From an uncultured Altererythrobacter sp. (GTDB lineage: Bacteria; Pseudomonadota; Alphaproteobacteria; Sphingomonadales; Sphingomonadaceae), in assembly GCA_913056125.1 (NCBI GenBank), contig CAJXNC010000001.1, positions 1-64,000 on the forward strand: DNA of 64,000 nt, written 5' to 3'. Made by a program: the position numbers and the translations under genes. Each line of letters opens with the position of its first letter. Within the stretch, counting starts at the first letter, position 1. The notes under the pieces were generated by a model. That model was not told where the DNA came from. It worked only from the letters and a program-made list of their open reading frames with translations, and did not search any database. Below are positions 1-64,000 of the stretch, piece after piece.

Positions 1-372
<372 letters not shown>

Positions 373-518
373 ATGGGTCCCACCATCAACGTCAGGCCTG
401 CCAGAAATGGTAGCGCCCGGTACGTTGTGGAGGATTTGTCCAGCCGGATAATGACGCCTTCAACAGCACACCGATTGGTGCATCGATTTAAACCCTCTGT
501 CCGCACGCCGGCTTCATT

Positions 519-634
519 GCTTGGTGGTCATAGCGTCTGTGACCCACCCGATCCCATCTCGAACTCGGCCGTGAAACCAGACAGCGCCGATGGTACTAGT
601 GCTTAAGCACTGGAAGAGTAGGTCGCCGCCAGGC
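519..634 (+). rRNA. rrf: 5S ribosomal RNA
   Basis: About 116 nt with the conserved core ACCCGATCCCATCTCGAAC (near 544-562) and the closing GTAGGTCGCCGCCAGGC segment. Ends were set from the helix I halves (GCTTGGTGG near the start, CCGCCAGGC at the end) and may be off by a few bases. The 23S-5S spacer (373-518) holds no recognisable gene. Confidence 0.95.
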
Positions 635-675
635 ATTGCAGCCGGCGGGCAGCAGAGGAAACCCATTCACAAGTC

Positions 676-704
676 AAAGGGCTGGCCTCCGGGTCGGCCC
701 TTTT
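676..704 (+). terminator. Intrinsic terminator-like hairpin between 5S and tRNA-fMet
   Basis: AAAGGGC (676-682) pairs with GCCCTTT (696-702); the inner bases also pair with wobbles around a TCCG loop. Only four T residues follow, so it may act as a partial terminator or processing hairpin ahead of the tRNA. Confidence 0.5.
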
Positions 705-735
705 GGCGTCTCTGCGCGAGACGCATACACGGTGC

Positions 736-812
<77 letters not shown>

Positions 813-829
813 CCGCCAGATTACAGCAG

Positions 830-853
830 GCCGCCCTCCGGGGCGGCTTTTTT
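830..853 (+). terminator. rRNA operon terminator
   Basis: GCCGCCC (830-836), loop TCCG, GGGCGGC (841-847), then six T residues (848-853). A strong intrinsic terminator ending the rrn transcript 17 nt after tRNA-fMet. Confidence 0.9.
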
Positions 854-1012
854 GTTGCCTGTCAAAGGCATGACCGGCTGACGGCGCTCCGTGTCATTGT
901 TGCACCGCGGCAACAGCCCGGGTGTGTCATGAAGTTGCAACCTGCTTGACCGGAATGCTTCACAAGTCCTGCTTAGCGCGCGCTCCATCAAAATGGATGG
1001 AGACACCCTCAA

Positions 1013-3910
1013 ATGAAACACGCCAAGCTCCTCGCCACCAGCTCGATTGCTGCGTTGGCTTTCGCCGCGACCCCTGCGTTGGCCGGTGATGTGTCCGGTA
1101 CGGTGGTCGACGAGACCGATACTGTCGCACTGCAATCCGCCACGATCACGATCGAGGAAGCGGGCCGCCAGGTTACGACCGCGCGCGACGGCTCTTATCG
1201 CATCAATGGCCTGCCCGCTGGCACCTACACGATCACCGCTCGCTATGTCGGCGTTCCGGCCGAGTCGATCACGGTTGAAGTGCCCGAGAGTGGCACCGTC
1301 ACCGCCGATTTCGCTCTGGGTGGAAGCGATGCCGCGACCATCATTGTTTATGGCCAGGCCGCAACCCAGGCCTCGGCGCTGTCGCGCAAATATGCTTCCG
1401 ACACGGTGGTTGACGTGCTGACGCGCGACGCCATCGGCCAGTTCCCCGACCAGAACGTTGCCGAAAGCCTGCGTCGCCTGCCGGGCATCAACGTCCTCAA
1501 CGACCAGGGCGAAGGCCGTTACTTCTCTGTCCGTGGCCTCGCCCCGAACCTCAATTCCAGCTCGATCAATGGCGTCCGCGTTCCGGCGCCTGAAAGCGAC
1601 ATTCGCGATGTCGCGCTCGACGTGGTTTCGAGCGACATCATCGAGAGCATCGAAGTACGCAAGTCGCTGACGCCAGACATGGACGGCGACACGATCGGCG
1701 CAAGCATCGAGATCAACACGGTCAGTGCTTTCGACCGCACCAGCAATTACTTCAGCGCCCGTGTCGAGGGCAGCTACAACAATTGGGCGGAGAAGCTCGG
1801 CCCCAAGGCAGGCTTCGACTTCGCCTATCGCCTGGCCGACAATATCGGCATTTCCGGCGGTGCGAGCTACTATAACCGCGAATACGAAGTTGACACGATC
1901 GAACCGGACGACTGGGAAGAGTATAACGGCCTCGTCTATGCCGAAGAGGTCCAGTTCCGCGACTATGACGTGGAGCGCGAGCGCATCAACGCGACGCTTG
2001 GCCTCGATGTGCGCGCTTCGGACACGACCGAGCTCTATGTCCGTGGCCTGTTCAGCCAGTTCGATGACCAGGAGTATCGTCGCCGCACCACTTTCGATTT
2101 CGGCGATGCGGACGTTTCCGGCAGCGGCACGATGGTCACCTTCTCCGATCCGCTGTCCGATGATCCCGACACGGCGATCGTGGTCGAGCGCGACATCAAG
2201 GACCGTTTCGAGCGCCAGCGCATCTGGTCGGTCTCCGCTGGTGGTGAAACCCACACGGGTCCGTGGCACATCGAATATATGGGCAGCTGGGCGCGCTCTT
2301 CGGAAAAGGAAGACGGCAGTGTCGACCCGACGCAGTTCGAGCGTGAATTCGAAGGCAGCGGCCTCGATGTCGGCTTCGACTTCAGCAACCCCACTTCCTT
2401 TCCCTACACGGTCAGCGGCATCAACGACTTTGCGGATCCCTCGACCTACGAACTCAAGGATATCGAATTCGTCGATCTGTCGGACGCCCAAGACGAAGAG
2501 TTTGCCGCGCAGATCGACATTGCCCGCGAATTCCCGATGAGCAATGGCGTGCTGACCCTGCAGGCAGGTGCCAAGGGCCGCTGGCGCGATAAGACCTACA
2601 ATTTCGAAGTGCAGTTCTACGAGTATGATGGCCCGGGCGATTACACGCTGGCCGATGTCGTCGGCTCGCAGACATTCCGTCGCGGCGACATTTCGCCCGT
2701 CGCCAGCTATACTGGTGCGACGGATTACTTCTTCGACAATTTCGGTCTCTTCGAACTGCAGGAGTTCGACACCGATTTCGACAGCGCTGTAGAGGATTAC
2801 ACGCTCGAGGAGAACGTCTACGCCGGTTACGGCCTTGCACGCTGGGACAGCGATCGCCTGACCGTGATCGGGGGTGTGCGCTGGGAGTACACCCGTACCG
2901 AAAACTCGGGCAACGATGTCCTGGCAGTCGAAGAAGACGGCACCCTGCCCGATGGTTCGACCGCGACGGACGACACCATCTTCGTCAGCCCGGTTACCCA
3001 GACGCGCCGCTACAACTACTTCCTGCCGAGCCTGAATGTACGTTTCGAGCCGCAGGACGATCTGGTGCTGCGTCTCGCGGGTTACCGCTCCATGGTGCGT
3101 CCGAACTTCGGCCAGCTGGCCTATCGCTTCACCACCGAAGTGAATGACGATGACGAGATCGAGGGCTCTTTCGGCAATCCGGACCTCAACCCGTACAAGG
3201 CGTGGAACTTCGACGCGACGATCGAATACTACTTCTCAGGCAATGGCGCGGTCACGGCCGGCTTCTTCTACAAGGACATCACCGACTACATCGTCGAGGT
3301 GGACTTCGAAGCGGAAGACCTGAACGACAATGACCAGATCGATCCGGAAGAACGCCTCGTCTATCGCGGCATCGCCTTCGACGAAGCGACCATCCCGCTC
3401 AATGGCGACAGTGCCGAGATCTGGGGTATCGAGCTCGGTTTCGCCCAGCAGTGGTCCATGCTCCCGGCTCCGTTCGACGGGCTGATCACGCAGGCCAACT
3501 ACACCTACACCGATGCCATGGGCAGCGCGCCTACCGGCGGTGTGGGAACGATCGGCCAGATCGGCACGACCCGTGAAATCTGGCTGCCGACGACCTCGAA
3601 GCATACGTTCAACGCGGTACTCGGATACGAAAAGGGCCCGCTCAGTATTCGCCTGGCTGGCACCTATCGTGACGATTACCTTGATGAACTTGGCGGTTCG
3701 CCCGCCGAAGATCGCCTGATTGACGACCACTTCCAGCTCGACCTGAGCGCGAAGTACCGCATCACCGATAACATCCAGATCTTCTACGAGTGGATCAACA
3801 TCACCGAGGAAGATTTCCTGGCCTACAACATGGTGGGTGGTCGCCAGAACGCCTATGAATCCGAGTTCAACACTTGGACCATGAAGGGCGGCGTGCGGGT
3901 CAACTTCTGA
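1013..3910 (+). CDS. TonB-dependent receptor, phytase-linked
   Basis: Outer-membrane TonB-dependent receptor of 965 aa. Residues 1-24 form a signal peptide ending PALA. Residues ~26-105 look like a carboxypeptidase-regulatory-like beta-sandwich, which is common at the N-terminus of large-substrate receptors. A plug domain (~125-235, with FPDQNVAESLRRLPGI) and a 22-strand-type barrel follow, ending in aromatic Phe (VRVNF). A GGAG at 998-1001 is a plausible ribosome site for the ATG at 1013. The stop codon overlaps the ATG of the phytase gene (TGATG), so the two are translationally coupled. I infer uptake of phytate or its breakdown products; the substrate cannot be read from the barrel itself. 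Confidence 0.93.
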   Translation: MKHAKLLATSSIAALAFAATPALAGDVSGTVVDETDTVALQSATITIEEAGRQVTTARDGSYRINGLPAGTYTITARYVGVPAESITVEVPESGTVTADFALGGSDAATIIVYGQAATQASALSRKYASDTVVDVLTRDAIGQFPDQNVAESLRRLPGINVLNDQGEGRYFSVRGLAPNLNSSSINGVRVPAPESDIRDVALDVVSSDIIESIEVRKSLTPDMDGDTIGASIEINTVSAFDRTSNYFSARVEGSYNNWAEKLGPKAGFDFAYRLADNIGISGGASYYNREYEVDTIEPDDWEEYNGLVYAEEVQFRDYDVERERINATLGLDVRASDTTELYVRGLFSQFDDQEYRRRTTFDFGDADVSGSGTMVTFSDPLSDDPDTAIVVERDIKDRFERQRIWSVSAGGETHTGPWHIEYMGSWARSSEKEDGSVDPTQFEREFEGSGLDVGFDFSNPTSFPYTVSGINDFADPSTYELKDIEFVDLSDAQDEEFAAQIDIAREFPMSNGVLTLQAGAKGRWRDKTYNFEVQFYEYDGPGDYTLADVVGSQTFRRGDISPVASYTGATDYFFDNFGLFELQEFDTDFDSAVEDYTLEENVYAGYGLARWDSDRLTVIGGVRWEYTRTENSGNDVLAVEEDGTLPDGSTATDDTIFVSPVTQTRRYNYFLPSLNVRFEPQDDLVLRLAGYRSMVRPNFGQLAYRFTTEVNDDDEIEGSFGNPDLNPYKAWNFDATIEYYFSGNGAVTAGFFYKDITDYIVEVDFEAEDLNDNDQIDPEERLVYRGIAFDEATIPLNGDSAEIWGIELGFAQQWSMLPAPFDGLITQANYTYTDAMGSAPTGGVGTIGQIGTTREIWLPTTSKHTFNAVLGYEKGPLSIRLAGTYRDDYLDELGGSPAEDRLIDDHFQLDLSAKYRITDNIQIFYEWINITEEDFLAYNMVGGRQNAYESEFNTWTMKGGVRVNF

Positions 3911-4935
3911 TGAAGCGACGCATAATGATCTTGGCCGGGGCGGCATCTGCCGCCCTGGCCGCCTGCTCGACGCCGCAGGGCCTCCCTCCCATGGCCGTCA
4001 TGGCCAAGGGCGAGACGGTTCCGGTCGGCACGATGAACGAGGATGCGGCGGATGATCCGGCGATCTGGCGCCATGCGGACGATCCGGGCGGTTCCAGCCT
4101 GATCGTCGCCACCGACAAGAAAGCCGGTCTCTACGTCTACGGTATGGACGGCGAGATCCGCAGCTTCATCGATGCCGGTGCGGTCAACAATGTCGACCTC
4201 GCCGTGCTCGAAGACGGGACGGTGTTCGTGGCGGCGAGCGACCGTATCGACCTGCTCAACTCGCATATCTCCACCTTCACTCTCGATACGGCGACGGGAG
4301 AGCTCGATCCCATCGGCCGCATCGAGAGCGGTCCGGGCGAGGGATATGGTTTCTGCATGAGCCAGCATGGATCGCTGTCGGCCCTGGCCGTGATCAAGGA
4401 TGGCACGCTGCGCGAATACGAGATCGTCGTTTCAGCACCGGGCGAAGCTCCGCAGGCCACGCTCCTGCGCGAAATGGCGGTTCCCAGCCAGCCGGAAGGC
4501 TGCGTCTTCGACGACCGCGACGGCACGCTCTATGTCGGCGAGGAAGTAGCCGGGATCTGGCGCTTCCGCGATGGCGAGACGCAAGGCGAACTCGTCGCGG
4601 CGATCGACAACGAGTATCTCGTTGCCGATGTCGAAGGACTGGCGATCGTGACGGATGGGGCCGATGGCGGTTACCTTGTCGCATCGAGCCAGGGCGACAA
4701 TGCCTATGCCGTCTTTGCGCTACCCGATGTAACGCCTGTGGGCCGTTTCAGTATCGCTCAGGGTGTTTTCGGCTCCGCTGAGGAGACCGACGGAATCGAA
4801 CTCGACGCAAGGGAGTTCGGTCCGGAATATCCCGAGGGTCTGTTCATCGCGCAGGACGGTCAGAACGGAGAGCAGGCGCAGAACTTCAAGCTGGTTTCCT
4901 GGGCCGACGTAAAGGCCGTGCTCGGTCTCGACTGA
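3910..4935 (+). CDS. Beta-propeller phytase (3-phytase), lipoprotein
   Basis: A 341 aa beta-propeller phytase, expected to remove phosphate from myo-inositol hexakisphosphate with Ca2+. The ATG at 3910 overlaps the receptor stop, and the protein opens with a basic n-region, hydrophobic core and lipobox LAAC (Cys19), so it is an envelope lipoprotein. Family hallmarks are DDPAIW at ~48-53, then ATDKKAGLYVYGMDG and NNVDLAV. An in-frame ATG at 3874 exists but lies inside the receptor gene and would bury the signal sequence. Pairing of a TonB receptor with this phytase class is known in Caulobacterales and Sphingomonadales. Confidence 0.9.
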   Translation: MKRRIMILAGAASAALAACSTPQGLPPMAVMAKGETVPVGTMNEDAADDPAIWRHADDPGGSSLIVATDKKAGLYVYGMDGEIRSFIDAGAVNNVDLAVLEDGTVFVAASDRIDLLNSHISTFTLDTATGELDPIGRIESGPGEGYGFCMSQHGSLSALAVIKDGTLREYEIVVSAPGEAPQATLLREMAVPSQPEGCVFDDRDGTLYVGEEVAGIWRFRDGETQGELVAAIDNEYLVADVEGLAIVTDGADGGYLVASSQGDNAYAVFALPDVTPVGRFSIAQGVFGSAEETDGIELDAREFGPEYPEGLFIAQDGQNGEQAQNFKLVSWADVKAVLGLD

Positions 4936-4995
4936 TTATCCCCGCGCCGCCGTTTCCCCTGTGACATGAAGCGGCGGCGTGGCAGGATGCCCTGC

Positions 4996-5871
4996 ATGGG
5001 CGATGCGCGCGTCACGATTACCAGCCGCGACAGGGTCTATTTCCCCGATAGCGGCCAGACCAAGGGTGACCTTGCCGACTATTATGCGGCAGTTGCTCTG
5101 CTGATGCTGCCATTTGCTTCGGGCCGTCCGCTCAGCCTTGTCCGATGCCCGCAGGGCAGGTCGAAGAAGTGTTTCTTCCAGCGTCACCTGACCGGCGGTT
5201 TCGGGCCGCATGTCGAGGCGATCCCGATCACCGAAAAGAGCGGTTCAACCGAAGACTACATCTTCATCGAGGGCGCTGCCGGCTTGCTCGAATGTGTGCA
5301 GATGGGTGCGATTGAATTCCACCTCTGGGCGAGCAACGTAAGCAATATCGAGGCGCCAAACAGGCTCGTCTTCGATCTCGATCCGGATGAGGCGCTTGGC
5401 TTTGCTCCCGTTCGCGATGCTGCTTTCGAGGTGCGCAAGCATCTGGAAAGATCAGGACTCTCCAGCTTTGTCATGTTGACCGGCGGCAAGGGCTTACATG
5501 TGGTGGTGCCGCTGGATACCGGTCACTCATGGGATCGGCATGCCGGTTTCGCCAAGGCATTGGCGCAGCAAATGAGCGAGGGAGAGCCGGGGCGCTTCAC
5601 TGCCAGCAGCAGCATGGCGAAACGCAAGGGGCGCATCTTCATCGACTACCTGCGCAACCAGCGCGGCAACAGCGCCATCGCGCCCTACTCAGTGCGGGCA
5701 AGGAGCTGCGCGCCCGTGGCTGCGCCGGTCAGCTGGGAGGAACTGCCCGATATCGAGAGCGCAAACGCCTATTCGATTGCCGATGTGCCCGAGCTTGAGC
5801 GGCGCGCGCATTCGCGCAATCTCTCGGACTGGGGCTTGGCGCGGCAGAGGCTGCCCGATTCCGATCCCTAA
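4996..5871 (+). CDS. Stand-alone LigD-type primase-polymerase domain
   Basis: A 291 aa archaeo-eukaryotic primase-type polymerase equivalent to the polymerase domain of the end-joining enzyme LigD. It contains YFPDSGQTKGDLADYY (N-terminal landmark), EFHLW, the catalytic DLDP (~127-130), LTGGKGLHVVVPL (~161-172) and DYLRN...APYSVRAR (~217-234). The ligase and phosphoesterase domains of full LigD are absent, and neither Ku nor a ligase gene is in the window. Start: ATG 4996 has AGGA eight nt upstream; in-frame ATGs at 4966 and 4987 lack a good ribosome site. It overlaps the convergent GH3 gene by 3 nt. Confidence 0.88.
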   Translation: MGDARVTITSRDRVYFPDSGQTKGDLADYYAAVALLMLPFASGRPLSLVRCPQGRSKKCFFQRHLTGGFGPHVEAIPITEKSGSTEDYIFIEGAAGLLECVQMGAIEFHLWASNVSNIEAPNRLVFDLDPDEALGFAPVRDAAFEVRKHLERSGLSSFVMLTGGKGLHVVVPLDTGHSWDRHAGFAKALAQQMSEGEPGRFTASSSMAKRKGRIFIDYLRNQRGNSAIAPYSVRARSCAPVAAPVSWEELPDIESANAYSIADVPELERRAHSRNLSDWGLARQRLPDSDP

Positions 5872-8078
5872 TGGGGCCGCCATTCGGGCGGCAGATGCCT
5901 CGCCGGCAGCGTGATCTGCGCGCTTTCAGCAATGTCGCGCGAGCTTTCCGCCACCGAGACGGTGTAGCTTCCTGCCGCGCGGTTCCAGCCCGGATTGTCG
6001 GTATCCCACATGGCCAAGAGGCGCGGATCGACCGCTACGCTGACCAGCCGGCTTTCGCCGGCGTCGAGCGAGAGTTTGGCAAAGCCGCCAAGGCGGCGCG
6101 GCGCTTCCCAGCCTTCGCCAGAGACATAGACCTGTGCGGCATCCGCTCCTGCAACATCGCCCGAATTGGTAACGCGGAAAGTGGCAACAATGCCATCGCC
6201 CGCACGGCTCAATGACAGGTCCGAATAATCGAACTCGGTATAGGAAAGGCCGTGGCCGAAGGGGAAGAGCGGCTCCAGCCCTTCGCGGTCGAACCACTTG
6301 TAGCCGACCGTCGCGCCTTCGGTGTAGACGACGTCTCCGGGCTGCGGATCCTCAGGGTGAGGCAGTTGGTCGAGGCTGCGCGCGAATGTTGCGGGGAGGT
6401 GGCCCGATGGATTGACTGCGCCGGTCAGGACATTGGCAATTGCCGCGCCGCCCATCCTCCCGGGATACCAGGCCTCGACAATGGCTGGGACCTTGTCCGC
6501 CCACGGCATCAGCACCGGGCCATTGGTCTGCAACACAACCACGGTATTGCGATTGTGGTTGGCTACGCCTTCGATCAGCACATCGTCGTCGAGATGCACC
6601 GACACATCGATGCTTTCGCTGGACCACTGATTGGCGAAGACGATGGCGACATCCGCCTGGTTGGCAAGCGCTGCCGCTGCCTCGTGATCGGTTCCGTCAA
6701 GATAGTCGATCTGCGTGTCGGGCAGCAGCGCGCGCAGTTCCTCGAGCGGGCTCGAAGGGTAGTAGACCACCGGGCCCGGCCAGCTGGTCGGCTCGATTCC
6801 CGGCACGGCATTCTCGCCATCGGGATAGACCTGGCTCGACCCTCCGCCCGAAAGCACACCCGCATCCGCATGGCCGCCGATCACCGCAATGCGCCGGGCA
6901 TTGGCGAGCAGCGGCAGCACGCCGCCCTCATTCTTGAGCAGCACGATCCCACCTTCGGCATCGGCCTGGCTGACCGCGCGATTGGTCTCGAAATCGATGA
7001 ACTGGCCTTCCTCCACCGGATCGTCGATCAGGCCGTGTGCGAACATGGAGCGCAGGATGCGGCCCACCATCAGGTCGATCCGCTCCTTCTCGATCTCGCC
7101 CGCATCGAGCGCGCCCTGCAACTTGTCGGCAGCGAACCATGCGGCGCGCTGCAATCCGTAGCCCGATTCCTGGTCGAGCCCGGCATTGGCCGAAGCGGCG
7201 GTGGAATGGACTGCCCCCCAGTCCGAAAGGACATAGCCCGGCCAGTTCCACTCATCGCGCAGCACCTGCGTCAGCAGGAAGGGATGTTCGCAGGCATGCG
7301 GCCCGTTGACGCGGTTATAGGCGCACATGACCGACCCCGGATCGCCGATCTCGTGCGCGATCTGGAAGGCAAGAAGGTCACTCATGCGCATCGCGCCTTC
7401 CTCGATCACCGAATTGCCATTGCCGCGATCGGTTTCCTGGTCGTTCACGGCATAATGCTTGGATGTCGAGATGATCCCGTTCGATTGCACGCCGGCAATC
7501 TGCTCCCCCACCATCACGCCTGCCAGCAGGGGGTCCTCTCCGGCATATTCGAAATTGCGGCCATTGCGCGGCTCGCGCAGCAGGTTGACGCTGCCGCCCA
7601 GCAGCACGTTGAAGCCGTCGGCTCGCGCTTCGCGCCCGATCATCGCGCCGCCGGCGAAGGCCAGTTCGCGATCCCATGTTGCCGCCGTGGCAATTCCCGA
7701 GGGAAGAGCAGTGCGCGCCCGCTTCACTTCTGCGCCGCCCTGCGTGGCGACGCCGATCCCGGCATCGGCCTGCCATTGCGGCGGGATGCCGAGGCGTTCA
7801 ATGCCCGGCACGTAGCCCGCCGATCCCATGCGTGCTTCCTCCGGTGCCTCGTACTGCAGGAAGTCATTGCCGAAATAGCCCATCAGCAGGCCGAGTTTCT
7901 CGTCCGTCGTCATCTGCGCCAGCATGCTCGCCGCGCGTTCTTCGGGCGTCCCGGCCGTATCTGCGGCAAGAATCACTGGCGCTTCGGCTGCCTGTTGTGC
8001 AGCCAGCGGCGCGGCCATCGCCAATGCCGATATTGCCAGCACATGGCGCAAGCTGCGTGCCCGGAAACTCGATCCCAT
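5868..8078 (-). CDS. Glycoside hydrolase family 3 beta-glucosidase, exported
   Basis: A 736 aa periplasmic GH3 enzyme that hydrolyses terminal beta-linked sugars. A signal peptide covers ~1-28 (PLAAQQ). The family 3 N-terminal barrel has KHYAVNDQE (~207-215) and the nucleophile motif SDW (Asp ~286 in VLSDWGAVHS). The second alpha/beta domain follows, then a fibronectin-III-like C-terminal domain (~640-720). Length matches bacterial GH3 enzymes with the FnIII domain. It is monocistronic in appearance, divergent from phoX and convergent with the LigD-like gene. The exact glycosidic substrate is not readable. Confidence 0.92.
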   Translation of the reverse strand: MGSSFRARSLRHVLAISALAMAAPLAAQQAAEAPVILAADTAGTPEERAASMLAQMTTDEKLGLLMGYFGNDFLQYEAPEEARMGSAGYVPGIERLGIPPQWQADAGIGVATQGGAEVKRARTALPSGIATAATWDRELAFAGGAMIGREARADGFNVLLGGSVNLLREPRNGRNFEYAGEDPLLAGVMVGEQIAGVQSNGIISTSKHYAVNDQETDRGNGNSVIEEGAMRMSDLLAFQIAHEIGDPGSVMCAYNRVNGPHACEHPFLLTQVLRDEWNWPGYVLSDWGAVHSTAASANAGLDQESGYGLQRAAWFAADKLQGALDAGEIEKERIDLMVGRILRSMFAHGLIDDPVEEGQFIDFETNRAVSQADAEGGIVLLKNEGGVLPLLANARRIAVIGGHADAGVLSGGGSSQVYPDGENAVPGIEPTSWPGPVVYYPSSPLEELRALLPDTQIDYLDGTDHEAAAALANQADVAIVFANQWSSESIDVSVHLDDDVLIEGVANHNRNTVVVLQTNGPVLMPWADKVPAIVEAWYPGRMGGAAIANVLTGAVNPSGHLPATFARSLDQLPHPEDPQPGDVVYTEGATVGYKWFDREGLEPLFPFGHGLSYTEFDYSDLSLSRAGDGIVATFRVTNSGDVAGADAAQVYVSGEGWEAPRRLGGFAKLSLDAGESRLVSVAVDPRLLAMWDTDNPGWNRAAGSYTVSVAESSRDIAESAQITLPARHLPPEWRPH

Positions 8079-8123
8079 CCTGTCTCTCCCTCTGCCCGCT
8101 TTTCAGCACAGCTTGCTGCGCTT

Positions 8124-8144
8124 GTCATCCTGCAGCGTGATGAC
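8124..8144. promoter_or_regulatory. Inverted repeat between divergent GH3 and phoX genes
   Basis: GTCATC (8124-8129) and GATGAC (8139-8144) form a 6 bp inverted repeat with a 9 nt spacer in the 143 nt gap shared by the two divergent starts. It could be an operator. No matching PhoB box (paired CTGTCAT repeats 11 bp apart) is visible. Confidence 0.25.
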
Positions 8145-8221
8145 TTCAAACGGTAAAGCTGCCTTGCCAAGGCGGGGTTCAGGTGGTGTGTGCCACTGCT
8201 TCCCAGATTTTCAGGACCAGC

Positions 8222-9559
8222 ATGATTACCCCAGATCGACGTCAGTTTCTCCGCACATCCGCAGCATTTGCTGCACTTGCCACTGGTGGTTGCACCGTTG
8301 CACGAGGGCAGGGGGGCGTGTCGGCACCGACCCCCCTCACCGCCACCGCCGAGCGTCCCTATGGCGAACTAGTGCCCGATCCCGACGGGCTGATCGATCT
8401 GCCGGAGGGTTTTTCCTACCGGGTGATTTCCCGGCTGGGCGATATGATGGATGACGGTTTCACCGTCCCTGACAGGGCGGACGGCATGGGCTGTTTCGAC
8501 CTCGGCAACGGCAAGATCGCACTGGTCCGCAATCATGAGTTGCGGGCCGGTGCCGATGGCGGAGGCGTTGTCGGGCCCGCCTATGACACGGTCGCGCGCA
8601 GCCTCGTGCCGCTTCCCGGCGGGACGACCACCATCGTCCTCGACCAGGACAGTCTCGAGATCGAGCGCCAGTACCGTTCGCTTGCCGGCACGATCTACAA
8701 TTGTGCGGGCGGTATCACGCCCTGGGGGAGCTGGCTGAGCTGCGAAGAAGACGTGACGCTTCCAAACGGCCGGGTGAACAAGGAACACGGCTATGTTTTC
8801 GAAGTGCCCGCCACAGCACCGGGCCTTGTCGATCCCGTGCCGCTCAAGGCCATGGGGCGCTTCAAGCACGAGGCCGCCTGCGTCGATCCGGCCACCGGCT
8901 ATGTCTATCTGACGGAGCATCGCGAAGAGGGACTGCTCTATCGCTTCGTCCCCGATATTCCCGGTGACCTTGCTGCTGGCGGCAAGCTGCAGGCGCTGTC
9001 GATCGAAGGTGTGCAGGACACGACCAACTGGCATGATCGCACCATGGAACTGGGCGAATGGCACCGGGCAACATGGATCGATCTCGACAATGTCGAAGCG
9101 CCCGAGGACGATCTGCGGCATCGCGGCATTGCCAAGGGTGCGTCTCATTTTCGCGAAGGCGAAGGCATCCATATGGGCGATGGCGAGTTCTACTTCACTG
9201 CGACCTATGGCGGGCCCTTGCAGATGGGGCAGATCTTCCGCCTGCGGCCGGGCAGGGACGGCCATGACGAGATTCAGCTCTTCCTCGAGACTATCGACGA
9301 TACCGAATTCAGCTTCGGCGACAATCTCACGGTCGCGCCCAACGGTCACCTGGTCGTTTGCGAGGACCAGTATGAGCGGGATTTCCTCACCAACCATTTG
9401 CGCGGCGTGACCACCCAGGGGGCACCCTATCCATTGGCGCTTTCCCGCATTCAGAGCGAATGGGCTGGCGTGTGTTTCTCGCCCGATGGGCGGACGCTGT
9501 TTGCCAATATCCAGGACCCGACCATGACGATTGCAATCCGCGGCCCTTGGATCGCCTGA
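8222..9559 (+). CDS. phoX: PhoX-family (DUF839) alkaline phosphatase, Tat-exported
   Basis: A 445 aa member of the PhoX/DUF839 family, Ca2+-dependent secreted phosphatases that release phosphate from monoesters. The start at 8222 gives a twin-arginine signal (RRQFL at 6-10, then a hydrophobic stretch and Cys), consistent with folded, metal-loaded export. Family motifs include CAGGITPWGSWLSCEED, GRFKHEAA and YLTEHREEG. With the phytase 3.3 kb upstream it makes a locus suited to scavenging organic phosphorus. The gene symbol is by family resemblance; some DUF839 members have no shown phosphatase activity. Confidence 0.82.
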   Translation: MITPDRRQFLRTSAAFAALATGGCTVARGQGGVSAPTPLTATAERPYGELVPDPDGLIDLPEGFSYRVISRLGDMMDDGFTVPDRADGMGCFDLGNGKIALVRNHELRAGADGGGVVGPAYDTVARSLVPLPGGTTTIVLDQDSLEIERQYRSLAGTIYNCAGGITPWGSWLSCEEDVTLPNGRVNKEHGYVFEVPATAPGLVDPVPLKAMGRFKHEAACVDPATGYVYLTEHREEGLLYRFVPDIPGDLAAGGKLQALSIEGVQDTTNWHDRTMELGEWHRATWIDLDNVEAPEDDLRHRGIAKGASHFREGEGIHMGDGEFYFTATYGGPLQMGQIFRLRPGRDGHDEIQLFLETIDDTEFSFGDNLTVAPNGHLVVCEDQYERDFLTNHLRGVTTQGAPYPLALSRIQSEWAGVCFSPDGRTLFANIQDPTMTIAIRGPWIA

Positions 9560-9582
9560 ACACGAACTGCTAGGCAGGCCGG

Positions 9583-10035
9583 ATGAGGGTCCTCTTCGTC
9601 TGTCTCGGCAATATCTGCCGCTCGCCGCTGGCCGAGGCGGCCTTCCGTCACGAAACCACGCTGGCCGGGCTGGAGGTGGATGTGGATTCCGCCGGGACTG
9701 GCGGCTGGCATGTCGGCAATCCGCCTGATGCCCGCGCGCAGGCGATGGCGCTTGCCAAGGGGATCGACATATCGGATCTGCGGGCGCGGCAGGTCTCGAC
9801 GGCTGATTTCGACGCGTTCAGCCATATCTTTGCCATGGATCACCAGAACATGCGCGATTTGCGCGCCATCGCTCCCTCGGGCGGCCGGGCGGAGCTGCAA
9901 TTGCTGCTCGACCTCGTGCCGGGGCGCGAGGGCGAGGCCGTGGCCGATCCCTATTATGGCGGGGAGGAAGGCTTCGCGCAGACCTGGGAGGATGTCAGCG
10001 CTGCAGCGCGCGTGCTTGCCCGTCGGCTCGCCTAG
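9583..10035 (+). CDS. Low-molecular-weight protein tyrosine phosphatase
   Basis: A cytoplasmic 150 aa phosphatase. The P-loop C(X)5R is CLGNICRS at 7-14 (nucleophile Cys7, Arg13), and the general acid is the DP pair at ~122-123 (VADPYYGG). Length is typical. It starts 23 nt after phoX and may share its transcript. The stop overlaps the convergent TSUP gene by 3 nt. No exopolysaccharide tyrosine kinase partner is nearby, so its target is unknown. Confidence 0.92.
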   Translation: MRVLFVCLGNICRSPLAEAAFRHETTLAGLEVDVDSAGTGGWHVGNPPDARAQAMALAKGIDISDLRARQVSTADFDAFSHIFAMDHQNMRDLRAIAPSGGRAELQLLLDLVPGREGEAVADPYYGGEEGFAQTWEDVSAAARVLARRLA

Positions 10036-10814
10036 CTGGAAATCATCTTCACGGCGGAGACCAGCAACATGGTCGCCAGCGCGTAACGCACCCAATTGTC
10101 ATTGATCTTGTCGGCTGCGAGCGAGCCGAGAATGATCCCCGGAATGGAGCCGAGTAGCAGGCTGGCCAGCAGCCAGAGGTCGACATTCCCCAGCCAGCTA
10201 TGGCCGATGGCGGCGACCAGCGTGAGCGGGACGGCATGGACGATGTCGGTGCCGACGATTTTCTTCGCATCGAGACGGATCGGATAGACCAGCGCCAGCA
10301 AGACCGCGACCAAGGCGCCCGCGCCGACCGAGGTCAGGGCGACGAGGACGCCGACGATCGCGCCCCCGGCCACGACACAAGCGAACTGGTGGCTGCGAAT
10401 GGACGGGCCGAGGCTTTCCTTGATCTGCAGCAGCGGCTGGTGAATGCGATGCTTGACCGCCATCAGGACGGCCACGACCAGCAGGGCGCCGCCGAGGATT
10501 TTCAGCAGCAGGTCGGATTCGAGCCGTCCGCCATGTGCTGCGCCCAGCCAGACCAGCGTGACGATTGCCGCCGGGATACTGCCCATGGCAAGGCGTTTCA
10601 CCAGCTGCCAGTCGGGCGATCCGAGCTTGTGATGGATCGCGCCGCCGACCGTCTTGGTGATCGCGGCGAACCACAGGTCTGTACCAATGGCCACTGCGGG
10701 ATTGAAACCGAACAGCAGGATCAGGATCGGTGCCATGAGCGATCCCCCGCCGACCCCGGTCAATCCGACCAGGAATCCGACGAAGGCCCCTGCCAGCGAA
10801 TAGCCGAGGTCCAT
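10032..10814 (-). CDS. TSUP (TauE/SafE) family membrane transporter
   Basis: A 260 aa inner-membrane protein with about eight hydrophobic segments and the family's glycine-rich N-terminal signature (GLTGVGGGSLMAPIL). TSUP proteins export or import sulfite, sulfonates and related anions. It is the last gene of the cysD-cysN/C-cysQ run, 14 nt after cysQ, so a role in moving sulfate or disposing of sulfite is a reasonable inference, but the family is broad. Confidence 0.88.
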   Translation of the reverse strand: MDLGYSLAGAFVGFLVGLTGVGGGSLMAPILILLFGFNPAVAIGTDLWFAAITKTVGGAIHHKLGSPDWQLVKRLAMGSIPAAIVTLVWLGAAHGGRLESDLLLKILGGALLVVAVLMAVKHRIHQPLLQIKESLGPSIRSHQFACVVAGGAIVGVLVALTSVGAGALVAVLLALVYPIRLDAKKIVGTDIVHAVPLTLVAAIGHSWLGNVDLWLLASLLLGSIPGIILGSLAADKINDNWVRYALATMLLVSAVKMISS

Positions 10815-10828
10815 TTCAGCCGCTCATG

Positions 10829-11596
10829 TCAGGCAGCGTCCGACAATTCGCGGACAGCTTCCAGCACCGTTTCGGCCAATTCGGGACGGCAAATCAGCAG
10901 GTCCGGCAAGTAGGTGTCCTGCCGGTTGTAGACCATCGGGCTGCCATCGATCCGGCTGCAATGCAGGCCATGTGCACGGGCAACCGCGACGGGAGCGCAG
11001 CTGTCCCATTCGAACTGGCCGCCCGAATGGAGGTAGATCTCGGCATTGCCGAGCACGATGGCCATGGCCTTCGCGCCCGCGCTGCCCATGCCAACCAGTT
11101 CGCCGCCGAGCTTTTCGGCAACGGCGACCGCTTCGGCTGCGGGCCGGGTCCGGCTGACCACGAGGCGCGGCCTTTCAGCCGCTGCAGGCAGGTCGATCGG
11201 TGCGTCGGTTCGCAGCACAATGCCTCCATCGAGGCCGGGCAGGGCAACCGCGCCGATCTCTGCCACGCCATCGATCGCGAGGCCGACATGCACGGCCCAG
11301 TCGCTGCGTTCCTCGCCATATTCGCGCGTACCGTCGACCGGATCGACGATCCACACACGCGACTTGTCGAGCCGCTCCATCGTGTCCTTGCTCTCTTCGG
11401 ACAGCAGCCCGTCATCCGGGCGCTGCTGCCTGAGGGCATGGACGAGGAACTGGTTCGCGGTCTGGTCGCCCGCCTTGCCCAGTGCCTTGCCTTCGAACAT
11501 GCCGCTCTGCCGCACTTCCAGCAGGATCTTACCGGCGCATTCGGCCAGGTGGGCAGCGAGTTCTGCGTCGGTCCTCGCATTTGTCCCCCCGGTCAT
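10829..11596 (-). CDS. cysQ: 3'(2'),5'-bisphosphate nucleotidase CysQ
   Basis: A 255 aa inositol-monophosphatase-fold enzyme that removes the 3'-phosphate of PAP, the by-product of PAPS reduction. Metal-site motifs are DPVDGT at ~85-90 and WDSCAP at ~197-202. I take the ATG at 11596, 4 nt past the cysN/C stop, over an upstream TTG at 11614. It sits directly downstream of the PAPS-making genes, which supports the role. Confidence 0.9.
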   Translation of the reverse strand: MTGGTNARTDAELAAHLAECAGKILLEVRQSGMFEGKALGKAGDQTANQFLVHALRQQRPDDGLLSEESKDTMERLDKSRVWIVDPVDGTREYGEERSDWAVHVGLAIDGVAEIGAVALPGLDGGIVLRTDAPIDLPAAAERPRLVVSRTRPAAEAVAVAEKLGGELVGMGSAGAKAMAIVLGNAEIYLHSGGQFEWDSCAPVAVARAHGLHCSRIDGSPMVYNRQDTYLPDLLICRPELAETVLEAVRELSDAA

Positions 11597-11600
11597 GGTC

Positions 11601-13526
11601 TCAGGAATCGCCAAGCAGCCGATCGATGATCAGATCAGCCGCCTCTTCCGGAGTGACAGCGGTCGTATCGATGCGGATTTCGGGTTCCTCCGGTTCTTCA
11701 TAGGGACTGTCGATCCCGGTGAAGTTCTTGAGAGTACCTTCGCGAGCCTTCTTGTACAGGCCCTTCACGTCGCGCGCCTCGGCCACTTCGAGAGGCGTAT
11801 CGATGTGGACTTCGACGAATTCGCCATCGGGCAGCATGTCGCGCACCATCTGCCGCTCGGCGCGGAACGGGCTGATGAAGGCGGTGATCACGATCAGGCC
11901 GGCATCCGCCATCAGTTTGGCCACTTCGCCAACACGGCGGATATTCTCGATCCGGTCCGTCTCGGTGAAGCCGAGATCCTTGTTGAGGCCGTGGCGGACA
12001 TTGTCGCCATCGAGAAGGAAGGTGTGCCGGTTCATCCGGTGCAGCTTCTTCTCGACCAGGTTCGCGATGGTCGACTTGCCCGATCCGGATAGCCCGGTGA
12101 ACCATAGCACGGCGGGCTTCTGGTTCTTCATCGCGGCATGCTGTTCGCGGGAGATGTCGACCGATTGCCAGTGCACGTTCTGGGCGCGGCGCAGGCTGAA
12201 ATTGATCGTGCCCGCGGCGACAGTGGCATTGCTGATCTTGTCGATCAGGATGAAGCTGCCGAGTGCGCGGCTGGTCTCGTAGGATTCGAAGGTGATTGGC
12301 TTGTCGGTCGTAACTTCCGCCACGCCGATGCCGTTGAGCGACAGCGTCTTCGCCGCGAGATGATCGAGCGAGTTGATGTCGATCTCGTATTTGGGCTGCT
12401 GCAGCGTGGCGCTGACAGTCTGCGTTGCCAGCTTCATCCAGTAGCCACGTCCGGGGATCAGGTCCTCGTCGCTCATCCACACGATATTGGCTTCGAACTG
12501 GTCGGCGCTTTCGGGCGGATCGTCGGCAGCGGAAATCACACTGCCGCGGCTGACATCGACCTCGTCTGCAAGGCAGATGGTCACGGCTTCGCCGGCTACG
12601 GCCTCGTCCAGTTCGCCATCCATTGTGACGATCGACTTGACCGTGCTGGTCTTGCCCGAGGGTACGATGCGGACTGCGTCGCCCGGGCTGACGCTGCCCG
12701 ATGTGATCAGGCCCGAAAAACCGCGAAAGTCGAGGTTGGGGCGGTTCACCCATTGCACCGGCATGCGGAAGCTGCGCGCCTGCGCGGCAGTGTTCGAAAC
12801 CTCGACCGTTTCGAGATGGTCGATCAGGCTCGGGCCCTTGTACCACTTCGTCTTGTCCGAAGGGGCATTGGTGATGTTGTCGCCCTTGAAGCCCGAAATC
12901 GGGATCGGCGTGAACTCCGTGATGCCAATCTCGTTCGCAAAGCTGCGATAGTCGGCCACGATGTGCTCGAAGGTGGACTGGTCGTAATCGACGAGGTCCA
13001 TCTTGTTTACCGCCAGCACGATGTGACGGATGCCCACGAGATGGGCGAGGAAGCTGTGGCGCTTGGTCTGCGTCAGAACGCCCTTGCGTGCATCCACGAG
13101 GATCACGGCCAGGTCAGCGGTCGAGGCGCCTGTGACCATGTTGCGCGTATATTGCTCGTGCCCCGGCGTATCGGCGACGATGAACTTGCGCTTCTCGGTC
13201 GTGAAGAAGCGATAGGCGACATCGATGGTGATGCCCTGTTCGCGTTCGGCGGCAAGGCCGTCCACCAGCAGGGCGAAATCGATTTCCTGCCCCTGTGTGC
13301 CGACGCGCTTGGAATCTTCTTCCAGCGCCTTCAGCTGGTCCTCGAAGATCATCTTGGAATCGTAGAGCAGCCGGCCGATGAGGGTCGACTTGCCATCGTC
13401 CACGCTGCCGCAGGTGATGAAGCGCAGCAGCGTCTTGCTCTGGTGGCTTTCCAGATAGGCCTCGATATCCTCGGAAATGAGGGCGTCGGTCTGGTAGACG
13501 GGATCGGTTGCTGGAGCGTCGGCCAT
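11601..13526 (-). CDS. cysNC: Bifunctional sulfate adenylyltransferase subunit 1 / APS kinase
   Basis: A 641 aa fusion. The N-terminal two thirds is the GTPase subunit of ATP sulfurylase: P-loop GSVDDGKS (~40-47), ADTPGHEQY (~118-125), NKMD (~174-177), then two beta-barrel domains. The C-terminal third is APS kinase with its own P-loop GLSGSGKST (~478-486), giving PAPS. CysN-CysC fusion is common in alphaproteobacteria. Its ATG overlaps the cysD stop (ATGA), indicating tight coupling to its partner subunit. Confidence 0.96.
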
Positions 13527-14437
13527 CAGAAATAGCCCTCCTGCTTCTTCTTCTCCATCGAGGCGTCACCGCTATCCTTGTCGATCACGCGTCCATCGCG
13601 TTCACTGGTTGTGGTGAGCAGCATTTCCTGGACCACATCCGCCAGCGTCGCGGCCTCGCTTTCGACCGCACCGGTCAACGGGAAGCAGCCGAGCGTGCGG
13701 AAGCGCACCGAACGATTTGTGATCTCCGGTACTTTGCCCAGAACCTTTTCGAGGCGTTCGATGTCGTCCGCCATGAACAGCCCGCCCTCATATTCGTAAG
13801 TCGGCCTTTCAGCGGCGAAATAGAGCGGCACGATCTCGATATTCTCCGCCATGATGTACTGCCAGATATCGAGCTCGGTCCAGTTGGAGAGCGGAAAGAC
13901 GCGGATGCTTTCGCCCTTCGCCTTGCGCGTGTTGTAGAGGTTCCAGAGCTCGGGACGCTGGTTCTTCGGATCCCAGCCGTGGCTGGCCGTGCGGAAGGAG
14001 AAAATGCGCTCCTTGGCGCGGCTCTTCTCTTCGTCGCGGCGAGCACCACCGAAGGCTGCATCGAAGCCATATTTGTCGAGCGCCTGCTTCAGCCCCTCGG
14101 TCTTCCACATGTCTGTGTGGAGCGGGCCGTGGTCGAAAGGATTGATCCCGCGCTCCTTGGCTTCCGGATTCTGATAGACGATCAGATCCATCCCGGCATC
14201 CTGCGCTGCCTTTTCGCGCAGCGCATACATGTCCTTGAATTTCCATGTCGTATCGACATGCATCAGCGGAAATGGCGGCGGCGATGGAAAGAAGGCCTTC
14301 TTGGCAAGGTGCAGCATGACGGCGCTGTCCTTGCCCACGGAATACAGCATGACCGGCTTGTTCGCCTCGGCGGCGACTTCGCGCATGATGTGGATGCTCT
14401 CGGCTTCGAGCCGCTGGAGGTGCGTAAGGCGTTTCAT
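13526..14437 (-). CDS. cysD: Sulfate adenylyltransferase subunit 2 (CysD)
   Basis: A 303 aa ATP-pyrophosphatase subunit of ATP sulfurylase, making adenylylsulfate from ATP and sulfate. The PP-loop is SVGKDS at ~33-38; [12 protein letters not shown] and [15 protein letters not shown] are CysD landmarks. The start [11 protein letters not shown] at 14437 fits family N-termini; an upstream in-frame candidate would add 13 unlike residues. First gene of cysD-cysN/C-cysQ-TSUP; 72 nt separate it from the preceding hydrolase gene. Confidence 0.96.
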
Positions 14438-14509
14438 TGCATGAAGCGCAATGGCGAGGCTGAATCCGCATCGCAAGGGTTTGCTGTTGCGAGAATTTCT
14501 TTCATGCCC

Positions 14510-15568
14510 TCAATGAGGCAGCGCAATAGGAGTCCAAATCTCTCCTGCGGGTAGCGGTGCAAAGATCGATTCGAGCATCTCATCGGTCACGTCAATTGGC
14601 GCGGCCGGCTGCCATTTTGCGCTATTGTCCTTGTCCACCAGAACCGCGCGCACTCCGTCGAGGAAGTCGTGCCGCGCGATCATGCGCACGGCAAGGCGGT
14701 ACTCCAGCTCCATTTCCGTTTCAAAGTCGGTCATGCCGGAACCGAGCGCCAGCAGGCGCAGCGCCACCTTGGCAGTGGTGGGGCATTTGCTGGCTACGGC
14801 TTTCAGTTCCTTGCCCGCCCAGTCGCTGTCGTCTCCTGCCAGCGCGGCAAGGATTTCTTCCAGCGTTGTGCACGCAAACAGCCGATCGATGCGCCCGGCA
14901 TTGCCGGCAAGGCGTGCGGCTGGAGGATTGCTGGCCAGGTCACGCAGGATCTCGTCTGCCGCGGCGGGTTCCTGGGCAATCAGTTCGCGCGCCTCGTCCA
15001 GGTCCTCCGAATCGCAATAATGCGTGGCGATCCCGGCCCAGAGGCATTCTGCTCCGTCGAGCCGTGCGCCGGTGAGCGCGAGGAACTTGCCGACCTGTCC
15101 CGGAAGCCGCGGCAGGTACCAGCCCGCTCCGACATCGGGAAACAGGCCAATGGCGCCTTCGGGCATGGCGAAGAGGGTGTTCTCGGTGGCGACACGAAAG
15201 GTTGCGGGCAGTGAAATCCCCACGCCGCCGCCCATGGTCACCCCGTCCATCAGGGTGATGACGGGCTTGGGATAGGTGAAGAGCAGGTGGTTGAGGCGGT
15301 ATTCGGCCATGAAGAAGGCGCGCCCTGCCACGCCGCCATCCTCGAGCACGGACTGGCGCACCATGGCGACATCGCCGCCGGCGCAGAAGCCGCGTGTCTT
15401 GGGCGAATGGTCGATTATGACCGCCTCGACGCTGGAATCGTCATGCCATTCCAGCAGCGCGGCCGACATCGCCTCACACATATCGGTGGTCAGCGAATTG
15501 AGCGCGCGCGCACGATTGAGCGACAGGCGGCCTACTCCGCCGTCCCGGCTTACCAGTACATCACTCAT
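14510..15568 (-). CDS. 3-hydroxyisobutyryl-CoA hydrolase (enoyl-CoA hydratase family)
   Basis: A 352 aa crotonase-fold protein whose length and sequence (SPKTRGFCAGGDV, GGGVGISLPATFRVATENTLFAMPE) fit 3-hydroxyisobutyryl-CoA hydrolase rather than the ~260 aa hydratases. It frees 3-hydroxyisobutyrate in valine breakdown. Its ATG overlaps the stop of the upstream acyl-CoA dehydrogenase by 4 nt, and the pair makes successive-pathway sense. Confidence 0.88.
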   Translation of the reverse strand: MSDVLVSRDGGVGRLSLNRARALNSLTTDMCEAMSAALLEWHDDSSVEAVIIDHSPKTRGFCAGGDVAMVRQSVLEDGGVAGRAFFMAEYRLNHLLFTYPKPVITLMDGVTMGGGVGISLPATFRVATENTLFAMPEGAIGLFPDVGAGWYLPRLPGQVGKFLALTGARLDGAECLWAGIATHYCDSEDLDEARELIAQEPAAADEILRDLASNPPAARLAGNAGRIDRLFACTTLEEILAALAGDDSDWAGKELKAVASKCPTTAKVALRLLALGSGMTDFETEMELEYRLAVRMIARHDFLDGVRAVLVDKDNSAKWQPAAPIDVTDEMLESIFAPLPAGEIWTPIALPH

Positions 15569-16710
15569 TCCTTCAGCAGGTCCCGCCCAACAATCAGCCG
15601 CATGATCTGGTTCGTTCCTTCGAGAATCGAATGGACGCGCAAATCGCGCCAGAACCGTTCAACCGGATAATCCATCAGATATCCATAGCCACCATGCAAT
15701 TGCAGCGCGCGGTCGGCCACCGCGCTGCCCGTATCGCTGGCGAGCCGCTTGGCCATGGCGGCAAATCGCGTCCTGTCGGGTGCTCCATCCGTGACCTTGG
15801 CGGCGGCGAGGTAAAGCAGTGCCCGCGCGGCCTCGAGCTCCGTCGCCATGTCGGCCAGCATGAACTGCGTGTTCTGGAAATCGGCAATGGGTTTGCCGAA
15901 CTGCTTGCGTTCCTTCGTGTAGGCGATTGCCTCGTCGAGGCAGCGCTGCGCTCCGCCCAGCGAGCAGGCGCCAATATTGAGCCTGCCGCCATCGAGCCCG
16001 GCCATGGCGATGGCGAAGCCCTGGCCTTCCGCGCCGACCATGTTTGCTACCGGCACCTTCACATTGTCGAAATTGACAGTGGCGGTGGGTTGGGCATGCC
16101 AACCCGTCTTGCGTTCGGGTGTGCCGAAACTGACGCCCTCCATGTCCTTTTCGATCAGCAGGCAGGAAATCCCCTTGGGGCCTTCGCCGCCAGTGCGCAG
16201 CATGGTGAAATAGAGATCGTTGACGCCCGCGCCCGAGATGAACTGCTTGGAGCCATTGACCACGAAATGATCGCCCTCGCGCACGGCGATGCTGCGCAAT
16301 GCGGCAGCGTCCGAGCCGCTGGAAGGTTCGGTCAGGCAATATGAGGCGAGCAGGTCCATGCCGGTCATGCGCGGCAGGTAGCGCGCCTTGAGTTCGTCAG
16401 CCCCGTATGTGTCGAGCATCCAGCCCGCCATGTTGTGGATCGAGATGAAAGCGCTGGTCGCCGGGCAGCCATAAGCCATGGCCTCCATCACCAGCGCGCT
16501 TTCAATCCGACCGAGGCCGATCCCGCCCGATTCCTCGCTGACATAGATCGCCCCGAAGCCCAGCTCTGCGGCCTTGCGGATCACCTCGATCGGGAAGACA
16601 TGGTCTGCATCCCACTGTGCAGCATGGGGCGTGATATTGTCGGCCGTGAAGCGTTGCGCCATTTCCTGGATGGCAAGCTGGTCCTCGCTGAGCTGGAACT
16701 GCCCGGTCAT
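15565..16710 (-). CDS. Acyl-CoA dehydrogenase, likely isobutyryl-CoA dehydrogenase
   Basis: A 381 aa FAD-dependent acyl-CoA dehydrogenase. It has the signature CLTEPSSGSDAA and the C-terminal LHGGYGYLMDYPVERFWRDLRVHSILEGTNQIMR region, the latter carrying residues that close the active site. The coupling to 3-hydroxyisobutyryl-CoA hydrolase points to isobutyryl-CoA as substrate (valine degradation), by inference from context. Confidence 0.9.
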   Translation of the reverse strand: MTGQFQLSEDQLAIQEMAQRFTADNITPHAAQWDADHVFPIEVIRKAAELGFGAIYVSEESGGIGLGRIESALVMEAMAYGCPATSAFISIHNMAGWMLDTYGADELKARYLPRMTGMDLLASYCLTEPSSGSDAAALRSIAVREGDHFVVNGSKQFISGAGVNDLYFTMLRTGGEGPKGISCLLIEKDMEGVSFGTPERKTGWHAQPTATVNFDNVKVPVANMVGAEGQGFAIAMAGLDGGRLNIGACSLGGAQRCLDEAIAYTKERKQFGKPIADFQNTQFMLADMATELEAARALLYLAAAKVTDGAPDRTRFAAMAKRLASDTGSAVADRALQLHGGYGYLMDYPVERFWRDLRVHSILEGTNQIMRLIVGRDLLKE

Positions 16711-16753
16711 GTCATTCTCCCGCCGCCATTCTTGTCAGCAGGCGGGGGCGCTA

Positions 16754-17122
16754 TCAACCGGTTTCGCCAGCAACGTCTTCGGCATATCCACCGTCGAGAT
16801 CGACAGGAGAGGGATCGAAGCCGGAGGCATCGTCCATCGGCGCGGGATCGTAGCCCGAGGGATCGAAGGGCCCGTCATCGAATTCCTCTTCGGGCTCGAA
16901 GCCTTCGGCGAATTCGTCGCTTTCGCTCGATTCTGCAGCCTCGCGATCACTCGTCATTTGCGGCGCTACGGTCTGCGCGGGGCGGCTTTGTTCGGCCGCT
17001 GCGCGCGCGTCGTCCTCGGCGAAGGGGTTGGGCTGGTTGCGTCCGTCGAGACGGTCGTCGCATCCGCCCAGCATGAGAATCAGCGCGATTGGTGCCGCGC
17101 GAAGAATATCGGCCTTGCTCAT
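16754..17122 (-). CDS. Small acidic lipoprotein, unknown function
   Basis: A 122 aa protein with a hydrophobic N-terminus and a lipobox-like LGGC near residue 21, then a very acidic, low-complexity tail with repeated FDPS/YDPA motifs (FDPSGYDPAPMDD, FDPSPVDLD). I do not recognise the family. Its ATG overlaps the stop of the RidA gene upstream (ATGA). A compositionally similar acidic protein with DFDPSPFEE occurs at 59120-59656. Confidence 0.65.
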   Translation of the reverse strand: MSKADILRAAPIALILMLGGCDDRLDGRNQPNPFAEDDARAAAEQSRPAQTVAPQMTSDREAAESSESDEFAEGFEPEEEFDDGPFDPSGYDPAPMDDASGFDPSPVDLDGGYAEDVAGETG

Positions 17123-17520
17123 TGTCCTGCTCCGATGATGGCCTCGGCCTCGATTTCCACGCTGAACGGACCTGCCAGCGCGGCCACGGCGACGAGCGTT
17201 CCGGTGGGGCGCGCATGGCCCACGGCGGCGGTGAAGGCGGCGGTCACCACTTCTGCATCATTGATGTCGGTCACGAACATGCGCACGCGCACAACATCGG
17301 CCGAGGTGCCGCCCAATTGCTGGATGTAGTCAAGGATCTGCTCGAAACAGCGCTCGGCCTGGCGTCCGGCATCGGGAGCGATGCTGCCATCTTCCTCCAC
17401 GCCGATATTGCCCGAAACTATGATCCGGTCGCCCACACGAATGGCACGGGTGAACTTTGCCTGTTCCTCGAAAGGCGAAAGCGGCGGGATCCTTTGCCTG
17501 CCGTCATTGGGTTCAGCCAC
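17119..17520 (-). CDS. RidA-family protein
   Basis: A 133 aa member of the RidA/YjgF fold, whose archetype deaminates reactive enamine/imine intermediates. Visible are RIIVSGNIGVEEDG, the helix DVVRVRMFVTDIND (the Arg aligns with the catalytic Arg of active RidA) and a C-terminal VEIEAEAIIG strand. Translation starts at GTG 17520, inside the last codons of the I78 gene (8 nt overlap). A second RidA-like protein, a lipoprotein, is at 51750. Confidence 0.88.
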   Translation of the reverse strand: MAEPNDGRQRIPPLSPFEEQAKFTRAIRVGDRIIVSGNIGVEEDGSIAPDAGRQAERCFEQILDYIQQLGGTSADVVRVRMFVTDINDAEVVTAAFTAAVGHARPTGTLVAVAALAGPFSVEIEAEAIIGAGQ

Positions 17521-17809
17521 AGGAAATCCTCTCGATTAACATGTCGTCGTCATAGGAAACGGTCAGCCGGTCGGCCCGAAAATCCATGGTTACTGCGGTT
17601 CGCGGCGGGACCCAGCGCAAGGTGGCGGCACCGGTAAGCTGCAGCAGGCGTTCGCCGACTTGCTGTGTCGCCCGCTCGCCGATCACCGACTGGACATTGC
17701 TGGCATCGCATTCCGCCAGCGGCAGGCCGGGTGACGAAATGCCGTCGTCCCGCGACGCGCAAGCCACCAGCGCAAGCGGAAAAGCAATGTAAATCAGAGA
17801 CTTAGACAT
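17513..17809 (-). CDS. I78-family peptidase inhibitor-like lipoprotein
   Basis: A 98 aa exported protein: signal with lipobox LVAC (~16-19), then an I78 inhibitor domain (CDASNVQSVIGERAT ... LRWVPPRTAVTMDFRADRLTVSYD ... IERISC). Family members include the Aspergillus elastase inhibitor AFUEI. The start at 17809 was chosen because it opens the signal peptide; the longer upstream frame has no such signal. First gene of a minus-strand run I78-RidA-acidic lipoprotein. Confidence 0.8.
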   Translation of the reverse strand: MSKSLIYIAFPLALVACASRDDGISSPGLPLAECDASNVQSVIGERATQQVGERLLQLTGAATLRWVPPRTAVTMDFRADRLTVSYDDDMLIERISCG

Positions 17810-17890
17810 GTGCGGTTTCCCTCCCTGCGAGCAGCATCCTAGCGCCTTCGCAGCGGCTAAGCTAGGAGGCTCGCAAGAGAGGAGCATTAC

Positions 17891-18352
17891 ATGGCAGGCC
17901 TGTGGTTCGATCAATTCCATGTCGGGCAAGTTTTCGACCATCCGTTGCGGCGGACGGTGACCGAGACCGACAATCTCCTGATGAGTACGTTGACGCACAA
18001 TCCCGCTCCGCTGCACCTCGATGCCGAGTACATGAAAGGGAGCGAATATGGCCGCATCCTGGTCAATTCCTGTTTCACACTAGGGTTAATGGTCGGGATC
18101 AGCGTCAACGACACCACGCAGGGCACCGCCATCGCCAATCTCGGCTGGGACGAGGTGCGCTTTCCCGCGCCGATCTTCGTTGGCGACACGCTGCGGATAG
18201 AGACCGAAGTGCTCGAACTGCGCGAAAGCCGCTCGCGCCCCGGTCAGGGTATCGTAACTTTTGCCCATCGCGCCTATAATCAGGATGATGTGCTGGTGGC
18301 GCATTGCAAGCGCGCCAGCTTGCAGAAGTTGCGCCCTGCCCATAATGGGTAG
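17891..18352 (+). CDS. MaoC-family (R)-hydratase
   Basis: A 153 aa single hot-dog-fold MaoC-like dehydratase, cytoplasmic, expected to hydrate an enoyl-CoA or mesaconyl-CoA-type substrate. The hydratase motif is recognisable as TETDNLLMSTLTHNPAPLHLD (Asp and His of the catalytic dyad), followed by YGRILVNSCFTLGL. AAGAGAGGAG at 17875-17884 is a good ribosome site. It lies upstream of a TauD/TfdA dioxygenase and may be cotranscribed. Confidence 0.88.
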   Translation: MAGLWFDQFHVGQVFDHPLRRTVTETDNLLMSTLTHNPAPLHLDAEYMKGSEYGRILVNSCFTLGLMVGISVNDTTQGTAIANLGWDEVRFPAPIFVGDTLRIETEVLELRESRSRPGQGIVTFAHRAYNQDDVLVAHCKRASLQKLRPAHNG

Positions 18353-18385
18353 CAAGCTAATTAAATACGTGATTCGGAGAGCATA

Positions 18386-19336
18386 ATGCCGCTGAAAGCT
18401 GAACCCATCCTGCCGCGCTTCGGTGCCGAGTGTTCGGGACTGGACCTGACCCGTCCGCTGAGCGCTGAAGAGGTGAAGCAGGTTACCGATGCGATGGACA
18501 AGTGGGGCGTCACCGTGTGGCGCAACACGGGCATGAGCGATGCCGACCATGTCGAGTTCAGCCGCAATTTCGGCTATCTCGAAAAGGTCATGCGGCGTGA
18601 GGGCGTGAAGTACCGCCTGCCGTTCCCGCAGCTGTTCGATGCCTCCAACCTCAATGTCGAGGGTGAGATCACCAAGGATCCCGGCGCCATCCAGTATCGC
18701 AAGGGCGACCGGCTGTGGCACACGGACAGCGCCTTCCTCGAAAAGCGCACCTCCTATTCGATCCTGCTGGCGCACCAGGTGCCGAGCAAGGGCGGCAATA
18801 CCGGCTTTGCCGATACGCGTAGCGCCTATGACGACCTGCCGCAGGACATGAAGGATTTCCTGGAGGACAAGATCGGCGTGAATTCGCTGTGGTGGAGCCG
18901 CAAGATGGCTGGCGCCGACATTCCCGAGGAAGAGATCGACGCCCGCTTCAAGGCCCGCCATCCGCTGGTCCATGTGCACCGCGGCTCGGGCCGCAAGGCG
19001 CTGTTCATTGCCGCTCACACGATGGACATCGAAGGCATGGACAAGGCGGAAGGCCGCAAGCTGATCAAGGAACTGATCGAGCATTGCACCCAGCCGCAAT
19101 ACACGTTCGAGGTCAGCTGGAATGTCGGCGACATGGTCATCTGGGACAACCTCTGCACCATGCACCATGGCTGCGAGTTCGATTACGAGAACGAAAAGCG
19201 CGACATGCGCCGCACCACCGTGCGCGAGGGAACCGAACCGCACACGATGGATATGGGGGACGATCCCTATGGCGACCTGTTCTCCAAGTCGCCCAAGCTG
19301 GTCGATATCAACGCGGCACGGGTTGCAGGGCGCTAG
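18386..19336 (+). CDS. TauD/TfdA-family 2-oxoglutarate dioxygenase
   Basis: A 316 aa Fe(II)/2-oxoglutarate-dependent oxygenase. The metal triad is visible as WHTDSAF (His and Asp) and TMHHG (distal His), with RRTTVRE as the 2-oxoglutarate-binding Arg region. Length fits TfdA/TauD members. The substrate is unknown; taurine, alkylsulfates and aryloxyacetates are family options. It starts 33 nt after the MaoC gene. Confidence 0.9.
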   Translation: MPLKAEPILPRFGAECSGLDLTRPLSAEEVKQVTDAMDKWGVTVWRNTGMSDADHVEFSRNFGYLEKVMRREGVKYRLPFPQLFDASNLNVEGEITKDPGAIQYRKGDRLWHTDSAFLEKRTSYSILLAHQVPSKGGNTGFADTRSAYDDLPQDMKDFLEDKIGVNSLWWSRKMAGADIPEEEIDARFKARHPLVHVHRGSGRKALFIAAHTMDIEGMDKAEGRKLIKELIEHCTQPQYTFEVSWNVGDMVIWDNLCTMHHGCEFDYENEKRDMRRTTVREGTEPHTMDMGDDPYGDLFSKSPKLVDINAARVAGR

Positions 19337-19342
19337 GCTCGA

Positions 19343-19903
19343 TCAGGTCACAAGCGCCAGACGGACCTGCCCCACGCCGCTGCGGATCAGGCCGATTTCC
19401 CGCGCAGCGGCCTCCGAAAGGTCGATCACGCGGTTGCCGTGATAGGGCCCGCGATCGTTGATCCGCACGATGACGGTCTCGCCATTCGCCGGATTGGTCA
19501 CCCGTACCTTGCTGCCCATTGGTAGAGTGCGATGCGCAGCGGTCATCTCTGCGGGATTGAATATCTCGCCATTGGCGGTGAGATTTCCGGCGAAACCGGC
19601 GCCGTAATAGCTCGCCTCGCCCATGCCGAGATGTTGCTCGTCGCCTGCGGGAATGGGCTCATAGGCCGTTAGCGGTTCTGCTTCGATACTCGCCATACCC
19701 TTGCCCAGCGGTATGATTTCTGGCGCCGCGCGCTCGCGCAGGATGATGGCCAGCAGGATCCCGGCGACCATTGCCGTCAGGGTCACGCCGATGATCAGCA
19801 ACTGCCTTTGTGACTTGAGCCGCATGAGCACTTGCAGGCGCTCGCGGCGACTGGGGAGCGTGTTGGTTGGCACCGGCTCTATCGGAATAATGTAATTGCT
19901 CAT
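19343..19903 (-). CDS. RlpA-like double-psi beta-barrel protein
   Basis: A 186 aa membrane-anchored protein: residues ~30-50 are a transmembrane anchor ([20 protein letters not shown]), and ~95-185 form the RlpA double-psi barrel ([35 protein letters not shown]). RlpA proteins are septal lytic transglycosylases on denuded glycan; the family's catalytic Asp appears kept in NDRGP. No SPOR domain. The start MSNYIIP at 19903 precedes the anchor with a sensible spacing. Confidence 0.85.
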
Positions 19904-19972
19904 AACAAACCAAGGGATGGGCACGGGTGATTGTTCCGAGATTCTGACCTTGCCCGAATCCTCAAAGACAAG

Positions 19973-20003
19973 ACGCCCGGCCCTCGCTGAGAGGACCGGG
20001 CGT
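19973..20003 (-). terminator. Intrinsic terminator-like hairpin
   Basis: ACGCCCGG (19973-19980) pairs with CCGGGCGT (19996-20003), with an inner CCTC/GAGG stem and GCTGA loop. On the minus strand the tail is CTTGTCTTT, weakly T-rich, so it probably ends the transcript of the two small minus-strand genes upstream; the plus-strand tail TTTGCTT is shorter. Confidence 0.5.
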
Positions 20004-20061
20004 TTGCTTGCGGGCTGGAGGAGTGAGGAGCGCCCGCGTGGTGTGCTTTGGTTGCTGGTTT

Positions 20062-20145
20062 TCAGAAGAAGCTGCTGTGAAACATGGTCGCGCTCACGAT
20101 GACGGCGCAGAACATGGAAAGCAGGCGGGTGGTCATGTCGGTCAT
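20062..20145 (-). CDS. 27-residue hydrophobic small protein
   Basis: A very short reading frame beginning [13 protein letters not shown] and ending HSSFF, with a central hydrophobic stretch able to span or insert in a membrane. Support: CGGAGAAAG lies 3-11 nt upstream of the ATG at 20145, the frame starts 27 nt after the stop of the small membrane protein gene, and the hairpin at 19973-20003 follows. Family unknown; short length means it could be chance. Confidence 0.45.
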
Positions 20146-20172
20146 GGTCTTTCTCCGGTTGGAAGCTGGGGT

Positions 20173-20430
20173 TCAGTCGCGGCGCATGCGGATGAAGCTG
20201 CGGAAGCGCTGGAACAGGTTGATCCCGAACCAGGCGGCGCCCGCGTAAAGGATCAGTTCGGTGGCGCCCGCACCGCCGGCGACGATCAGCGCCTTGGTGC
20301 GCAGGTCCGGCTGGAGGATCGCCAGTGCGGCGAAAACGGCCACCCAGATGGCGGTGATCAGGGTAACGCCTGCAATGATAAAGGGCTTGGTCTTGCGAGT
20401 GGTATTGGCGGTCTTGGTTTCGGTATTCAT
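20173..20430 (-). CDS. Small inner-membrane protein, unknown function
   Basis: 85 aa: a polar N-terminus, two predicted transmembrane helices ([21 protein letters not shown] and [21 protein letters not shown]) and a basic C-terminus ([10 protein letters not shown]), so both ends are likely cytoplasmic. GGAGACGCGAG lies just upstream of the ATG. Divergent from the ECF sigma gene across a 122 nt AT-rich control region. I do not recognise the family. Confidence 0.7.
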
Positions 20431-20483
20431 GTCTCGCGTCTCCTTTCGTTGAGAACGCTGGACAGTCCGATCGCCCGCCACAT

Positions 20484-20520
20484 TTCTTACTGATTTTCTT
20501 GAAAAAAGATTTTGTAAGAA
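20484..20520. promoter_or_regulatory. AT-rich inverted repeat upstream of ECF sigma gene
   Basis: TTCTTAC (20484-20490) and GTAAGAA (20514-20520) are perfect 7 bp inverted repeats around an A/T-rich centre, a sharp drop in G+C within the divergent promoter region. Possibly an operator or promoter area for the sigma factor gene. Confidence 0.3.
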
Positions 20521-20552
20521 GCCTGCTGAAAGGCGAGACTACCACCATAGAA

Positions 20553-21038
20553 ATGAGCACGATCGAGCACATTGTTTCCGAATACGGGCAGGGCTTGCGA
20601 CGCGTCGCGGCCGCCTACGAGGCGGATGCGATGCTGCAGGAGGATTTGTTCCAGGAAGTGCTGATAGCGATCCACCAGGCTCTTCCCGCATTGCGCGAGA
20701 AGGACCGGCTGGCGCCCTATCTCTACCGCATCGCGCATAATCGCGCGGTGAGCCATGTGGCCAAGGCGGTCGGGCGCAAGAAGGGCGAGGCTGGGGCAGT
20801 GCAGGAGGCGGGTGAAGAGGTCGAACCATCACCCGAACATGCGCTGATCGAGAGCGAGCGAGCCGACCGGCTGGCCCATGCGATCCGCCGCCTGCCGCTC
20901 TCCTATCGCCAGGCGGTGACGCTCTACCTCGAAGAGATGCCCTATGCCGAGATTGCCGAGGCCCTGGACATCAGTGAATCGAATGTTGGCGTGCGCATCA
21001 ACCGCGCCAAGCAGATGCTGAAGGAGATGCTCTCATGA
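20553..21038 (+). CDS. ECF-type RNA polymerase sigma factor
   Basis: A 161 aa sigma-70-family extracytoplasmic-function sigma factor. Region 2 is seen in [35 protein letters not shown], region 4 in [40 protein letters not shown]. The ATG at 20553 is chosen; a TTG at 20499 would add 18 residues. The last four bases overlap the next gene (ATGA), the typical layout of a sigma factor with its regulator. Confidence 0.9.
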
Positions 21039-21613
21039 GCACGGACGATTTTCTCGATGGCCTCAAAGACGACTGGCAGAGCCGCTCGGCCGACCTTGGT
21101 AATGTGGCCGAGAAGGTTGCGCGCGGCGAAGAGCTGGTGCGGCGCGAAAAGCGCGGGCGGCTGGTGCAGATCGCTCTGCTCGGCGCCTTTGCCATCTATT
21201 TCTTCTGGCAGGCCTGGATGCTGCACGACATCCTGTTCCACCTTGGCGGCGTGGCCTTCCTCACCGCCGTGGCGCTGGCGGCAGGCGACTATTTGTACCT
21301 GCGCCGCAACGATCCGGCGGCCATGCTGGGCGATCCGGGGAGCGTGCTCGTCAAGGCCGAGCGGCAGGCGCGGATCGCGCTGCGGCTGGCCGAAGCGATG
21401 GCGGCCCATTCTCTGCTCCTGTTGGTCTGCGCCGCCATCGTGATCGGCTTCGTCTTCTACGGCCTCTATCCGCCGCCCATCATGTTGATCGGGTTCCTGT
21501 GGATCGCTGCCGGTGTGGGCATGTATCTCGTCCACCGCTCCAAGCATGGTGCTGCCAAGGCGGAACTCGACGGAATCCTGGCCATGCAGGAGGAATTGCT
21601 CGGCGAAGACTGA
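21035..21613 (+). CDS. Membrane protein coupled to ECF sigma, putative anti-sigma factor
   Basis: A 192 aa protein: a cytoplasmic N-terminus of ~45 aa (DFLDGLKDDWQSRS), two helices around 46-85, a charged loop, and two more around 125-170. It has no zinc-binding HxxxCxxC anti-sigma motif. The role as regulator of the preceding sigma factor is inferred only from the 4 nt overlap and the membrane-plus-cytoplasmic-head layout. Confidence 0.7.
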   Translation: MSTDDFLDGLKDDWQSRSADLGNVAEKVARGEELVRREKRGRLVQIALLGAFAIYFFWQAWMLHDILFHLGGVAFLTAVALAAGDYLYLRRNDPAAMLGDPGSVLVKAERQARIALRLAEAMAAHSLLLLVCAAIVIGFVFYGLYPPPIMLIGFLWIAAGVGMYLVHRSKHGAAKAELDGILAMQEELLGED

Positions 21614-21624
21614 TCCGCAAAGCA

Positions 21625-21654
21625 AAACGCCCCGGAGTTTCCTCCGGGGCGTTT
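21625..21654. terminator. Bidirectional intrinsic terminator
   Basis: AAACGCCCCGGAG (21625-21637), loop TTTC, CTCCGGGGCGTTT (21642-21654): a perfect 13 bp stem with T or A tracts on each side. It separates the plus-strand sigma/anti-sigma pair from the convergent dhaK gene and can work in both directions. Confidence 0.9.
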
Positions 21655-21679
21655 CGTATTGGCTAACTGATCGAGTGGA

Positions 21680-22672
21680 TCAGAAGATACGGCAGGCCGT
21701 TTCAGCCGGAGCGTCGAGCAGCTTTTCGAGCTCGTCATCCAGCTTCAGCATGGTCAGCGAGCAACCCGCCATTTCGATGGCGGTGCAATATTCGCCGACA
21801 TAGTTGCGGGCCACGGTCAGGCCGGTCTCCGCAGCAAGCTTGGCAGCTTCATTGTAGACTACGTAGAGCTCTGCCGGCGGGGTGCCACCAAGGCCGTTCA
21901 CCATCAGCGCAACCTTGTCGCCCGAGTTGAACGGCAGGTCGCTCTGCACGGCGTCGTAGAGGATCTTGGTGATCTCTGCAGCGCTCTTCATCTTGGTGCG
22001 CTCACGGCCCGGTTCGCCATGGATACCGACGCCCACTTCCATTTCATCGTCGCCGATGTCGAAGATGGGGTCACCCTTTGCCGGCGGGATGCAGCTGGTC
22101 AGCGCAACGCCCATGGTGCGGACGTTGTTGTTGACCTTCTCTGCGATGGCGACGACTTCGTCCAGGCTCGCACCGGCTTCTGCAGCAGCGCCGCATGCCT
22201 TCATGACGAAGAAGTTGCCGGCCACGCCGCGGCGGCCGACCGTGTACAGGCTGTCCTGCACGGCGACGTCATCATTGATGTGGAACTGAACGACCTTGAT
22301 GCCTTCGGCTTCGGCCATTTCGGTGGCCATGTCCCAAGCCATGCGGTCACCCTGGTAATTGTTGACCAGGACCAGCACGCCGGCATCGGTCGCAACCGAC
22401 TTGATCGTCTCGAGGCAGGCATCGACCGGCGGGGCGGCGAAGACCGGACCCTGGCAGGCGGCGGTCAGCATGCCGGGGCCAACGGCCATGACGTGTGCCG
22501 GCTCGTGGCCGGAACCCGAACCCTGGACAATCGCGACCTTGCTGGCATCGACGTTCTTGCGCTTGATCAGCTGGAATTCCGGCATTGCTTCGAGCAGGTC
22601 CGGATTGGCGGCGATCACGCCTGCCATGAATTCCGGCACGAAGTTTTCCGGATTGTTGACGAACTTCTTCAT
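21680..22672 (-). CDS. dhaK: Dihydroxyacetone kinase subunit DhaK
   Basis: A 330 aa DhaK-fold protein that binds dihydroxyacetone covalently through a His (the His of GVGIHGEPG, ~215-220). QGSGSGHEPAH near 50-60 is the other substrate-site signature. Full family length for the separate (PTS-type) subunit. Start MKKFVNNPENF at 22672 matches the usual N-terminus. Last gene of the run aldolase-HAD-DhaL-DhaK; dhaM is not present in the window. Confidence 0.93.
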   Translation of the reverse strand: MKKFVNNPENFVPEFMAGVIAANPDLLEAMPEFQLIKRKNVDASKVAIVQGSGSGHEPAHVMAVGPGMLTAACQGPVFAAPPVDACLETIKSVATDAGVLVLVNNYQGDRMAWDMATEMAEAEGIKVVQFHINDDVAVQDSLYTVGRRGVAGNFFVMKACGAAAEAGASLDEVVAIAEKVNNNVRTMGVALTSCIPPAKGDPIFDIGDDEMEVGVGIHGEPGRERTKMKSAAEITKILYDAVQSDLPFNSGDKVALMVNGLGGTPPAELYVVYNEAAKLAAETGLTVARNYVGEYCTAIEMAGCSLTMLKLDDELEKLLDAPAETACRIF

Positions 22673-22692
22673 GTCATTCCTCTCCCTTGGAA

Positions 22693-23355
22693 TCAGCGAT
22701 TCAATTCTGCGGCGGTGGGGGTGTAGTCCACGCCATAGTGCTTGCACCAGTCATAAAGGATGGTGGCGATACCGACGATGCCCGGATCGGGCGTGTCGGC
22801 GCTACGCTCGCCTACCTGGCTGGCGCGGCCGCGATGGGCGACCAGAGTGCGCGTTTCGTCGATGGCCTTGTCGGCCTCCGCGGTAATGGCGGCGAGCACA
22901 GCGCCGAGGTCGGAACCGTCCATTTCCTTCATCTTGTCGTGGATCGGCCAGAGCGCATCGAGCAGCGTCTTGTCGCCGCGCTGCGCCCCGCCGCGGGCAA
23001 CGATGCCCTCGATCGCGCTGCCGAGCATGTCGGTCAGCTGCTCATAGGTCACTTCAGTCAGGCCCTTGGAGACCATGCCCGCACGCATAAAGCCGGTGCC
23101 CCAGATCGGGCCCGAGGAACCGCCGACATGCTTCGAGCAGATCATCGAGATCTTCAGCAGCATGGCGCCGATCGCGCTCTTGTCGATTTCTGGCAGGTCC
23201 TTCTTGATGACCTTGAAGCCGGTTGCCAGCGAGGTGCCGAAATCGCCGTCGCCGGCAAGGCCGTCCAGATCGGAGAAATACTTCTCGTTGCGGATCACCG
23301 TGTCGCAGGTGATGTCGATGGTCTTCTCGATTTGCTCAAGCGAAATTGCAGACAT
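22693..23355 (-). CDS. dhaL: Dihydroxyacetone kinase subunit DhaL
   Basis: A 220 aa nucleotide-binding subunit that phosphorylates DhaK-bound dihydroxyacetone. The Mg-ADP site reads LAGDGDFGTSLATG (~32-45; the usual motif has GDGDHG, here Phe replaces His), with KHVGGSSGPIWGTGFMRAG further on. In PTS-type enzymes ADP stays bound and is recharged by DhaM; in ATP-type enzymes it exchanges. Which applies is undecided because no dhaM is nearby. 20 nt upstream of dhaK. Confidence 0.92.
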   Translation of the reverse strand: MSAISLEQIEKTIDITCDTVIRNEKYFSDLDGLAGDGDFGTSLATGFKVIKKDLPEIDKSAIGAMLLKISMICSKHVGGSSGPIWGTGFMRAGMVSKGLTEVTYEQLTDMLGSAIEGIVARGGAQRGDKTLLDALWPIHDKMKEMDGSDLGAVLAAITAEADKAIDETRTLVAHRGRASQVGERSADTPDPGIVGIATILYDWCKHYGVDYTPTAAELNR

Positions 23356-23369
23356 TACTCTTCTCTCCC

Positions 23370-24098
23370 TCAAGCTGCCGCTTTGGCGGCCAGCTCACCC
23401 AGGTCTTCGATCGTGATGTTGATATTGGGCGCATCGCCCAGTTCGGGAACGACCTTCACCGCTTCGGTGAAGTCCTCGTCCACCGTATAGGTGCTCGTCG
23501 TGATGATCGTGGGGATTCCCGCACCGGTCGAGGCGCGCAGACCATTGCGGCTGTCTTCCACCACCATGCAGTCGCTCGCCGGCAGGCGCAGCGTTTCGAG
23601 CGCGAGCAGGTAGATTTCCGGATCGGGCTTCTTCTTGCTTACCACATCGCCGGCATGGACGAATTCGAAGGCCGCCTTGCGCTCTGCCCCGAACAGGTCG
23701 AGCACGGCATCGATGAATTTCGCGTTTGAGGTGGTGCATACGCCCAGGCGAACACCGGCCGCGCGCGCTTCGTCGATAATACGCAATATGCCGGGGCGGA
23801 CCGGCAGGTCCTTGACGATCTCGGAAACCAGCGCCGTCTTGGTCTTGTGCAGGGCGAGGATCAGCTCTTCCTTGCCGCCATATTCGGCCACCTTGTCTTC
23901 CGGCCATCCGAACTCGTCGAAATAGGCGGTCATGCGCTCCTTGCCGCCGGCGACCAGCAGCATCTTCGCATAGAAATCGACGCTCCATTCGGCGTCGATG
24001 CCGAATTCCTTGAACGCCTGGTTGAAGCCGACGCGATGGGCGTCACGCTCGGTATCGACGAGCACGCCGTCGCAATCGAAAATCAGTGCCTTGATCAT
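23370..24098 (-). CDS. HAD-superfamily phosphatase/mutase (CbbY-like)
   Basis: A 242 aa haloacid-dehalogenase-fold enzyme. Motif I is DCDGVLVDTE (~8-17, nucleophile Asp), motif II CTTSN, motif III KKKPDPEIYLLA, motif IV VVEDSRNG. An alpha-helical cap follows motif I (subclass IA). It could be a sugar-phosphate phosphatase acting on the aldolase's substrate or product. Gaps of 14 nt to dhaL and 17 nt to the aldolase mark a single operon. Confidence 0.88.
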   Translation of the reverse strand: MIKALIFDCDGVLVDTERDAHRVGFNQAFKEFGIDAEWSVDFYAKMLLVAGGKERMTAYFDEFGWPEDKVAEYGGKEELILALHKTKTALVSEIVKDLPVRPGILRIIDEARAAGVRLGVCTTSNAKFIDAVLDLFGAERKAAFEFVHAGDVVSKKKPDPEIYLLALETLRLPASDCMVVEDSRNGLRASTGAGIPTIITTSTYTVDEDFTEAVKVVPELGDAPNINITIEDLGELAAKAAA

Positions 24099-24115
24099 TT
24101 GTAGTGCGCGCTCCC

Positions 24116-25003
24116 TCAGGCCATTTCGCTCTGGCTTTGGAGGAAGGCGGAACCCTGGTCCGTGCCGCCGAACTTCTCGATGAAGCTGGCGAACAGGGCC
24201 TTGCAGGCCTGGTACTGGGCATCGACCACGCGCAGCGGCTCGTAATCGTCTGGATTTGCGCGGTGATAGTCGACGAAGCTCTGTACGAAGACGTGCTTGA
24301 GATTGGTCGAGATGTTCACCTTGGCCGAACCGCGGGCGATGGCCTTGGCGAAGGTCTCGTCCGACAGGCCGGTACCGCCGTGCAGCGCCATCGGTGTGTT
24401 GGTGGCGGCATTGATTGCGGCGATGCGGTCGAAATCGACCTTGGGCTCACCCTTGTAATAGCCATGTGCCGTGCCGACCGCGCAGGCGAAGGCCGACAGG
24501 TCCAGCGCGTCACAGAACTTCTTGGCGTCTTCCGGGTCGGTCAGCACGCTATCCGCTTCGTCGACCACCATGTCGTCCTCGACGCCCATGATCTGGCCCA
24601 GCTCGGCTTCCATGCCGACGCCGTACTTCTCGGCAATGTCGCGCACGCGCTTCGACATTTCGAGGTTCTCCTCGAAGGGGAATTCCGAAGCGTCGATCAT
24701 GATCGAGGTCCAGCCGGCCTTGGCGCATTCCTCGATCATCTCGATATCCTTGCAATGATCGAGATGGAGCACGACGGGCACGGGAGAGTCTTCGGCGACG
24801 GTGCGCACCCAGGAAACGATTTCCTTGTGGCTGAAATATTTGATGGTCTTTGCGCTGGTCTGGCAGATGACCGGGGCGTTCAGCCCTTCGGCGGCTTTCA
24901 CCATTCCCTTCGTCGTATTGTAGTCAACGAGGTTGAATGCGGCGACGGCATAGTGGTTGTCCATCGCGTGACGCAGCAGCGGTTTCATGTTTACCAGCGG
25001 CAT
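24116..25003 (-). CDS. Class II (zinc) fructose/tagatose-bisphosphate-type aldolase
   Basis: A 295 aa Zn2+-dependent aldolase of the FbaA/GatY family, which reversibly joins dihydroxyacetone phosphate to an aldehyde phosphate. Metal-site and catalytic landmarks: VVLHLDHCKD (Asp and His), MEAELGQIMG, GTAHGYYKGEPKV and ALHGGTGLSDE. Start MPLVNMKPLL at 25003. First gene of an operon with HAD, dhaL and dhaK: DhaKL could supply its dihydroxyacetone phosphate. Which sugar it uses is unknown. Confidence 0.9.
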   Translation of the reverse strand: MPLVNMKPLLRHAMDNHYAVAAFNLVDYNTTKGMVKAAEGLNAPVICQTSAKTIKYFSHKEIVSWVRTVAEDSPVPVVLHLDHCKDIEMIEECAKAGWTSIMIDASEFPFEENLEMSKRVRDIAEKYGVGMEAELGQIMGVEDDMVVDEADSVLTDPEDAKKFCDALDLSAFACAVGTAHGYYKGEPKVDFDRIAAINAATNTPMALHGGTGLSDETFAKAIARGSAKVNISTNLKHVFVQSFVDYHRANPDDYEPLRVVDAQYQACKALFASFIEKFGGTDQGSAFLQSQSEMA

Positions 25004-25199
25004 GGGTGTGCTCCTTAGTTCTTCTGGGTTCCTGCGCGTCTCCCTCGGCGCGAAACCTGTCGAATCGGCTCCATAGCCAGAGAATGTGACGCCTGCCACC
25101 CGTCATTGCGTCGCAAAAGCGCAAAATTCGGCAGGAAATCGACCATTCCAGATAGCGATTGACGCTGTGCGGGGCGCATGGCAATCGCCCGCTCCTCAT

Positions 25200-25273
25200 G
25201 CGGGTGTAGCTCAATGGTAGAGCAGCAGCTTCCCAAGCTGACGACGAGGGTTCGATTCCCTTCACCCGCTCCA
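25200..25273 (+). tRNA. tRNA-Gly (CCC)
   Basis: 74 nt with encoded CCA. Acceptor GCGGGTG (25200-25206) pairs with CACCCGC (25263-25269); D arm GCTC/GAGC; anticodon loop TTCCCAA gives CCC; T arm GAGGG/CCCTT with loop TTCGATT. Confidence 0.96.
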
Positions 25274-25290
25274 GCCGCTAAGGGCGGATC

Positions 25291-25854
25291 ATGCCCGCAT
25301 TCTTCCTCTCGCTGCTGCTCTGCGCGCTGGTGACCGCCGCCGGGCGCGAGAGCGTGCGCGTGGCGCGGCTCTCCGGCGCATTGGGAAGCGGGACCGGCCT
25401 GCTGTTTGCGGTCGTTGCGAGTTCGGTGCTGTCCTCCGCGCTGGCGGCCTTCCTGGGGAGCCGGATCGCCCCCATTCTCGCCGCCGATGCCAAGCTGATG
25501 TTCGTCGCCTTCGCGCTGGGCATTGCCGGCATCGAGCTGGCCCTGCTCAAGCCGCGCCGGGCGCCGGTCGAGCCCACGCGGTCGACGGGCGCGATCCTGC
25601 TGGTCCTGCTCGCCGCACAGATCACCGACGCAGCCCGTTTCTGCATTATGGCGATTGCGGTGAGTACTGCGGCGCCGGCGATGGCTGCAGCCGGCGGGGC
25701 TGTCGGTAGTGCCGCGGCCCTGATCATCGCGTCGATTGCTGCACGGAACTGGGAGGACAAACTTCCTCTCGCCAAGCTGCGCTACCTGGTCGGGTTCATC
25801 CTCGCCATTGCCGGTCTTGTGACGGCAATGTCGGCAAGGGGCATCATCTTCTGA
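25291..25854 (+). CDS. GDT1/TMEM165-like (UPF0016) membrane protein
   Basis: A 187 aa integral membrane protein of about six helices in two similar halves, as in the GDT1 cation (Mn2+/Ca2+) transporter family. The family's two ExGD(K/R)(T/S) motifs are degenerate here: TAAGRES in the first half and QITDAAR in the second. Transport function is therefore uncertain. It begins 17 nt after tRNA-Gly. Confidence 0.6.
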   Translation: MPAFFLSLLLCALVTAAGRESVRVARLSGALGSGTGLLFAVVASSVLSSALAAFLGSRIAPILAADAKLMFVAFALGIAGIELALLKPRRAPVEPTRSTGAILLVLLAAQITDAARFCIMAIAVSTAAPAMAAAGGAVGSAAALIIASIAARNWEDKLPLAKLRYLVGFILAIAGLVTAMSARGIIF

Positions 25855-25866
25855 TAGGAATGCGGT

Positions 25867-26487
25867 ATGAGCTCTATTGCGATTATCGAATCTACCGACA
25901 CGGCGGAGATTGCCGACTGGCTCTTCGCGAAACTGTCCTCTGCACTTGCGGGGCAGGAAGGGTCCGTAGCGATCACCGTGCCAGGTGGATCGACGCCTTT
26001 TCCCATCCTCGAGGAACTGACCGGGCGAGACCTCGACTGGTCGCGCCTGCAGGTCTGGCCGGGGGATGACCGGCTGGTTCCGGAGGACCATGCAGCCAGC
26101 AATACGGGCAAGATCCGCGCCCTGCTCGAACCCGCGGGCGCGCAGGTCATGACACTGGCCGAAGACAGCACGCCGCCACATTTCGCGCTGGCCTGGCTCG
26201 GCATGGGCGGAGACGGGCATATCGCTTCGCTATTCCCCAACACCGATCCCCAGGTGGACGATCCTCAGGTGGTACGACGCCTGACCCCCGATCCCTTGCC
26301 GCCCGAAGCGCCGTTCGACCGCATCACGCTGACCATTCCCGCTTTGCTCGACAGCGACGAGCTGCTTTTCGTCATTCGCGGGGACGACAAGCGCGCCGTG
26401 TTCGATGCCGCCGCGCGCGGGGAGAGCGATTTGCCGATTGCACGGCTTCTCGGGGCGGCCACACAGCCCGTCACATGCTTCGCCTGA
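25867..26487 (+). CDS. pgl: 6-phosphogluconolactonase
   Basis: A 206 aa enzyme of the DevB/SOL type that hydrolyses 6-phosphogluconolactone in the pentose-phosphate and Entner-Doudoroff routes. VPGGSTPFPILEEL and WLGMGGDGHIASLFP are family signatures. Somewhat shorter than the usual ~230 aa. The zwf/edd genes are not in the window. Its end overlaps the NUDIX gene by 13 nt. Confidence 0.9.
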   Translation: MSSIAIIESTDTAEIADWLFAKLSSALAGQEGSVAITVPGGSTPFPILEELTGRDLDWSRLQVWPGDDRLVPEDHAASNTGKIRALLEPAGAQVMTLAEDSTPPHFALAWLGMGGDGHIASLFPNTDPQVDDPQVVRRLTPDPLPPEAPFDRITLTIPALLDSDELLFVIRGDDKRAVFDAAARGESDLPIARLLGAATQPVTCFA

Positions 26488-26936
26488 TTCCGGCAGGGCT
26501 GCATCGCCTGCTGTACCGATTTGCCCATCACGTCCGGCGGCTGGCGATCCGCCATGTCTTCAGCGAGATTCATGGCTGTGCCCTCGTGGTGCAGGACGAT
26601 GACGGGCGGCTGCTCCTTGTCCGGCATTCCTACGGCTCGCGCAGCTGGGTGGTGCCCGGCGGGGGGATGAAGAAGGGCGAGGACCCCTTGGCGGCCGCGC
26701 GGCGCGAACTGGCGGAGGAGCTATCCTGCACTTTCGCCGAGGCGAGGCTGGCTGCCATCCAGCAAGATGTATTCCATGGCGTGCCGCATGTCGTGCATGT
26801 GGTTGCTGGGACGATTTCCGGCACTGCGCAGCCCGACCGGCGCGAGGTCATGGAAGCGCGCTTCTTCCATCGCGGCGAATTCCCCGCAGAACTGAGTTCC
26901 GTCGTGGCGCGCAGGCTCGCGGCGCTGGAGGAATAG
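26475..26936 (+). CDS. NUDIX hydrolase
   Basis: A 153 aa pyrophosphohydrolase with the Nudix box GGGMKKGEDPLAAARRELAEEL (GX5EX7REUXEEXGU, about residues 59-80). The box fits apart from the position after EE (EELS). Preferred substrate not readable. It overlaps the end of pgl and stops exactly where the convergent dinB gene stops. Confidence 0.9.
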   Translation: MLRLIPAGLHRLLYRFAHHVRRLAIRHVFSEIHGCALVVQDDDGRLLLVRHSYGSRSWVVPGGGMKKGEDPLAAARRELAEELSCTFAEARLAAIQQDVFHGVPHVVHVVAGTISGTAQPDRREVMEARFFHRGEFPAELSSVVARRLAALEE

Positions 26937-28061
26937 CTAGAGCAGGGATAGCTGCGCATCGTCGCGTTTTGGCGCTTCGTCTTTCCTGTCGTTTTCGAGA
27001 TTGGACAGCGTCAGCCCCATCAGCCGGATCGGCATGGGCAGCGGTAATTCGTCCTCCAGGATTTTGCGGGCAATGGCGGCGAACTGCTGTTTGTCCTCCA
27101 CGTTCGCCGCCTGCGAGCGCGAGCGTGTGGCGATCTGGAAATCGTTGTATTTGAGCTTGAGCGTTACCGTGCGACCGCGCGCCTTCGCCTGTTCGATCCG
27201 TTCCCACACGATGTCGATGATCCGTTCCAGCGTGTCGCGCAATTCCTCGGGGTCGGAAATATCCTCGAAGAAGGTGCGCTCACCGCCGACAGATTTGCGG
27301 ATGCGATTGGTGCGAACGGGCCTGAGGTCGATGCCGCGCGCGGCGCGAAAGAGGTAATCGCCGAAGCTGCCGAAATGCTGGCGCAGCCATTCGGCATTTT
27401 TCGCGGCGAGGTCTGCGCCGGTCTCGATTCCCAGCCGCGCCATTTTTTCGGCGCCCTTGGGGCCGATGCCGTGGAAGCGCCTGACCGGGAGCGACTGAAC
27501 GAAAGTGGCGCCCTGTCCCGGCTTGATCACGCACAGCCCGTCGGGCTTGTTCTGGTCGCTGGCGAGCTTGGCGAGGAACTTGTTGTAGGAGACCCCGGCG
27601 CTGGCGGTCAGCCCGGTGGTCTCGCGGATTTCCTTGCGGATCATTTCGGCGATGCGTGTCGCCGAGCCGATCCCGCGAATGTCTTCGGTGACGTCGAGAT
27701 AGGCTTCGTCGAGGCTCAAGGGTTCGACATGCGGTGTGTGGCTGCGGAAAATCATGCGGATTTGCTGCGAGACTTCGCGATAGACCTCGAAACGGTGCTT
27801 GACGAAGATCAGCTCGGGGCATTTGCGCTTGGCGGTCACGCTGGGCATGGCGCTGCGCACGCCGAACTTCCGCGCCTCGTAGCTGGCCGCGGCAACCACG
27901 CCGCGCCCGCCCGCGCCGCCCACCGCCACGGGCTTGCCGCGCAGGTCAGGATTGTCGCGCTGTTCGACGCTGGCGAAGAAGGCGTCCATGTCGACATGGA
28001 TGATCTTGCGCAGGCCCTGCGGTTCCTCCTCGAAATCCCCATCCTGATCCATTCCAGACAT
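26937..28061 (-). CDS. dinB: DNA polymerase IV (Y family)
   Basis: A 374 aa translesion polymerase. Catalytic motifs are HVDMDAFFASVEQ (~22-34) and SLDEAYLDVTED (~117-128), followed by thumb and little-finger domains. The C-terminus ends APKRDDAQLSLL, a likely clamp-binding peptide (QLSLL). No LexA box was recognised upstream. Confidence 0.95.
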   Translation of the reverse strand: MSGMDQDGDFEEEPQGLRKIIHVDMDAFFASVEQRDNPDLRGKPVAVGGAGGRGVVAAASYEARKFGVRSAMPSVTAKRKCPELIFVKHRFEVYREVSQQIRMIFRSHTPHVEPLSLDEAYLDVTEDIRGIGSATRIAEMIRKEIRETTGLTASAGVSYNKFLAKLASDQNKPDGLCVIKPGQGATFVQSLPVRRFHGIGPKGAEKMARLGIETGADLAAKNAEWLRQHFGSFGDYLFRAARGIDLRPVRTNRIRKSVGGERTFFEDISDPEELRDTLERIIDIVWERIEQAKARGRTVTLKLKYNDFQIATRSRSQAANVEDKQQFAAIARKILEDELPLPMPIRLMGLTLSNLENDRKDEAPKRDDAQLSLL

Positions 28062-28165
28062 GCGTGCAGGTTAGGCGCTTGGCACGCATTCGTCATCCGG
28101 CGGATAACCAACATAAATGTCGGCAAGCGCTTTCCCCGAAGGCCTTGCTTGTCTAGAGGCGCTGC

Positions 28166-29428
28166 ATGTCAAATCCCGCCGCACATTCCGACTCGCTGCC
28201 ATTGGGCAAGCGCGAGCTGATCGTGCTGCTGGCCCTGCTGATGAGCCTCAATGCGCTGTCGATCGACGCCATGCTCCCTGCTCTGGACGAGATGGCAGCG
28301 GAACTGGGCGTGCTCGACGGAAACCGGCGCCAGCTGATCGTTGCGGTCTACACGATCACCATGGGGCTGGGTTGCCTGATCCCCGGCTCCTATGCTGATC
28401 GCTACGGGCGCAGGCCGATCCTGCTTTTCTCGCTGATTGCCTATTCCAGCCTCGCGCTGGTGGTGGCGGCGCTGACCCATTTCGAACTGCTCTTGTGGAT
28501 GCGCGGCATTGCCGGCCTGCTTTCCGCGGGCCTGATGGTCGCTCCCATGGCCATCGTGCGCGATCTTTACGAAGGCGATGCCATGGCCCGGCTGATGTCG
28601 ACCATCGCCGCGGTGTTCATCACCGTGCCGGTCGTCGCGCCGAGCTTCGGCCAGGCCGTTCTCACCGTGGGCGGGACATGGCACTGGATCTTCGTGATCC
28701 TCGCTTTCATTGGCGCGATCGCCGGTGTGTGGGTCTGGTTCCGCCTGCCCGAGACGCTCGCTCCGGAAAAACGGCAGGAGATCATCGTTCCGGTAATCCT
28801 GCGCAACATGCATGCCGCGCTCGTGAACCGTCAGTCGATCGGTTATGTTTTCGGCACCATGCTCGTGATGGGCGGGGTGTTCGGCTATGTGAACACCGCG
28901 CAGCAGATCTACGAGCAGCATTTCGGGATCGACGCGGACACCTTCCCGATCCTGTTCGGCAGCACGGCGGCGATGATGGCGATTGCCAATATCGTCAATT
29001 CGCGCATCGTCATGCGCTTTGGCGCAAGGCGCGTTTCGCATACCGGCGTGCTGATCTTCATTGCCGTTTCCGCGACGCAGGTATGGGCCAGCCATTACCG
29101 CGCAGGCGACATCAACTGGTTCCTGCCGCTGACCGCGATCAACCTTGGCCTGCTTGGCTTCCTGGGCGCCAATTTCGGCTCCATTGCCATGCAGCCTTTT
29201 GCGCATATCGCCGGTTCGGCCTCCAGCGTGCAGACCTTCTTCCGCATGTTCGGCGCGGCCATGGTCGGCATGCTGATCGGCCAGGCCTATGACGGGACGG
29301 CCAAGCCTTTTGCGCTCGCGCTCTTGATCTGTTCGAGCTTGGCGTTGATGTTCGTACTTTATAGCGAGAAGGGACGGCTGTTCCGCCGCCTCAACGTCAA
29401 ACCTCCCAAGGAGCGTATTGTCCCGTGA
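28166..29428 (+). CDS. MFS efflux transporter, Bcr/CflA family
   Basis: A 420 aa, 12-helix major-facilitator protein. The motif GSYADRYGRRPILL between helices 2 and 3 and the short first loop (LNALSIDAMLPALDEMAAELG) fit the Bcr/CflA drug-efflux family. Substrate unknown. Its stop overlaps the GTG start of glpD, an unexpected pairing with no obvious functional link. Confidence 0.9.
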   Translation: MSNPAAHSDSLPLGKRELIVLLALLMSLNALSIDAMLPALDEMAAELGVLDGNRRQLIVAVYTITMGLGCLIPGSYADRYGRRPILLFSLIAYSSLALVVAALTHFELLLWMRGIAGLLSAGLMVAPMAIVRDLYEGDAMARLMSTIAAVFITVPVVAPSFGQAVLTVGGTWHWIFVILAFIGAIAGVWVWFRLPETLAPEKRQEIIVPVILRNMHAALVNRQSIGYVFGTMLVMGGVFGYVNTAQQIYEQHFGIDADTFPILFGSTAAMMAIANIVNSRIVMRFGARRVSHTGVLIFIAVSATQVWASHYRAGDINWFLPLTAINLGLLGFLGANFGSIAMQPFAHIAGSASSVQTFFRMFGAAMVGMLIGQAYDGTAKPFALALLICSSLALMFVLYSEKGRLFRRLNVKPPKERIVP

Positions 29429-30906
29429 GCGAACCGGCACTTTTCGACCTCATCGTCATCGGCGGCGGGGTGAATGGTGCAGGCGTGGCGCGCGATGCGG
29501 CAGGGCGCGGGGCGAGGGTCCTGCTGCTCGAAGCAGGGGACCTCGCCAGTGGCACGTCGAGCAAGTCGACCAAGCTGGTGCATGGCGGGCTGCGCTATCT
29601 CGAATATCGCGAGTTCGGCCTGGTACGCGAAGCGCTGAAGGAGCGGGACGTGCTGTGGGATATTGCCCCGCATATCGTGCGCCCCATGCGCTTCGTGCTG
29701 CCGGTCAGCCGTGCCATGCGCCCGCACTGGCAATTGCGCGCCGCGCTCAAGCTTTACGACACGATCGGCGGCAAGAGCGCCTTGCCCGGATCGCAGGCGA
29801 TCGAGCTGGCAGAGCATCGCGCGGGTGAGCCGCTCTTCGGGAACATGGCGCGCGGCTTTGAATATTCGGATTGCTGGGTCGATGATGCGCGGCTGGTCGT
29901 GCTCAACGCCGTCGATGCGAAGCGCAAGGGTGCGGAGGTCCGGACGCATGAAGCGGTCACCGGGCTTGGTCGAGAGGATGACGGTGATTGGCTCGTCCAC
30001 ACCGCCAAGGGACAGTATCGTGCCAAGGCGGTGGTCAATGCCGCCGGGCTGCAAGTGGACGAGCTGACCGGTCTGGCGGGCGAGAAGCCGCAGTATCGCA
30101 TTCGCCGCGTGCGTGGTTCGCATATCGTCGTGCCGCGCCTGTTCGAGCACAATTACCCCTACATCTTGCAGCAGCCCGATACGCGGATCTGCTTTGCCAT
30201 TCCCTATGAGGACAAGTTCACGCTGATCGGTACGACCGATGCCGATCACACCGGCTCGCTCGACACGCTCGAGCCCGACGAGGACGAGATCCGTTACCTG
30301 TGCGATGCTGTGAACCGATACTTCACGCGGCAGGTGACCCCCGCGGATATCGTCTGGTCCTATGCCGGGGTGCGGGCGCTGGTCGATGACGGATCGAGCA
30401 GGCCCGAAGCGGCAACGCGAGGCTACAAGCTCGTGCTGAGCGAGGAAAAGGCTGGTGCGCCCTTGCTCGGCATCTATGGCGGCAAGATCACCTCCTACCG
30501 CCATGTCGCCGAAGAGGTTGTGGACATGCTCGCCAAGCGCCTGCCTGCCCTGTCGGGCGAGGCCTGGACGGGCACCACGCCGCTGCCGGGCGGGGACTTT
30601 CCCAAGGATGCTTCCGGCCTGCTGCGCACCGAACTGCGCGCCGAATATCCCTTCCTCGATGATTTCACCATTGGCCGTATCTCGCGCGCCTATGGATTGG
30701 ACGCGGTTTACTGGCTGGGCGATGCGCAGGGCTGGGACGATCTGGGCCGCAATTTTGGCGCCGGACTGACCGAGGCGGAAGTGAACTATTTGCGCGAAGA
30801 GGAATGGGCGCAGACCGCCAAGGACATCCTCTGGCGGCGCAGCAAATTGGGCCTGCACATGGATGCTGGCGAACAGGTCGCATTGAAGGAGTTTTTGGGC
30901 GGCTAG
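29425..30906 (+). CDS. glpD: Aerobic glycerol-3-phosphate dehydrogenase
   Basis: A 493 aa FAD enzyme at the inner membrane that oxidises glycerol-3-phosphate to dihydroxyacetone phosphate and passes electrons to quinone. The FAD fold is LIVIGGGVNGAGVARDAAGRG (~9-29), with GTSSKSTKLVHGGLRYLE next. GTG start at 29425, overlapping the MFS stop (GTGA). Overlaps the convergent carboxylase gene by 4 nt. No glpK or glpF nearby. Confidence 0.94.
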   Translation: MSEPALFDLIVIGGGVNGAGVARDAAGRGARVLLLEAGDLASGTSSKSTKLVHGGLRYLEYREFGLVREALKERDVLWDIAPHIVRPMRFVLPVSRAMRPHWQLRAALKLYDTIGGKSALPGSQAIELAEHRAGEPLFGNMARGFEYSDCWVDDARLVVLNAVDAKRKGAEVRTHEAVTGLGREDDGDWLVHTAKGQYRAKAVVNAAGLQVDELTGLAGEKPQYRIRRVRGSHIVVPRLFEHNYPYILQQPDTRICFAIPYEDKFTLIGTTDADHTGSLDTLEPDEDEIRYLCDAVNRYFTRQVTPADIVWSYAGVRALVDDGSSRPEAATRGYKLVLSEEKAGAPLLGIYGGKITSYRHVAEEVVDMLAKRLPALSGEAWTGTTPLPGGDFPKDASGLLRTELRAEYPFLDDFTIGRISRAYGLDAVYWLGDAQGWDDLGRNFGAGLTEAEVNYLREEEWAQTAKDILWRRSKLGLHMDAGEQVALKEFLGG

Positions 30907-32825
30907 GCGTCCGCGCGTTTAACCCGGGCAAGCAACTGCTCGACCTGCACCTGCGCACCCTCGGTCACCTTGAATACCTCCACGGTACCCTTGAACGGCG
31001 CGGTGAGCGCATGCTCCATCTTCATTGCTTCGAGTACCAGGAGTCGCTGTCCCGCCTCGACCGCATCGCCCTCGGAGACGTGCACCGCGATCACCCTGCC
31101 TGGCATGGGCGCCAGGATGTCGCCATCTGCGGCGGAGGTGGTGCCGGTGCCGCGCGGCTGATGGTGCCGGAATTCGATGACTTCGCCCAAATGCAGCACA
31201 TGAGCGGGATATGGCCCAGCACCCCGGTAGTCGACCTTGTCCTGAACATCTGTATCCAGGTCGATGTCGTAAGTATTCCCTCGATCGTCTTCGACGATGA
31301 CCCTGTTTCGCCTGTCGCTGTTTAGGCGGAAGCCTATCGTTCCCTGCAGCAATCGGTCGGCAGGCGTGTCGTGGCGGGTGAATCCCTGAAATTCGAAGGC
31401 AATGTCGTCCGCTACGGAGATTGCCATCTCTTTTAGGGGAGTATCGAATTCCGTGAGTTCTTCTGAATGCCGTTCGAGGAAGGCTGTATCGAGCCTTGCT
31501 GCCAGAAAATCCGGGTGCAAGACTGCGCGGATAAGGAATGGAAGGTTCGACTTGAGCGGGTAGATCTCGATGCGCGTCAGCGCGGCAACCAATTGACCGA
31601 CCGCCTGCTGGCGATGTTCGCCGGAGGCAATGACCTTTCCTATCATTGGGTCAAAGTGGGGAGTTACTGTGTCACCGGCCTCATATCCACAGTCGTACCG
31701 CCAGCGGTCAAGATTCTCGACCGGCTTGCTGTAGATGAAGGAATCGATCTTCCCCGTGCTCGGCAGGAAGCCTTTGGCCGGGTCTTCGGCATAGAGACGC
31801 GCTTCGATGGCGTGTCCCGAAATGGTGATCTGGTCCTGCGCCAGCGGCAGGGATTCTCCGCTCGCCACGCGCAATTGCCATTCGACCAGATCGACGCCGG
31901 TGATCTCCTCGGTCACCGGGTGCTCGACCTGCAGCCGCGTGTTCATTTCCATGAAGAAGATGCCGTCGGCCGAGAGAGCTTCGCTGGCATCGGCGATGAA
32001 TTCGACCGTTCCCGCGCCGACAAAATCGACCGCCTTCGCAGCCCGAACCGCAGCAGAACAGATCGCTTCGCGCGTCTCGGCATCCATGCCAGGAGCGGGC
32101 GCTTCCTCGATCACTTTCTGATGGCGGCGCTGGAGCGAGCAATCGCGCTCAAACAGGTGGACGACATTGCCATGCGTGTCGCCGAAGACCTGCACCTCGA
32201 TATGCCTTGGCGAGGTAATCCACTTTTCGAGGATAACATCCTCGTTGCCGAATGCAGCCTTGGCCTCACGCCTGCAAGATTCAAGATTTTCAAGGAATTG
32301 CTGCGCAGCATCGACCTTGCGCATGCCCTTGCCGCCACCGCCCGCCACGGCCTTGATCAGCACCGGGAAACCGATTTTCTCGGCTTCGGCCTTGAGCACG
32401 TCGGGTGACTGATCGGCGCCGTCATAGCCCGGCGTGACGGGCACGCCCGCCTCGCGCATCAGTCTCTTTGCTGCATCCTTCAGCCCCATCGCCTCGATGC
32501 TTTCGGGCCTTGGCCCGACCCAGATCAGCCCCGCCTCGGTCACCGCGCGGGCGAACTCGGCATTTTCCGACAGGAAGCCATAGCCCGGGTGGATCGCCTC
32601 GGCGCCTGCCTCCTTCGCCGCAGCCACGATTTTCTCGCCGCGCAAATAGGACTCGGTGGCAGGCGAGGGGCCGATATTCACCGCCTCGTCCGCCATGCGC
32701 ACATGTAGCGCGTGGGCATCGGCATCCGAATAGACGGCAATCGTGCGGATCCCCATGGCGCGCGCGGTGCGGATCACCCGGCAGGCAATCTCCCCGCGAT
32801 TGGCAATGAGGAGCGAGGCGATCAT
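30903..32825 (-). CDS. Biotin-dependent acyl-CoA carboxylase alpha subunit (methylcrotonyl-CoA type)
   Basis: A 640 aa protein with biotin carboxylase (LLIANRGEIACRVIRTARAMGI at the N-terminus, AVAGGGGKGMRKV ATP grasp, EMNTRLQVEHPVTE) and a C-terminal biotinyl domain with EAMKMEHAL (Lys is biotinylated). The middle BT-like linker and length best match 3-methylcrotonyl-CoA carboxylase alpha; acetyl/propionyl-CoA forms are possible. No beta subunit is in the window. Its ATG overlaps the crtB stop by 4 nt. Confidence 0.85.
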   Translation of the reverse strand: MIASLLIANRGEIACRVIRTARAMGIRTIAVYSDADAHALHVRMADEAVNIGPSPATESYLRGEKIVAAAKEAGAEAIHPGYGFLSENAEFARAVTEAGLIWVGPRPESIEAMGLKDAAKRLMREAGVPVTPGYDGADQSPDVLKAEAEKIGFPVLIKAVAGGGGKGMRKVDAAQQFLENLESCRREAKAAFGNEDVILEKWITSPRHIEVQVFGDTHGNVVHLFERDCSLQRRHQKVIEEAPAPGMDAETREAICSAAVRAAKAVDFVGAGTVEFIADASEALSADGIFFMEMNTRLQVEHPVTEEITGVDLVEWQLRVASGESLPLAQDQITISGHAIEARLYAEDPAKGFLPSTGKIDSFIYSKPVENLDRWRYDCGYEAGDTVTPHFDPMIGKVIASGEHRQQAVGQLVAALTRIEIYPLKSNLPFLIRAVLHPDFLAARLDTAFLERHSEELTEFDTPLKEMAISVADDIAFEFQGFTRHDTPADRLLQGTIGFRLNSDRRNRVIVEDDRGNTYDIDLDTDVQDKVDYRGAGPYPAHVLHLGEVIEFRHHQPRGTGTTSAADGDILAPMPGRVIAVHVSEGDAVEAGQRLLVLEAMKMEHALTAPFKGTVEVFKVTEGAQVQVEQLLARVKRADA

Positions 32826-33970
32826 GCCGATTCCGGGGGTGGCGTCGGTTTGGGGTTGGCCGGGGGATTCGCAGGCCGCACTTCCTCGTCGCGCAAGGGC
32901 GTTTGCGGGATCGGCGCGGGCGGGGCTTCCATGCGTGCCATGATCATCATCTCCCCTCTCGTCCAGCACGGCATCTTTTCGACCGGGTCAGGCTTGCGGA
33001 GGCTCTCGAAGAAGGCGGCGCGCACATGGTTCAGCTTGGCGAGCTTGGAGGTGTGCACGCGATGGTCCCAGGCATGTTCGCCCAACTCGCGGACCTCGCG
33101 GCCGATCGCACCGTAGATGCGCGCAGCGGAGATCACCGCCCAGCGATGGCGAAAGCGCAGCCGTGCCGCGCCGAGCCGAGCCGCCGCCTCATGCTGTTCG
33201 GCAAGGTCGACCAGCCGCTTGGCCAATTCGGCAAGCTTGGCGCGGTACATCGGCTTCATGTGCTGGCCGGGCGGGATGTCCATTTCGGCGAGCCATTCCA
33301 AGGGCAAATAGCAGCGACCCGCGGCGTCATCCTCCCAGATGTCGCGCGCGATATTGTTGAGCTGGAAGGCGAAGCCAAGGTCGCAGGCCCGGTCCAGCGT
33401 ATCGTGATCGTCGGCAGGAACGCCCATCACGCGCGCCATCATCACGCCGACAGCCCCCGCGACATGGAAGCAATAGCGCATCAAATCCGCCTCACTGCGC
33501 GGACGCCATCCGGCAGCGTCGAGCGCGAAACCGTCAATCACGTCATCGGCCATTTCGCGCGTCAGCCCGCATTCGGCGGCCACCTGCCCGAAAGCGTCGA
33601 ATGCCAATTCGGCAGTCGGCTGGCCGTCCAGCGCGCGGTGGGTGAGCACGCGGATCGCCTCGACCCGGTCCCTCGCATTGCTGTTATCGAGCGTCAGCGT
33701 GCCGCCATGGTCCTGCCCGTCGGCAATATCGTCGCAGCGGCGGCACCAGGCATAAAGCAGGTGCGCACGCTCGCGCGTGGTGCGGTCGAACAGCATGCTT
33801 GCTGCGGCAAAGCTCTTGCTGCCCTGCTCGATACTCTGTCGTGCCTTCTCTACCAACACGGCCCGCGACCGGCCGCCGCCGCTCTGGCGCGGTGTCTCGC
33901 GCAGATGCCGCGAGGGCGTGAGTGTGCGCTCGCGCTTGCTCCCGAGCTTGCCCTGTCGCGGCGGCCTCAC
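32822..33970 (-). CDS. crtB: Phytoene synthase
   Basis: Joins two geranylgeranyl diphosphates to phytoene. DDIADGQDH (~80-88) and NNIARDIWEDDAAGRCYLP are the two aspartate-rich motifs; GSKSFAAASMLF is the N-terminal landmark. GTG at 33970 (382 aa) overlaps the upstream LOG gene stop (GTGA) but gives ~40 extra basic residues; a later start near the SIEQGSKSF region is possible. The C-terminus carries a Pro-rich tail. Operon order crtY-crtI-LOG-crtB. Confidence 0.93.
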   Translation of the reverse strand: MRPPRQGKLGSKRERTLTPSRHLRETPRQSGGGRSRAVLVEKARQSIEQGSKSFAAASMLFDRTTRERAHLLYAWCRRCDDIADGQDHGGTLTLDNSNARDRVEAIRVLTHRALDGQPTAELAFDAFGQVAAECGLTREMADDVIDGFALDAAGWRPRSEADLMRYCFHVAGAVGVMMARVMGVPADDHDTLDRACDLGFAFQLNNIARDIWEDDAAGRCYLPLEWLAEMDIPPGQHMKPMYRAKLAELAKRLVDLAEQHEAAARLGAARLRFRHRWAVISAARIYGAIGREVRELGEHAWDHRVHTSKLAKLNHVRAAFFESLRKPDPVEKMPCWTRGEMMIMARMEAPPAPIPQTPLRDEEVRPANPPANPKPTPPPESA

Positions 33971-34557
33971 AGATCTTCCTTGCGCATTTGCAGTACGTTC
34001 GTGGCGGGCGTGAAATTGGCCATCTTGTCCAGCAATTCGGGCAGGGTCGGCGCAGCGATCACGATGCCGCGATGCGCCTCGCGCACGAAGCCGGTCTCTG
34101 CCATTTTGCGGTTGAAGGCGAGCAGCATGTCGTAATAGCCGAAGGCGTTGAGCAGGCCGACGGGATTGGCGTGATAGCCGAGCTGTGCCCAGCTGACCGC
34201 CTCCCAGAGCTCATCCATCGTGCCCACGCCGCCGGGCAAGGTGATGAACCCGTCCGACAGATCGGTGAAGGCCTGCTTTCGCTGGTGCATGCCCGGGACG
34301 ACGTGCAGCTCGGTGCAATTACGGTTGGAGAGTTCGTGGCTTTCCAGCGCCTCGGGGATCACGCCGATCACCTCACCGCCTTCGGCCAGCGCTCCTTCGG
34401 CCAACGCACCCATCAGCCCGACCTTGCCGCCGCCATAGACGACGCCAATGCCTTGTTGTGCGAGGGTGGAGCCGACCTCCCTCGCCAATTCCAAGAAATG
34501 CGGCGCCGGCGAGGCGGAGCCGCAATAGACGGCGAGTCGATCAAATCGGCGCGACAT
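33967..34557 (-). CDS. LOG-family protein (TIGR00730), in the carotenoid operon
   Basis: A 196 aa Rossmann-type protein of the LOG family, whose members are nucleotide 5'-monophosphate phosphoribohydrolases (cytokinin-activating in plants). The motif PGGVGTMDELWE (~115) matches the family's PGGxGTxxE, and GGGKVGLMGALA is upstream. It lies between crtI (9 nt gap) and crtB (4 nt overlap), so it is surely cotranscribed with them; its role there is unknown. Confidence 0.9.
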   Translation of the reverse strand: MSRRFDRLAVYCGSASPAPHFLELAREVGSTLAQQGIGVVYGGGKVGLMGALAEGALAEGGEVIGVIPEALESHELSNRNCTELHVVPGMHQRKQAFTDLSDGFITLPGGVGTMDELWEAVSWAQLGYHANPVGLLNAFGYYDMLLAFNRKMAETGFVREAHRGIVIAAPTLPELLDKMANFTPATNVLQMRKEDL

Positions 34558-34566
34558 GCCGTGCTT

Positions 34567-36063
34567 CTAGCGCGACAAGTCCCCCACCATAAGCCCTGCC
34601 GTGGCCTTTGCGCTGCCGACGACCCCGGGAATGCCCGCGCCGGGATGCGTTCCCGCGCCGACGAGGTAGAGATTCTCGATCACATCGTCGCGATTATGGC
34701 CGCGGAACCACGCGCTTTGCGTCAGTACCGGCTCGAGGCTGAAGGCGCTGCCGAGATGGGCGTTGAGATCGCTGGCAAAGTCCTTGGGCGCATAATGGAA
34801 GCTGGTTACGATCCGGTCATGGATATCGGGGATCAGGCGGCGGCCAACTTCGTCGAGCACACGCTTTTCCAGCTCGGGACCAACCTTGTCCCAGTCGACC
34901 GCCAGCTTGCCGAGATGGGCGACGGGTACCAGTGCATAGAAGGTGCTTTTGCCCTCCGGCGCCATGCCCGGATCGGTCACGGTCGGGTGGTGGAGGTAGA
35001 TCGAAAAGTCTTCCGGCAGGACGCCGCGATCGTAAATGTCCTCCAGCAGTCCTTTGTAGCGCGGGCCGAACAGGATCATGTGGTGCGGGATGCCCGGCCA
35101 TGTGCCCTCGATCCCGAAATGGACGACGAACAGGCTGGGCGAGAAGGTCTTACGCGCGAGGCTCTTGGCATAGGCCTTGCCACGCTCGCTGCCTCCCAGC
35201 AGGTCGCGATAGGAATGCATGATGTCGGCATTGCTGGCCACCGCATCGAAACGCTGCGACCAGCCCGACTTGCAATGCACGGCAGAGGCGCGTTTGCCTT
35301 CGGTCTGGATGCGCGTGACGGGATCGCCGACGCGCATGGTTCCGCCGAGCCGTTCGAAATGGCGCACCATGCCGGCGATCAGGCGGTTGGTGCCGCCGCG
35401 CGTCCACCACACGCCGCCATCCTTCTCCAGCTTGTGGATCAGCGCGTAAATGCTGCTGGTCTTCATCGGATTGCCGCCGACCAGCAGCGTGTGGAAGCTC
35501 AATGCCTCGCGCAATTTCTCGTTGCGGACGAATTTGCTGACGATCGAATAGACGCTGCGCCAGGCCTGGTGCTTCATCAGCGCGGGCGCGGCCTTGATCA
35601 TGTCGCGGAAGTTGAGGAAGGGCACATTGCCCATCTTCAGGTAGCCTTCCTCGTAGACTGCAGCCGAATAGTCGAGGAACGCCTCGTAACCGGCGACATC
35701 GGCGGGATCGAGCTCGGCGATTTCCTTGCGCAGCGCCGGATCGTCATTCGAATAGTCGAAATTGGTCCCGTCGGGCCAGTTGAGCCGGTAAAAGGGCATG
35801 ACCGGCATCAGCTCGACATCGGCAGCCATGTCGTGGCCGGTCAGCTCCCACAATTCCTTCAGGCAATCGGGGTCGGTCACCACGGTCGGCCCGGCATCGA
35901 AAGTGAAGCCGTCTTTCTGCCAGAAATAGGCGCGGCCGCCGGGCTTGTCGCGTGCTTCGACCACCGTGGTGGCGATGCCGGCAGACTGCAGGCGAATGGC
36001 GAGCGCCATGCCGCCGAAACCGGAACCGATCACGCAGGCCGTGCGCCCTTCTGCGGAACTCAT
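34567..36063 (-). CDS. crtI: Phytoene desaturase
   Basis: A 498 aa FAD-dependent desaturase that turns phytoene into lycopene. FAD-binding VIGSGFGGMALAIRLQSAG near the N-terminus; TFDAGPTVVTDP and the C-terminal LYLVGAGTHPGAGIPGV are CrtI landmarks. Start overlaps the crtY stop by 4 nt. Confidence 0.95.
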   Translation of the reverse strand: MSSAEGRTACVIGSGFGGMALAIRLQSAGIATTVVEARDKPGGRAYFWQKDGFTFDAGPTVVTDPDCLKELWELTGHDMAADVELMPVMPFYRLNWPDGTNFDYSNDDPALRKEIAELDPADVAGYEAFLDYSAAVYEEGYLKMGNVPFLNFRDMIKAAPALMKHQAWRSVYSIVSKFVRNEKLREALSFHTLLVGGNPMKTSSIYALIHKLEKDGGVWWTRGGTNRLIAGMVRHFERLGGTMRVGDPVTRIQTEGKRASAVHCKSGWSQRFDAVASNADIMHSYRDLLGGSERGKAYAKSLARKTFSPSLFVVHFGIEGTWPGIPHHMILFGPRYKGLLEDIYDRGVLPEDFSIYLHHPTVTDPGMAPEGKSTFYALVPVAHLGKLAVDWDKVGPELEKRVLDEVGRRLIPDIHDRIVTSFHYAPKDFASDLNAHLGSAFSLEPVLTQSAWFRGHNRDDVIENLYLVGAGTHPGAGIPGVVGSAKATAGLMVGDLSR

Positions 36064-37256
36064 GGGAGGAAATCCTTCTGTCTGTCGAGCAGGGGAGGCC
36101 TGCTGGAAAAGAGCGCGCCCAGCGCGCTACCGATGCCCACGGGCGGGCGGCCCACAAGGATGCGCACCTTGTCGGCCAATGTGGTGCGGCCCGAGTAAAA
36201 TCGTTCGATCAGCGGCTCAGGCAGGCGGTAGAAGCGCTGGAAGATCTTGAAACGCTGCTCGGGCTTGGCCGCGCCGAACAGCATGGAGCCGAGCAGGCGG
36301 TAGAAGCCCATGCGGTTCCAATGCTGCCGAGCGCGCGCCTCCATCATCACCGAAAGCTGTTCTCCGGGCAGGTCGGCATCTTCGGCTATGGCGAGCGCGG
36401 TTTCCACCGCAAAGGGCAGGGTGTAGCTGGTAAGCGGATGGGTGAAGCCGCCGCGTGCGCCCACCGTGGCCACACCGTCGATCCGGTGGGCGGCCTGGAA
36501 GCGTGCGAAATTGCCGCCGGTAATGACTGGCAGGACGCCGGTTTCGAAGCCCTCGATCGAGCCGTCCCAACCATGTTTGTTGCAGTAAGCATCGATCCGC
36601 GAAGACAGCGCCGAACGGTCGAGGAGGGGCGTGTCCTGGTAATAGGTGTCCTCGATGAAGAGGTCGTGCGAGCCGATCGGCAAGAGGTAGACGAAGCGGT
36701 ATCCGCCCAGCTGGGCAACGCGCGCGTCCATGATCACCGGCCGAGCAATGCCGTGCGCTGCGGCGGTTCGCAGATGACGGCCCATGAAGACCTGCCAGCC
36801 GCCGGTCAGGTCACCCGTGGGGGCAAAGCCGCGCGCATCTATCACGCTGCGAGCGGTGATCCGAGTGCCGTTGCGCAAGCTCACGCCTTCGGCATCGAGC
36901 TGGGCCACTTCGCGCCTGAGCACAACCGAATCTTCGGGCAGTTCGCGCATCAGCGCCGCAGCAAAATCGCTTGATCTGATCGAGTGATAGGGCGTGGAGA
37001 GCTGGCGGCGATAGCCAGGAAAGGCAACGTGATTGCCACCTTCCCAGCTGACCTTGCGGATCGGCGAAATCAGCTCCTCGCCTTGCGCGGTCAGGTCGCT
37101 GCCAAACCAGCTCCAGCGATGATTGCCCCCCAACGCTGGACCCGCCTCGATCAGCCGCACCGAGACTTCGGGGCGATAGCGGGCGAGGGCGAGGGCAATC
37201 AGACCGCCCGAGAGGCCTCCGCCGACAATGGCAATATCGCAAGTGCGCCCGCTCAT
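36060..37256 (-). CDS. crtY: Lycopene beta-cyclase
   Basis: A 398 aa CrtY-type cyclase producing beta-carotene. N-terminal AIVGGGLSGGLIALAL dinucleotide fold, then LIEAGPALGGNHRWSWF. First gene of crtY-crtI-LOG-crtB. No hydroxylase (crtZ/crtG) is seen in the window, so later xanthophyll steps must be elsewhere. Confidence 0.94.
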   Translation of the reverse strand: MSGRTCDIAIVGGGLSGGLIALALARYRPEVSVRLIEAGPALGGNHRWSWFGSDLTAQGEELISPIRKVSWEGGNHVAFPGYRRQLSTPYHSIRSSDFAAALMRELPEDSVVLRREVAQLDAEGVSLRNGTRITARSVIDARGFAPTGDLTGGWQVFMGRHLRTAAAHGIARPVIMDARVAQLGGYRFVYLLPIGSHDLFIEDTYYQDTPLLDRSALSSRIDAYCNKHGWDGSIEGFETGVLPVITGGNFARFQAAHRIDGVATVGARGGFTHPLTSYTLPFAVETALAIAEDADLPGEQLSVMMEARARQHWNRMGFYRLLGSMLFGAAKPEQRFKIFQRFYRLPEPLIERFYSGRTTLADKVRILVGRPPVGIGSALGALFSSRPPLLDRQKDFLP

Positions 37257-37369
37257 GGTTAGGCCTTAGCGGATTGCAGGTGTGGCGCAATCATGCCCGC
37301 AGGTCCGTATCGTGGAGGAACGGCCGCGCCGGCTTGCCAGCTGACAAAACTGCTCCAGTATGCGCATCC

Positions 37370-37957
37370 ATGAAGGTTCTATACCCGCATCGGCGCGCCA
37401 TCATCGCTTCGCTTGCCACTTTCGTGCTGGCAGTTGCGATCCTGTTCGCCATGGACCGCCCGCCGATCTGCGAATGCGGGACGATCAAGCTGTGGCACGG
37501 CGTGGTGCAAAGTTCCGAGAACAGCCAGCATATTACGGACTGGTATGCTCCCAGCCATTTCACGCATGGCTTGATCATGGCGGGCGTGGCCTGGCTGCTT
37601 TGGGTCAAATGGGGCCTGTTCGGCGGCAAGCCGCAGCAATGGGCGCTGCCGATTGCCGTGTTCGTGGAGGCCGCATGGGAGATCGCCGAAAACACGCCCA
37701 TGGTCATCAACCGCTATCGCGAAGTGACGATCAGTTGGGGCTATTCGGGTGACAGCATTCTCAATTCAGCTGCCGATATCGGCTGGATGACGATCGGCTT
37801 CCTTATTGCCCTGCGACTGCCATGGTGGGCGAGCGCCGCGCTGGGCATCTTCCTGGAATTGCTCGCACTTGCGGTAATTCGCGACAACCTCACGCTAAAT
37901 GTGATAATGTTGTTGTTTCCGGTGGAAGCTATTGCCGAGTGGCAGGCTGCCGGCTGA
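37370..37957 (+). CDS. UPF0314/DUF2585 membrane protein
   Basis: A 195 aa alphaproteobacterial membrane protein with about five helices. Features of the family: WHGVVQSSENSQHITDWYAPSHFTHGL and EAAWEIAENTPMVINRYR. Function unknown. Start MKVLYPHRR at 37370; the frame is open further upstream without a membrane-protein-like sequence. Confidence 0.85.
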   Translation: MKVLYPHRRAIIASLATFVLAVAILFAMDRPPICECGTIKLWHGVVQSSENSQHITDWYAPSHFTHGLIMAGVAWLLWVKWGLFGGKPQQWALPIAVFVEAAWEIAENTPMVINRYREVTISWGYSGDSILNSAADIGWMTIGFLIALRLPWWASAALGIFLELLALAVIRDNLTLNVIMLLFPVEAIAEWQAAG

Positions 37958-37993
37958 TCCGGAACCGCTTGGCCGGGCAAGGGTTTGCTCGAT

Positions 37994-38869
37994 ATGACAT
38001 TCAGAACCGCGGCCCTTGCCGCCGCCATTTGTGCAAGCCTTCCCGTCCCTGCTTTTGCGCAGGATAGCCAGATCGATACCGCGCCCGCAGACCCCTATGC
38101 CGATACGGTATTCTCCGGCGACTATATCAGCGTCGGTATCGGCGCCGTGCTGAGCCCGTCCTATTCGGGTTCGAACGATTATGTCGTCTCGCCCCTGCCG
38201 ATCGTGCAAGCCTCATTCGGCGGGATCGACCTGAACCCGCGGCCGGCGGGTCTCGCCGTGGATTTCGTTTCGGATTCGGGGAAAGGGCCGGGCTTCGATC
38301 TGGGAATTGCCGGACGCTTGCGGGCCGATCGTGCGCAGCAGATCTCCGACAGCGTGGTCAAATCGTTGGGCGAACTCGACCGCGCAGTGGAACTGGGCCC
38401 GACGGCGGGCATCAGCTTTCCGGCCGTCTTCAACCCCTATGACAGCGTCACGATTTCGACCGACGTGATGTGGGATGTCGCGGGCGCGCATGATGGCATG
38501 GTGATTGCCCCGTCTCTTGCCTACTTCACGCCGTTGAGCGAGGCCGTGGCAGCGTCGCTGACCTTCAGCGCGCAATATGCCGATGGCGATTTTCACGATT
38601 ACTATTATCGCGTCACGCCGGCGCAGAACCTCGCCACGGGTGGAGTTCTCCCCGCATTCGAGCCGCAGGGCGGAGGCTTTACCTCGGCCGGGGTGAACCT
38701 GCTGCTGGGTTTCGATCTCGATGGCAATCTCGCCAATGGCGGGCTCGGCCTTGTCGCGATCGTCGGATATTCGCGCATGCTCGGCGATGCCAAGCGGACG
38801 CCGTTCACCAGCGTGCGCGGCAGCGCCGACCAGTTTCTCGGCGGCCTCGGCCTCGGCTATACCTTCTAG
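37994..38869 (+). CDS. MipA/OmpV-family outer-membrane protein
   Basis: A 291 aa exported beta-barrel: signal peptide ~1-22 (ending AFAQD), mature part with alternating strands and final residue Phe (LGLGYTF). The pattern ISVGIGAVLSPSYSGSNDY is the family's first strand. MipA scaffolds murein enzymes in E. coli; most members have unknown roles. ATG 37994 preferred over TTG 37985. Confidence 0.83.
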   Translation: MTFRTAALAAAICASLPVPAFAQDSQIDTAPADPYADTVFSGDYISVGIGAVLSPSYSGSNDYVVSPLPIVQASFGGIDLNPRPAGLAVDFVSDSGKGPGFDLGIAGRLRADRAQQISDSVVKSLGELDRAVELGPTAGISFPAVFNPYDSVTISTDVMWDVAGAHDGMVIAPSLAYFTPLSEAVAASLTFSAQYADGDFHDYYYRVTPAQNLATGGVLPAFEPQGGGFTSAGVNLLLGFDLDGNLANGGLGLVAIVGYSRMLGDAKRTPFTSVRGSADQFLGGLGLGYTF

Positions 38870-38938
38870 CCTTCGCAGCCCCTCCCCCGTAACCATATTG
38901 CCCCATCCGGCGAAGGATTGGGAAAGAGGGGGATAGAC

Positions 38939-39526
38939 ATGCCACTTACCGCCAAACGTGCCGCCCAGCTTGTGGCGCTCGCAATGCTCGCCACCGTTGT
39001 CACACAGCTTGTCTATATGGGGCTCGATGCCGGCGGGAAGTCGCATATCGCCTATCCCATCTGGCGGACCGAAGCGGTCATCGCGCTGTTCGTCGCGGTG
39101 CTGGGCCTCGTGCTGGCGAGGACAAACGCATTGGTCGGCGGAGCGATCGCCACGGGCGGCATCTTCAACCTGTTCCAGACGGGTATGGGCCTGACCATGT
39201 TCTACCAGCTTGGCTATGGCGGGGAGGGACCGCCCGATCCGGCCTTCTTCCCCGTGTTGAACTTCTCCTTCTTCCTCTATTTCGCGGCCAAGGCGGCATT
39301 CGGTATTGCCGGGATTGCACTGGGCATGGAGCTTTGGCGCAGCCACGGCGGAGCGTGGAAGTTTGCCGGATTGCTGGCGGCGCTGACCGGACTGGTCGCC
39401 CTGGCGCTCAACCTTGGGGCGATGAGCATGGGCATGGGGCTCGTCTTCTATGCAGGCGGCGCGGGCACGGCAGCGGCGGTATTCCTCGCTGCGGCGCTGT
39501 TTCGCTTCGATCCAGCCGAGAGTTGA
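38939..39526 (+). CDS. Multi-pass membrane protein, unknown function
   Basis: A 195 aa protein with about six predicted helices, a short polar loop in the first half (GLDAGGKSHIAYPIWRTE) and a Gly/Ala-rich second half. AGAGGGGGAT is a strong ribosome site 5-6 nt before ATG 38939. Stops one base before the convergent DUF6152 gene's stop. I do not recognise a family. Confidence 0.75.
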   Translation: MPLTAKRAAQLVALAMLATVVTQLVYMGLDAGGKSHIAYPIWRTEAVIALFVAVLGLVLARTNALVGGAIATGGIFNLFQTGMGLTMFYQLGYGGEGPPDPAFFPVLNFSFFLYFAAKAAFGIAGIALGMELWRSHGGAWKFAGLLAALTGLVALALNLGAMSMGMGLVFYAGGAGTAAAVFLAAALFRFDPAES

Positions 39527-39919
39527 TCAGCTGGGGCTGAGGCTCTTTTCGCGCTGCGGATAGACGTCGAAAGTCCGTCCGCGCACGGTGATCGTCTCGC
39601 CCTTGAAGCCGAGCACGTCCATGTCACGGGCGCGGTGGCCGGTGATGATCGCCGTGTCCCCGGCCGAAGCATGCTCCGATCCAAAACCGGAACGCGATGC
39701 CACGATGGGCGGCGCCAGGTCGACTTCCCACATGCTGCCATCGCTATCGAGCAATTGCAGGTGCATGTGAGGATTGCCGAAGCTGATGCTCTGGATCGTG
39801 CCGGAGAGCCGGCTTTCCTGGTTCTGGGTCCAGCCCCAGCCGTGATGCGCCACGGCAAGCCCGGGGATGGTGGCCAGCGTCACTGCGCCGGCACAGATTG
39901 CGATTGTTGCCTTCCTCAT
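39527..39919 (-). CDS. DUF6152-like exported protein
   Basis: A 130 aa periplasmic protein: signal peptide ending AVA, mature start HHGWGWTQ, then an OB-like beta fold (SGTIQSISFGNPHMHLQL). It resembles DUF6152. The N-terminal His pair could bind metal. Possibly the third gene of the haem-receptor operon, 70 nt after the DUF6607 gene. Confidence 0.75.
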   Translation of the reverse strand: MRKATIAICAGAVTLATIPGLAVAHHGWGWTQNQESRLSGTIQSISFGNPHMHLQLLDSDGSMWEVDLAPPIVASRSGFGSEHASAGDTAIITGHRARDMDVLGFKGETITVRGRTFDVYPQREKSLSPS

Positions 39920-39989
39920 GGAATGGTCTCCTCTCACGCCCCCTGGGCACCCTCATAGCACAGTTGAGCGTGAGAGGAGTAGCAGCGCC

Positions 39990-40973
39990 TCAGAGCGAGG
40001 CGGTATTGGCCTCGATCAGCGCCACGGCCCGAGAAATCGCTTCGGCCTCGGCCAGTTCGCCCGACAGGATCTGGTTACCCATTTCGAGCAATTCGCCGCT
40101 GATCACCGTGCCGGTCTCGGCCTCTTCCTCGATCGCGATGCCGCCATTGCTATTGGCAACTGCATCCCATTGGGCGCGCACCGCCGCCCAGTAGTCCTCG
40201 GTTGCCGCCCAATAGGTATCGGCGGCAGAAACGTCGTAATCATCGAAATGGGTATAGGTGTTGAGGACATATTCCTGCACCACCGGCTCCGCTTCGCCCG
40301 TGGCGAGGTCCATCTTGGTGTTGTCCTGCCAGTGGATCCAGCCATCGGGCGTCAGTTGGTGGCGATTGATCGCGGTGTAGAGGTCGTAGACCGGATGGCG
40401 CACGGCATCGCGGCGGGCGAGCGGGCGCTGGGTCCAGTTGCTGCGCCAGCGCGAAACGCCATTCGTTTCGGTCCATTCGCCCCAGCCGGCATAGCGCGGG
40501 CTGTCATCCACCTGCCAGACGGTCTGCGCCCAGCGGCCATTGCGCATGCGTTCGGGCACGTCCTCCCATTCCCAGCGATTGGGCCCTGCATAAGCGAGGA
40601 TGCGGGCGGGTTCGTATTCCCAGTCCTGCCGCCAGTGCTTGATGACCATGGGAGCGTCCTCAGGCCCGACGACGAGCAGGTGCTGCAACACGATACGGGT
40701 GCCGGTGTCCTCGATCACGCGGACGGATTCGTAGCCGCCGGAGATCTTGCGATCGAGCGGCTCGTAACCTTCGCGCCAGGGCGTCGATTCCTGCATGTCG
40801 AAGCGCACATTGTAGTCGCCCGCCATGGCCAGGATGATCGCACGGTCAGCCTCGAACTTGGCCTGTTCCTCGGCCTCGCCCACTTCGGGGATCGGTCCGT
40901 CGGCAAGGGCGGGGCTTGCGGGAATGGCCAGCCCCAAAAGGGCCAGTGCGGCAATGGTCTTGATCGTCTTCAT
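39990..40973 (-). CDS. DUF6607-family exported protein
   Basis: A 327 aa protein with signal peptide (~1-24, SPALA) and a Trp/Tyr-rich mature part (WREGYEPLD, VIKHWRQDWEYEP, WTQRPLARRDAVRHP). It starts 19 nt after the haem-type receptor gene. DUF6607 genes are known neighbours of TonB haem receptors, so a haem-handling role is a fair inference. Confidence 0.78.
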   Translation of the reverse strand: MKTIKTIAALALLGLAIPASPALADGPIPEVGEAEEQAKFEADRAIILAMAGDYNVRFDMQESTPWREGYEPLDRKISGGYESVRVIEDTGTRIVLQHLLVVGPEDAPMVIKHWRQDWEYEPARILAYAGPNRWEWEDVPERMRNGRWAQTVWQVDDSPRYAGWGEWTETNGVSRWRSNWTQRPLARRDAVRHPVYDLYTAINRHQLTPDGWIHWQDNTKMDLATGEAEPVVQEYVLNTYTHFDDYDVSAADTYWAATEDYWAAVRAQWDAVANSNGGIAIEEEAETGTVISGELLEMGNQILSGELAEAEAISRAVALIEANTASL

Positions 40974-40992
40974 GGTGAGGGTCCCTCTCGTG

Positions 40993-43302
40993 TTAAAAGC
41001 GGTAGCTGAGCGAGACGGAGCCATTGCGGCCGGGGCGGGTATAGGCCTCGGTCACGCTGGACGTGGCGGACAGGCCGCGCACATCCGACCAGTAGGCATA
41101 GGTCTCGTCGAACAGGTTGAAGATGCCCGCACGCAGCTTGAGCGCGTCGGTCAGGGCGTAGAATGCGGTCACGTCGAAAACGGTGAAGCTGCCCGGACGG
41201 AAGCAGTCAGTGCTGCACGTGCCGGTCGTGTCTTCCAGCGACTTGCGGGCATTGTGGATTGCGGAAAGCTCGATTCCCGCACGGCCCGAAGGAGCGCGCC
41301 AGCCGATCCCGCCGACAATCTCGAACGGATCGATCGAGCCGAGCGGCATGGTTCCGCCGGAAGGATCGTGGACATCGCCATCGGCCACGGCCAGCGCGGC
41401 GCGCAGGTAAAGCCCATTGGCGAAATCGTATCGCGCCTTGGCTTCGAAGCCTTCCACCGTCACGTCGTCGAGATTGACGAACTGGTAGATCGCCGGATCG
41501 CTGGGCGTGAAGCTGCCGCCGACTACGGCCTGGTCGATGAAGTCGTCATATTCGGCGCGGAAAGCGGTGAAGCTCAGCTGGGCATTGTCCCAGTTGAAGC
41601 GAATGCCGCCTTCATAGCTGGTGCTGCGTTCCGGCCCGAGATCGGGATTGGGTGCGGAGGTGTATCCGAAGGCCAAATTCTCGAAGAAATTGTTGACCTG
41701 GCTCGGCGTCGGGGCGCGGAAGCCTTGCGCATAATTGGCGAACAGCAGCACGCCATCCGCAACGCGTGCCGTGGCGCCGATCTTGGGTGACAGGCGGCTA
41801 TCGCTCTGGCCCGATCCGGTGAAGGTCGGCAAAAGCGGGTCCGCCGTCGGGTCGAGATCGTAAAAGTCGAAACGCAGCGCCGGATAGATGGTGATCGTAC
41901 CATCGGCGAAGGCGATCTCGTCCGCCACATAGATACCGCCGAGCATGAAATCGGTCTTCGGGAAGGCACGCGTGGGAAAGACTTCGCCCGTGGGCGGTTC
42001 GACGCCGTCGCGCAGGCCTTCCTGCCTTGTCCAGCTGAAATCCCCGCCTACGGCGATCGTCTGTGAGATATTTCCGCTGTCGATGGAGCTGCGGGTTTCG
42101 GCCACGAAGCCCCAGACCTCGTTCTCGAAGGTGTTGAGCCGTTCGCGGTCGGGGCGCGGTGTGGAGGACACTTCGCTGCGGTCCTCATCGGTGAACTGCA
42201 CGTCCTCGCCATCCTGCCAATATGCGGCGAGATGCGCGTAATCGAGGAAGCCTTCGTCCGAACTTTCCCATGTCCAGTCGAGAGAGACGCGACTGCGCTC
42301 GCTGCTGTCGTCGGCGGTCAGACTGTCGACGATCCAGCTGGGCGAGGGGCCGAACAGGAAGGCCGGGCCTTCTCCGGTGAGCACATCGCTATGCAGCTCG
42401 CTGGCATAATATTCGCCTGTCAGGCGAAGGCGATGACCGCCATCCTCCCAGACCAGCTTGCCGAGCAGTGCGTCGGAAGAACCGTCCTGCGGATTGGGCA
42501 GGGTGCGCGTGCTGCCGATTCCGCCGACGCTGCCCTGATTGTCCAGCTCCTCGAAATCGCGGCGCGAATAGGCCAGCATGGCGGACAGGTTCCCGCTGCG
42601 CCCGGCCAGCGCCACTGTCTCGGCAAATTCCTGGTCGGCGGAGGAATATTGCGCCGTGGCGAAGCCGCCGAAAATGGCATCGCCCGCGATCAGGTCGACC
42701 GGGTCGCGCGTTGTGAAGCTGACCGCGCCGGCCAGTCCGTCGCTGCCATAGAGTGCCGAGGCGGGGCCACGCAGGATCTCGACCGACTTGACCAGCGACA
42801 GGTCCGAATAGCCGCCGCGTCCCGAATCCTGCGCGCCGAAGGAGAAGCCCTGCGGACTGCGAATGCCATCCACCTGGATCAGCACGCGATTGCCGCCGAT
42901 CCCGCGAATGGTGAACTCCTCGTTCCGCGCACGCCCGGTCGTGCCCAGAGCCGCTCCGAAGCGGGCAGGGGCGCGGCGCACCGAAACGCCCGGTTCGTAT
43001 TTCACGAGGTCCTTGATGTCGGTGACCATCTCGTCGGCGATCTCTTCCGCCTCGATCACGGTGACCGTGGCCGGTGCCTCTTCCTCGGGCACCGGAATGC
43101 GCGTTGCGGTCACGGTGATGGTGGAAGCGAGCGGCTCGATCAGCCCGTCCGCATTGTCGGCTGCGCGTGAGCCCTGTGCGTGCAGCGCCATGGCCATGGC
43201 CAGAGAAGCGCAGAGAGGTCGCGCAATGCGCTGGTGCGATCCCAGCCCATAGCGTTTCCACCTGCTGCAATAGCGCGGCTTGTCGATCCCGTTTCCCGTC
43301 AT
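40993..43302 (-). CDS. TonB-dependent haem/haemoglobin-type receptor
   Basis: A 769 aa outer-membrane receptor. After a long, atypical signal region (cleavage likely near AQGSRAA, ~45), a TonB-box-like ITVTATR, a plug (~60-185 with VLIQVDGIRSPQGF and LRGPASALYGSDGLAGAV) and a barrel ending SLSYRF. The FRAP-type box is seen as YAQGFRAPTPSQ, and the NPDLGPE motif is typical of the TonB haem/transferrin receptor group. Led by a Fur-box-like palindrome 18 nt upstream of its start. Confidence 0.9.
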   Translation of the reverse strand: MTGNGIDKPRYCSRWKRYGLGSHQRIARPLCASLAMAMALHAQGSRAADNADGLIEPLASTITVTATRIPVPEEEAPATVTVIEAEEIADEMVTDIKDLVKYEPGVSVRRAPARFGAALGTTGRARNEEFTIRGIGGNRVLIQVDGIRSPQGFSFGAQDSGRGGYSDLSLVKSVEILRGPASALYGSDGLAGAVSFTTRDPVDLIAGDAIFGGFATAQYSSADQEFAETVALAGRSGNLSAMLAYSRRDFEELDNQGSVGGIGSTRTLPNPQDGSSDALLGKLVWEDGGHRLRLTGEYYASELHSDVLTGEGPAFLFGPSPSWIVDSLTADDSSERSRVSLDWTWESSDEGFLDYAHLAAYWQDGEDVQFTDEDRSEVSSTPRPDRERLNTFENEVWGFVAETRSSIDSGNISQTIAVGGDFSWTRQEGLRDGVEPPTGEVFPTRAFPKTDFMLGGIYVADEIAFADGTITIYPALRFDFYDLDPTADPLLPTFTGSGQSDSRLSPKIGATARVADGVLLFANYAQGFRAPTPSQVNNFFENLAFGYTSAPNPDLGPERSTSYEGGIRFNWDNAQLSFTAFRAEYDDFIDQAVVGGSFTPSDPAIYQFVNLDDVTVEGFEAKARYDFANGLYLRAALAVADGDVHDPSGGTMPLGSIDPFEIVGGIGWRAPSGRAGIELSAIHNARKSLEDTTGTCSTDCFRPGSFTVFDVTAFYALTDALKLRAGIFNLFDETYAYWSDVRGLSATSSVTEAYTRPGRNGSVSLSYRF

Positions 43303-43320
43303 TTCGATCCCTTAAATGCA

Positions 43321-43339
43321 AATGCGAATGAGTCGCATT
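43321..43339 (-). promoter_or_regulatory. Fur-box-like operator
   Basis: AATGCGAATGAGTCGCATT: perfect 7 bp arms AATGCGA/TCGCATT around a 5 nt centre, 19 bp in all, like the classic iron-box. It lies 18 nt upstream of the receptor ATG, where bound Fur would block transcription. Confidence 0.75.
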
Positions 43340-43444
43340 CCTAATAAGAGTCCAAGTTCAGTCAACAGGGTTTTTGCGAAAGATTCTCAAATAGGGCCGC
43401 GGTTTCAGGGAAAGCCGCGAATTCACAAAGGGTTGCGCGGATGG

Positions 43445-43475
43445 AAAAAGGGGCGGCCCGGCAGGCCACCCCTTT
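43445..43475 (-). terminator. Intrinsic terminator for the tautomerase gene
   Basis: On the minus strand AAAGGGG-T-GGCC, loop, GGCC-G-CCCCTTT, followed by T residues (43449-43445). Begins 28 nt past the tautomerase stop. Confidence 0.7.
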
Positions 43476-43502
43476 CCCTTTTCATCGCGCTTGCAGGCCC
43501 TG

Positions 43503-43727
43503 TCAGGCGGCTTTCTTGCCCGACATGGCATGGACATCCGCGGCGCCGAGACGCTGGCCGCCAATGGCCCAGTCGCCCTGTTCGACTTCCATGATGCGAA
43601 CCCAGGTCACCGGGCGCATGGCTTCGCCTTCGACGGCCACCATGGCTTCGGTCACATTGCTGATCAGCTCTTCCTTCTGAGCCGGGGTGAAAACGTCCTT
43701 GATCACGTCGATGGTAACGAGAGGCAT
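43503..43727 (-). CDS. 4-oxalocrotonate tautomerase-family protein
   Basis: A 74 aa small tautomerase: after removal of Met the N-terminal Pro ([22 protein letters not shown]) is the catalytic base. [20 protein letters not shown]-like second half carries the Trp-rich region. Slightly longer than 62 aa 4-OT. AGGAGAAAGAA is just upstream of the ATG at 43727. Monocistronic, divergent from the winged-helix/TPR regulator. Confidence 0.85.
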
Positions 43728-43832
43728 ATTCTTTCTCCTGTGAGTGTTGGTCTGTTCAATCATTCAATCGGTCACTTCCGATGTTCAGGAGATACGGCGA
43801 CTTTTCCCGACAAGCTTGACCGCCGCGTGAAG

Positions 43833-45470
43833 ATGCATGACCATTTCATGAAGATTGCGTGGGGGAACGCAGGTTTGGCCAATCCGGGTGCCGTCATCTA
43901 CCGCTGCGAGCAGCTTGAGCTCGACCCGACGCGCTTCGAATTGCGCGATGAAGGTGAGCGTGTGCATGTCGAGCCGCAAGTCCTCTCCCTGCTCCTCCTT
44001 CTCGTCCAGAACCCCGATCGCATGGTCAGCAAGGACGAGCTGGTCGAGAAGATCTGGGACGGACGCTTCATTTCCGATTCCGCCATTGCCGCGCGGATGA
44101 AGGCAGCGCGCAAGGCCATCGGTGACGATGGCAAGGCGCAAAGGCTGATCCGCACGATTCATGGCAAGGGCTTCCGCTTCATCGGACAGGTGAGCATCGA
44201 GGCAACTGGCCTTCCTGGCGCCGCTGTGCAGTCGGCGCCCCAACCTGCTGACCTGTCACCCATGCCCGTGCCCGACTTGCGGCAGGGACGCCCATCCATC
44301 GCCGTCCTGCCCTTCCGCCTGGTAGGCGAGTCCGGTCCGCACGACATTATCGCCGATGCCCTGCCCGAGGAGTTGATCGGTGACCTCGCCCGGCTGCGCT
44401 GGCTGTTCGTGATCGCGCGCGGATCGAGCTTCCGCTTTCGTGGACCCGATGCGGATGGCCTCACTGCCGGGCGTGCGCTCGGCGTGCGCTATTGCCTGAC
44501 CGGTTCGGTCGAGCGCAGCGGGCAGGAAGTGGTGGTCAATGTCACGTTGGTCGACGCGGGCGATGGCGGCGTGGTGTGGAGCGAGCGCTTTCGCGGCGGG
44601 TTGGGCGAGCTGGCGCAAATGCGCGCCGAGATCGCCACATCCACGCTCAACAATATCGCAGTCGAAATCCCGGCTAATGAGGTGCGGCTGGCACGCGGGA
44701 GGCCGACCACCGAACTCGACAGCTGGTCCGCCTTCCATCTCGGCCTCGATCACATGTACCGCTTCAACAAGGCAGACAATGCGCAGGCGGCGCAGCTGTT
44801 CAGCCATGCGCTGGAGCGCGACCCGTACTTTGCACGCGCCATGGGCGGGCTCTCCTTCACCCACTTCCAGGATGCCTTCCTGCAATATGGCGGCGATGCC
44901 CGGGCCGAGATCGAAATGGCGCGCGAGCTGGCCCGGCGCGCGGTCGAATGCGATCGGCTCGACCCCTTCGCCCATTTCAACCTCGGTCGCTCGTCCTGGC
45001 TCGACGGCAGGCTGGAGGATTCAATCGACTGGTTCGACCGGGCGACGGCGATCAGCCCCAGCTTCGCGCAAGGCGTCTATAATCGCGGCATTGTCGGCGT
45101 GCTGGCGGGCAAGGGCGAGAAAGGCGACCGCGACCTTGCAACCGCGATCGAGCTGAGCCCGCTCGATCCCATGTCCTATGCCATGCATTCCTCGCGCGCG
45201 CTGGCGCAGGTGCAATTGGGCAACCCGGAGCGGGCGGCGGATTTGGGCGCAAAGGCTGCGCTGATGCCCGGCGCGCACAAGCATATCGACCTCGTCGCGG
45301 CGATCTGCGCCCACCTTGCCGGCAAGAAGGAGGAGGCCGCTTCGTGGCTGGCGCGGATGCGAGGGCGCGATCCCGAAATGAGCGCCGAGAAGTTCTTCCG
45401 CTCCTTCCCCTATGCGCCCGGTCCTGCGCGAGAGCCGATCGAACGCGCCTTGCGCGAGCTCGGTCTCTAA
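43833..45470 (+). CDS. Winged-helix regulator with TPR domain (CadC/HilA-like)
   Basis: A 545 aa soluble regulator. Residues ~20-110 form an OmpR-type winged helix (FELRDEGERVHVEPQVLSLL ... DELVEKIWDGRFISDSAIAARMKAARKAIGDDG ... IRTIHGKGFRF). A FlgO-like segment follows (RPSIAVLPFRLVG ... LIGDLARLRWLFVIARGSSF ... GVRYCLTGSVERSG), then TPR repeats to the end. There is no transmembrane helix, unlike CadC. Start is ATG 43833 or 43848. Target genes unknown; divergent from the tautomerase. Confidence 0.85.
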   Translation: MHDHFMKIAWGNAGLANPGAVIYRCEQLELDPTRFELRDEGERVHVEPQVLSLLLLLVQNPDRMVSKDELVEKIWDGRFISDSAIAARMKAARKAIGDDGKAQRLIRTIHGKGFRFIGQVSIEATGLPGAAVQSAPQPADLSPMPVPDLRQGRPSIAVLPFRLVGESGPHDIIADALPEELIGDLARLRWLFVIARGSSFRFRGPDADGLTAGRALGVRYCLTGSVERSGQEVVVNVTLVDAGDGGVVWSERFRGGLGELAQMRAEIATSTLNNIAVEIPANEVRLARGRPTTELDSWSAFHLGLDHMYRFNKADNAQAAQLFSHALERDPYFARAMGGLSFTHFQDAFLQYGGDARAEIEMARELARRAVECDRLDPFAHFNLGRSSWLDGRLEDSIDWFDRATAISPSFAQGVYNRGIVGVLAGKGEKGDRDLATAIELSPLDPMSYAMHSSRALAQVQLGNPERAADLGAKAALMPGAHKHIDLVAAICAHLAGKKEEAASWLARMRGRDPEMSAEKFFRSFPYAPGPAREPIERALRELGL

Positions 45471-46099
45471 TCCTCGCCGGCAATCCGGGTAAGCATTTCT
45501 TCCGCCGCATAGGGCGCGATCAGTTTCGCCGCACGGTCCCACCCGGCATGAAGCCAAGTGTCCTGCGCAGCGCGGTCCGCGGGCAGGATCACCGGCATGG
45601 TCTCGCGGCCGATATTGCGCAGGGCCTCATTGGCCTTGCAGGTGAGCAGGGCGAAGGTCGGCACCTCGCTATCCTTCCACACGCCGGCAAAGGCGAAGAT
45701 GCGCTGGTCCGCGCAGGCGAAGTAATGCCGGTTGCGCCGTCCCTCGACATCGATCCCCTGGCCCCATTCCATGAAGCTGGTCGCGGGTACGAGGCAGCGG
45801 AACTCGCTATTGCGCAAATTTCCGATCCAGAAGGGACTGTCGACATTGCGCACCGAGGTTACACCGCGCGTCGGATCTCCGGCAGAAGGCGGTGGGGGCA
45901 CGCCCCAGATGCGCGGCACCATGCGGTGCTGTCCGCGCGTGGTCCTCGCCCCGGCGATGAATTCGCGCCCTGCAGTGATGATTGGTGCGAAATTGCCCGG
46001 TGCGACATAGCCGCCCGCCCATGGGTCGTTCCCCGCCCAGCAGTGGAAAGCGCGCGTGATCGCGGCGGCATCGGCATCGAGGCGGTAGAGCTGGGTCAT
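45467..46099 (-). CDS. SRAP (YedK/HMCES)-family protein lacking Cys2
   Basis: A 210 aa protein of the SOS response-associated peptidase family, which normally links its Cys2 to abasic sites in single-stranded DNA. Recognisable: WAGGYVAPGNFAPIITAG, MVPRIWGVPPP, NVDSPFW, FRCLVPATSFMEWGQ (active-site Glu) and LLTCKANEALRNIGRETMPVIL (with the catalytic-type His position changed from RMPVIL context). The N-terminus is MTQLYRL instead of MCGRY/MCNLY, so the nucleophile is missing. Confidence 0.85.
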   Translation of the reverse strand: MTQLYRLDADAAAITRAFHCWAGNDPWAGGYVAPGNFAPIITAGREFIAGARTTRGQHRMVPRIWGVPPPPSAGDPTRGVTSVRNVDSPFWIGNLRNSEFRCLVPATSFMEWGQGIDVEGRRNRHYFACADQRIFAFAGVWKDSEVPTFALLTCKANEALRNIGRETMPVILPADRAAQDTWLHAGWDRAAKLIAPYAAEEMLTRIAGED

Positions 46100-46141
46100 G
46101 CGCGGCCGCGTTAGCGGGGCGGGGTCAGGCGAGCCAGAAGT

Positions 46142-46459
46142 CTATTTCTTGCCAACTGCCATTTCAGCCACGGCGACAAGCGTCTGCAGCGCTTGCATAT
46201 GCTTGGCGAAAGCCTTGCGGCCGGTACGAGTGAAGCGGGCCCAGGTGCGCGTGCGGCCATCCACCGGAGACTTGCTGAGCTTGATATAACCCGCCTCCGA
46301 CAAGGCCGAGAGATGCTTGGAAAGCACGGAATCGCTGACTTCGGTGATCTCGCGGAGCCGGGCGAATTCGGCCTTCTCTGCATTGGCAAGGACGGTTGCG
46401 ATCTGCAGCCGCGCGGGCTGGTGCAAATGCGGATCGAGCTCGAGCTTGGGCGGTTTCAA
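46142..46459 (-). CDS. Winged-helix transcriptional regulator (HTH_34-like)
   Basis: A 105 aa MarR/ArsR-like protein with one winged-helix domain: HQPARLQIATVLANA, recognition region TEVSDSVLSKHLSALSEAGYIKL and wing KSPVDGRTRTWARFT. No metal-binding Cys pair. It overlaps the membrane protein gene by 4 nt. The three palindromes upstream of the pair are the probable operators, which suggests autoregulation. Confidence 0.85.
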   Translation of the reverse strand: MKPPKLELDPHLHQPARLQIATVLANAEKAEFARLREITEVSDSVLSKHLSALSEAGYIKLSKSPVDGRTRTWARFTRTGRKAFAKHMQALQTLVAVAEMAVGKK

Positions 46460-46917
46460 TTGTCCGCTCCCAGTTCACGGCGGAACAGGCGCAGCCATCC
46501 TGCGCTGCCCGATACGCCGAGTAGGAAGGCGGTCGCGATCACGACATAGTGCAGCCAGTAGTCCACGCCGGCATGGAACAGTTCACGCTGCAACACGATC
46601 AGACCAATCATGGCCATCCCGCAGGCAAGTGCGAATGCCCCTGAGGGTTTGAGAATATTGGGCGCGGTGATGGACAGGCCGTCACGTCGCCTGTCCCACG
46701 CGATCAGCAGGACTGCGCCGAGCACGTAGGCGATGCCTCCGACAAGGCCGAAGGGTTCCTGCACAATCGGCAGCGTTGGCGGAATGGCGAAGAGCAGCCC
46801 GGCAAAGAAATGGCGGGTGGGCGGGAATGTATAGTCTGCCGCCATTTTCCTGCGTGCCGCATCGGACTGGGCGAGCGCTGCCCGCGCTTCGTCGGGGGTG
46901 GGAATATCACTGCTCAT
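46456..46917 (-). CDS. Membrane protein in operon with winged-helix regulator
   Basis: A 153 aa protein: polar N-terminus (~40 aa), then four helices (FFAGLLFAIPPTLPIV, GIAYVLGAVLLIAW, GAFALACGMAMIGLIVL, YWLHYVVIATAFLLGV). Proteins like this commonly accompany HTH_34 regulators but have no known function. SD GAGGTG (minus strand, 46921-46926) overlaps the first palindromic operator. Confidence 0.78.
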   Translation of the reverse strand: MSSDIPTPDEARAALAQSDAARRKMAADYTFPPTRHFFAGLLFAIPPTLPIVQEPFGLVGGIAYVLGAVLLIAWDRRRDGLSITAPNILKPSGAFALACGMAMIGLIVLQRELFHAGVDYWLHYVVIATAFLLGVSGSAGWLRLFRRELGADN

Positions 46918-46925
46918 GGCACCTC

Positions 46926-46944
46926 ACTTTCCAATATGGAAAGT
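46926..46944. promoter_or_regulatory. Palindromic operator 1
   Basis: ACTTTCCAATATGGAAAGT: perfect 8 bp arms ACTTTCCA/TGGAAAGT with a 3 nt centre. Eight nt upstream of the membrane protein ATG, touching its ribosome site. Confidence 0.75.
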
Positions 46945-46955
46945 CGTTAGGAGCA

Positions 46956-46974
46956 ACTTTCCAGTTTGGCAAGT
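46956..46974. promoter_or_regulatory. Palindromic operator 2
   Basis: ACTTTCCAGTTTGGCAAGT: same 8-3-8 layout as operator 1 with one arm mismatch. Its start lies 30 bp after that of operator 1. Confidence 0.7.
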
Positions 46975-46978
46975 CATA

Positions 46979-46997
46979 ATTTTCCAAAGTGGAAAGT
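46979..46997. promoter_or_regulatory. Palindromic operator 3
   Basis: ATTTTCCAAAGTGGAAAGT: same 8-3-8 layout with one arm mismatch, starting 23 bp after operator 2. It lies 61 nt upstream of the plus-strand monooxygenase ATG, so it can act on either divergent promoter. Confidence 0.7.
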
Positions 46998-47058
46998 CGT
47001 CGGTTCTTGTCGTGCTGCACGATCTCGCGTTAGGCTGGCGCGCAAGAGGAGAGCCGCC

Positions 47059-47355
47059 ATGCATACCGTCATCGTCAAGTACCAGCTGCCAGAGGCGCGG
47101 TCGCGCCAGGCCATGTTCGATGCCTTCACTGCAGCGCAAGGCCAGTTTGCATCGCTGCCCGGTCTCGTGCGCAAGTATTTCTGTTATGACGAGGTCGCGC
47201 ATTGCGGACACAGCGTCTATCTGTGGCAGACGAAGGAACAGGCAGAGGCATTCTTCGGCCCGAAATTCGTCGCAACCATGCAGGACAAGTTCGGCGCGAC
47301 GCCCGAGATTTTCGGGGTCGATACCGTGCTCGTCGTCGATGGCCCCGCAGCCTGA
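47059..47355 (+). CDS. Small dimeric alpha-beta barrel (YdhR/ABM-like) protein
   Basis: A 98 aa ferredoxin-like-fold protein resembling YdhR or antibiotic-biosynthesis monooxygenases: VIVKYQLPEARSRQAMFDAF, LPGLVRKYFCYDE, GGHSVYLW-type strand (CGHSVYLWQTKEQAEAFF). Function uncertain; could be an oxygenase or a stress protein. AAGAGGAGAG precedes ATG 47059. Divergent from the winged-helix operon through the three operators. Confidence 0.72.
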   Translation: MHTVIVKYQLPEARSRQAMFDAFTAAQGQFASLPGLVRKYFCYDEVAHCGHSVYLWQTKEQAEAFFGPKFVATMQDKFGATPEIFGVDTVLVVDGPAA

Positions 47356-47359
47356 GGCG

Positions 47360-48592
47360 ATGAGTTTGGAAGCGAACACTCTTTCAGGCGATATGGCGGT
47401 GCGCACGCTGTTCGACAGCGCGCCGCCTCTGGCCGATGTGCTGGCCGATACGGGCGATCGCAATTGCGCGCTTGCAGCGCGTTTCGAGGCGAAATCGGCG
47501 CATCGAGATTATTTGCTGCGCGCCCTGCGCCTGTCCGCGCAGCTCGGCCCGCAGCATGCGCGGCTGCGCTTCTGGGTCGATGGCGCGAAAACCGGTGATG
47601 CAGAGACGCTCAAGCTCGTGCGTTCGGTGTGGGAGGAAGACAGCTTCCCCTCCTGGACAGGGCGAGAATGGGGCGACAAGGAGATATCCATCGTCATCGG
47701 CCAGCTCGAGGCGATTGACGAGGAGCTGGCGATTGCGGCGGCGCGCTATATCCGCCCCCACCTGCTGGCTATCGAACAACCGCTGGCGATTGCCCTTGGC
47801 GTGTTTGCCGGCCGCTATGCCTATTCCGCCTTCGGTATCCATTGCGACGTGCATCTCGAACGCGTGCTGCATTTCCATGCCGGGCCGGGCGCCAAGACCC
47901 TGCTCGTCTGGCCCGACAAGAACGACGTGCAGGGCCTGATCGGCAAATTTCCCGATGACGAGGCGCTGGAGACGGCGCAGTCCCTCAATGCCGAGGCGGG
48001 TGACATGCTGTCGGTTGTCTCGCCCACGCATCATATCGGCTCCGCCCCTGAACCCTGCACAAATCTCTGCCTGCTCTTCACCCGCTTCAAACCGATGGAG
48101 ATGCTGGTCGATCTGGCCCGCGAACTGAACTGGTGGCGGCGCGACGGGCTCGATAGCGAGACCAACTTTGCCGTGGATCCTGTCGCCTACCTGCCCGAGG
48201 CATGGCGACAGCAAAGCATGGCGCGCGTGATGGAAGAGGCCATGTGGCTGAAGCGGCTGGCATCGCTCTCCAATGGCGGGCTGGCTGCCTCGCCGCTACC
48301 CCGCAAATGGATCCCTGCGCGCGGCCAGCTGGTGCGGCTGGCTGCACCCGAAGTCTTCCCGCTGCTTTTTGCCGAGAGCTTTGGCCAGACCGTGATGGCA
48401 GCGCGCGGAAAGCTGCGTCCGCTGCCTGACCACAAGGGGCTGCTGGCTTGGTGCGAGGCACTGGCGGCAGGCGAGACCATGGAGGCCGACGAGCTGCTGA
48501 CCGGCCCCTTTTCGCGCGACGGCACGGCGCAGGCGGGCTTCGTCCTGCAATGGCTGCACCAGAGCGGCGCTATCCGCTTCAATCGGGCCTAG
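47360..48592 (+). CDS. Putative JmjC/cupin-like Fe(II) oxygenase
   Basis: A 410 aa protein (ATG 47360; ATG 47339 in frame possible). I do not recognise the exact family. Residues ~100-230 look like a JmjC/cupin fold: WGDKEISIVIGQLEAID, then the 2-His-1-carboxylate candidate HCD (His161, Asp163) in FGIHCDVHLERVLHFHAGPG, a LLVWP strand and a distal THHIGS (His224/225). The C-terminal ~150 aa may be a winged-helix domain as in bacterial ROXA-type proteins. Starts 4 nt after the monooxygenase gene. Confidence 0.6.
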   Translation: MSLEANTLSGDMAVRTLFDSAPPLADVLADTGDRNCALAARFEAKSAHRDYLLRALRLSAQLGPQHARLRFWVDGAKTGDAETLKLVRSVWEEDSFPSWTGREWGDKEISIVIGQLEAIDEELAIAAARYIRPHLLAIEQPLAIALGVFAGRYAYSAFGIHCDVHLERVLHFHAGPGAKTLLVWPDKNDVQGLIGKFPDDEALETAQSLNAEAGDMLSVVSPTHHIGSAPEPCTNLCLLFTRFKPMEMLVDLARELNWWRRDGLDSETNFAVDPVAYLPEAWRQQSMARVMEEAMWLKRLASLSNGGLAASPLPRKWIPARGQLVRLAAPEVFPLLFAESFGQTVMAARGKLRPLPDHKGLLAWCEALAAGETMEADELLTGPFSRDGTAQAGFVLQWLHQSGAIRFNRA

Positions 48593-48633
48593 CGCTGCTC
48601 CTCGACAAGAGCTCCGCTGGGGCCTAGGTTGCG

Positions 48634-48780
48634 ACTCATCCCCGGGGAGCCAGCTACTGGCTGAGAGGTGTGGGTATGCTCCACACGACCCGTCGAACCT
48701 GAACCCGTTAGCACGGGCGGAGGGAAGGGTGGCTCGGCAATGCGGCGCCGCCCGTTCTCCCGCCAATCGGAGAGGAGCGT
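48634..48780 (+). promoter_or_regulatory. TPP (THI-box) riboswitch and expression platform
   Basis: The aptamer core is unmistakable: GGGGAGCC (48644-48651), GGCTGAGAGG (48659-48668), ACCCGTCGAACCTGA (48688-48702) and GCGGAGGGA (48717-48725). Thiamine pyrophosphate binding would shut off the downstream genes. After the aptamer, TCTCC (48756-48760) can pair with GGAGA (48769-48773), masking the ribosome site of the membrane protein gene that follows; this platform is inferred. Confidence 0.93.
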
Positions 48781-48784
48781 GCAC

Positions 48785-49183
48785 ATGGCCAATATGGATG
48801 ACATCCCCGCCTGGATTGCCCTGTTTACGGGGCTTTACGCGCTCGGCGCCGCAATCGGAGAATTGCGCTCGCCCGGGAGCTGGGCCGCCATGCTCGACGG
48901 GTTCGAGCGGAACGAGGCTTTGCGCTTCCTCACCGGCATCGTGTTGCTGGCGCTGGGCGCGGCGATCTACCTCGTCAATCCGTGGAATCCTGCCGACTGG
49001 CTCTCGATCTGCGTGACCGTGCTGGGCGGCGGCATGGCGCTGGAAGGTTTCATCATGCTCGCCTGGGGCCGCGCCTTCATGCATTTCGCCAGCGCATTGC
49101 TCGGCGCGGTCAACCGCGTCTGGGCGCTGATCGCTGCCGGCATGGGCATTGTGCTGATCTGCGTCGCCCTGCTCCGTTTCTGA
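48785..49183 (+). CDS. Membrane protein, first gene of the TPP-riboswitch transcript
   Basis: A 132 aa protein with four predicted helices (IPAWIALFTGLYALGAAIGE, FLTGIVLLALGAAIYL, LSICVTVLGGGMALEGFIML, VWALIAAGMGIVLICVALL). GGAGAGGAG at 48769-48777 serves its ATG. It lies between the riboswitch and thiC (35 nt gap), so it is under TPP control. Not a recognised thiamine transporter family; a role in thiamine or precursor transport is only suggested by position. Confidence 0.78.
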   Translation: MANMDDIPAWIALFTGLYALGAAIGELRSPGSWAAMLDGFERNEALRFLTGIVLLALGAAIYLVNPWNPADWLSICVTVLGGGMALEGFIMLAWGRAFMHFASALLGAVNRVWALIAAGMGIVLICVALLRF

Positions 49184-49191
49184 CCCGATAG

Positions 49192-51081
<1,890 letters not shown>

Positions 51082-51092
51082 AGGCTGGGGCG

Positions 51093-51674
51093 GTGAGCCT
51101 CTTCGGTTTCGGCAGGAAGAAGCCGCCCTCGGCTGCCGAGCGGCTGGCGAGCGGGCGCTGGCAATGCGCGAAATGCGATGAATGGCACTCTTGGCCATTC
51201 GATATTGCGGCGATCGTTCCGGACCCGTGGCGGGGTGAGCGCGTTTTCGAACCCAATGGAGCGCTGCGCCTTGACGGAGATTTCCTGTCCGAGGATTTCT
51301 GCGTCATGGGCGGCGAGTACTTCATGGTCCGCGCCGTCCTGCCCATTCCCGTCAACGGCGTGGAGGGTGATTTCTTCTTCGGCTGCTGGACCACGCTCAG
51401 CCGTGCCAATTTCGACATCTACACCGCCGGTTTCGACAGTGGCGAATATGCCGATATGGGGCCGTGGACCGGCTGGCTGATGAACCGCCCGGCCGACTTC
51501 ATCGAGGGCAAGGACCCGCTACCCATCTGGGTCGAACCGCAACCGAACCGCCAGCGCCCGCACCTCTGGGTACGCGATGACGACGAGCCTCTCGCCGTGG
51601 CTCAGAGCGAGGGCATCAGCCCAGAGCGCATGCTGGAGATTTTCGCCTATTACGGCCATGGCGTGGAGGGCTGA
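51093..51674 (+). CDS. DUF2199-family protein
   Basis: A 193 aa protein. After a basic N-terminus, WQCAKCDEWH has a CxxC pair that might bind zinc; FFFGCWTTLSRANFDIY and PNRQRPHLWV are DUF2199-like. Function unknown. GTG 51093 is preferred; a TTG at 51078 overlapping the thiC stop is the alternative. Probably cotranscribed with thiC. Confidence 0.78.
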   Translation: MSLFGFGRKKPPSAAERLASGRWQCAKCDEWHSWPFDIAAIVPDPWRGERVFEPNGALRLDGDFLSEDFCVMGGEYFMVRAVLPIPVNGVEGDFFFGCWTTLSRANFDIYTAGFDSGEYADMGPWTGWLMNRPADFIEGKDPLPIWVEPQPNRQRPHLWVRDDDEPLAVAQSEGISPERMLEIFAYYGHGVEG

Positions 51675-51749
51675 GCGCTCCTCTCCATCCCCGCTTGCAA
51701 GTGAACCCGCACGGGCGCAATCTCCCCGCCTGACACTTGGGGGGATCAC

Positions 51750-52238
51750 ATGAAGCGCTCGACTATTTTCGCATTGTCCATTGCCGCGGCCTGCCTCGCG
51801 ACTGCCTGCACGGCGCCGCAGGAGGAAGCGGAAGCCGAGGGCCCGATCGAGACGATCATGCCCGAGGACCCCGACCTGCTCGCTTTCCAGCAGGAGGTCG
51901 GATATTCCGATGCGGTGATCGTCGGCGATCTTGTGATCCTGGCTGGCGTGGTCGCCGTTCCCCAGGAAGGTGACGAGGGGATGGCCCCTGCTCTCGCCCG
52001 CGCTTTTGACCAGATCGGCAATACGCTCACGCGCGCCGGCGTGAGCTGGGACGACGTGGTGGAGTTCGAGACGTTCCACCAGGGCCCGATGGGGCCGCAG
52101 CTGGACGAACTCGTGCCGGTCAAGAACCAGTATATCACCGCACCCTTTCCCGCCTGGACGGCGGTGGGCGTGACCGAGCTGTATGAGCCGACCGCGATTA
52201 TGGAAATAAAGGTGACCGCACGGGCAAGCGCGGAGTAG
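51750..52238 (+). CDS. RidA-like exported lipoprotein
   Basis: A 162 aa RidA-fold protein with lipobox LATAC (Cys ~20), so it works at the envelope rather than in the cytoplasm. RidA core: YSDAVIVGDLVILAGVVAVPQEGDEG, ALARAFDQIGNTLTRAGVSWDDVVEFETF, AWTAVGVTELYEPTAIMEIKVTA. The catalytic Arg position is not obvious (VEFETF where RidA has VRxxVF), so deaminase activity is doubtful. Second RidA protein of the window. Confidence 0.8.
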   Translation: MKRSTIFALSIAAACLATACTAPQEEAEAEGPIETIMPEDPDLLAFQQEVGYSDAVIVGDLVILAGVVAVPQEGDEGMAPALARAFDQIGNTLTRAGVSWDDVVEFETFHQGPMGPQLDELVPVKNQYITAPFPAWTAVGVTELYEPTAIMEIKVTARASAE

Positions 52239-52251
52239 CGACGGGCTGTAC

Positions 52252-52415
52252 CTTCACCACCTCCAAATACGCATTCACGCATGTCTGCACATGCCGGAAC
52301 CGGTCTCCGCCCAGATGTTTGCCGCCTTACCAGCGGGTGACCACCACCATGTGATCGCGCAGGCCCTCGCGTTCCAGCATGCGGAGGATCACCACCCCCG
52401 CGCCGCTTTCGCCGT
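52252..52415 (-). pseudogene. Truncated YigZ/IMPACT remnant
   Basis: Reading on the minus strand, this segment is closely similar to the 3' half of the intact yigZ-like gene at 53082-53432 (from DGES through the final LE.V). It has no start and carries an in-frame stop where the intact copy has Tyr: TRW-TAA-GGKHLGG against TRWYGGKHLGG. Similarity stops at about 52415. The two copies face the same way and flank the two-gene insert 52498-53074. Confidence 0.85.
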
Positions 52416-52497
52416 CCGAGCAGTTTTTGTGCCTTCGCAACTGGCGCATTCCATTTCGATAGATTAGCGTTCGCTGAAACAAGCGAGGGGAAATATA

Positions 52498-52695
52498 TTG
52501 GCCGACGTAACCGTATCGTTCACTGGCGAAGGTGCCGAAGAAGCGGCGCAGAAGTTCTATACTTGGATTGTCGATGGTGGTCTTTCCGATGGCATTCTGG
52601 ACGAATGTTCGGGCGATTCTTACGAGCTTGATCTTGGCGAATGGGACAATGTGGCCAAGACCATGACTTTTACCGGCACTGCGCGCGATGCCTGA
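52498..52695 (+). CDS. Small protein of unknown function, insert gene 1
   Basis: A 65 aa acidic protein (FTGEGAEEAAQKFYTWIVDGG, YELDLGEWDN). The start is TTG 52498, decided by GCGAGGGG 7-14 nt upstream. It overlaps insert gene 2 by 8 nt. Base composition is visibly less G+C-rich than the flanks, consistent with transfer. Not recognised. Confidence 0.6.
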   Translation: MADVTVSFTGEGAEEAAQKFYTWIVDGGLSDGILDECSGDSYELDLGEWDNVAKTMTFTGTARDA

Positions 52696-53074
52696 CTGGG
52701 ATGAGGTCCTGCATGGATGGGACGGGCACCCACATGTGCCCGCAGGTAAGCGGCCCGTACAGTTCAGGGTGCGCGAGTACTGGGAGGAAATGCAGGGCGA
52801 TGTCTACCCCGATTTCGACCTCGACCCGGGTCACATCGCGCATATCGATGAGAACTGGTGGGTGGGCTGGGCCTATGTCGATGACGAGAACTTACAGATC
52901 AAACTGAGAGCCAAGTGGCTGACGGGAAACTATGTTCGCATTCGCATGACCGAGTTCAGCGATAAAGGCCGTGATATCGAGGCCAATGAAGTCAAATTCA
53001 TTCGGGGGCGAAAGACTACTTTCGAGCTGGAATTTACTGCCAGTAATCACTCGGAGCTGAATGCGCCCGAATAG
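52688..53074 (+). CDS. Protein of unknown function, insert gene 2
   Basis: A 128 aa soluble protein rich in Trp and acidic residues (DWDEVLHGWDGHP, IDENWWVGWAYVDDEN, VRIRMTEFSDKGRD). No signal or membrane segment. Coupled to the 65 aa gene by an 8 nt overlap. Two small coupled genes in a low-G+C insert resemble toxin-immunity or regulatory pairs only in layout; no function can be named. Confidence 0.65.
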   Translation: MPDWDEVLHGWDGHPHVPAGKRPVQFRVREYWEEMQGDVYPDFDLDPGHIAHIDENWWVGWAYVDDENLQIKLRAKWLTGNYVRIRMTEFSDKGRDIEANEVKFIRGRKTTFELEFTASNHSELNAPE

Positions 53075-53081
53075 GGGAATT

Positions 53082-53432
53082 TCACCTCACCGCCTCCAGA
53101 TACGCATTCACACATGTCTGCACGTGGCGGAAGCGGTCGCCGCCGAGGTGCTTGCCACCATACCAGCGGGTGACAATGACCAGATGATTGCGCAGTTCCT
53201 CGCGTTCGAGCATGCGCAGGATCACCATCCCTGCACCGCTTTCGCCGTCATCGTTCTTGATCGGCCCCTCATCGCAGATCAGGCCCCAAGTGTTGTGCGT
53301 GGCCTTGGCGAACTTCTTCTTGCGGCAGAGTTTGGCCACCAGCGCTTTTGCCTCCTCGGCCGATGAACAGGGCGCGCCAGATACGGCATATTTCGATCCG
53401 CGGTCGGTCAGAACTCCGTCGAGCGTCAGCAT
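53082..53432 (-). CDS. YigZ/IMPACT-family protein (short form)
   Basis: A 116 aa protein covering the IMPACT/UPF0029 domain: AKATHNTWGLICDEG, KNDDGESGAGMVIL, LVIVTRWYGGKHLGGDRFRHV. It lacks the C-terminal domain of ~200 aa YigZ. Start ATG 53432; an in-frame ATG at 53495 would add 21 residues. Ends 7 nt from the insert genes, and a broken copy of its 3' half lies beyond them. Confidence 0.82.
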   Translation of the reverse strand: MLTLDGVLTDRGSKYAVSGAPCSSAEEAKALVAKLCRKKKFAKATHNTWGLICDEGPIKNDDGESGAGMVILRMLEREELRNHLVIVTRWYGGKHLGGDRFRHVQTCVNAYLEAVR

Positions 53433-53557
53433 TGCCTTTCGGGCCTTAGGGAGTTCGGTGAATAATGCAAAAACGGAGGTGGAGTGCCCTTCCATCCCCC
53501 GCATTCCTCCCCATCTCGGGTTGTGACAAAAGACACGAACCGAGAGGAGAACGTGCA

Positions 53558-53902
53558 ATGCAGGTCCAGTTCAATTCCGACAGCAGCGTGATGGGCACCG
53601 AAAACGTGGCCGAGCGGATCGAGGCGCAATTGCGCCACAAGCTCGCCCGCTTCGAAGATCGCCTGACGCGGCTGGAAGTCCATGTTTCCGACGTCAACGG
53701 ATCGAAGCATGGTTCGGATGACAAGCATTGTATGATCGAGGCGCGCATTCGCGGCGCCCGCCCCATTGGCGTCACCGCCACGGCGGACAAGGTTGACGAT
53801 GCCGCGCGCAAGGCCGGCAATGTGCTGGCGAAGCGGCTGGAAAGCTTCCTCGGCAAGGAATCGCGCCACTCCCACGATCCGCGTCCCGAAAAGGTGTTGT
53901 AG
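53558..53902 (+). CDS. Ribosome hibernation factor-like protein (HPF/RaiA fold)
   Basis: A 114 aa short HPF/YfiA-type protein that binds idle 30S subunits: helix VAERIEAQLRHKLARFEDRLTRLEVHVSDVN and the second strand/helix KVDDAARKAGNVLAKRLESFLG. No long C-terminal dimerisation domain. GAGAGGAGAA lies 5-14 nt upstream of the ATG. Divergent from the YigZ gene. Confidence 0.82.
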   Translation: MQVQFNSDSSVMGTENVAERIEAQLRHKLARFEDRLTRLEVHVSDVNGSKHGSDDKHCMIEARIRGARPIGVTATADKVDDAARKAGNVLAKRLESFLGKESRHSHDPRPEKVL

Positions 53903-53918
53903 GCCTTCTTGTGGTTAC

Positions 53919-53938
53919 GCGCCGACATCCGTCGGCGC
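53919..53938 (+). terminator. Hairpin after hpf-like gene
   Basis: GCGCCGAC (53919-53926), loop ATCC, GTCGGCGC (53931-53938): a perfect 8 bp stem, but no T tract follows, so it may be a stabiliser or a Rho-type site instead of a true terminator. Confidence 0.4.
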
Positions 53939-53959
53939 ATCCTCGGCGCTGTTCCCTTC

Positions 53960-53978
53960 CCCCGGATCAAGTCTGGGG
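53960..53978. repeat. REP-like palindromic element
   Basis: CCCCGGATCAAGTCTGGGG, with arms CCCCGGA/TCTGGGG (one mismatch) around TCAAG. The same CCCCGGA-TCAAG-TCCGGGG core occurs as a dispersed intergenic palindrome in several alphaproteobacteria. The rest of the 53903-54083 gap is G+C-rich without a gene. Confidence 0.5.
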
Positions 53979-54083
53979 TGCGGGGCACCTGCGGGCGGCC
54001 GGTCGGCCTTGCGGGCCGCTGGTCGCAGCCCGTTCTCCCTCTTAGCGGGAAGGGCGCACCAGTTCGCGGCCGGGTGCTTCCGC

Positions 54084-54542
54084 TTAGCGCCCCAGCTTCA
54101 CCAGGAGCTTGTCGAGTTCCTGCAAAAATCGCGAGCGATCCGCCTTGTTGAAAGGCGGCGGGCCGCCTCCCACCCCGTCCATTCCGGCGCGCAGATCGGC
54201 CATGATCGCGCGGGTGGCAATCGCGCTGCCAATGCTCGCCGCATCGAAGGGCTTGCCATTATGCGCGAGGACCTTCGCGCCCGATTTCAGGCAGCGCTCG
54301 GCCAGCAATATGTCGCTGGTGATGACAATGCTCCTGGGAGAGGCGTTATCCGCGATCCAGTCATCCGCGGCGTCGAAGCCGTCATCCACCACCACGCGCC
54401 GGACGCGCGAGCTGACGGGAATGCGGAAGGGGGAATTGCTGACCACGCGGACCTCGGCCTTGTGCCGCTGCGCTACGCGGTACACCTCCTCCTTCACCGG
54501 GCAGGCGTCGGCATCGACGAGGATGGTCACGGCTTCGCTCAT
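54084..54542 (-). CDS. YaiI/YqxD-family protein (UPF0178, DUF188)
   Basis: A 152 aa PIN-like/NYN-like family protein. ILVDADACPVKEEVYRVAQRH at the N-terminus and DWIADNASPRSIVITSDILLAERCL are conserved, with acidic residues arranged as a possible nuclease site. C-terminal GGGPPPFNKADRSRFLQELD is the usual ending. Function unproven. Confidence 0.9.
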   Translation of the reverse strand: MSEAVTILVDADACPVKEEVYRVAQRHKAEVRVVSNSPFRIPVSSRVRRVVVDDGFDAADDWIADNASPRSIVITSDILLAERCLKSGAKVLAHNGKPFDAASIGSAIATRAIMADLRAGMDGVGGGPPPFNKADRSRFLQELDKLLVKLGR

Positions 54543-54934
54543 CCGCGCCGGTTAGGGCAGTTTCCTACAGAGAGGCAAATATGCTGCTTCATCCGGCTAT
54601 GTTGTTCCATGCCGCAACACCGCAGCAATCCTCGCCAAACAGCGCCTTGGCGCCCTCGCAAGTTTTTGCATCAGGACAGTGTGTCAGGTGTGAGGGGTTA
54701 GGATGAGGAACGCCAAATTCGGCAATCATTCGCTATTTGCGATGCGACATGCTAGATACATCTTGCTGACGTCGAAATTTGCGACGGACTTCGAAATTTG
54801 CCTACCGCCGCCTGCCTTGTCCTCGAGGCCCCGGCGTAAACCAGACGACGACTTCCTTTCATCGGACGATTTTACGCACAACCACGCTGCATGTCGCGGC
54901 GTGGCAACCCAATTGTTCTCGAAAGGAACTTTGC
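54543..54934 (+). other. Intergenic region and long leader before the cold-shock gene
   Basis: 392 bp without a gene. The last ~200 nt are A/T-richer and likely form the long 5' leader typical of cold-shock mRNAs. It holds two copies of TCGAAATTTGC (54772-54782 region and 54791-54801), 19 bp apart, and a third ATTTGCGA nearby (~54735). AAAGGAACT before ATG 54935 is the ribosome site. Confidence 0.5.
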
Positions 54935-55147
54935 ATGGCCAAGACTGGCACCGTTAAATTCTTCAACACCGACAAGGGCTATGGCTTCATCCAGCCCGAC
55001 GATGGCTCCTCCGACAGCTTCGTGCATATCACTGCCGTACAGGCCGCCGGCATGCAGACGCTCGATCGCGACCAGCGCCTCAATTACGACGTCGAGATGG
55101 GCCGCAATGGCAAGGAAAGCGCGGTCAACCTGTCCGCCGCCGACTGA
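54935..55147 (+). CDS. Cold-shock protein (CspA family)
   Basis: A 70 aa single OB-fold nucleic-acid-binding protein. RNP1 is KGYGFIQP (~14-21), RNP2 is FVHIT (~29-33); GTVKFFN at the start is standard. Acts as an RNA chaperone. Long upstream leader and strong ribosome site fit cold-inducible control. Confidence 0.95.
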   Translation: MAKTGTVKFFNTDKGYGFIQPDDGSSDSFVHITAVQAAGMQTLDRDQRLNYDVEMGRNGKESAVNLSAAD

Positions 55148-55153
55148 TTCCAT

Positions 55154-55199
55154 CGAATGCCGGGCGCGGGGGCAAAGACCTTCGCGCCCGGACCATTCG
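55154..55199 (+). terminator. Long hairpin after cold-shock gene
   Basis: CGAATG + CCGGGCGCG (55154-55168) pairs with CGCGCCCGG + CATTCG (55183-55199, 2 nt bulge): 15 bp in all. No T run, so a partial terminator or mRNA-protecting structure between csp and the next gene. Confidence 0.5.
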
Positions 55200-55229
55200 C
55201 CGACCAGACACAGACCAGGGAGCCGCCCA

Positions 55230-55460
55230 ATGGCACAGAGTTTCGCATTCTATAACCAGCGCGCCGAGGAAGCCGCAGCCGATGCCGAAAAGGCAACGCT
55301 CGACAATGTGCGCGAACGCGCGCTGCGCTCCGAGAAGACATGGCGCGGCCTGGCCGACCAGGCCAAGAAGGTAGAAGACGATCGGGCCAGGGCGGAGGTG
55401 GAACGCCGCGAGCGCCGGGAGGCCGAGCGACTGGCAGAGGAAGAAGCTGCCGAAGCTTGA
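55230..55460 (+). CDS. Small coiled-coil protein, unknown function
   Basis: A 76 aa hydrophilic protein, nearly all helix with heptad-like charged repeats (KKVEDDRARAEVERRERREAERLAEEEAAEA). N-terminus MAQSFAFYNQRAEEAA. No signal peptide. GGGAGCC lies just before ATG 55230. Not recognised beyond low-complexity coiled coil. Confidence 0.65.
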   Translation: MAQSFAFYNQRAEEAAADAEKATLDNVRERALRSEKTWRGLADQAKKVEDDRARAEVERRERREAERLAEEEAAEA

Positions 55461-55536
55461 CAATCGCAAGCTCCAAAAGGGCTTGAGACACACCATTTCT
55501 CTGCGGATAGTGCGGGCAACACGAAGGAGCCTTGCC

Positions 55537-56142
55537 ATGATCCGCAATTTCCCGCTCGCCGCAATCGGCCTGGCACTTGCCGCATGTTCGCAGGGCGATC
55601 CGGTCGCGGATGTGCCCGTCCTCGACGAGGCCGCCGTGCGCGAAGCCTCCGCCCCGGTGGCGCAGGCTTTCACATCCGCGCTGCAGGCGCAACTGGCCAC
55701 CGCATTGGGCGAAGGCGGGCGGATGCAGGCGGTCGAGGTATGCCACGCCGAGGCTCCGCGCATTGCCGCAGAGCAGTCCGAAGCGAGCGGCGCGCAGGTC
55801 ACGCGCATCTCCGACCGCAATCGCAATCCTGCCGGCGCGGTGAGCGTGGATATCGCTCCGCATTATGCCGAATTGTTGGAAGCTCCGCTGGTCGATGGCG
55901 CACCCGCCAACCGCATCTGGCTGAGCGGGGAGGGCGAAGAGGCGCGGGTCAACTTCCTCAGCGCCATCCCCATGCGCGAGCAGCCATGTTCGGTATGCCA
56001 CGGCACCGATATCGACCCGGCGCTGCAGGCGCGTATTGCCGAGCTTTACCCCGATGACCTTGCGACCGGTTTCGAGCCGGGCGAGCTGCGCGGCGCGCTG
56101 CTGGTCAGTTGGCCAGCCGAAATGTTCGCGGATGCTTCTTGA
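55537..56142 (+). CDS. DUF3365 haem-binding lipoprotein
   Basis: A 201 aa envelope protein: lipobox LAAC (Cys ~17), then a Tll0287-like DUF3365 domain with CHAEAPRIA and a c-type haem motif CSVCHG (~149-154, CxxCH). Such proteins are proposed haem sensors or electron carriers. ATG 55537 follows AAGGAGCC. Confidence 0.82.
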   Translation: MIRNFPLAAIGLALAACSQGDPVADVPVLDEAAVREASAPVAQAFTSALQAQLATALGEGGRMQAVEVCHAEAPRIAAEQSEASGAQVTRISDRNRNPAGAVSVDIAPHYAELLEAPLVDGAPANRIWLSGEGEEARVNFLSAIPMREQPCSVCHGTDIDPALQARIAELYPDDLATGFEPGELRGALLVSWPAEMFADAS

Positions 56143-56213
56143 GCCAGCGCAATGCGCGATGTCAGGATCACGGCAAGATAAGCAGTAGTATAGACTCGAA
56201 AAGGAGAGTCCGC

Positions 56214-56603
56214 ATGACCCGCACCATCCCCTTCGTCGTCGCGATTGCCTTGGGCGTCTCGGCCTGTGCGCAGGTGGAAGACGAGCCGCGCGCGCCGGTC
56301 AGCCTCGATACGGAGCGGCAATGTTTCTTCACCCGCCAGATCCGGGGTTATGCCGATGCTCCCGACGGACCCCGCGGCCAGCAACGCTTCACCGTCGATA
56401 CGGGCCCGAATGACGACTGGATGTTCGAAGTGCTGGCCGGCTGCCAGGACCTCGATTTCTCCTATCGCATCGCGCTCGATACCGGCACGCAGACCTCGCT
56501 CTGCACGGGCGATACGGTCAACCTCATCGTACCGCGCGGCCTTTCCGGCCCGCCCGATCGCTGCATGGCGCGGCTGATCGGCAAGGTGGTCGAGGAGGAA
56601 TAG
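56214..56603 (+). CDS. DUF6491-like exported protein
   Basis: A 129 aa protein with signal/lipobox (LGVSAC, Cys ~18), then a small beta-rich domain with four Cys (CFFTRQIRGY, LAGCQDLDFS, SLCTGDTV, PDRCMARL). It fits DUF6491. Function unknown. AAAAGGAGAG precedes the ATG. Confidence 0.75.
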   Translation: MTRTIPFVVAIALGVSACAQVEDEPRAPVSLDTERQCFFTRQIRGYADAPDGPRGQQRFTVDTGPNDDWMFEVLAGCQDLDFSYRIALDTGTQTSLCTGDTVNLIVPRGLSGPPDRCMARLIGKVVEEE

Positions 56604-56618
56604 CGCGGGGCTAGGAAC

Positions 56619-56927
56619 CTAGCGCTTCTTCACGAACTCCGCGCGAAGGACGAGGCCCTTGATGCCGGGATATTTGCAGTCGATTTCCTGAGCGTCGCCG
56701 GTCAAGCGGATCGACTTGATAAGCGTGCCCTGCTTGAGCGTCTGACCCGCGCCCTTGACCTCGAGGTCCTTGATCAGCGTGACAGCATCACCATCGGCAA
56801 GCAGATTGCCGACCGCATCGCGCACTTCCACCGTGTCCGCGGCGGCCTGTTTCGCAGCGAATTCGGATGCGGGCATCCACTCGCCCGTATCCTCGTCATA
56901 AATGTATTCCTCGTCGTCACCGGCCAT
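56619..56927 (-). CDS. PhnA/YjdM-like protein without zinc ribbon
   Basis: A 102 aa protein whose C-terminal ~70 aa match the PhnA domain (VRDAVGNLLADGDAVTLIKDLEVKGAGQTLKQGT ... IDCKYPGIKGLVLRAEFVKK). The usual N-terminal zinc ribbon (CPxC) is replaced by an acidic EEYIYDEDTGEWMPASEF segment. Despite the name, PhnA-family proteins are not shown to act on phosphonates here. Confidence 0.82.
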   Translation of the reverse strand: MAGDDEEYIYDEDTGEWMPASEFAAKQAAADTVEVRDAVGNLLADGDAVTLIKDLEVKGAGQTLKQGTLIKSIRLTGDAQEIDCKYPGIKGLVLRAEFVKKR

Positions 56928-56999
56928 ACGTATTTATCCTTTCGCGCAGGCTCCCCTGACAGGGCGCGGCCGCTATTACCAGAGTGACTGTGCCGGACT

Positions 57000-57743
57000 T
57001 CAGCGTTTGATCCAGCTCTTGGCCTCGTCCAGCTCGTCAACCGCGAAACCCTTGAAAGTGAAGGGCATGAGCGGCGCGAACAGCTTGGCCGTCTTCTTCA
57101 GCCAATCGCTGTCGGTGACCAACGCCACACTAGACAGTTTGAAGCCTTTGGTCAGGCCGAACTTCATGTCCGACCAGGCGGCATCGCCCGAATAGGTGGC
57201 ATAATCGCTGTCCATCACGATCAGGCATTTGAGCTTGTCGTGCACTTTCAGCTTTTCCTCCACCAGCGGGAGCAGAACGTCCTCGTAATCCTGCGCGGTG
57301 ATGATGCCCACCGCGCGCAGGGCGATGACATCGCGCGGCAGCTCGGGATCATCGATCACTTCGAAGTGGCCCGGATCGTCCTTCTCCGCGCGGGCCCATT
57401 GGCGAGCATCGTCGAGCTTGCTTTCGGGAAAGCGGCGGACGACCGCCTTGACCAGCATGTTGGCGATTTCCGGCGTGACCGAAAGCAGCGGATTGTCGCC
57501 GACAATGGCGACCTTCTTCACCAGCGCATGATGTTCCTTCACCAGGTGGAAGTGACGGGTAAGCGCGCCGATGGAATCCCAGTAGGGAAGCTTGTCCACT
57601 CGGATGATGAGGTTGGGAACCTTGTCGGTTCGATTGATGCGGTCGTCGATCGCGCGCGCAACGCTGGCAAAGTCTTCCTCGCTCAGCGCACCTTCGGGGC
57701 GCAGGACGACGAAATCCGGGTCGGACTGGTCGATATCGATCAT
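57000..57743 (-). CDS. Tandem SpoIIAA-like (DUF3478) protein
   Basis: A 247 aa cytoplasmic protein made of two SpoIIAA/STAS-like domains: residues ~1-120 (FVVLRPEGALSEEDFASVARAID ... RHFHLVKEHHALVKKVAIVGD) and ~130-247 (VIALRAVGIITAQDYEDVLLPLVEE ... DMKFGLTKGFKLSSVALVTDSD). Single-domain versions of ~120 aa are common; the duplication is clear. Function unknown. Confidence 0.85.
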   Translation of the reverse strand: MIDIDQSDPDFVVLRPEGALSEEDFASVARAIDDRINRTDKVPNLIIRVDKLPYWDSIGALTRHFHLVKEHHALVKKVAIVGDNPLLSVTPEIANMLVKAVVRRFPESKLDDARQWARAEKDDPGHFEVIDDPELPRDVIALRAVGIITAQDYEDVLLPLVEEKLKVHDKLKCLIVMDSDYATYSGDAAWSDMKFGLTKGFKLSSVALVTDSDWLKKTAKLFAPLMPFTFKGFAVDELDEAKSWIKR

Positions 57744-57858
57744 GGGGGCTCCTCTCGCTGTTTTGTTCAACATAGGTAGCCGCCCGAGATTGTCATTGCG
57801 TGACGTCAAACCTTGGATGTGATGTGGTAGACAGACGTCTCACAGCAGGAGGAAGCAT

Positions 57859-58569
57859 ATGAGCAAGCTTTGTCACGCGATCGGTCGCAGGCAATTCGTG
57901 GCCGGCATGGTGGTTGGTGCGGCGGCGCTTGCAATGCCGGGCACGCTTCGTGCGCAAGACCTTGGCGGCCTTCTGGGCCTCGGCACTATCCTCGGCCAGG
58001 CGACGGACAATGCGCTCGACAAGCTGGCGCAGCCCAACGCCTTCTACGATGACGAGGAAATCCGTATCGGCCTGCCAATGATAGGCGGATCGACCGGGCG
58101 TAGCGGCGGCCTGCTGGGCGGCATCTTCGGCGCTGCGCGCGATCTCGGCGTGCTCGACGGCCTGATCCATACGCTGAACGATGCGGCCGGTGTCGCGGCG
58201 GGAGAGGCCAAGCCGATCTTCCGCGATGCGATCAACAACCTGTCATTCTCGGATGTGCCCGATATCGTGCGCCAAGATACCGGCGCTACGCAACATCTGC
58301 GCCGCTCCTCCAATGATCGTTTGCATGCGCGCCTGAACCCGCTGGTCGATGATGCACTCGCCAGCCTCGGGGCCTATGACCAGCTCGACCGGCTTGCCGG
58401 CGACAATTCATGGCTCGCCGCAATCGGCATCAGCCGGGCGAACCTCAACGAAACGGTGACCGATCAGGGACTGGACGGAATCTTCCACTATATTGGCAGG
58501 GAAGAACGCGATCTGCGTGCCAACCCGCTCGATGCCGCGGGTGGGTTGCTGGACGGATTTGGCTTCTAG
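57859..58569 (+). CDS. DUF4197-family exported protein
   Basis: A 236 aa protein with a Tat-type signal (GRRQFVAGMVVGAAALAMPG) and a mostly helical mature domain with FRDAINNLSFSDVPDIVRQDTGATQHLRRSSNDRL, as in DUF4197. Periplasmic; role unknown. GCAGGAGGAAG gives a strong ribosome site. Confidence 0.85.
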   Translation: MSKLCHAIGRRQFVAGMVVGAAALAMPGTLRAQDLGGLLGLGTILGQATDNALDKLAQPNAFYDDEEIRIGLPMIGGSTGRSGGLLGGIFGAARDLGVLDGLIHTLNDAAGVAAGEAKPIFRDAINNLSFSDVPDIVRQDTGATQHLRRSSNDRLHARLNPLVDDALASLGAYDQLDRLAGDNSWLAAIGISRANLNETVTDQGLDGIFHYIGREERDLRANPLDAAGGLLDGFGF

Positions 58570-58711
58570 ACTGGCTGCGAGAAACGCATTTGCTGTAAAG
58601 CCTAGAGCAATGTCCAGTGTTTTAGGGGGCAAGATATCATTGCTCTACTTGCCCAAGGCCTCACCTTGTTGCAGGATGGGTATCGAACAGGGATGAGTGG
58701 GAGAAAAATCC

Positions 58712-59089
58712 ATGCGTAAGCAATTGGCGCTTGTTGCGCCGGTACTTCTTGGCAGTGCGATCTTGGCTGCGCCTGCCTTCGCGCAGAGCCAGGTTTACGA
58801 GCCACAGTACAACCTCGCCTATGACCGCCTTGCCGAGGTCAGCGAAGAAATTACTGCGGTCGATACCGAGCTGGGCCAGGCGACCGATGCTGAGAGCGGC
58901 TGCCGTCTGCTCAATGCAAGCCTCGAAAAGTACCAGGAGGCCGAAAGCCTGCTGAACGATCTGGTGGAATACTCGGAGCGCCTGCGCTGGCGCCCGCAAC
59001 GCCAGTCTGCCGAGGAACGCCTTGCCAGCGTGCAGGAAACGATCGGCCTCCGTGAGAATGACATCGCCACCTTCTGCGTGGCGCAGTAA
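58712..59089 (+). CDS. Exported helical protein, unknown function
   Basis: A 125 aa periplasmic protein: signal peptide ~1-25 (PAFAQS), then two long helices with two Cys (SGCRLLNASLEKYQE and the C-terminal ATFCVAQ) that may form a disulphide. GTGGGAGAAAA precedes ATG 58712. No family recognised. Confidence 0.7.
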   Translation: MRKQLALVAPVLLGSAILAAPAFAQSQVYEPQYNLAYDRLAEVSEEITAVDTELGQATDAESGCRLLNASLEKYQEAESLLNDLVEYSERLRWRPQRQSAEERLASVQETIGLRENDIATFCVAQ

Positions 59090-59119
59090 GGCCAGTCTTC
59101 GCGGGCGCTTCGGCGCCTC

Positions 59120-59656
59120 CTACCAGATAGCGGGTAATTGCCCATCCGCCGCGCGCGGTTCGCGTGCCGGCGGTTTGGCTGTTTCGTCCTGCGAATTTTC
59201 CGCCGGATTCGCGGTAACCGGTCGAGCAGCATCGGGCAGGTTGCCATAACGGCTGGCCGGATTGGCAGGCTGCTTGGGTGCGACAGGCGCGGGCGGCTTT
59301 TCGGCAAGGGGCGGGGCATCGGCCTCGCCCGGCTCGCCTCCTCCCACCGGCCAGGCAAATTGCACATCTTCGCCCGGTTCGAAATCGGGATCGAAGCGGT
59401 AGATCGACAGATCTTCTTCCCAGTCCGACGCTCCCTCTTCAAACGGCGACGGATCGAAGTCCGAGAAAGCCGTGTCGAAACTCTCCTCTACCTCGTTCTC
59501 TTCCCGCACGGTCGCGGGAGCACGCGTCGAGGGGGTGGATCGGTTCGGTTCGCTATAGGTGATATCGGGTTGGCTGAAGCGGCCCAGAAGCAGGCCGAGC
59601 AGCAGGCCGCTCGTCACGATGGTACCCAGCGCAAGGAAGACTTTGCCTGCTTTCAT
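59120..59656 (-). CDS. Acidic, proline-rich membrane-anchored protein
   Basis: A 178 aa protein with one N-terminal helix (VFLALGTIVTSGLLLGLLLG), an acidic middle (FDTAFSDFDPSPFEEGASDWEED, FDPDFEPGED) and a Pro/Ala-rich tail ending LPAIW. Low complexity; function unknown. It shares the DFDPSP-type acidic motifs with the small lipoprotein at 16754-17122. Confidence 0.65.
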   Translation of the reverse strand: MKAGKVFLALGTIVTSGLLLGLLLGRFSQPDITYSEPNRSTPSTRAPATVREENEVEESFDTAFSDFDPSPFEEGASDWEEDLSIYRFDPDFEPGEDVQFAWPVGGGEPGEADAPPLAEKPPAPVAPKQPANPASRYGNLPDAARPVTANPAENSQDETAKPPAREPRAADGQLPAIW

Positions 59657-59718
59657 GTATCTGTGCCGTTCCGTTCCTGCGTGGCGATGCTATGCTGCTG
59701 CGTTCTCGGGAGGCAATC

Positions 59719-60171
59719 ATGGCGCATCGATCCAGCAACGCAAAGATATTGGTGTTGGCCGGTCTCGGGGCAATGCTTGCCGGCTGCCAGCAGGAAGGTG
59801 AGGCAAACCTGCCGGGAAATTTGCAGGATAGCCAACCCTTTTCCGGCATTGCCGAGGACGAGGCGATCCGCGTAGCCGGCACCGAACCCTTCTGGGGCGG
59901 TACGATCGAGGAGGGCATCTTCACCTACACCACGCCCGAGAACATCGAGGGCATTGCGATTGCGGTGACCCGATTTGCCGGGCGTGGCGGGGTTTCCTTC
60001 AGTGGCGAGGTCGACGGGAAGGAAGTTGTTCTGGCGGTGACGCCGGCGGAATGTTCGGACGGAATGAGCGACCGCACCTATCCTTTTACGGTAACGTTGC
60101 AATGGGCCGAAGAGAAGCGCAATGGTTGCGGCTGGAGCGAGAGCCAGCCGCATGACGGTGCGCCCGCATAG
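59719..60171 (+). CDS. COG3650-like lipoprotein
   Basis: A 150 aa envelope lipoprotein (lipobox LAGC, Cys ~23). The mature domain has IRVAGTEPFWGGTIEEGIFTYTTPEN and the C-terminal ECSDGMSDRTYPFTVTLQW ... GCGW, a pattern of sphingomonad COG3650-type proteins. Function unknown. Convergent with the peptidase gene 9 nt away. Confidence 0.72.
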   Translation: MAHRSSNAKILVLAGLGAMLAGCQQEGEANLPGNLQDSQPFSGIAEDEAIRVAGTEPFWGGTIEEGIFTYTTPENIEGIAIAVTRFAGRGGVSFSGEVDGKEVVLAVTPAECSDGMSDRTYPFTVTLQWAEEKRNGCGWSESQPHDGAPA

Positions 60172-60180
60172 CCATTGCCC

Positions 60181-60783
60181 CTAGGACTTCTCCATCAGTT
60201 TTTCGGCAATCAACGCGATAGCCTGCGCCATGTCTCCTAACGGCATGTGCGCGGCGGCGCTGTCGGCTAGGTCGCTGCCGCTGATAGCCGGCAGGTGGAC
60301 GAACAGGGCCTGCATGGAGAGCTGGCGATCGGCAATCGTCTCCAGCGTCCGTCGATAAGTATAGTTGCACAAATATCCGGCCGCATCGCGCGATTGGCAG
60401 GCCGCTATGCCTCTTGAGCCGAGCAGGCCCTGCATGCCGGCATAATCGAGATCGTCATTGTCGATCGCTTCGCGGCTAACCGATGCCGGGACATGGCCGG
60501 CATTGTCGGGCCGGGAGGTGGTAAATTCGTAGGTCGCGCGGCGCTCCAGCGTAATGCCTTCCGCCCTCCTGCTATATCCCGTCAGCAAGACCAGGGCGGG
60601 CGGATCGGCCAGCAAATGCGCAAGCTGTGCTTCTGCGCGTGCGTAGTCGACATCGAGAACGGCAAACTGCGTGTCTTGCGGAAGCGCCGCAGGCTCACGC
60701 CGCAAATGCTCCACCAGCAATTGCGAGGGGTTCTCCTCGACCTCCAGGAACGGTCCGAAACCGGTGACGAGGAGTCGTCGCAA
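60181..60783 (-). CDS. pcp: Pyroglutamyl-peptidase I (C15 family)
   Basis: A 200 aa cysteine peptidase that removes N-terminal pyroglutamate. The catalytic residues align well: Glu80 (GITLER), Cys139 (GYLCNYTY) and His163 (FVHLP). Start TTG 60783 gives the standard RRLLVTGFGPF opening. It follows the S41 protease by 14 nt, so the two may share a transcript. Confidence 0.9.
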   Translation of the reverse strand: MRRLLVTGFGPFLEVEENPSQLLVEHLRREPAALPQDTQFAVLDVDYARAEAQLAHLLADPPALVLLTGYSRRAEGITLERRATYEFTTSRPDNAGHVPASVSREAIDNDDLDYAGMQGLLGSRGIAACQSRDAAGYLCNYTYRRTLETIADRQLSMQALFVHLPAISGSDLADSAAAHMPLGDMAQAIALIAEKLMEKS

Positions 60784-60797
60784 GCCTGCTACCCCGG

Positions 60798-62267
60798 TCA
60801 GAAGATCCCGGGCACGTTGCGCTGCACCGTATTGGGCCGCTCGCGCTGGAGGATCTCTCGCGTGGCACGGGTCGGAGTGCGGACGGGAATCGGGGTGGCT
60901 GAGGCTGTTGCGGTCTCGGTCACGCCGGCTATCGCCGTGCAGCTGCGCCCAGCGAGGAAATCCAGCGCCGTTGCCAGCATTGCCTCGTTAGGATCGCCCA
61001 GCTGCTCCGAAATGTCGTCCAGCGCCCGGCAGGTATTGGGCACCGTATCGGCCAATCCCTCGTAATACTCGCCCAGACCGTCCGCATTCTCGACCTTGAA
61101 GGCGAGGACGCGAAGCCGGTCGTCACATGCTGCGCGGTCAAGCGCGATCTGGCCGACGGGCTTGCCGTAAGTGTTCTCGCCAATCAGCGCCATGCTGTCA
61201 CTGGCGAGGTAGGGCTGCATGCCATTGATTAGCATCTCGCTGGCTGAGGCGCTGCTACCGGTGGCGATAAAGGCGATCTTGGTCGGCTGGATCGATGCGG
61301 CCCGCGGCACGAACAGGTAATCCTCGTTCTCGAAGGACTTGCTGTCCCTAAAGGCAATGGTCGAGAAGACCTCGCCCGCGTGATCCTTGCCCATCAGGTC
61401 GCCCATGAGAGCGGCGACAGAGATAAGGCCGCCGCCATTGTAGCGCAGGTCGATCACCAGTTCGGTCACGCCCGCTGCCTGGAAAGCCTGAAAGGCCGTG
61501 CGCAGGTCAGTGGCTGCCGTGTCGATGAAGGTGCGGAGATTGAGGTAGCCGACCTTCTTGCCGCCATCATCGACGATCTTGAAACCGTAGCGGTCCGATA
61601 CCGGGTCGATCGCGTAATCGGCCTTCACCAGCGTCAGGGTGCGTTCCACACCGCCGCTATCGCGCACGATGAACGTTCGCGACGTACCCGGCGTGTCGGG
61701 CCCCAGCGCATCGATCACGGCAAAGGGTCCACCTGTCAGCATAAGCGAGCTGACAGTCTGCAGGGTCGCTTCGCTTGTGCCGATGGACAGCAGCTCCGTA
61801 CCGCGATCGACATTCTGGCCGAGTGCGGGCGCATCTTCGAAAGCCTCGATCACAAAGACACGGTTAGCCGACGTGTCATAGCCAAGCCGAATACCGAAAC
61901 CGGCAGTTGCCCCCTGCTCGAAGAATGCGTTCTCCTCTTCGATGGATGTGATGTAGGTGAAATAGCGGTCCACCGAGGCATCGCGCGCCGGTTTTACCAG
62001 TGCATCGATGTAGTCCTGCACGGTGCCGTAGCTGGCGGGATTGGCCGAAGCGTTGAAGAGGTTGGGGAAGAGATACCATTCCTCCAGCTGCGCCAGCGTC
62101 CAGTCCTGCCTGTCGGATAGCGAGCACTGGGCAACACTCGGCGTTGGCGTAGGAGCCGTGCTGCTGGGCGTTGGTGTGGGGGCATTGGCCGTGGCCCCGC
62201 CACCTCCGCCGCAGGATGTGAGCATGGCGGCACATGCCAGTGCCAGGGCGGTCTTGGAGGTTTGCAT
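60798..62267 (-). CDS. S41-family (C-terminal processing) peptidase, lipoprotein
   Basis: A 489 aa envelope protease. Lipobox LTSC (Cys ~19) followed by a Gly run and a Thr/Pro-rich linker. A PDZ-like region (~120-210) and the S41 domain follow: VIDLRYNGGGLISVAALMGDL and the catalytic Ser/Lys region FIATGSSASASEMLINGMQPYL ... GENTYGKPVGQI. Proteases of this type trim protein C-termini. Operon partner pcp handles N-terminal pyroglutamate. Confidence 0.9.
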   Translation of the reverse strand: MQTSKTALALACAAMLTSCGGGGGATANAPTPTPSSTAPTPTPSVAQCSLSDRQDWTLAQLEEWYLFPNLFNASANPASYGTVQDYIDALVKPARDASVDRYFTYITSIEEENAFFEQGATAGFGIRLGYDTSANRVFVIEAFEDAPALGQNVDRGTELLSIGTSEATLQTVSSLMLTGGPFAVIDALGPDTPGTSRTFIVRDSGGVERTLTLVKADYAIDPVSDRYGFKIVDDGGKKVGYLNLRTFIDTAATDLRTAFQAFQAAGVTELVIDLRYNGGGLISVAALMGDLMGKDHAGEVFSTIAFRDSKSFENEDYLFVPRAASIQPTKIAFIATGSSASASEMLINGMQPYLASDSMALIGENTYGKPVGQIALDRAACDDRLRVLAFKVENADGLGEYYEGLADTVPNTCRALDDISEQLGDPNEAMLATALDFLAGRSCTAIAGVTETATASATPIPVRTPTRATREILQRERPNTVQRNVPGIF

Positions 62268-62512
62268 GGGGCGAATCCGTATGGGCTTGGACGAGAAAGT
62301 TACGATTGAGACGGTATCGGGGGGAGTCCCCTCAAGCAAGGACTCATTCCGGGCCTAGATTGCTGATTTTGCGGATTCATTCACAATCCTTCGACAGATC
62401 ATAGGGCACACGCCCTTGCAATGGGGCGTATCAGGCGGCACATCGCCCTCCTTCGGTCCTGTCAGGACGAATGAATTGTACGGATGCGCCAATTGGCGCT
62501 TTTGGAGGAACG

Positions 62513-63112
62513 ATGCCGGATCAACTGCCCGATTGGCTGGGCCAGGCCCTGCCCAATGCGAGGCCCGCTCATGCGGGACTGGTGGCGGCGAAACTCGGCA
62601 GCCCCCAGGCATTCGAGAAGGGCGGGTTCAAGCTCTCTTCCGCGGCATTTCGTGATGGCGGAGAGCTCGATCCCTGCTTCACGGCAGACGAAGAGGACTC
62701 CGTTGCGCCGCCGCTCGAGTGGACCGCGCCGCCGCCGGGCTCGCATGAATGCGTGCTGGTGGTCGAGGATCCCGACGGCATCAAGGGCAAGAGCTTTTGC
62801 CACTGGCTGGTTTGGGGGCTGCCCGCGCAGAAGGGGCAGATCCTCGAGGGGGAAGTACCGCCGCGCCAGGGAAAGAACTCCTTCGGCAATTCCGAATGGC
62901 TGCTGCCCGATCCGCCGACCGGTGCGGAGCCGCATGATTACGTATTCCAGCTCTTTGCGCTTGATCTCCCGCTGACGCTGATGCCGGGTGCAAGCCGTGA
63001 CGAACTGGTGGAGGCCATGGATGGCCATGTGACAGCCGTAACGCTGCTGACCGGGACCTATGCCCGGGAAGAAGGCGGTGACTACGATTGGGAAGCCGAG
63101 GACGAGGAGTGA
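62513..63112 (+). CDS. YbhB/YbcL-family (PEBP, Raf-kinase-inhibitor-like) protein
   Basis: A 199 aa phosphatidylethanolamine-binding-protein fold. Landmarks: LSSAAFRDGGELDPCFTADEEDSVAPPLEW, VVEDPDGIKGKSFCHWLVWGLP and the C-terminal HDYVFQLFALD. No signal peptide, so cytoplasmic. TTGGAGGAACG before ATG 62513 is a strong ribosome site; an in-frame ATG at 62471 is poorer. Confidence 0.88.
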   Translation: MPDQLPDWLGQALPNARPAHAGLVAAKLGSPQAFEKGGFKLSSAAFRDGGELDPCFTADEEDSVAPPLEWTAPPPGSHECVLVVEDPDGIKGKSFCHWLVWGLPAQKGQILEGEVPPRQGKNSFGNSEWLLPDPPTGAEPHDYVFQLFALDLPLTLMPGASRDELVEAMDGHVTAVTLLTGTYAREEGGDYDWEAEDEE

Positions 63113-63152
63113 AGAGCCCGTCTTCGGCGATTTTGAAGGGAAGGAAAGTATA

Positions 63153-63404
63153 ATGGCTGCAAAGAACAATGCGCTGAACAAGCCGGTGAACCTCTCGGGC
63201 GCGCTCGAGAACGTTGTCGGCAAGGGCCCGATGACCCGTGCCCAGGTTACCAGCAAGGTGTGGGAATACATCAAGGCGAATGGCCTGCAGGACAGCAAGG
63301 ACAAGCGCCAGATCAACCCGGACGGCAAGCTGGGCGCCGTGATCGGCAATGATCAGATCTCGATGTTCAAGATGACGGCTGCGGTCTCCAAGCACCTCAG
63401 CTAA
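63153..63404 (+). CDS. SWIB/MDM2-domain protein
   Basis: An 83 aa protein that is almost entirely one SWIB domain (LSGALENVVGKGPMTRAQVTSKVWEYIKANGLQDSKDKRQINPDGKLGAVIG). SWIB is best known from eukaryotic chromatin remodellers and chlamydial histone-like proteins; single-domain copies occur in many alphaproteobacteria. Likely DNA-associated; role unknown. AAGGGAAGGAAAG precedes the ATG. Confidence 0.92.
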   Translation: MAAKNNALNKPVNLSGALENVVGKGPMTRAQVTSKVWEYIKANGLQDSKDKRQINPDGKLGAVIGNDQISMFKMTAAVSKHLS

Positions 63405-63455
63405 GCCGCTTGTCTTCGCAGGCTCCTTGCCTGCCAATGTCAGATTAGCCGATTT

Positions 63456-63493
63456 CGGGCGGGGCGCAGCATGTGCCTCGCCCGTTTTCGTTT
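63456..63493 (+). terminator. Intrinsic terminator of the SWIB gene
   Basis: A 13 bp stem (63456-63468 with 63472-63484, G-T wobbles), 3 nt loop GCA, then TTTTCGTTT. Ends the SWIB transcript. The rest of 63405-63644 holds TTGACT at 63539-63544 as a possible -35 for the next gene, without a clear -10. Confidence 0.85.
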
Positions 63494-63644
63494 CGGCACA
63501 GATCTTCGCATATCCGAAGCCTTCGCATTTCTGGAGAATTGACTTGCCGCGGTGAGCGCCCACATGGCAATAAGACTGCAATTGATCAGGACCCCGGGCG
63601 GCAACACGATTCCGCGCGGCACGAGAGGAAAGGGCTTAACTGCC

Positions 63645-64000
63645 ATGGCAACCATTGTTGGCGGCGTCGCCACGTCGCATACCCCCACCATCGCCTTCGC
63701 CAAGGATGGCGGCAAGCAGGACGATCCCGTCTGGAAGCCGATCTTCGAAGGCTATGAGCCGGTCCAGGAATGGTTCCGCGAGAAGAAGCCCGACGTGCTG
63801 GTCTATATCTACAATGACCACATGACCTCCTTCTTCGACCATTACAGCCACTTTGCGCTGGGCGTGGGCGAGGAGTTCAAGGCCGCCGACGAAGGCGGTG
63901 GCCCGCGCGACATCCCGGCGATCAAGGGTGACCCGAAGTTCGCCGAGCATGTCGCCCGCGTGATGGTCGCCAATGAATTCGACCTGTCCTATTTCCAGGG
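63645..64000 (+). CDS. LigB-type class III extradiol dioxygenase (partial, 5' end)
   Basis: The first 118 residues of an Fe(II) ring-cleavage dioxygenase like the protocatechuate 4,5-dioxygenase beta (catalytic) subunit; the gene runs off the window. Iron ligands are at His12 (GGVATSHTPT) and His59 (VYIYNDHMTSFF); LGVGEEFKAADEGGGPRDIPAIKG follows, as in LigB. The alpha subunit gene ligA is not upstream. GAGAGGAAAGGG precedes ATG 63645. Confidence 0.88.
   Translation, partial: MATIVGGVATSHTPTIAFAKDGGKQDDPVWKPIFEGYEPVQEWFREKKPDVLVYIYNDHMTSFFDHYSHFALGVGEEFKAADEGGGPRDIPAIKGDPKFAEHVARVMVANEFDLSYFQ

Follow-up and report, generated by a model that had tools for sequence, protein, structure and literature searches.

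In the 64,000-nucleotide stretch of DNA analysed here (the window), a small gene encoding a putative membrane protein, which we denote M, is the first gene under a TPP riboswitch and lies immediately ahead of thiC. Across 23 genera, M lies between the vitamin B1 sensor and thiC, a slot in which no other gene was seen in any genome checked, and it is therefore a strong candidate for a hitherto overlooked component of thiamine synthesis or traffic. The reading that we place first, although as a whole we hold it with slightly less than even confidence, is that M belongs to the TPP regulon, is made with ThiC when TPP is low and is most likely a membrane accessory of ThiC-dependent HMP synthesis. 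Vitamin B1 probably shuts down M and ThiC alike.

Organization of the locus

The features of the locus, all on the forward strand, are the following.

48633-48742, + strand: TPP riboswitch aptamer (THI element, RF00059; cmscan, 63.4 bits)
48756-48760, + strand: TCTCC, the proposed anti-Shine-Dalgarno strand, which pairs with 48769-48773 in the fold of 48743-48790 (sequence)
48769-48777, + strand: GGAGAGGAG, the ribosome-binding site of M, partly covered by the proposed pairing (sequence; helices covering the Shine-Dalgarno site in relatives)
48785-49183, + strand: M, gene of a 132-aa membrane protein (ATG 48785, stop 49183; translation)
49184-49218, + strand: junction between M and thiC, 35 nt, with a weak Shine-Dalgarno-like AAGAAAG (by eye)
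49219-51081, + strand: thiC, phosphomethylpyrimidine synthase, 620 aa (PF01964 and NF006763)

The aptamer exceeds the gathering threshold of RF00059 (63.4 against 54.3 bits in cmscan), covers positions 1-105 of the 105 in the model, and is the only TPP match listed in a search of the genome. An earlier note, made from the nucleotide letters, had recognised this aptamer and had placed the membrane-protein gene first under it, ahead of thiC; the stretch that it named (48634-49183) starts one base off the Rfam match and has an exact end. Both identifications stand; the observation as a whole is confirmed as real, and the interpretation attached to it is partly supported.

The ATG of M follows the end of the aptamer by 42 nt, and this start position is identical in close homologues. 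The downstream gene matches PF01964 (ThiC_Rad_SAM) in Pfam with an E value of 7.7e-185 and the ThiC equivalog NF006763 in NCBIfam with 1034.9 bits, compared to a cut-off of 650. A weak fold is predicted for the junction between the two genes, which appears short enough for translational coupling; in several relatives, the stop codon of M abuts an AAGGA before thiC. Directly upstream of the riboswitch, the window encodes a 400-aa protein (47390-48592) that matches no Pfam family at E values of 1 or below and, by eye, looks cupin/JmjC-like.

Exclusivity of the slot between aptamer and thiC

In the genomes checked, the strongest evidence for more than a chance neighbourhood is the exclusivity of this slot. 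Among the 41 M-bearing genomes that were new in the order sample, the slot holds M and at most 196 further bases in 23 and is empty, with a gap of at most 130 bases, in 18. The gap is also empty in each of 80 M-less genomes checked from the family (at most 117 bases), and all 13 M-less genomes checked from the window's own genus have the aptamer immediately 5' of thiC and a leader of similar kind. Across these 134 genomes (41 M-bearing, 80 + 13 M-less), M is the only gene seen in the slot.

Here, M-less means without a match at E ≤0.001. Some copies may be missed in the family sample, in which no more than the 10 top-ranked first-look candidates were scored per genome; the emptiness of the slot is unaffected. 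The 80 M-less genomes were drawn from the best-scoring thiC matches among those listed. In the window's genus, 15 genomes had no M match, and 13 of these were examined (G004, 87% complete, and G028, 70% complete, were left out).

Distribution and placement of M homologues

Matches to M were detected in 29 of 99 relatives, in 48 of 296 genomes sampled across the order, and in 119 of 397 genomes sampled across the family. All listed matches of the relatives and order samples fall within the window's own GTDB family, and the relatives sample yielded no match among its 39 genomes that belong to a different family of the order. In a separate scan, relatives were named in several genera, among others Aurantiacibacter, Alteraurantiacibacter, Altererythrobacter, Croceicoccus and Croceibacterium. 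The occurrence of M in named, cultured strains (of Aurantiacibacter, Croceicoccus and others) makes a deletion test feasible; in Altererythrobacter sp. KTW20L (L132) and Alteraurantiacibacter aestuarii JCM 16339 (L130), M adjoins thiC.

The pooled family set comprises 151 matches from 144 genomes and 39 genera. M lies directly under the aptamer in 65 of the 151 matches, distributed over 23 of the 39 genera, and is the only gene seen in the slot in the genomes checked for it; the placement between riboswitch and thiC that had been envisaged on the basis of the window is thus conserved. Another 70 matches are located 5' of the aptamer on the same strand, at distances up to 12.5 kb (16 within 400 bases, 54 further), and are therefore outside the riboswitch transcript. 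Eight are unlinked to the aptamer, and eight are unplaceable, that is, they lie on a contig other than that of the aptamer or in a genome without an aptamer match. The scattering away from thi genes and riboswitches that the earlier note named as the observation that would speak against it is accordingly confined to the eight unlinked copies among 151. Six of these lie on the opposite strand; the copy in G173, a genome of 3 contigs, is on a contig different from that of the aptamer; and a second copy in G374 is 16.6 kb away. Two matches in which the end of the aptamer overlaps the start of M (G195 and G167) were counted as directly under the aptamer, which gives A 33 and B 6 in the 74-match set, and TPP searches over more than 40 genomes were run with stricter filters. 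In all 28 of the 28 first loci, thiC is found 3' of M on the same strand. One locus, L024, carries two M copies flanking the aptamer (M1, 1216-1596; TPP, 1671-1781; M2, 1856-2203; then thiC), possibly a snapshot of the slot changing hands.

On a tree of 73 rows, the position of M directly under the aptamer is gained or lost no fewer than 11 times, with changes also inside the window's genus; the tree, built from 132 columns, is poorly resolved (30 of 70 inner branches open), and the minimum number of changes alone was used. Its rows are 70 of the 74 matches (all but G322, G279 and, in G224 and G319, the copy on the aptamer side) and three class-level rows. The surroundings of five unlinked copies, read by eye, show two adjoining adhesin-like genes, two adjoining a peptidase-like gene, and one unclear. 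Such turnover, the association of copies elsewhere with other genes, and the similar looser linkage of an unrelated SRAP-type gene described below would all fit a passenger role, in which M is a small membrane protein whose function is unrelated and whose gene, situated near thiC, has repeatedly moved in and out of the regulated slot. We rank this explanation second and consider it possible, if rather unlikely, given that no gene besides M was found in the slot in the 134 genomes checked, that an operon of the form TPP-thiC-M exists in another order, and that the M protein evolves under constraint (median dN/dS 0.25).

Linkage controls

Co-occurrence of M and thiC was dropped as evidence because thiC is present in 383 of the 397 family genomes anyway. 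Compared to this near-ubiquity, M is found in only 119 of the 397, and therefore ThiC does not generally need M. Three M-bearing genomes have no thiC match, namely G495 (73% complete), G536 (95%) and G534 (100%, about 50 contigs). In the last of these (L176, L177), rated as 100% complete, an M copy and a TPP aptamer are present. In a metagenome-derived contig (L049, 4699-6168), thiC is split: residues 1-239 and residues 403-616 match separately, with about 100 bases between the two parts, which points to either a broken gene or an assembly fault.

As a control for neighbourhood, 41 loci were examined for an unrelated SRAP-type gene. The sequence retrieved around thiC contained it in 26 of them (22 of the 28 M-bearing loci and 4 of the 13 M-less ones); these counts are lower bounds, because the loci differ in length. 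In the window, a SRAP/YedK-like gene, assigned by eye, is located at 45467-46099 on the minus strand. The control led us to discount the looser linkage of M (a position up to 12.5 kb 5' of the aptamer) as functional evidence: because an unrelated gene shows such linkage too, neighbourhood alone proves little.

Occurrence in another alphaproteobacterial order

A class-wide sample of 289 genomes contained 14 with an M match, two (G000 and G008) in the window's own family and 12 outside it. Two of these 12 matches come from a family of another order (f66) and have M directly 3' of thiC on the same strand. Of four genomes searched in that order, three carry M, and all three read TPP-thiC-M on one strand, with the aptamer 5' of thiC; in one of these genomes, a thiD-like kinase gene adjoins M on the opposite strand. 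Among the remaining ten class-level matches, no thiC was found near M in the five surroundings read (L158, L165 and L166 were left out). In the f66 family, a CitMHS/TrkA-C family transporter gene (L159, 7787-9637) is divergent from the TPP-thiC-M operon, and a similar-looking 613-aa protein occupies the matching position in L160 (by eye).

Predicted expression platform

The earlier note had proposed that TCTCC pairs with GGAGA and thereby hides the ribosome-binding site of M. The positions are right, and the pairs are present in the minimum-energy fold of 48743-48790, but this fold is no more stable than those of shuffled sequences (z -0.18), and a separate count of helices onto the ribosome site gave a different best one for the window's leader, CGTTCT with GGAGCG, which is unremarkable (P 0.15). 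When the whole 168-nt leader is folded, the partner of the TCTCC stretch becomes the 3' strand of the aptamer. Such alternative pairing of the pyrimidine stretch, here a prediction from the folds, is what one would expect of a switch that exposes or conceals the ribosome site.

Support for a platform that covers the ribosome site comes mainly from the leaders of relatives. In 12 of 39 leaders, the window's included, the best helix onto the ribosome site is reached by at most 10% of the shuffles, compared to about four leaders expected; the leaders are mutually related, and the shuffles preserve base composition alone. In 31 of the 39 leaders, the minimum-energy fold pairs four or more of the six Shine-Dalgarno bases, a count without shuffle control. 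The set consists of 26 leaders before M and 13 before thiC; L100, L107, L113 and the second G056 copy, in which the start codon or the aptamer end was unsure, were left out, as was L083, and the starts in L115 and L117 were assigned by eye. The leaders before M and before thiC are similar, and therefore the first gene, be it M or thiC, seems to be served by a platform of similar kind. The switch may have passed from thiC to M or in the opposite direction.

Sequence, fold and selection of the M protein

The M protein of the window passes no Pfam or NCBIfam cut-off. Its AlphaFold2 model (pLDDT 90.6, pTM 0.76, from 30 alignment rows) contains helices at residues 4-28, 32-42, 44-64, 72-93, 95-108 and 110-131. 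The four-helix architecture claimed previously is right for the membrane-spanning helices, to which the model adds two short ones. The predicted fold consists of two units of the form transmembrane-amphipathic-transmembrane (long-short-long helix), the pattern to be expected of a doubled DUF2065-type unit, and M is presumably located in the membrane.

No carrier family was matched by M in Pfam or NCBIfam, either with single sequences or with whole alignments, beyond weak scattered hits. In a Foldseek comparison with solved structures, none of 136 matches reached E ≤0.001 (best E 0.43). The best VIA-align Z score was 5.7, with three rows, TMEM45A and two entries of succinate-acetate permease, a range that may mean a common arrangement only. 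The assertion that M fits no known transporter family thus agrees with the family searches, and the structure searches likewise recognised no carrier-like fold.

Across 91 pairs from 14 close sequences including that of the window, the median dN/dS is 0.25, and therefore the M protein itself is under purifying selection. The columns invariant in the wider family are glycines, G16, G51 and G58 across 28 rows and four glycines across 16 rows; in a set of 30 closer relatives, the invariant positions also include R28, N65 and D71.

Relationship to DUF2065

No match to DUF2065 (PF09838) was found at E up to 1 in the M protein of the window, and none was found in G000. Of ten members of the M family tested, three divergent, riboswitch-linked ones pass the DUF2065 cut-off of 24.3 bits (31.9, 42.4 and 32.3 bits), over residues of about 11-64, that is, in the N-terminal half. 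In four genomes searched from one genus (g64), the M copy is the sole DUF2065 match and lies above the cut-off. These similarities suggest that the M family is distantly related to DUF2065. The earlier note had also named a close match to a general DUF of unrelated function as speaking against its reading; of this, the part observed is that some divergent members match a general DUF. The term DUF2065 did not occur in the literature searched, and we found no function for it.

Whether the doubling apparent in the model is reflected in the sequence depends on the protein considered. When the N- and C-terminal halves are compared in register, both f66 proteins give P 0.001, and 0.01 and 0.007 with class-preserving shuffles; the window's M gives P 0.33. 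Under the stricter shuffle, 13 of 16 rows have P >0.05, and the third row with a low value, the second copy in L024, aligns out of register. The signals in L157 (P 0.045) and L161 (P 0.039) disappear under the stricter shuffle. With hhalign, the two halves were aligned out of register, with a probability of 19%. An ungapped profile test was uninformative: the top score was a match inside the N-terminal half that is kept by the shuffle and was reached by all 300 shuffles. At the sequence level, doubling thus appears to be supported only in the two f66 proteins and not in the M protein of the window.

Discussion

The results can be cast into a simple model. At low TPP, M, a small inner-membrane protein, would be made together with ThiC. 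When TPP binds, the pyrimidine stretch 3' of the aptamer would be freed and would cover the ribosome site of M, such that translation of M stops, as the sequence and the folds suggest; when TPP is absent, the same stretch could pair with the 3' strand of the aptamer, which is a predicted alternative fold only. Because it follows M by 35 nt and has a weak ribosome site of its own, thiC would probably be switched via the shared transcript, by translational coupling.

Under this model, M would act as an accessory of ThiC-dependent pyrimidine (HMP) synthesis; it might, for instance, anchor ThiC or its reductant to the membrane or deal with a by-product. Gene position alone points to this accessory role, and the choice among ThiC, the reductant and the by-product is a guess. 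If true, the accessory role would be the first functional lead for DUF2065-type membrane units. A bolder version, which we consider improbable, would make M the first representative of a new kind of ThiC partner in the membrane: a protein built of tandem DUF2065-type units that brings ThiC, an oxygen-sensitive radical-SAM enzyme, or the electron supply of ThiC to the membrane, in amounts set jointly with those of ThiC by the shared riboswitch.

Third in our order of readings, after the accessory and a protein with an unrelated job, comes the proposal that M is an importer or exporter of HMP, thiazole or thiamine. Such a carrier would act as an oligomer, because one chain with four spanning helices is small for a carrier. 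M is placed under a TPP aptamer, is predicted to be a polytopic membrane protein, and has R28, N65 and D71 invariant among its 30 closer relatives, all of which would suit a carrier. Moreover, TPP-regulated transporters are common: in a TPP-regulon survey of 24 lineages, transporters account, on average, for 30% of the TPP-regulated genes (PMC3766115). However, R28, N65 and D71 are not invariant in the wider family, where only glycines are, and no carrier family or fold was recognised, although a missing match does not exclude one. Because of these two findings, we favour an accessory over a carrier, which we regard as unlikely. The 70 copies outside the riboswitch transcript also argue against a carrier, as does the second TPP aptamer present elsewhere in some relatives (L178, 3903-4012; L179, 2234-2343; L180, 2625-2734). 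In the one clear case, L180, this aptamer is followed by a TonB-receptor-like gene and then by a kinase-like gene, the latter found in L178 and L179 as well (by eye). By its gene content, this is likely a thiamine uptake locus, and uptake therefore has other candidates there.

The idea that the M reading frame is chiefly a translated leader coupling the riboswitch to thiC can claim that M carries the platform, that the window's thiC, which starts 35 nt after the M stop, has a weak ribosome site, and that the stop of M and the thiC ribosome site almost overlap in several relatives, but we consider it very improbable: M-less relatives have the aptamer straight before thiC, and therefore no leader is needed, and the protein-level constraint, the confident predicted fold and the copies outside the transcript ask for a protein function.

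An accessory of ThiC-dependent HMP synthesis thus remains the reading that we place first. The alphaproteobacterial groups in the TPP-regulon survey are Caulobacterales, Rhodobacterales and Rhizobiales, not Sphingomonadales (PMC3766115), and this may be why M has gone unremarked so far. We found no paper on the M gene in the literature searched, a body that leaves most subscription journals outside its scope.

Comparison with known systems

A TPP-riboswitch leader precedes thiC in Escherichia coli. The locus in the window shares with such leaders the class of aptamer, thiC downstream and, as far as the predicted folds go, a platform that may cover a ribosome site; it differs from them in that a membrane-protein gene lies between the platform and thiC. 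The TPP regulons also include transporters of thiamine or its precursors, such as ThiT, PnuT, ThiV and ThiXYZ. M is likewise a membrane protein under a TPP aptamer but, unlike these transporters, is without a family match in Pfam or NCBIfam, and no solved fold was recognised for it. DUF2065, the family of E. coli YjeT, is described by a model of 56 positions, the length of the long-short-long helix unit in the model of M; however, DUF2065 is a single unit, whereas M, with about 132 residues, is predicted to comprise two such units.
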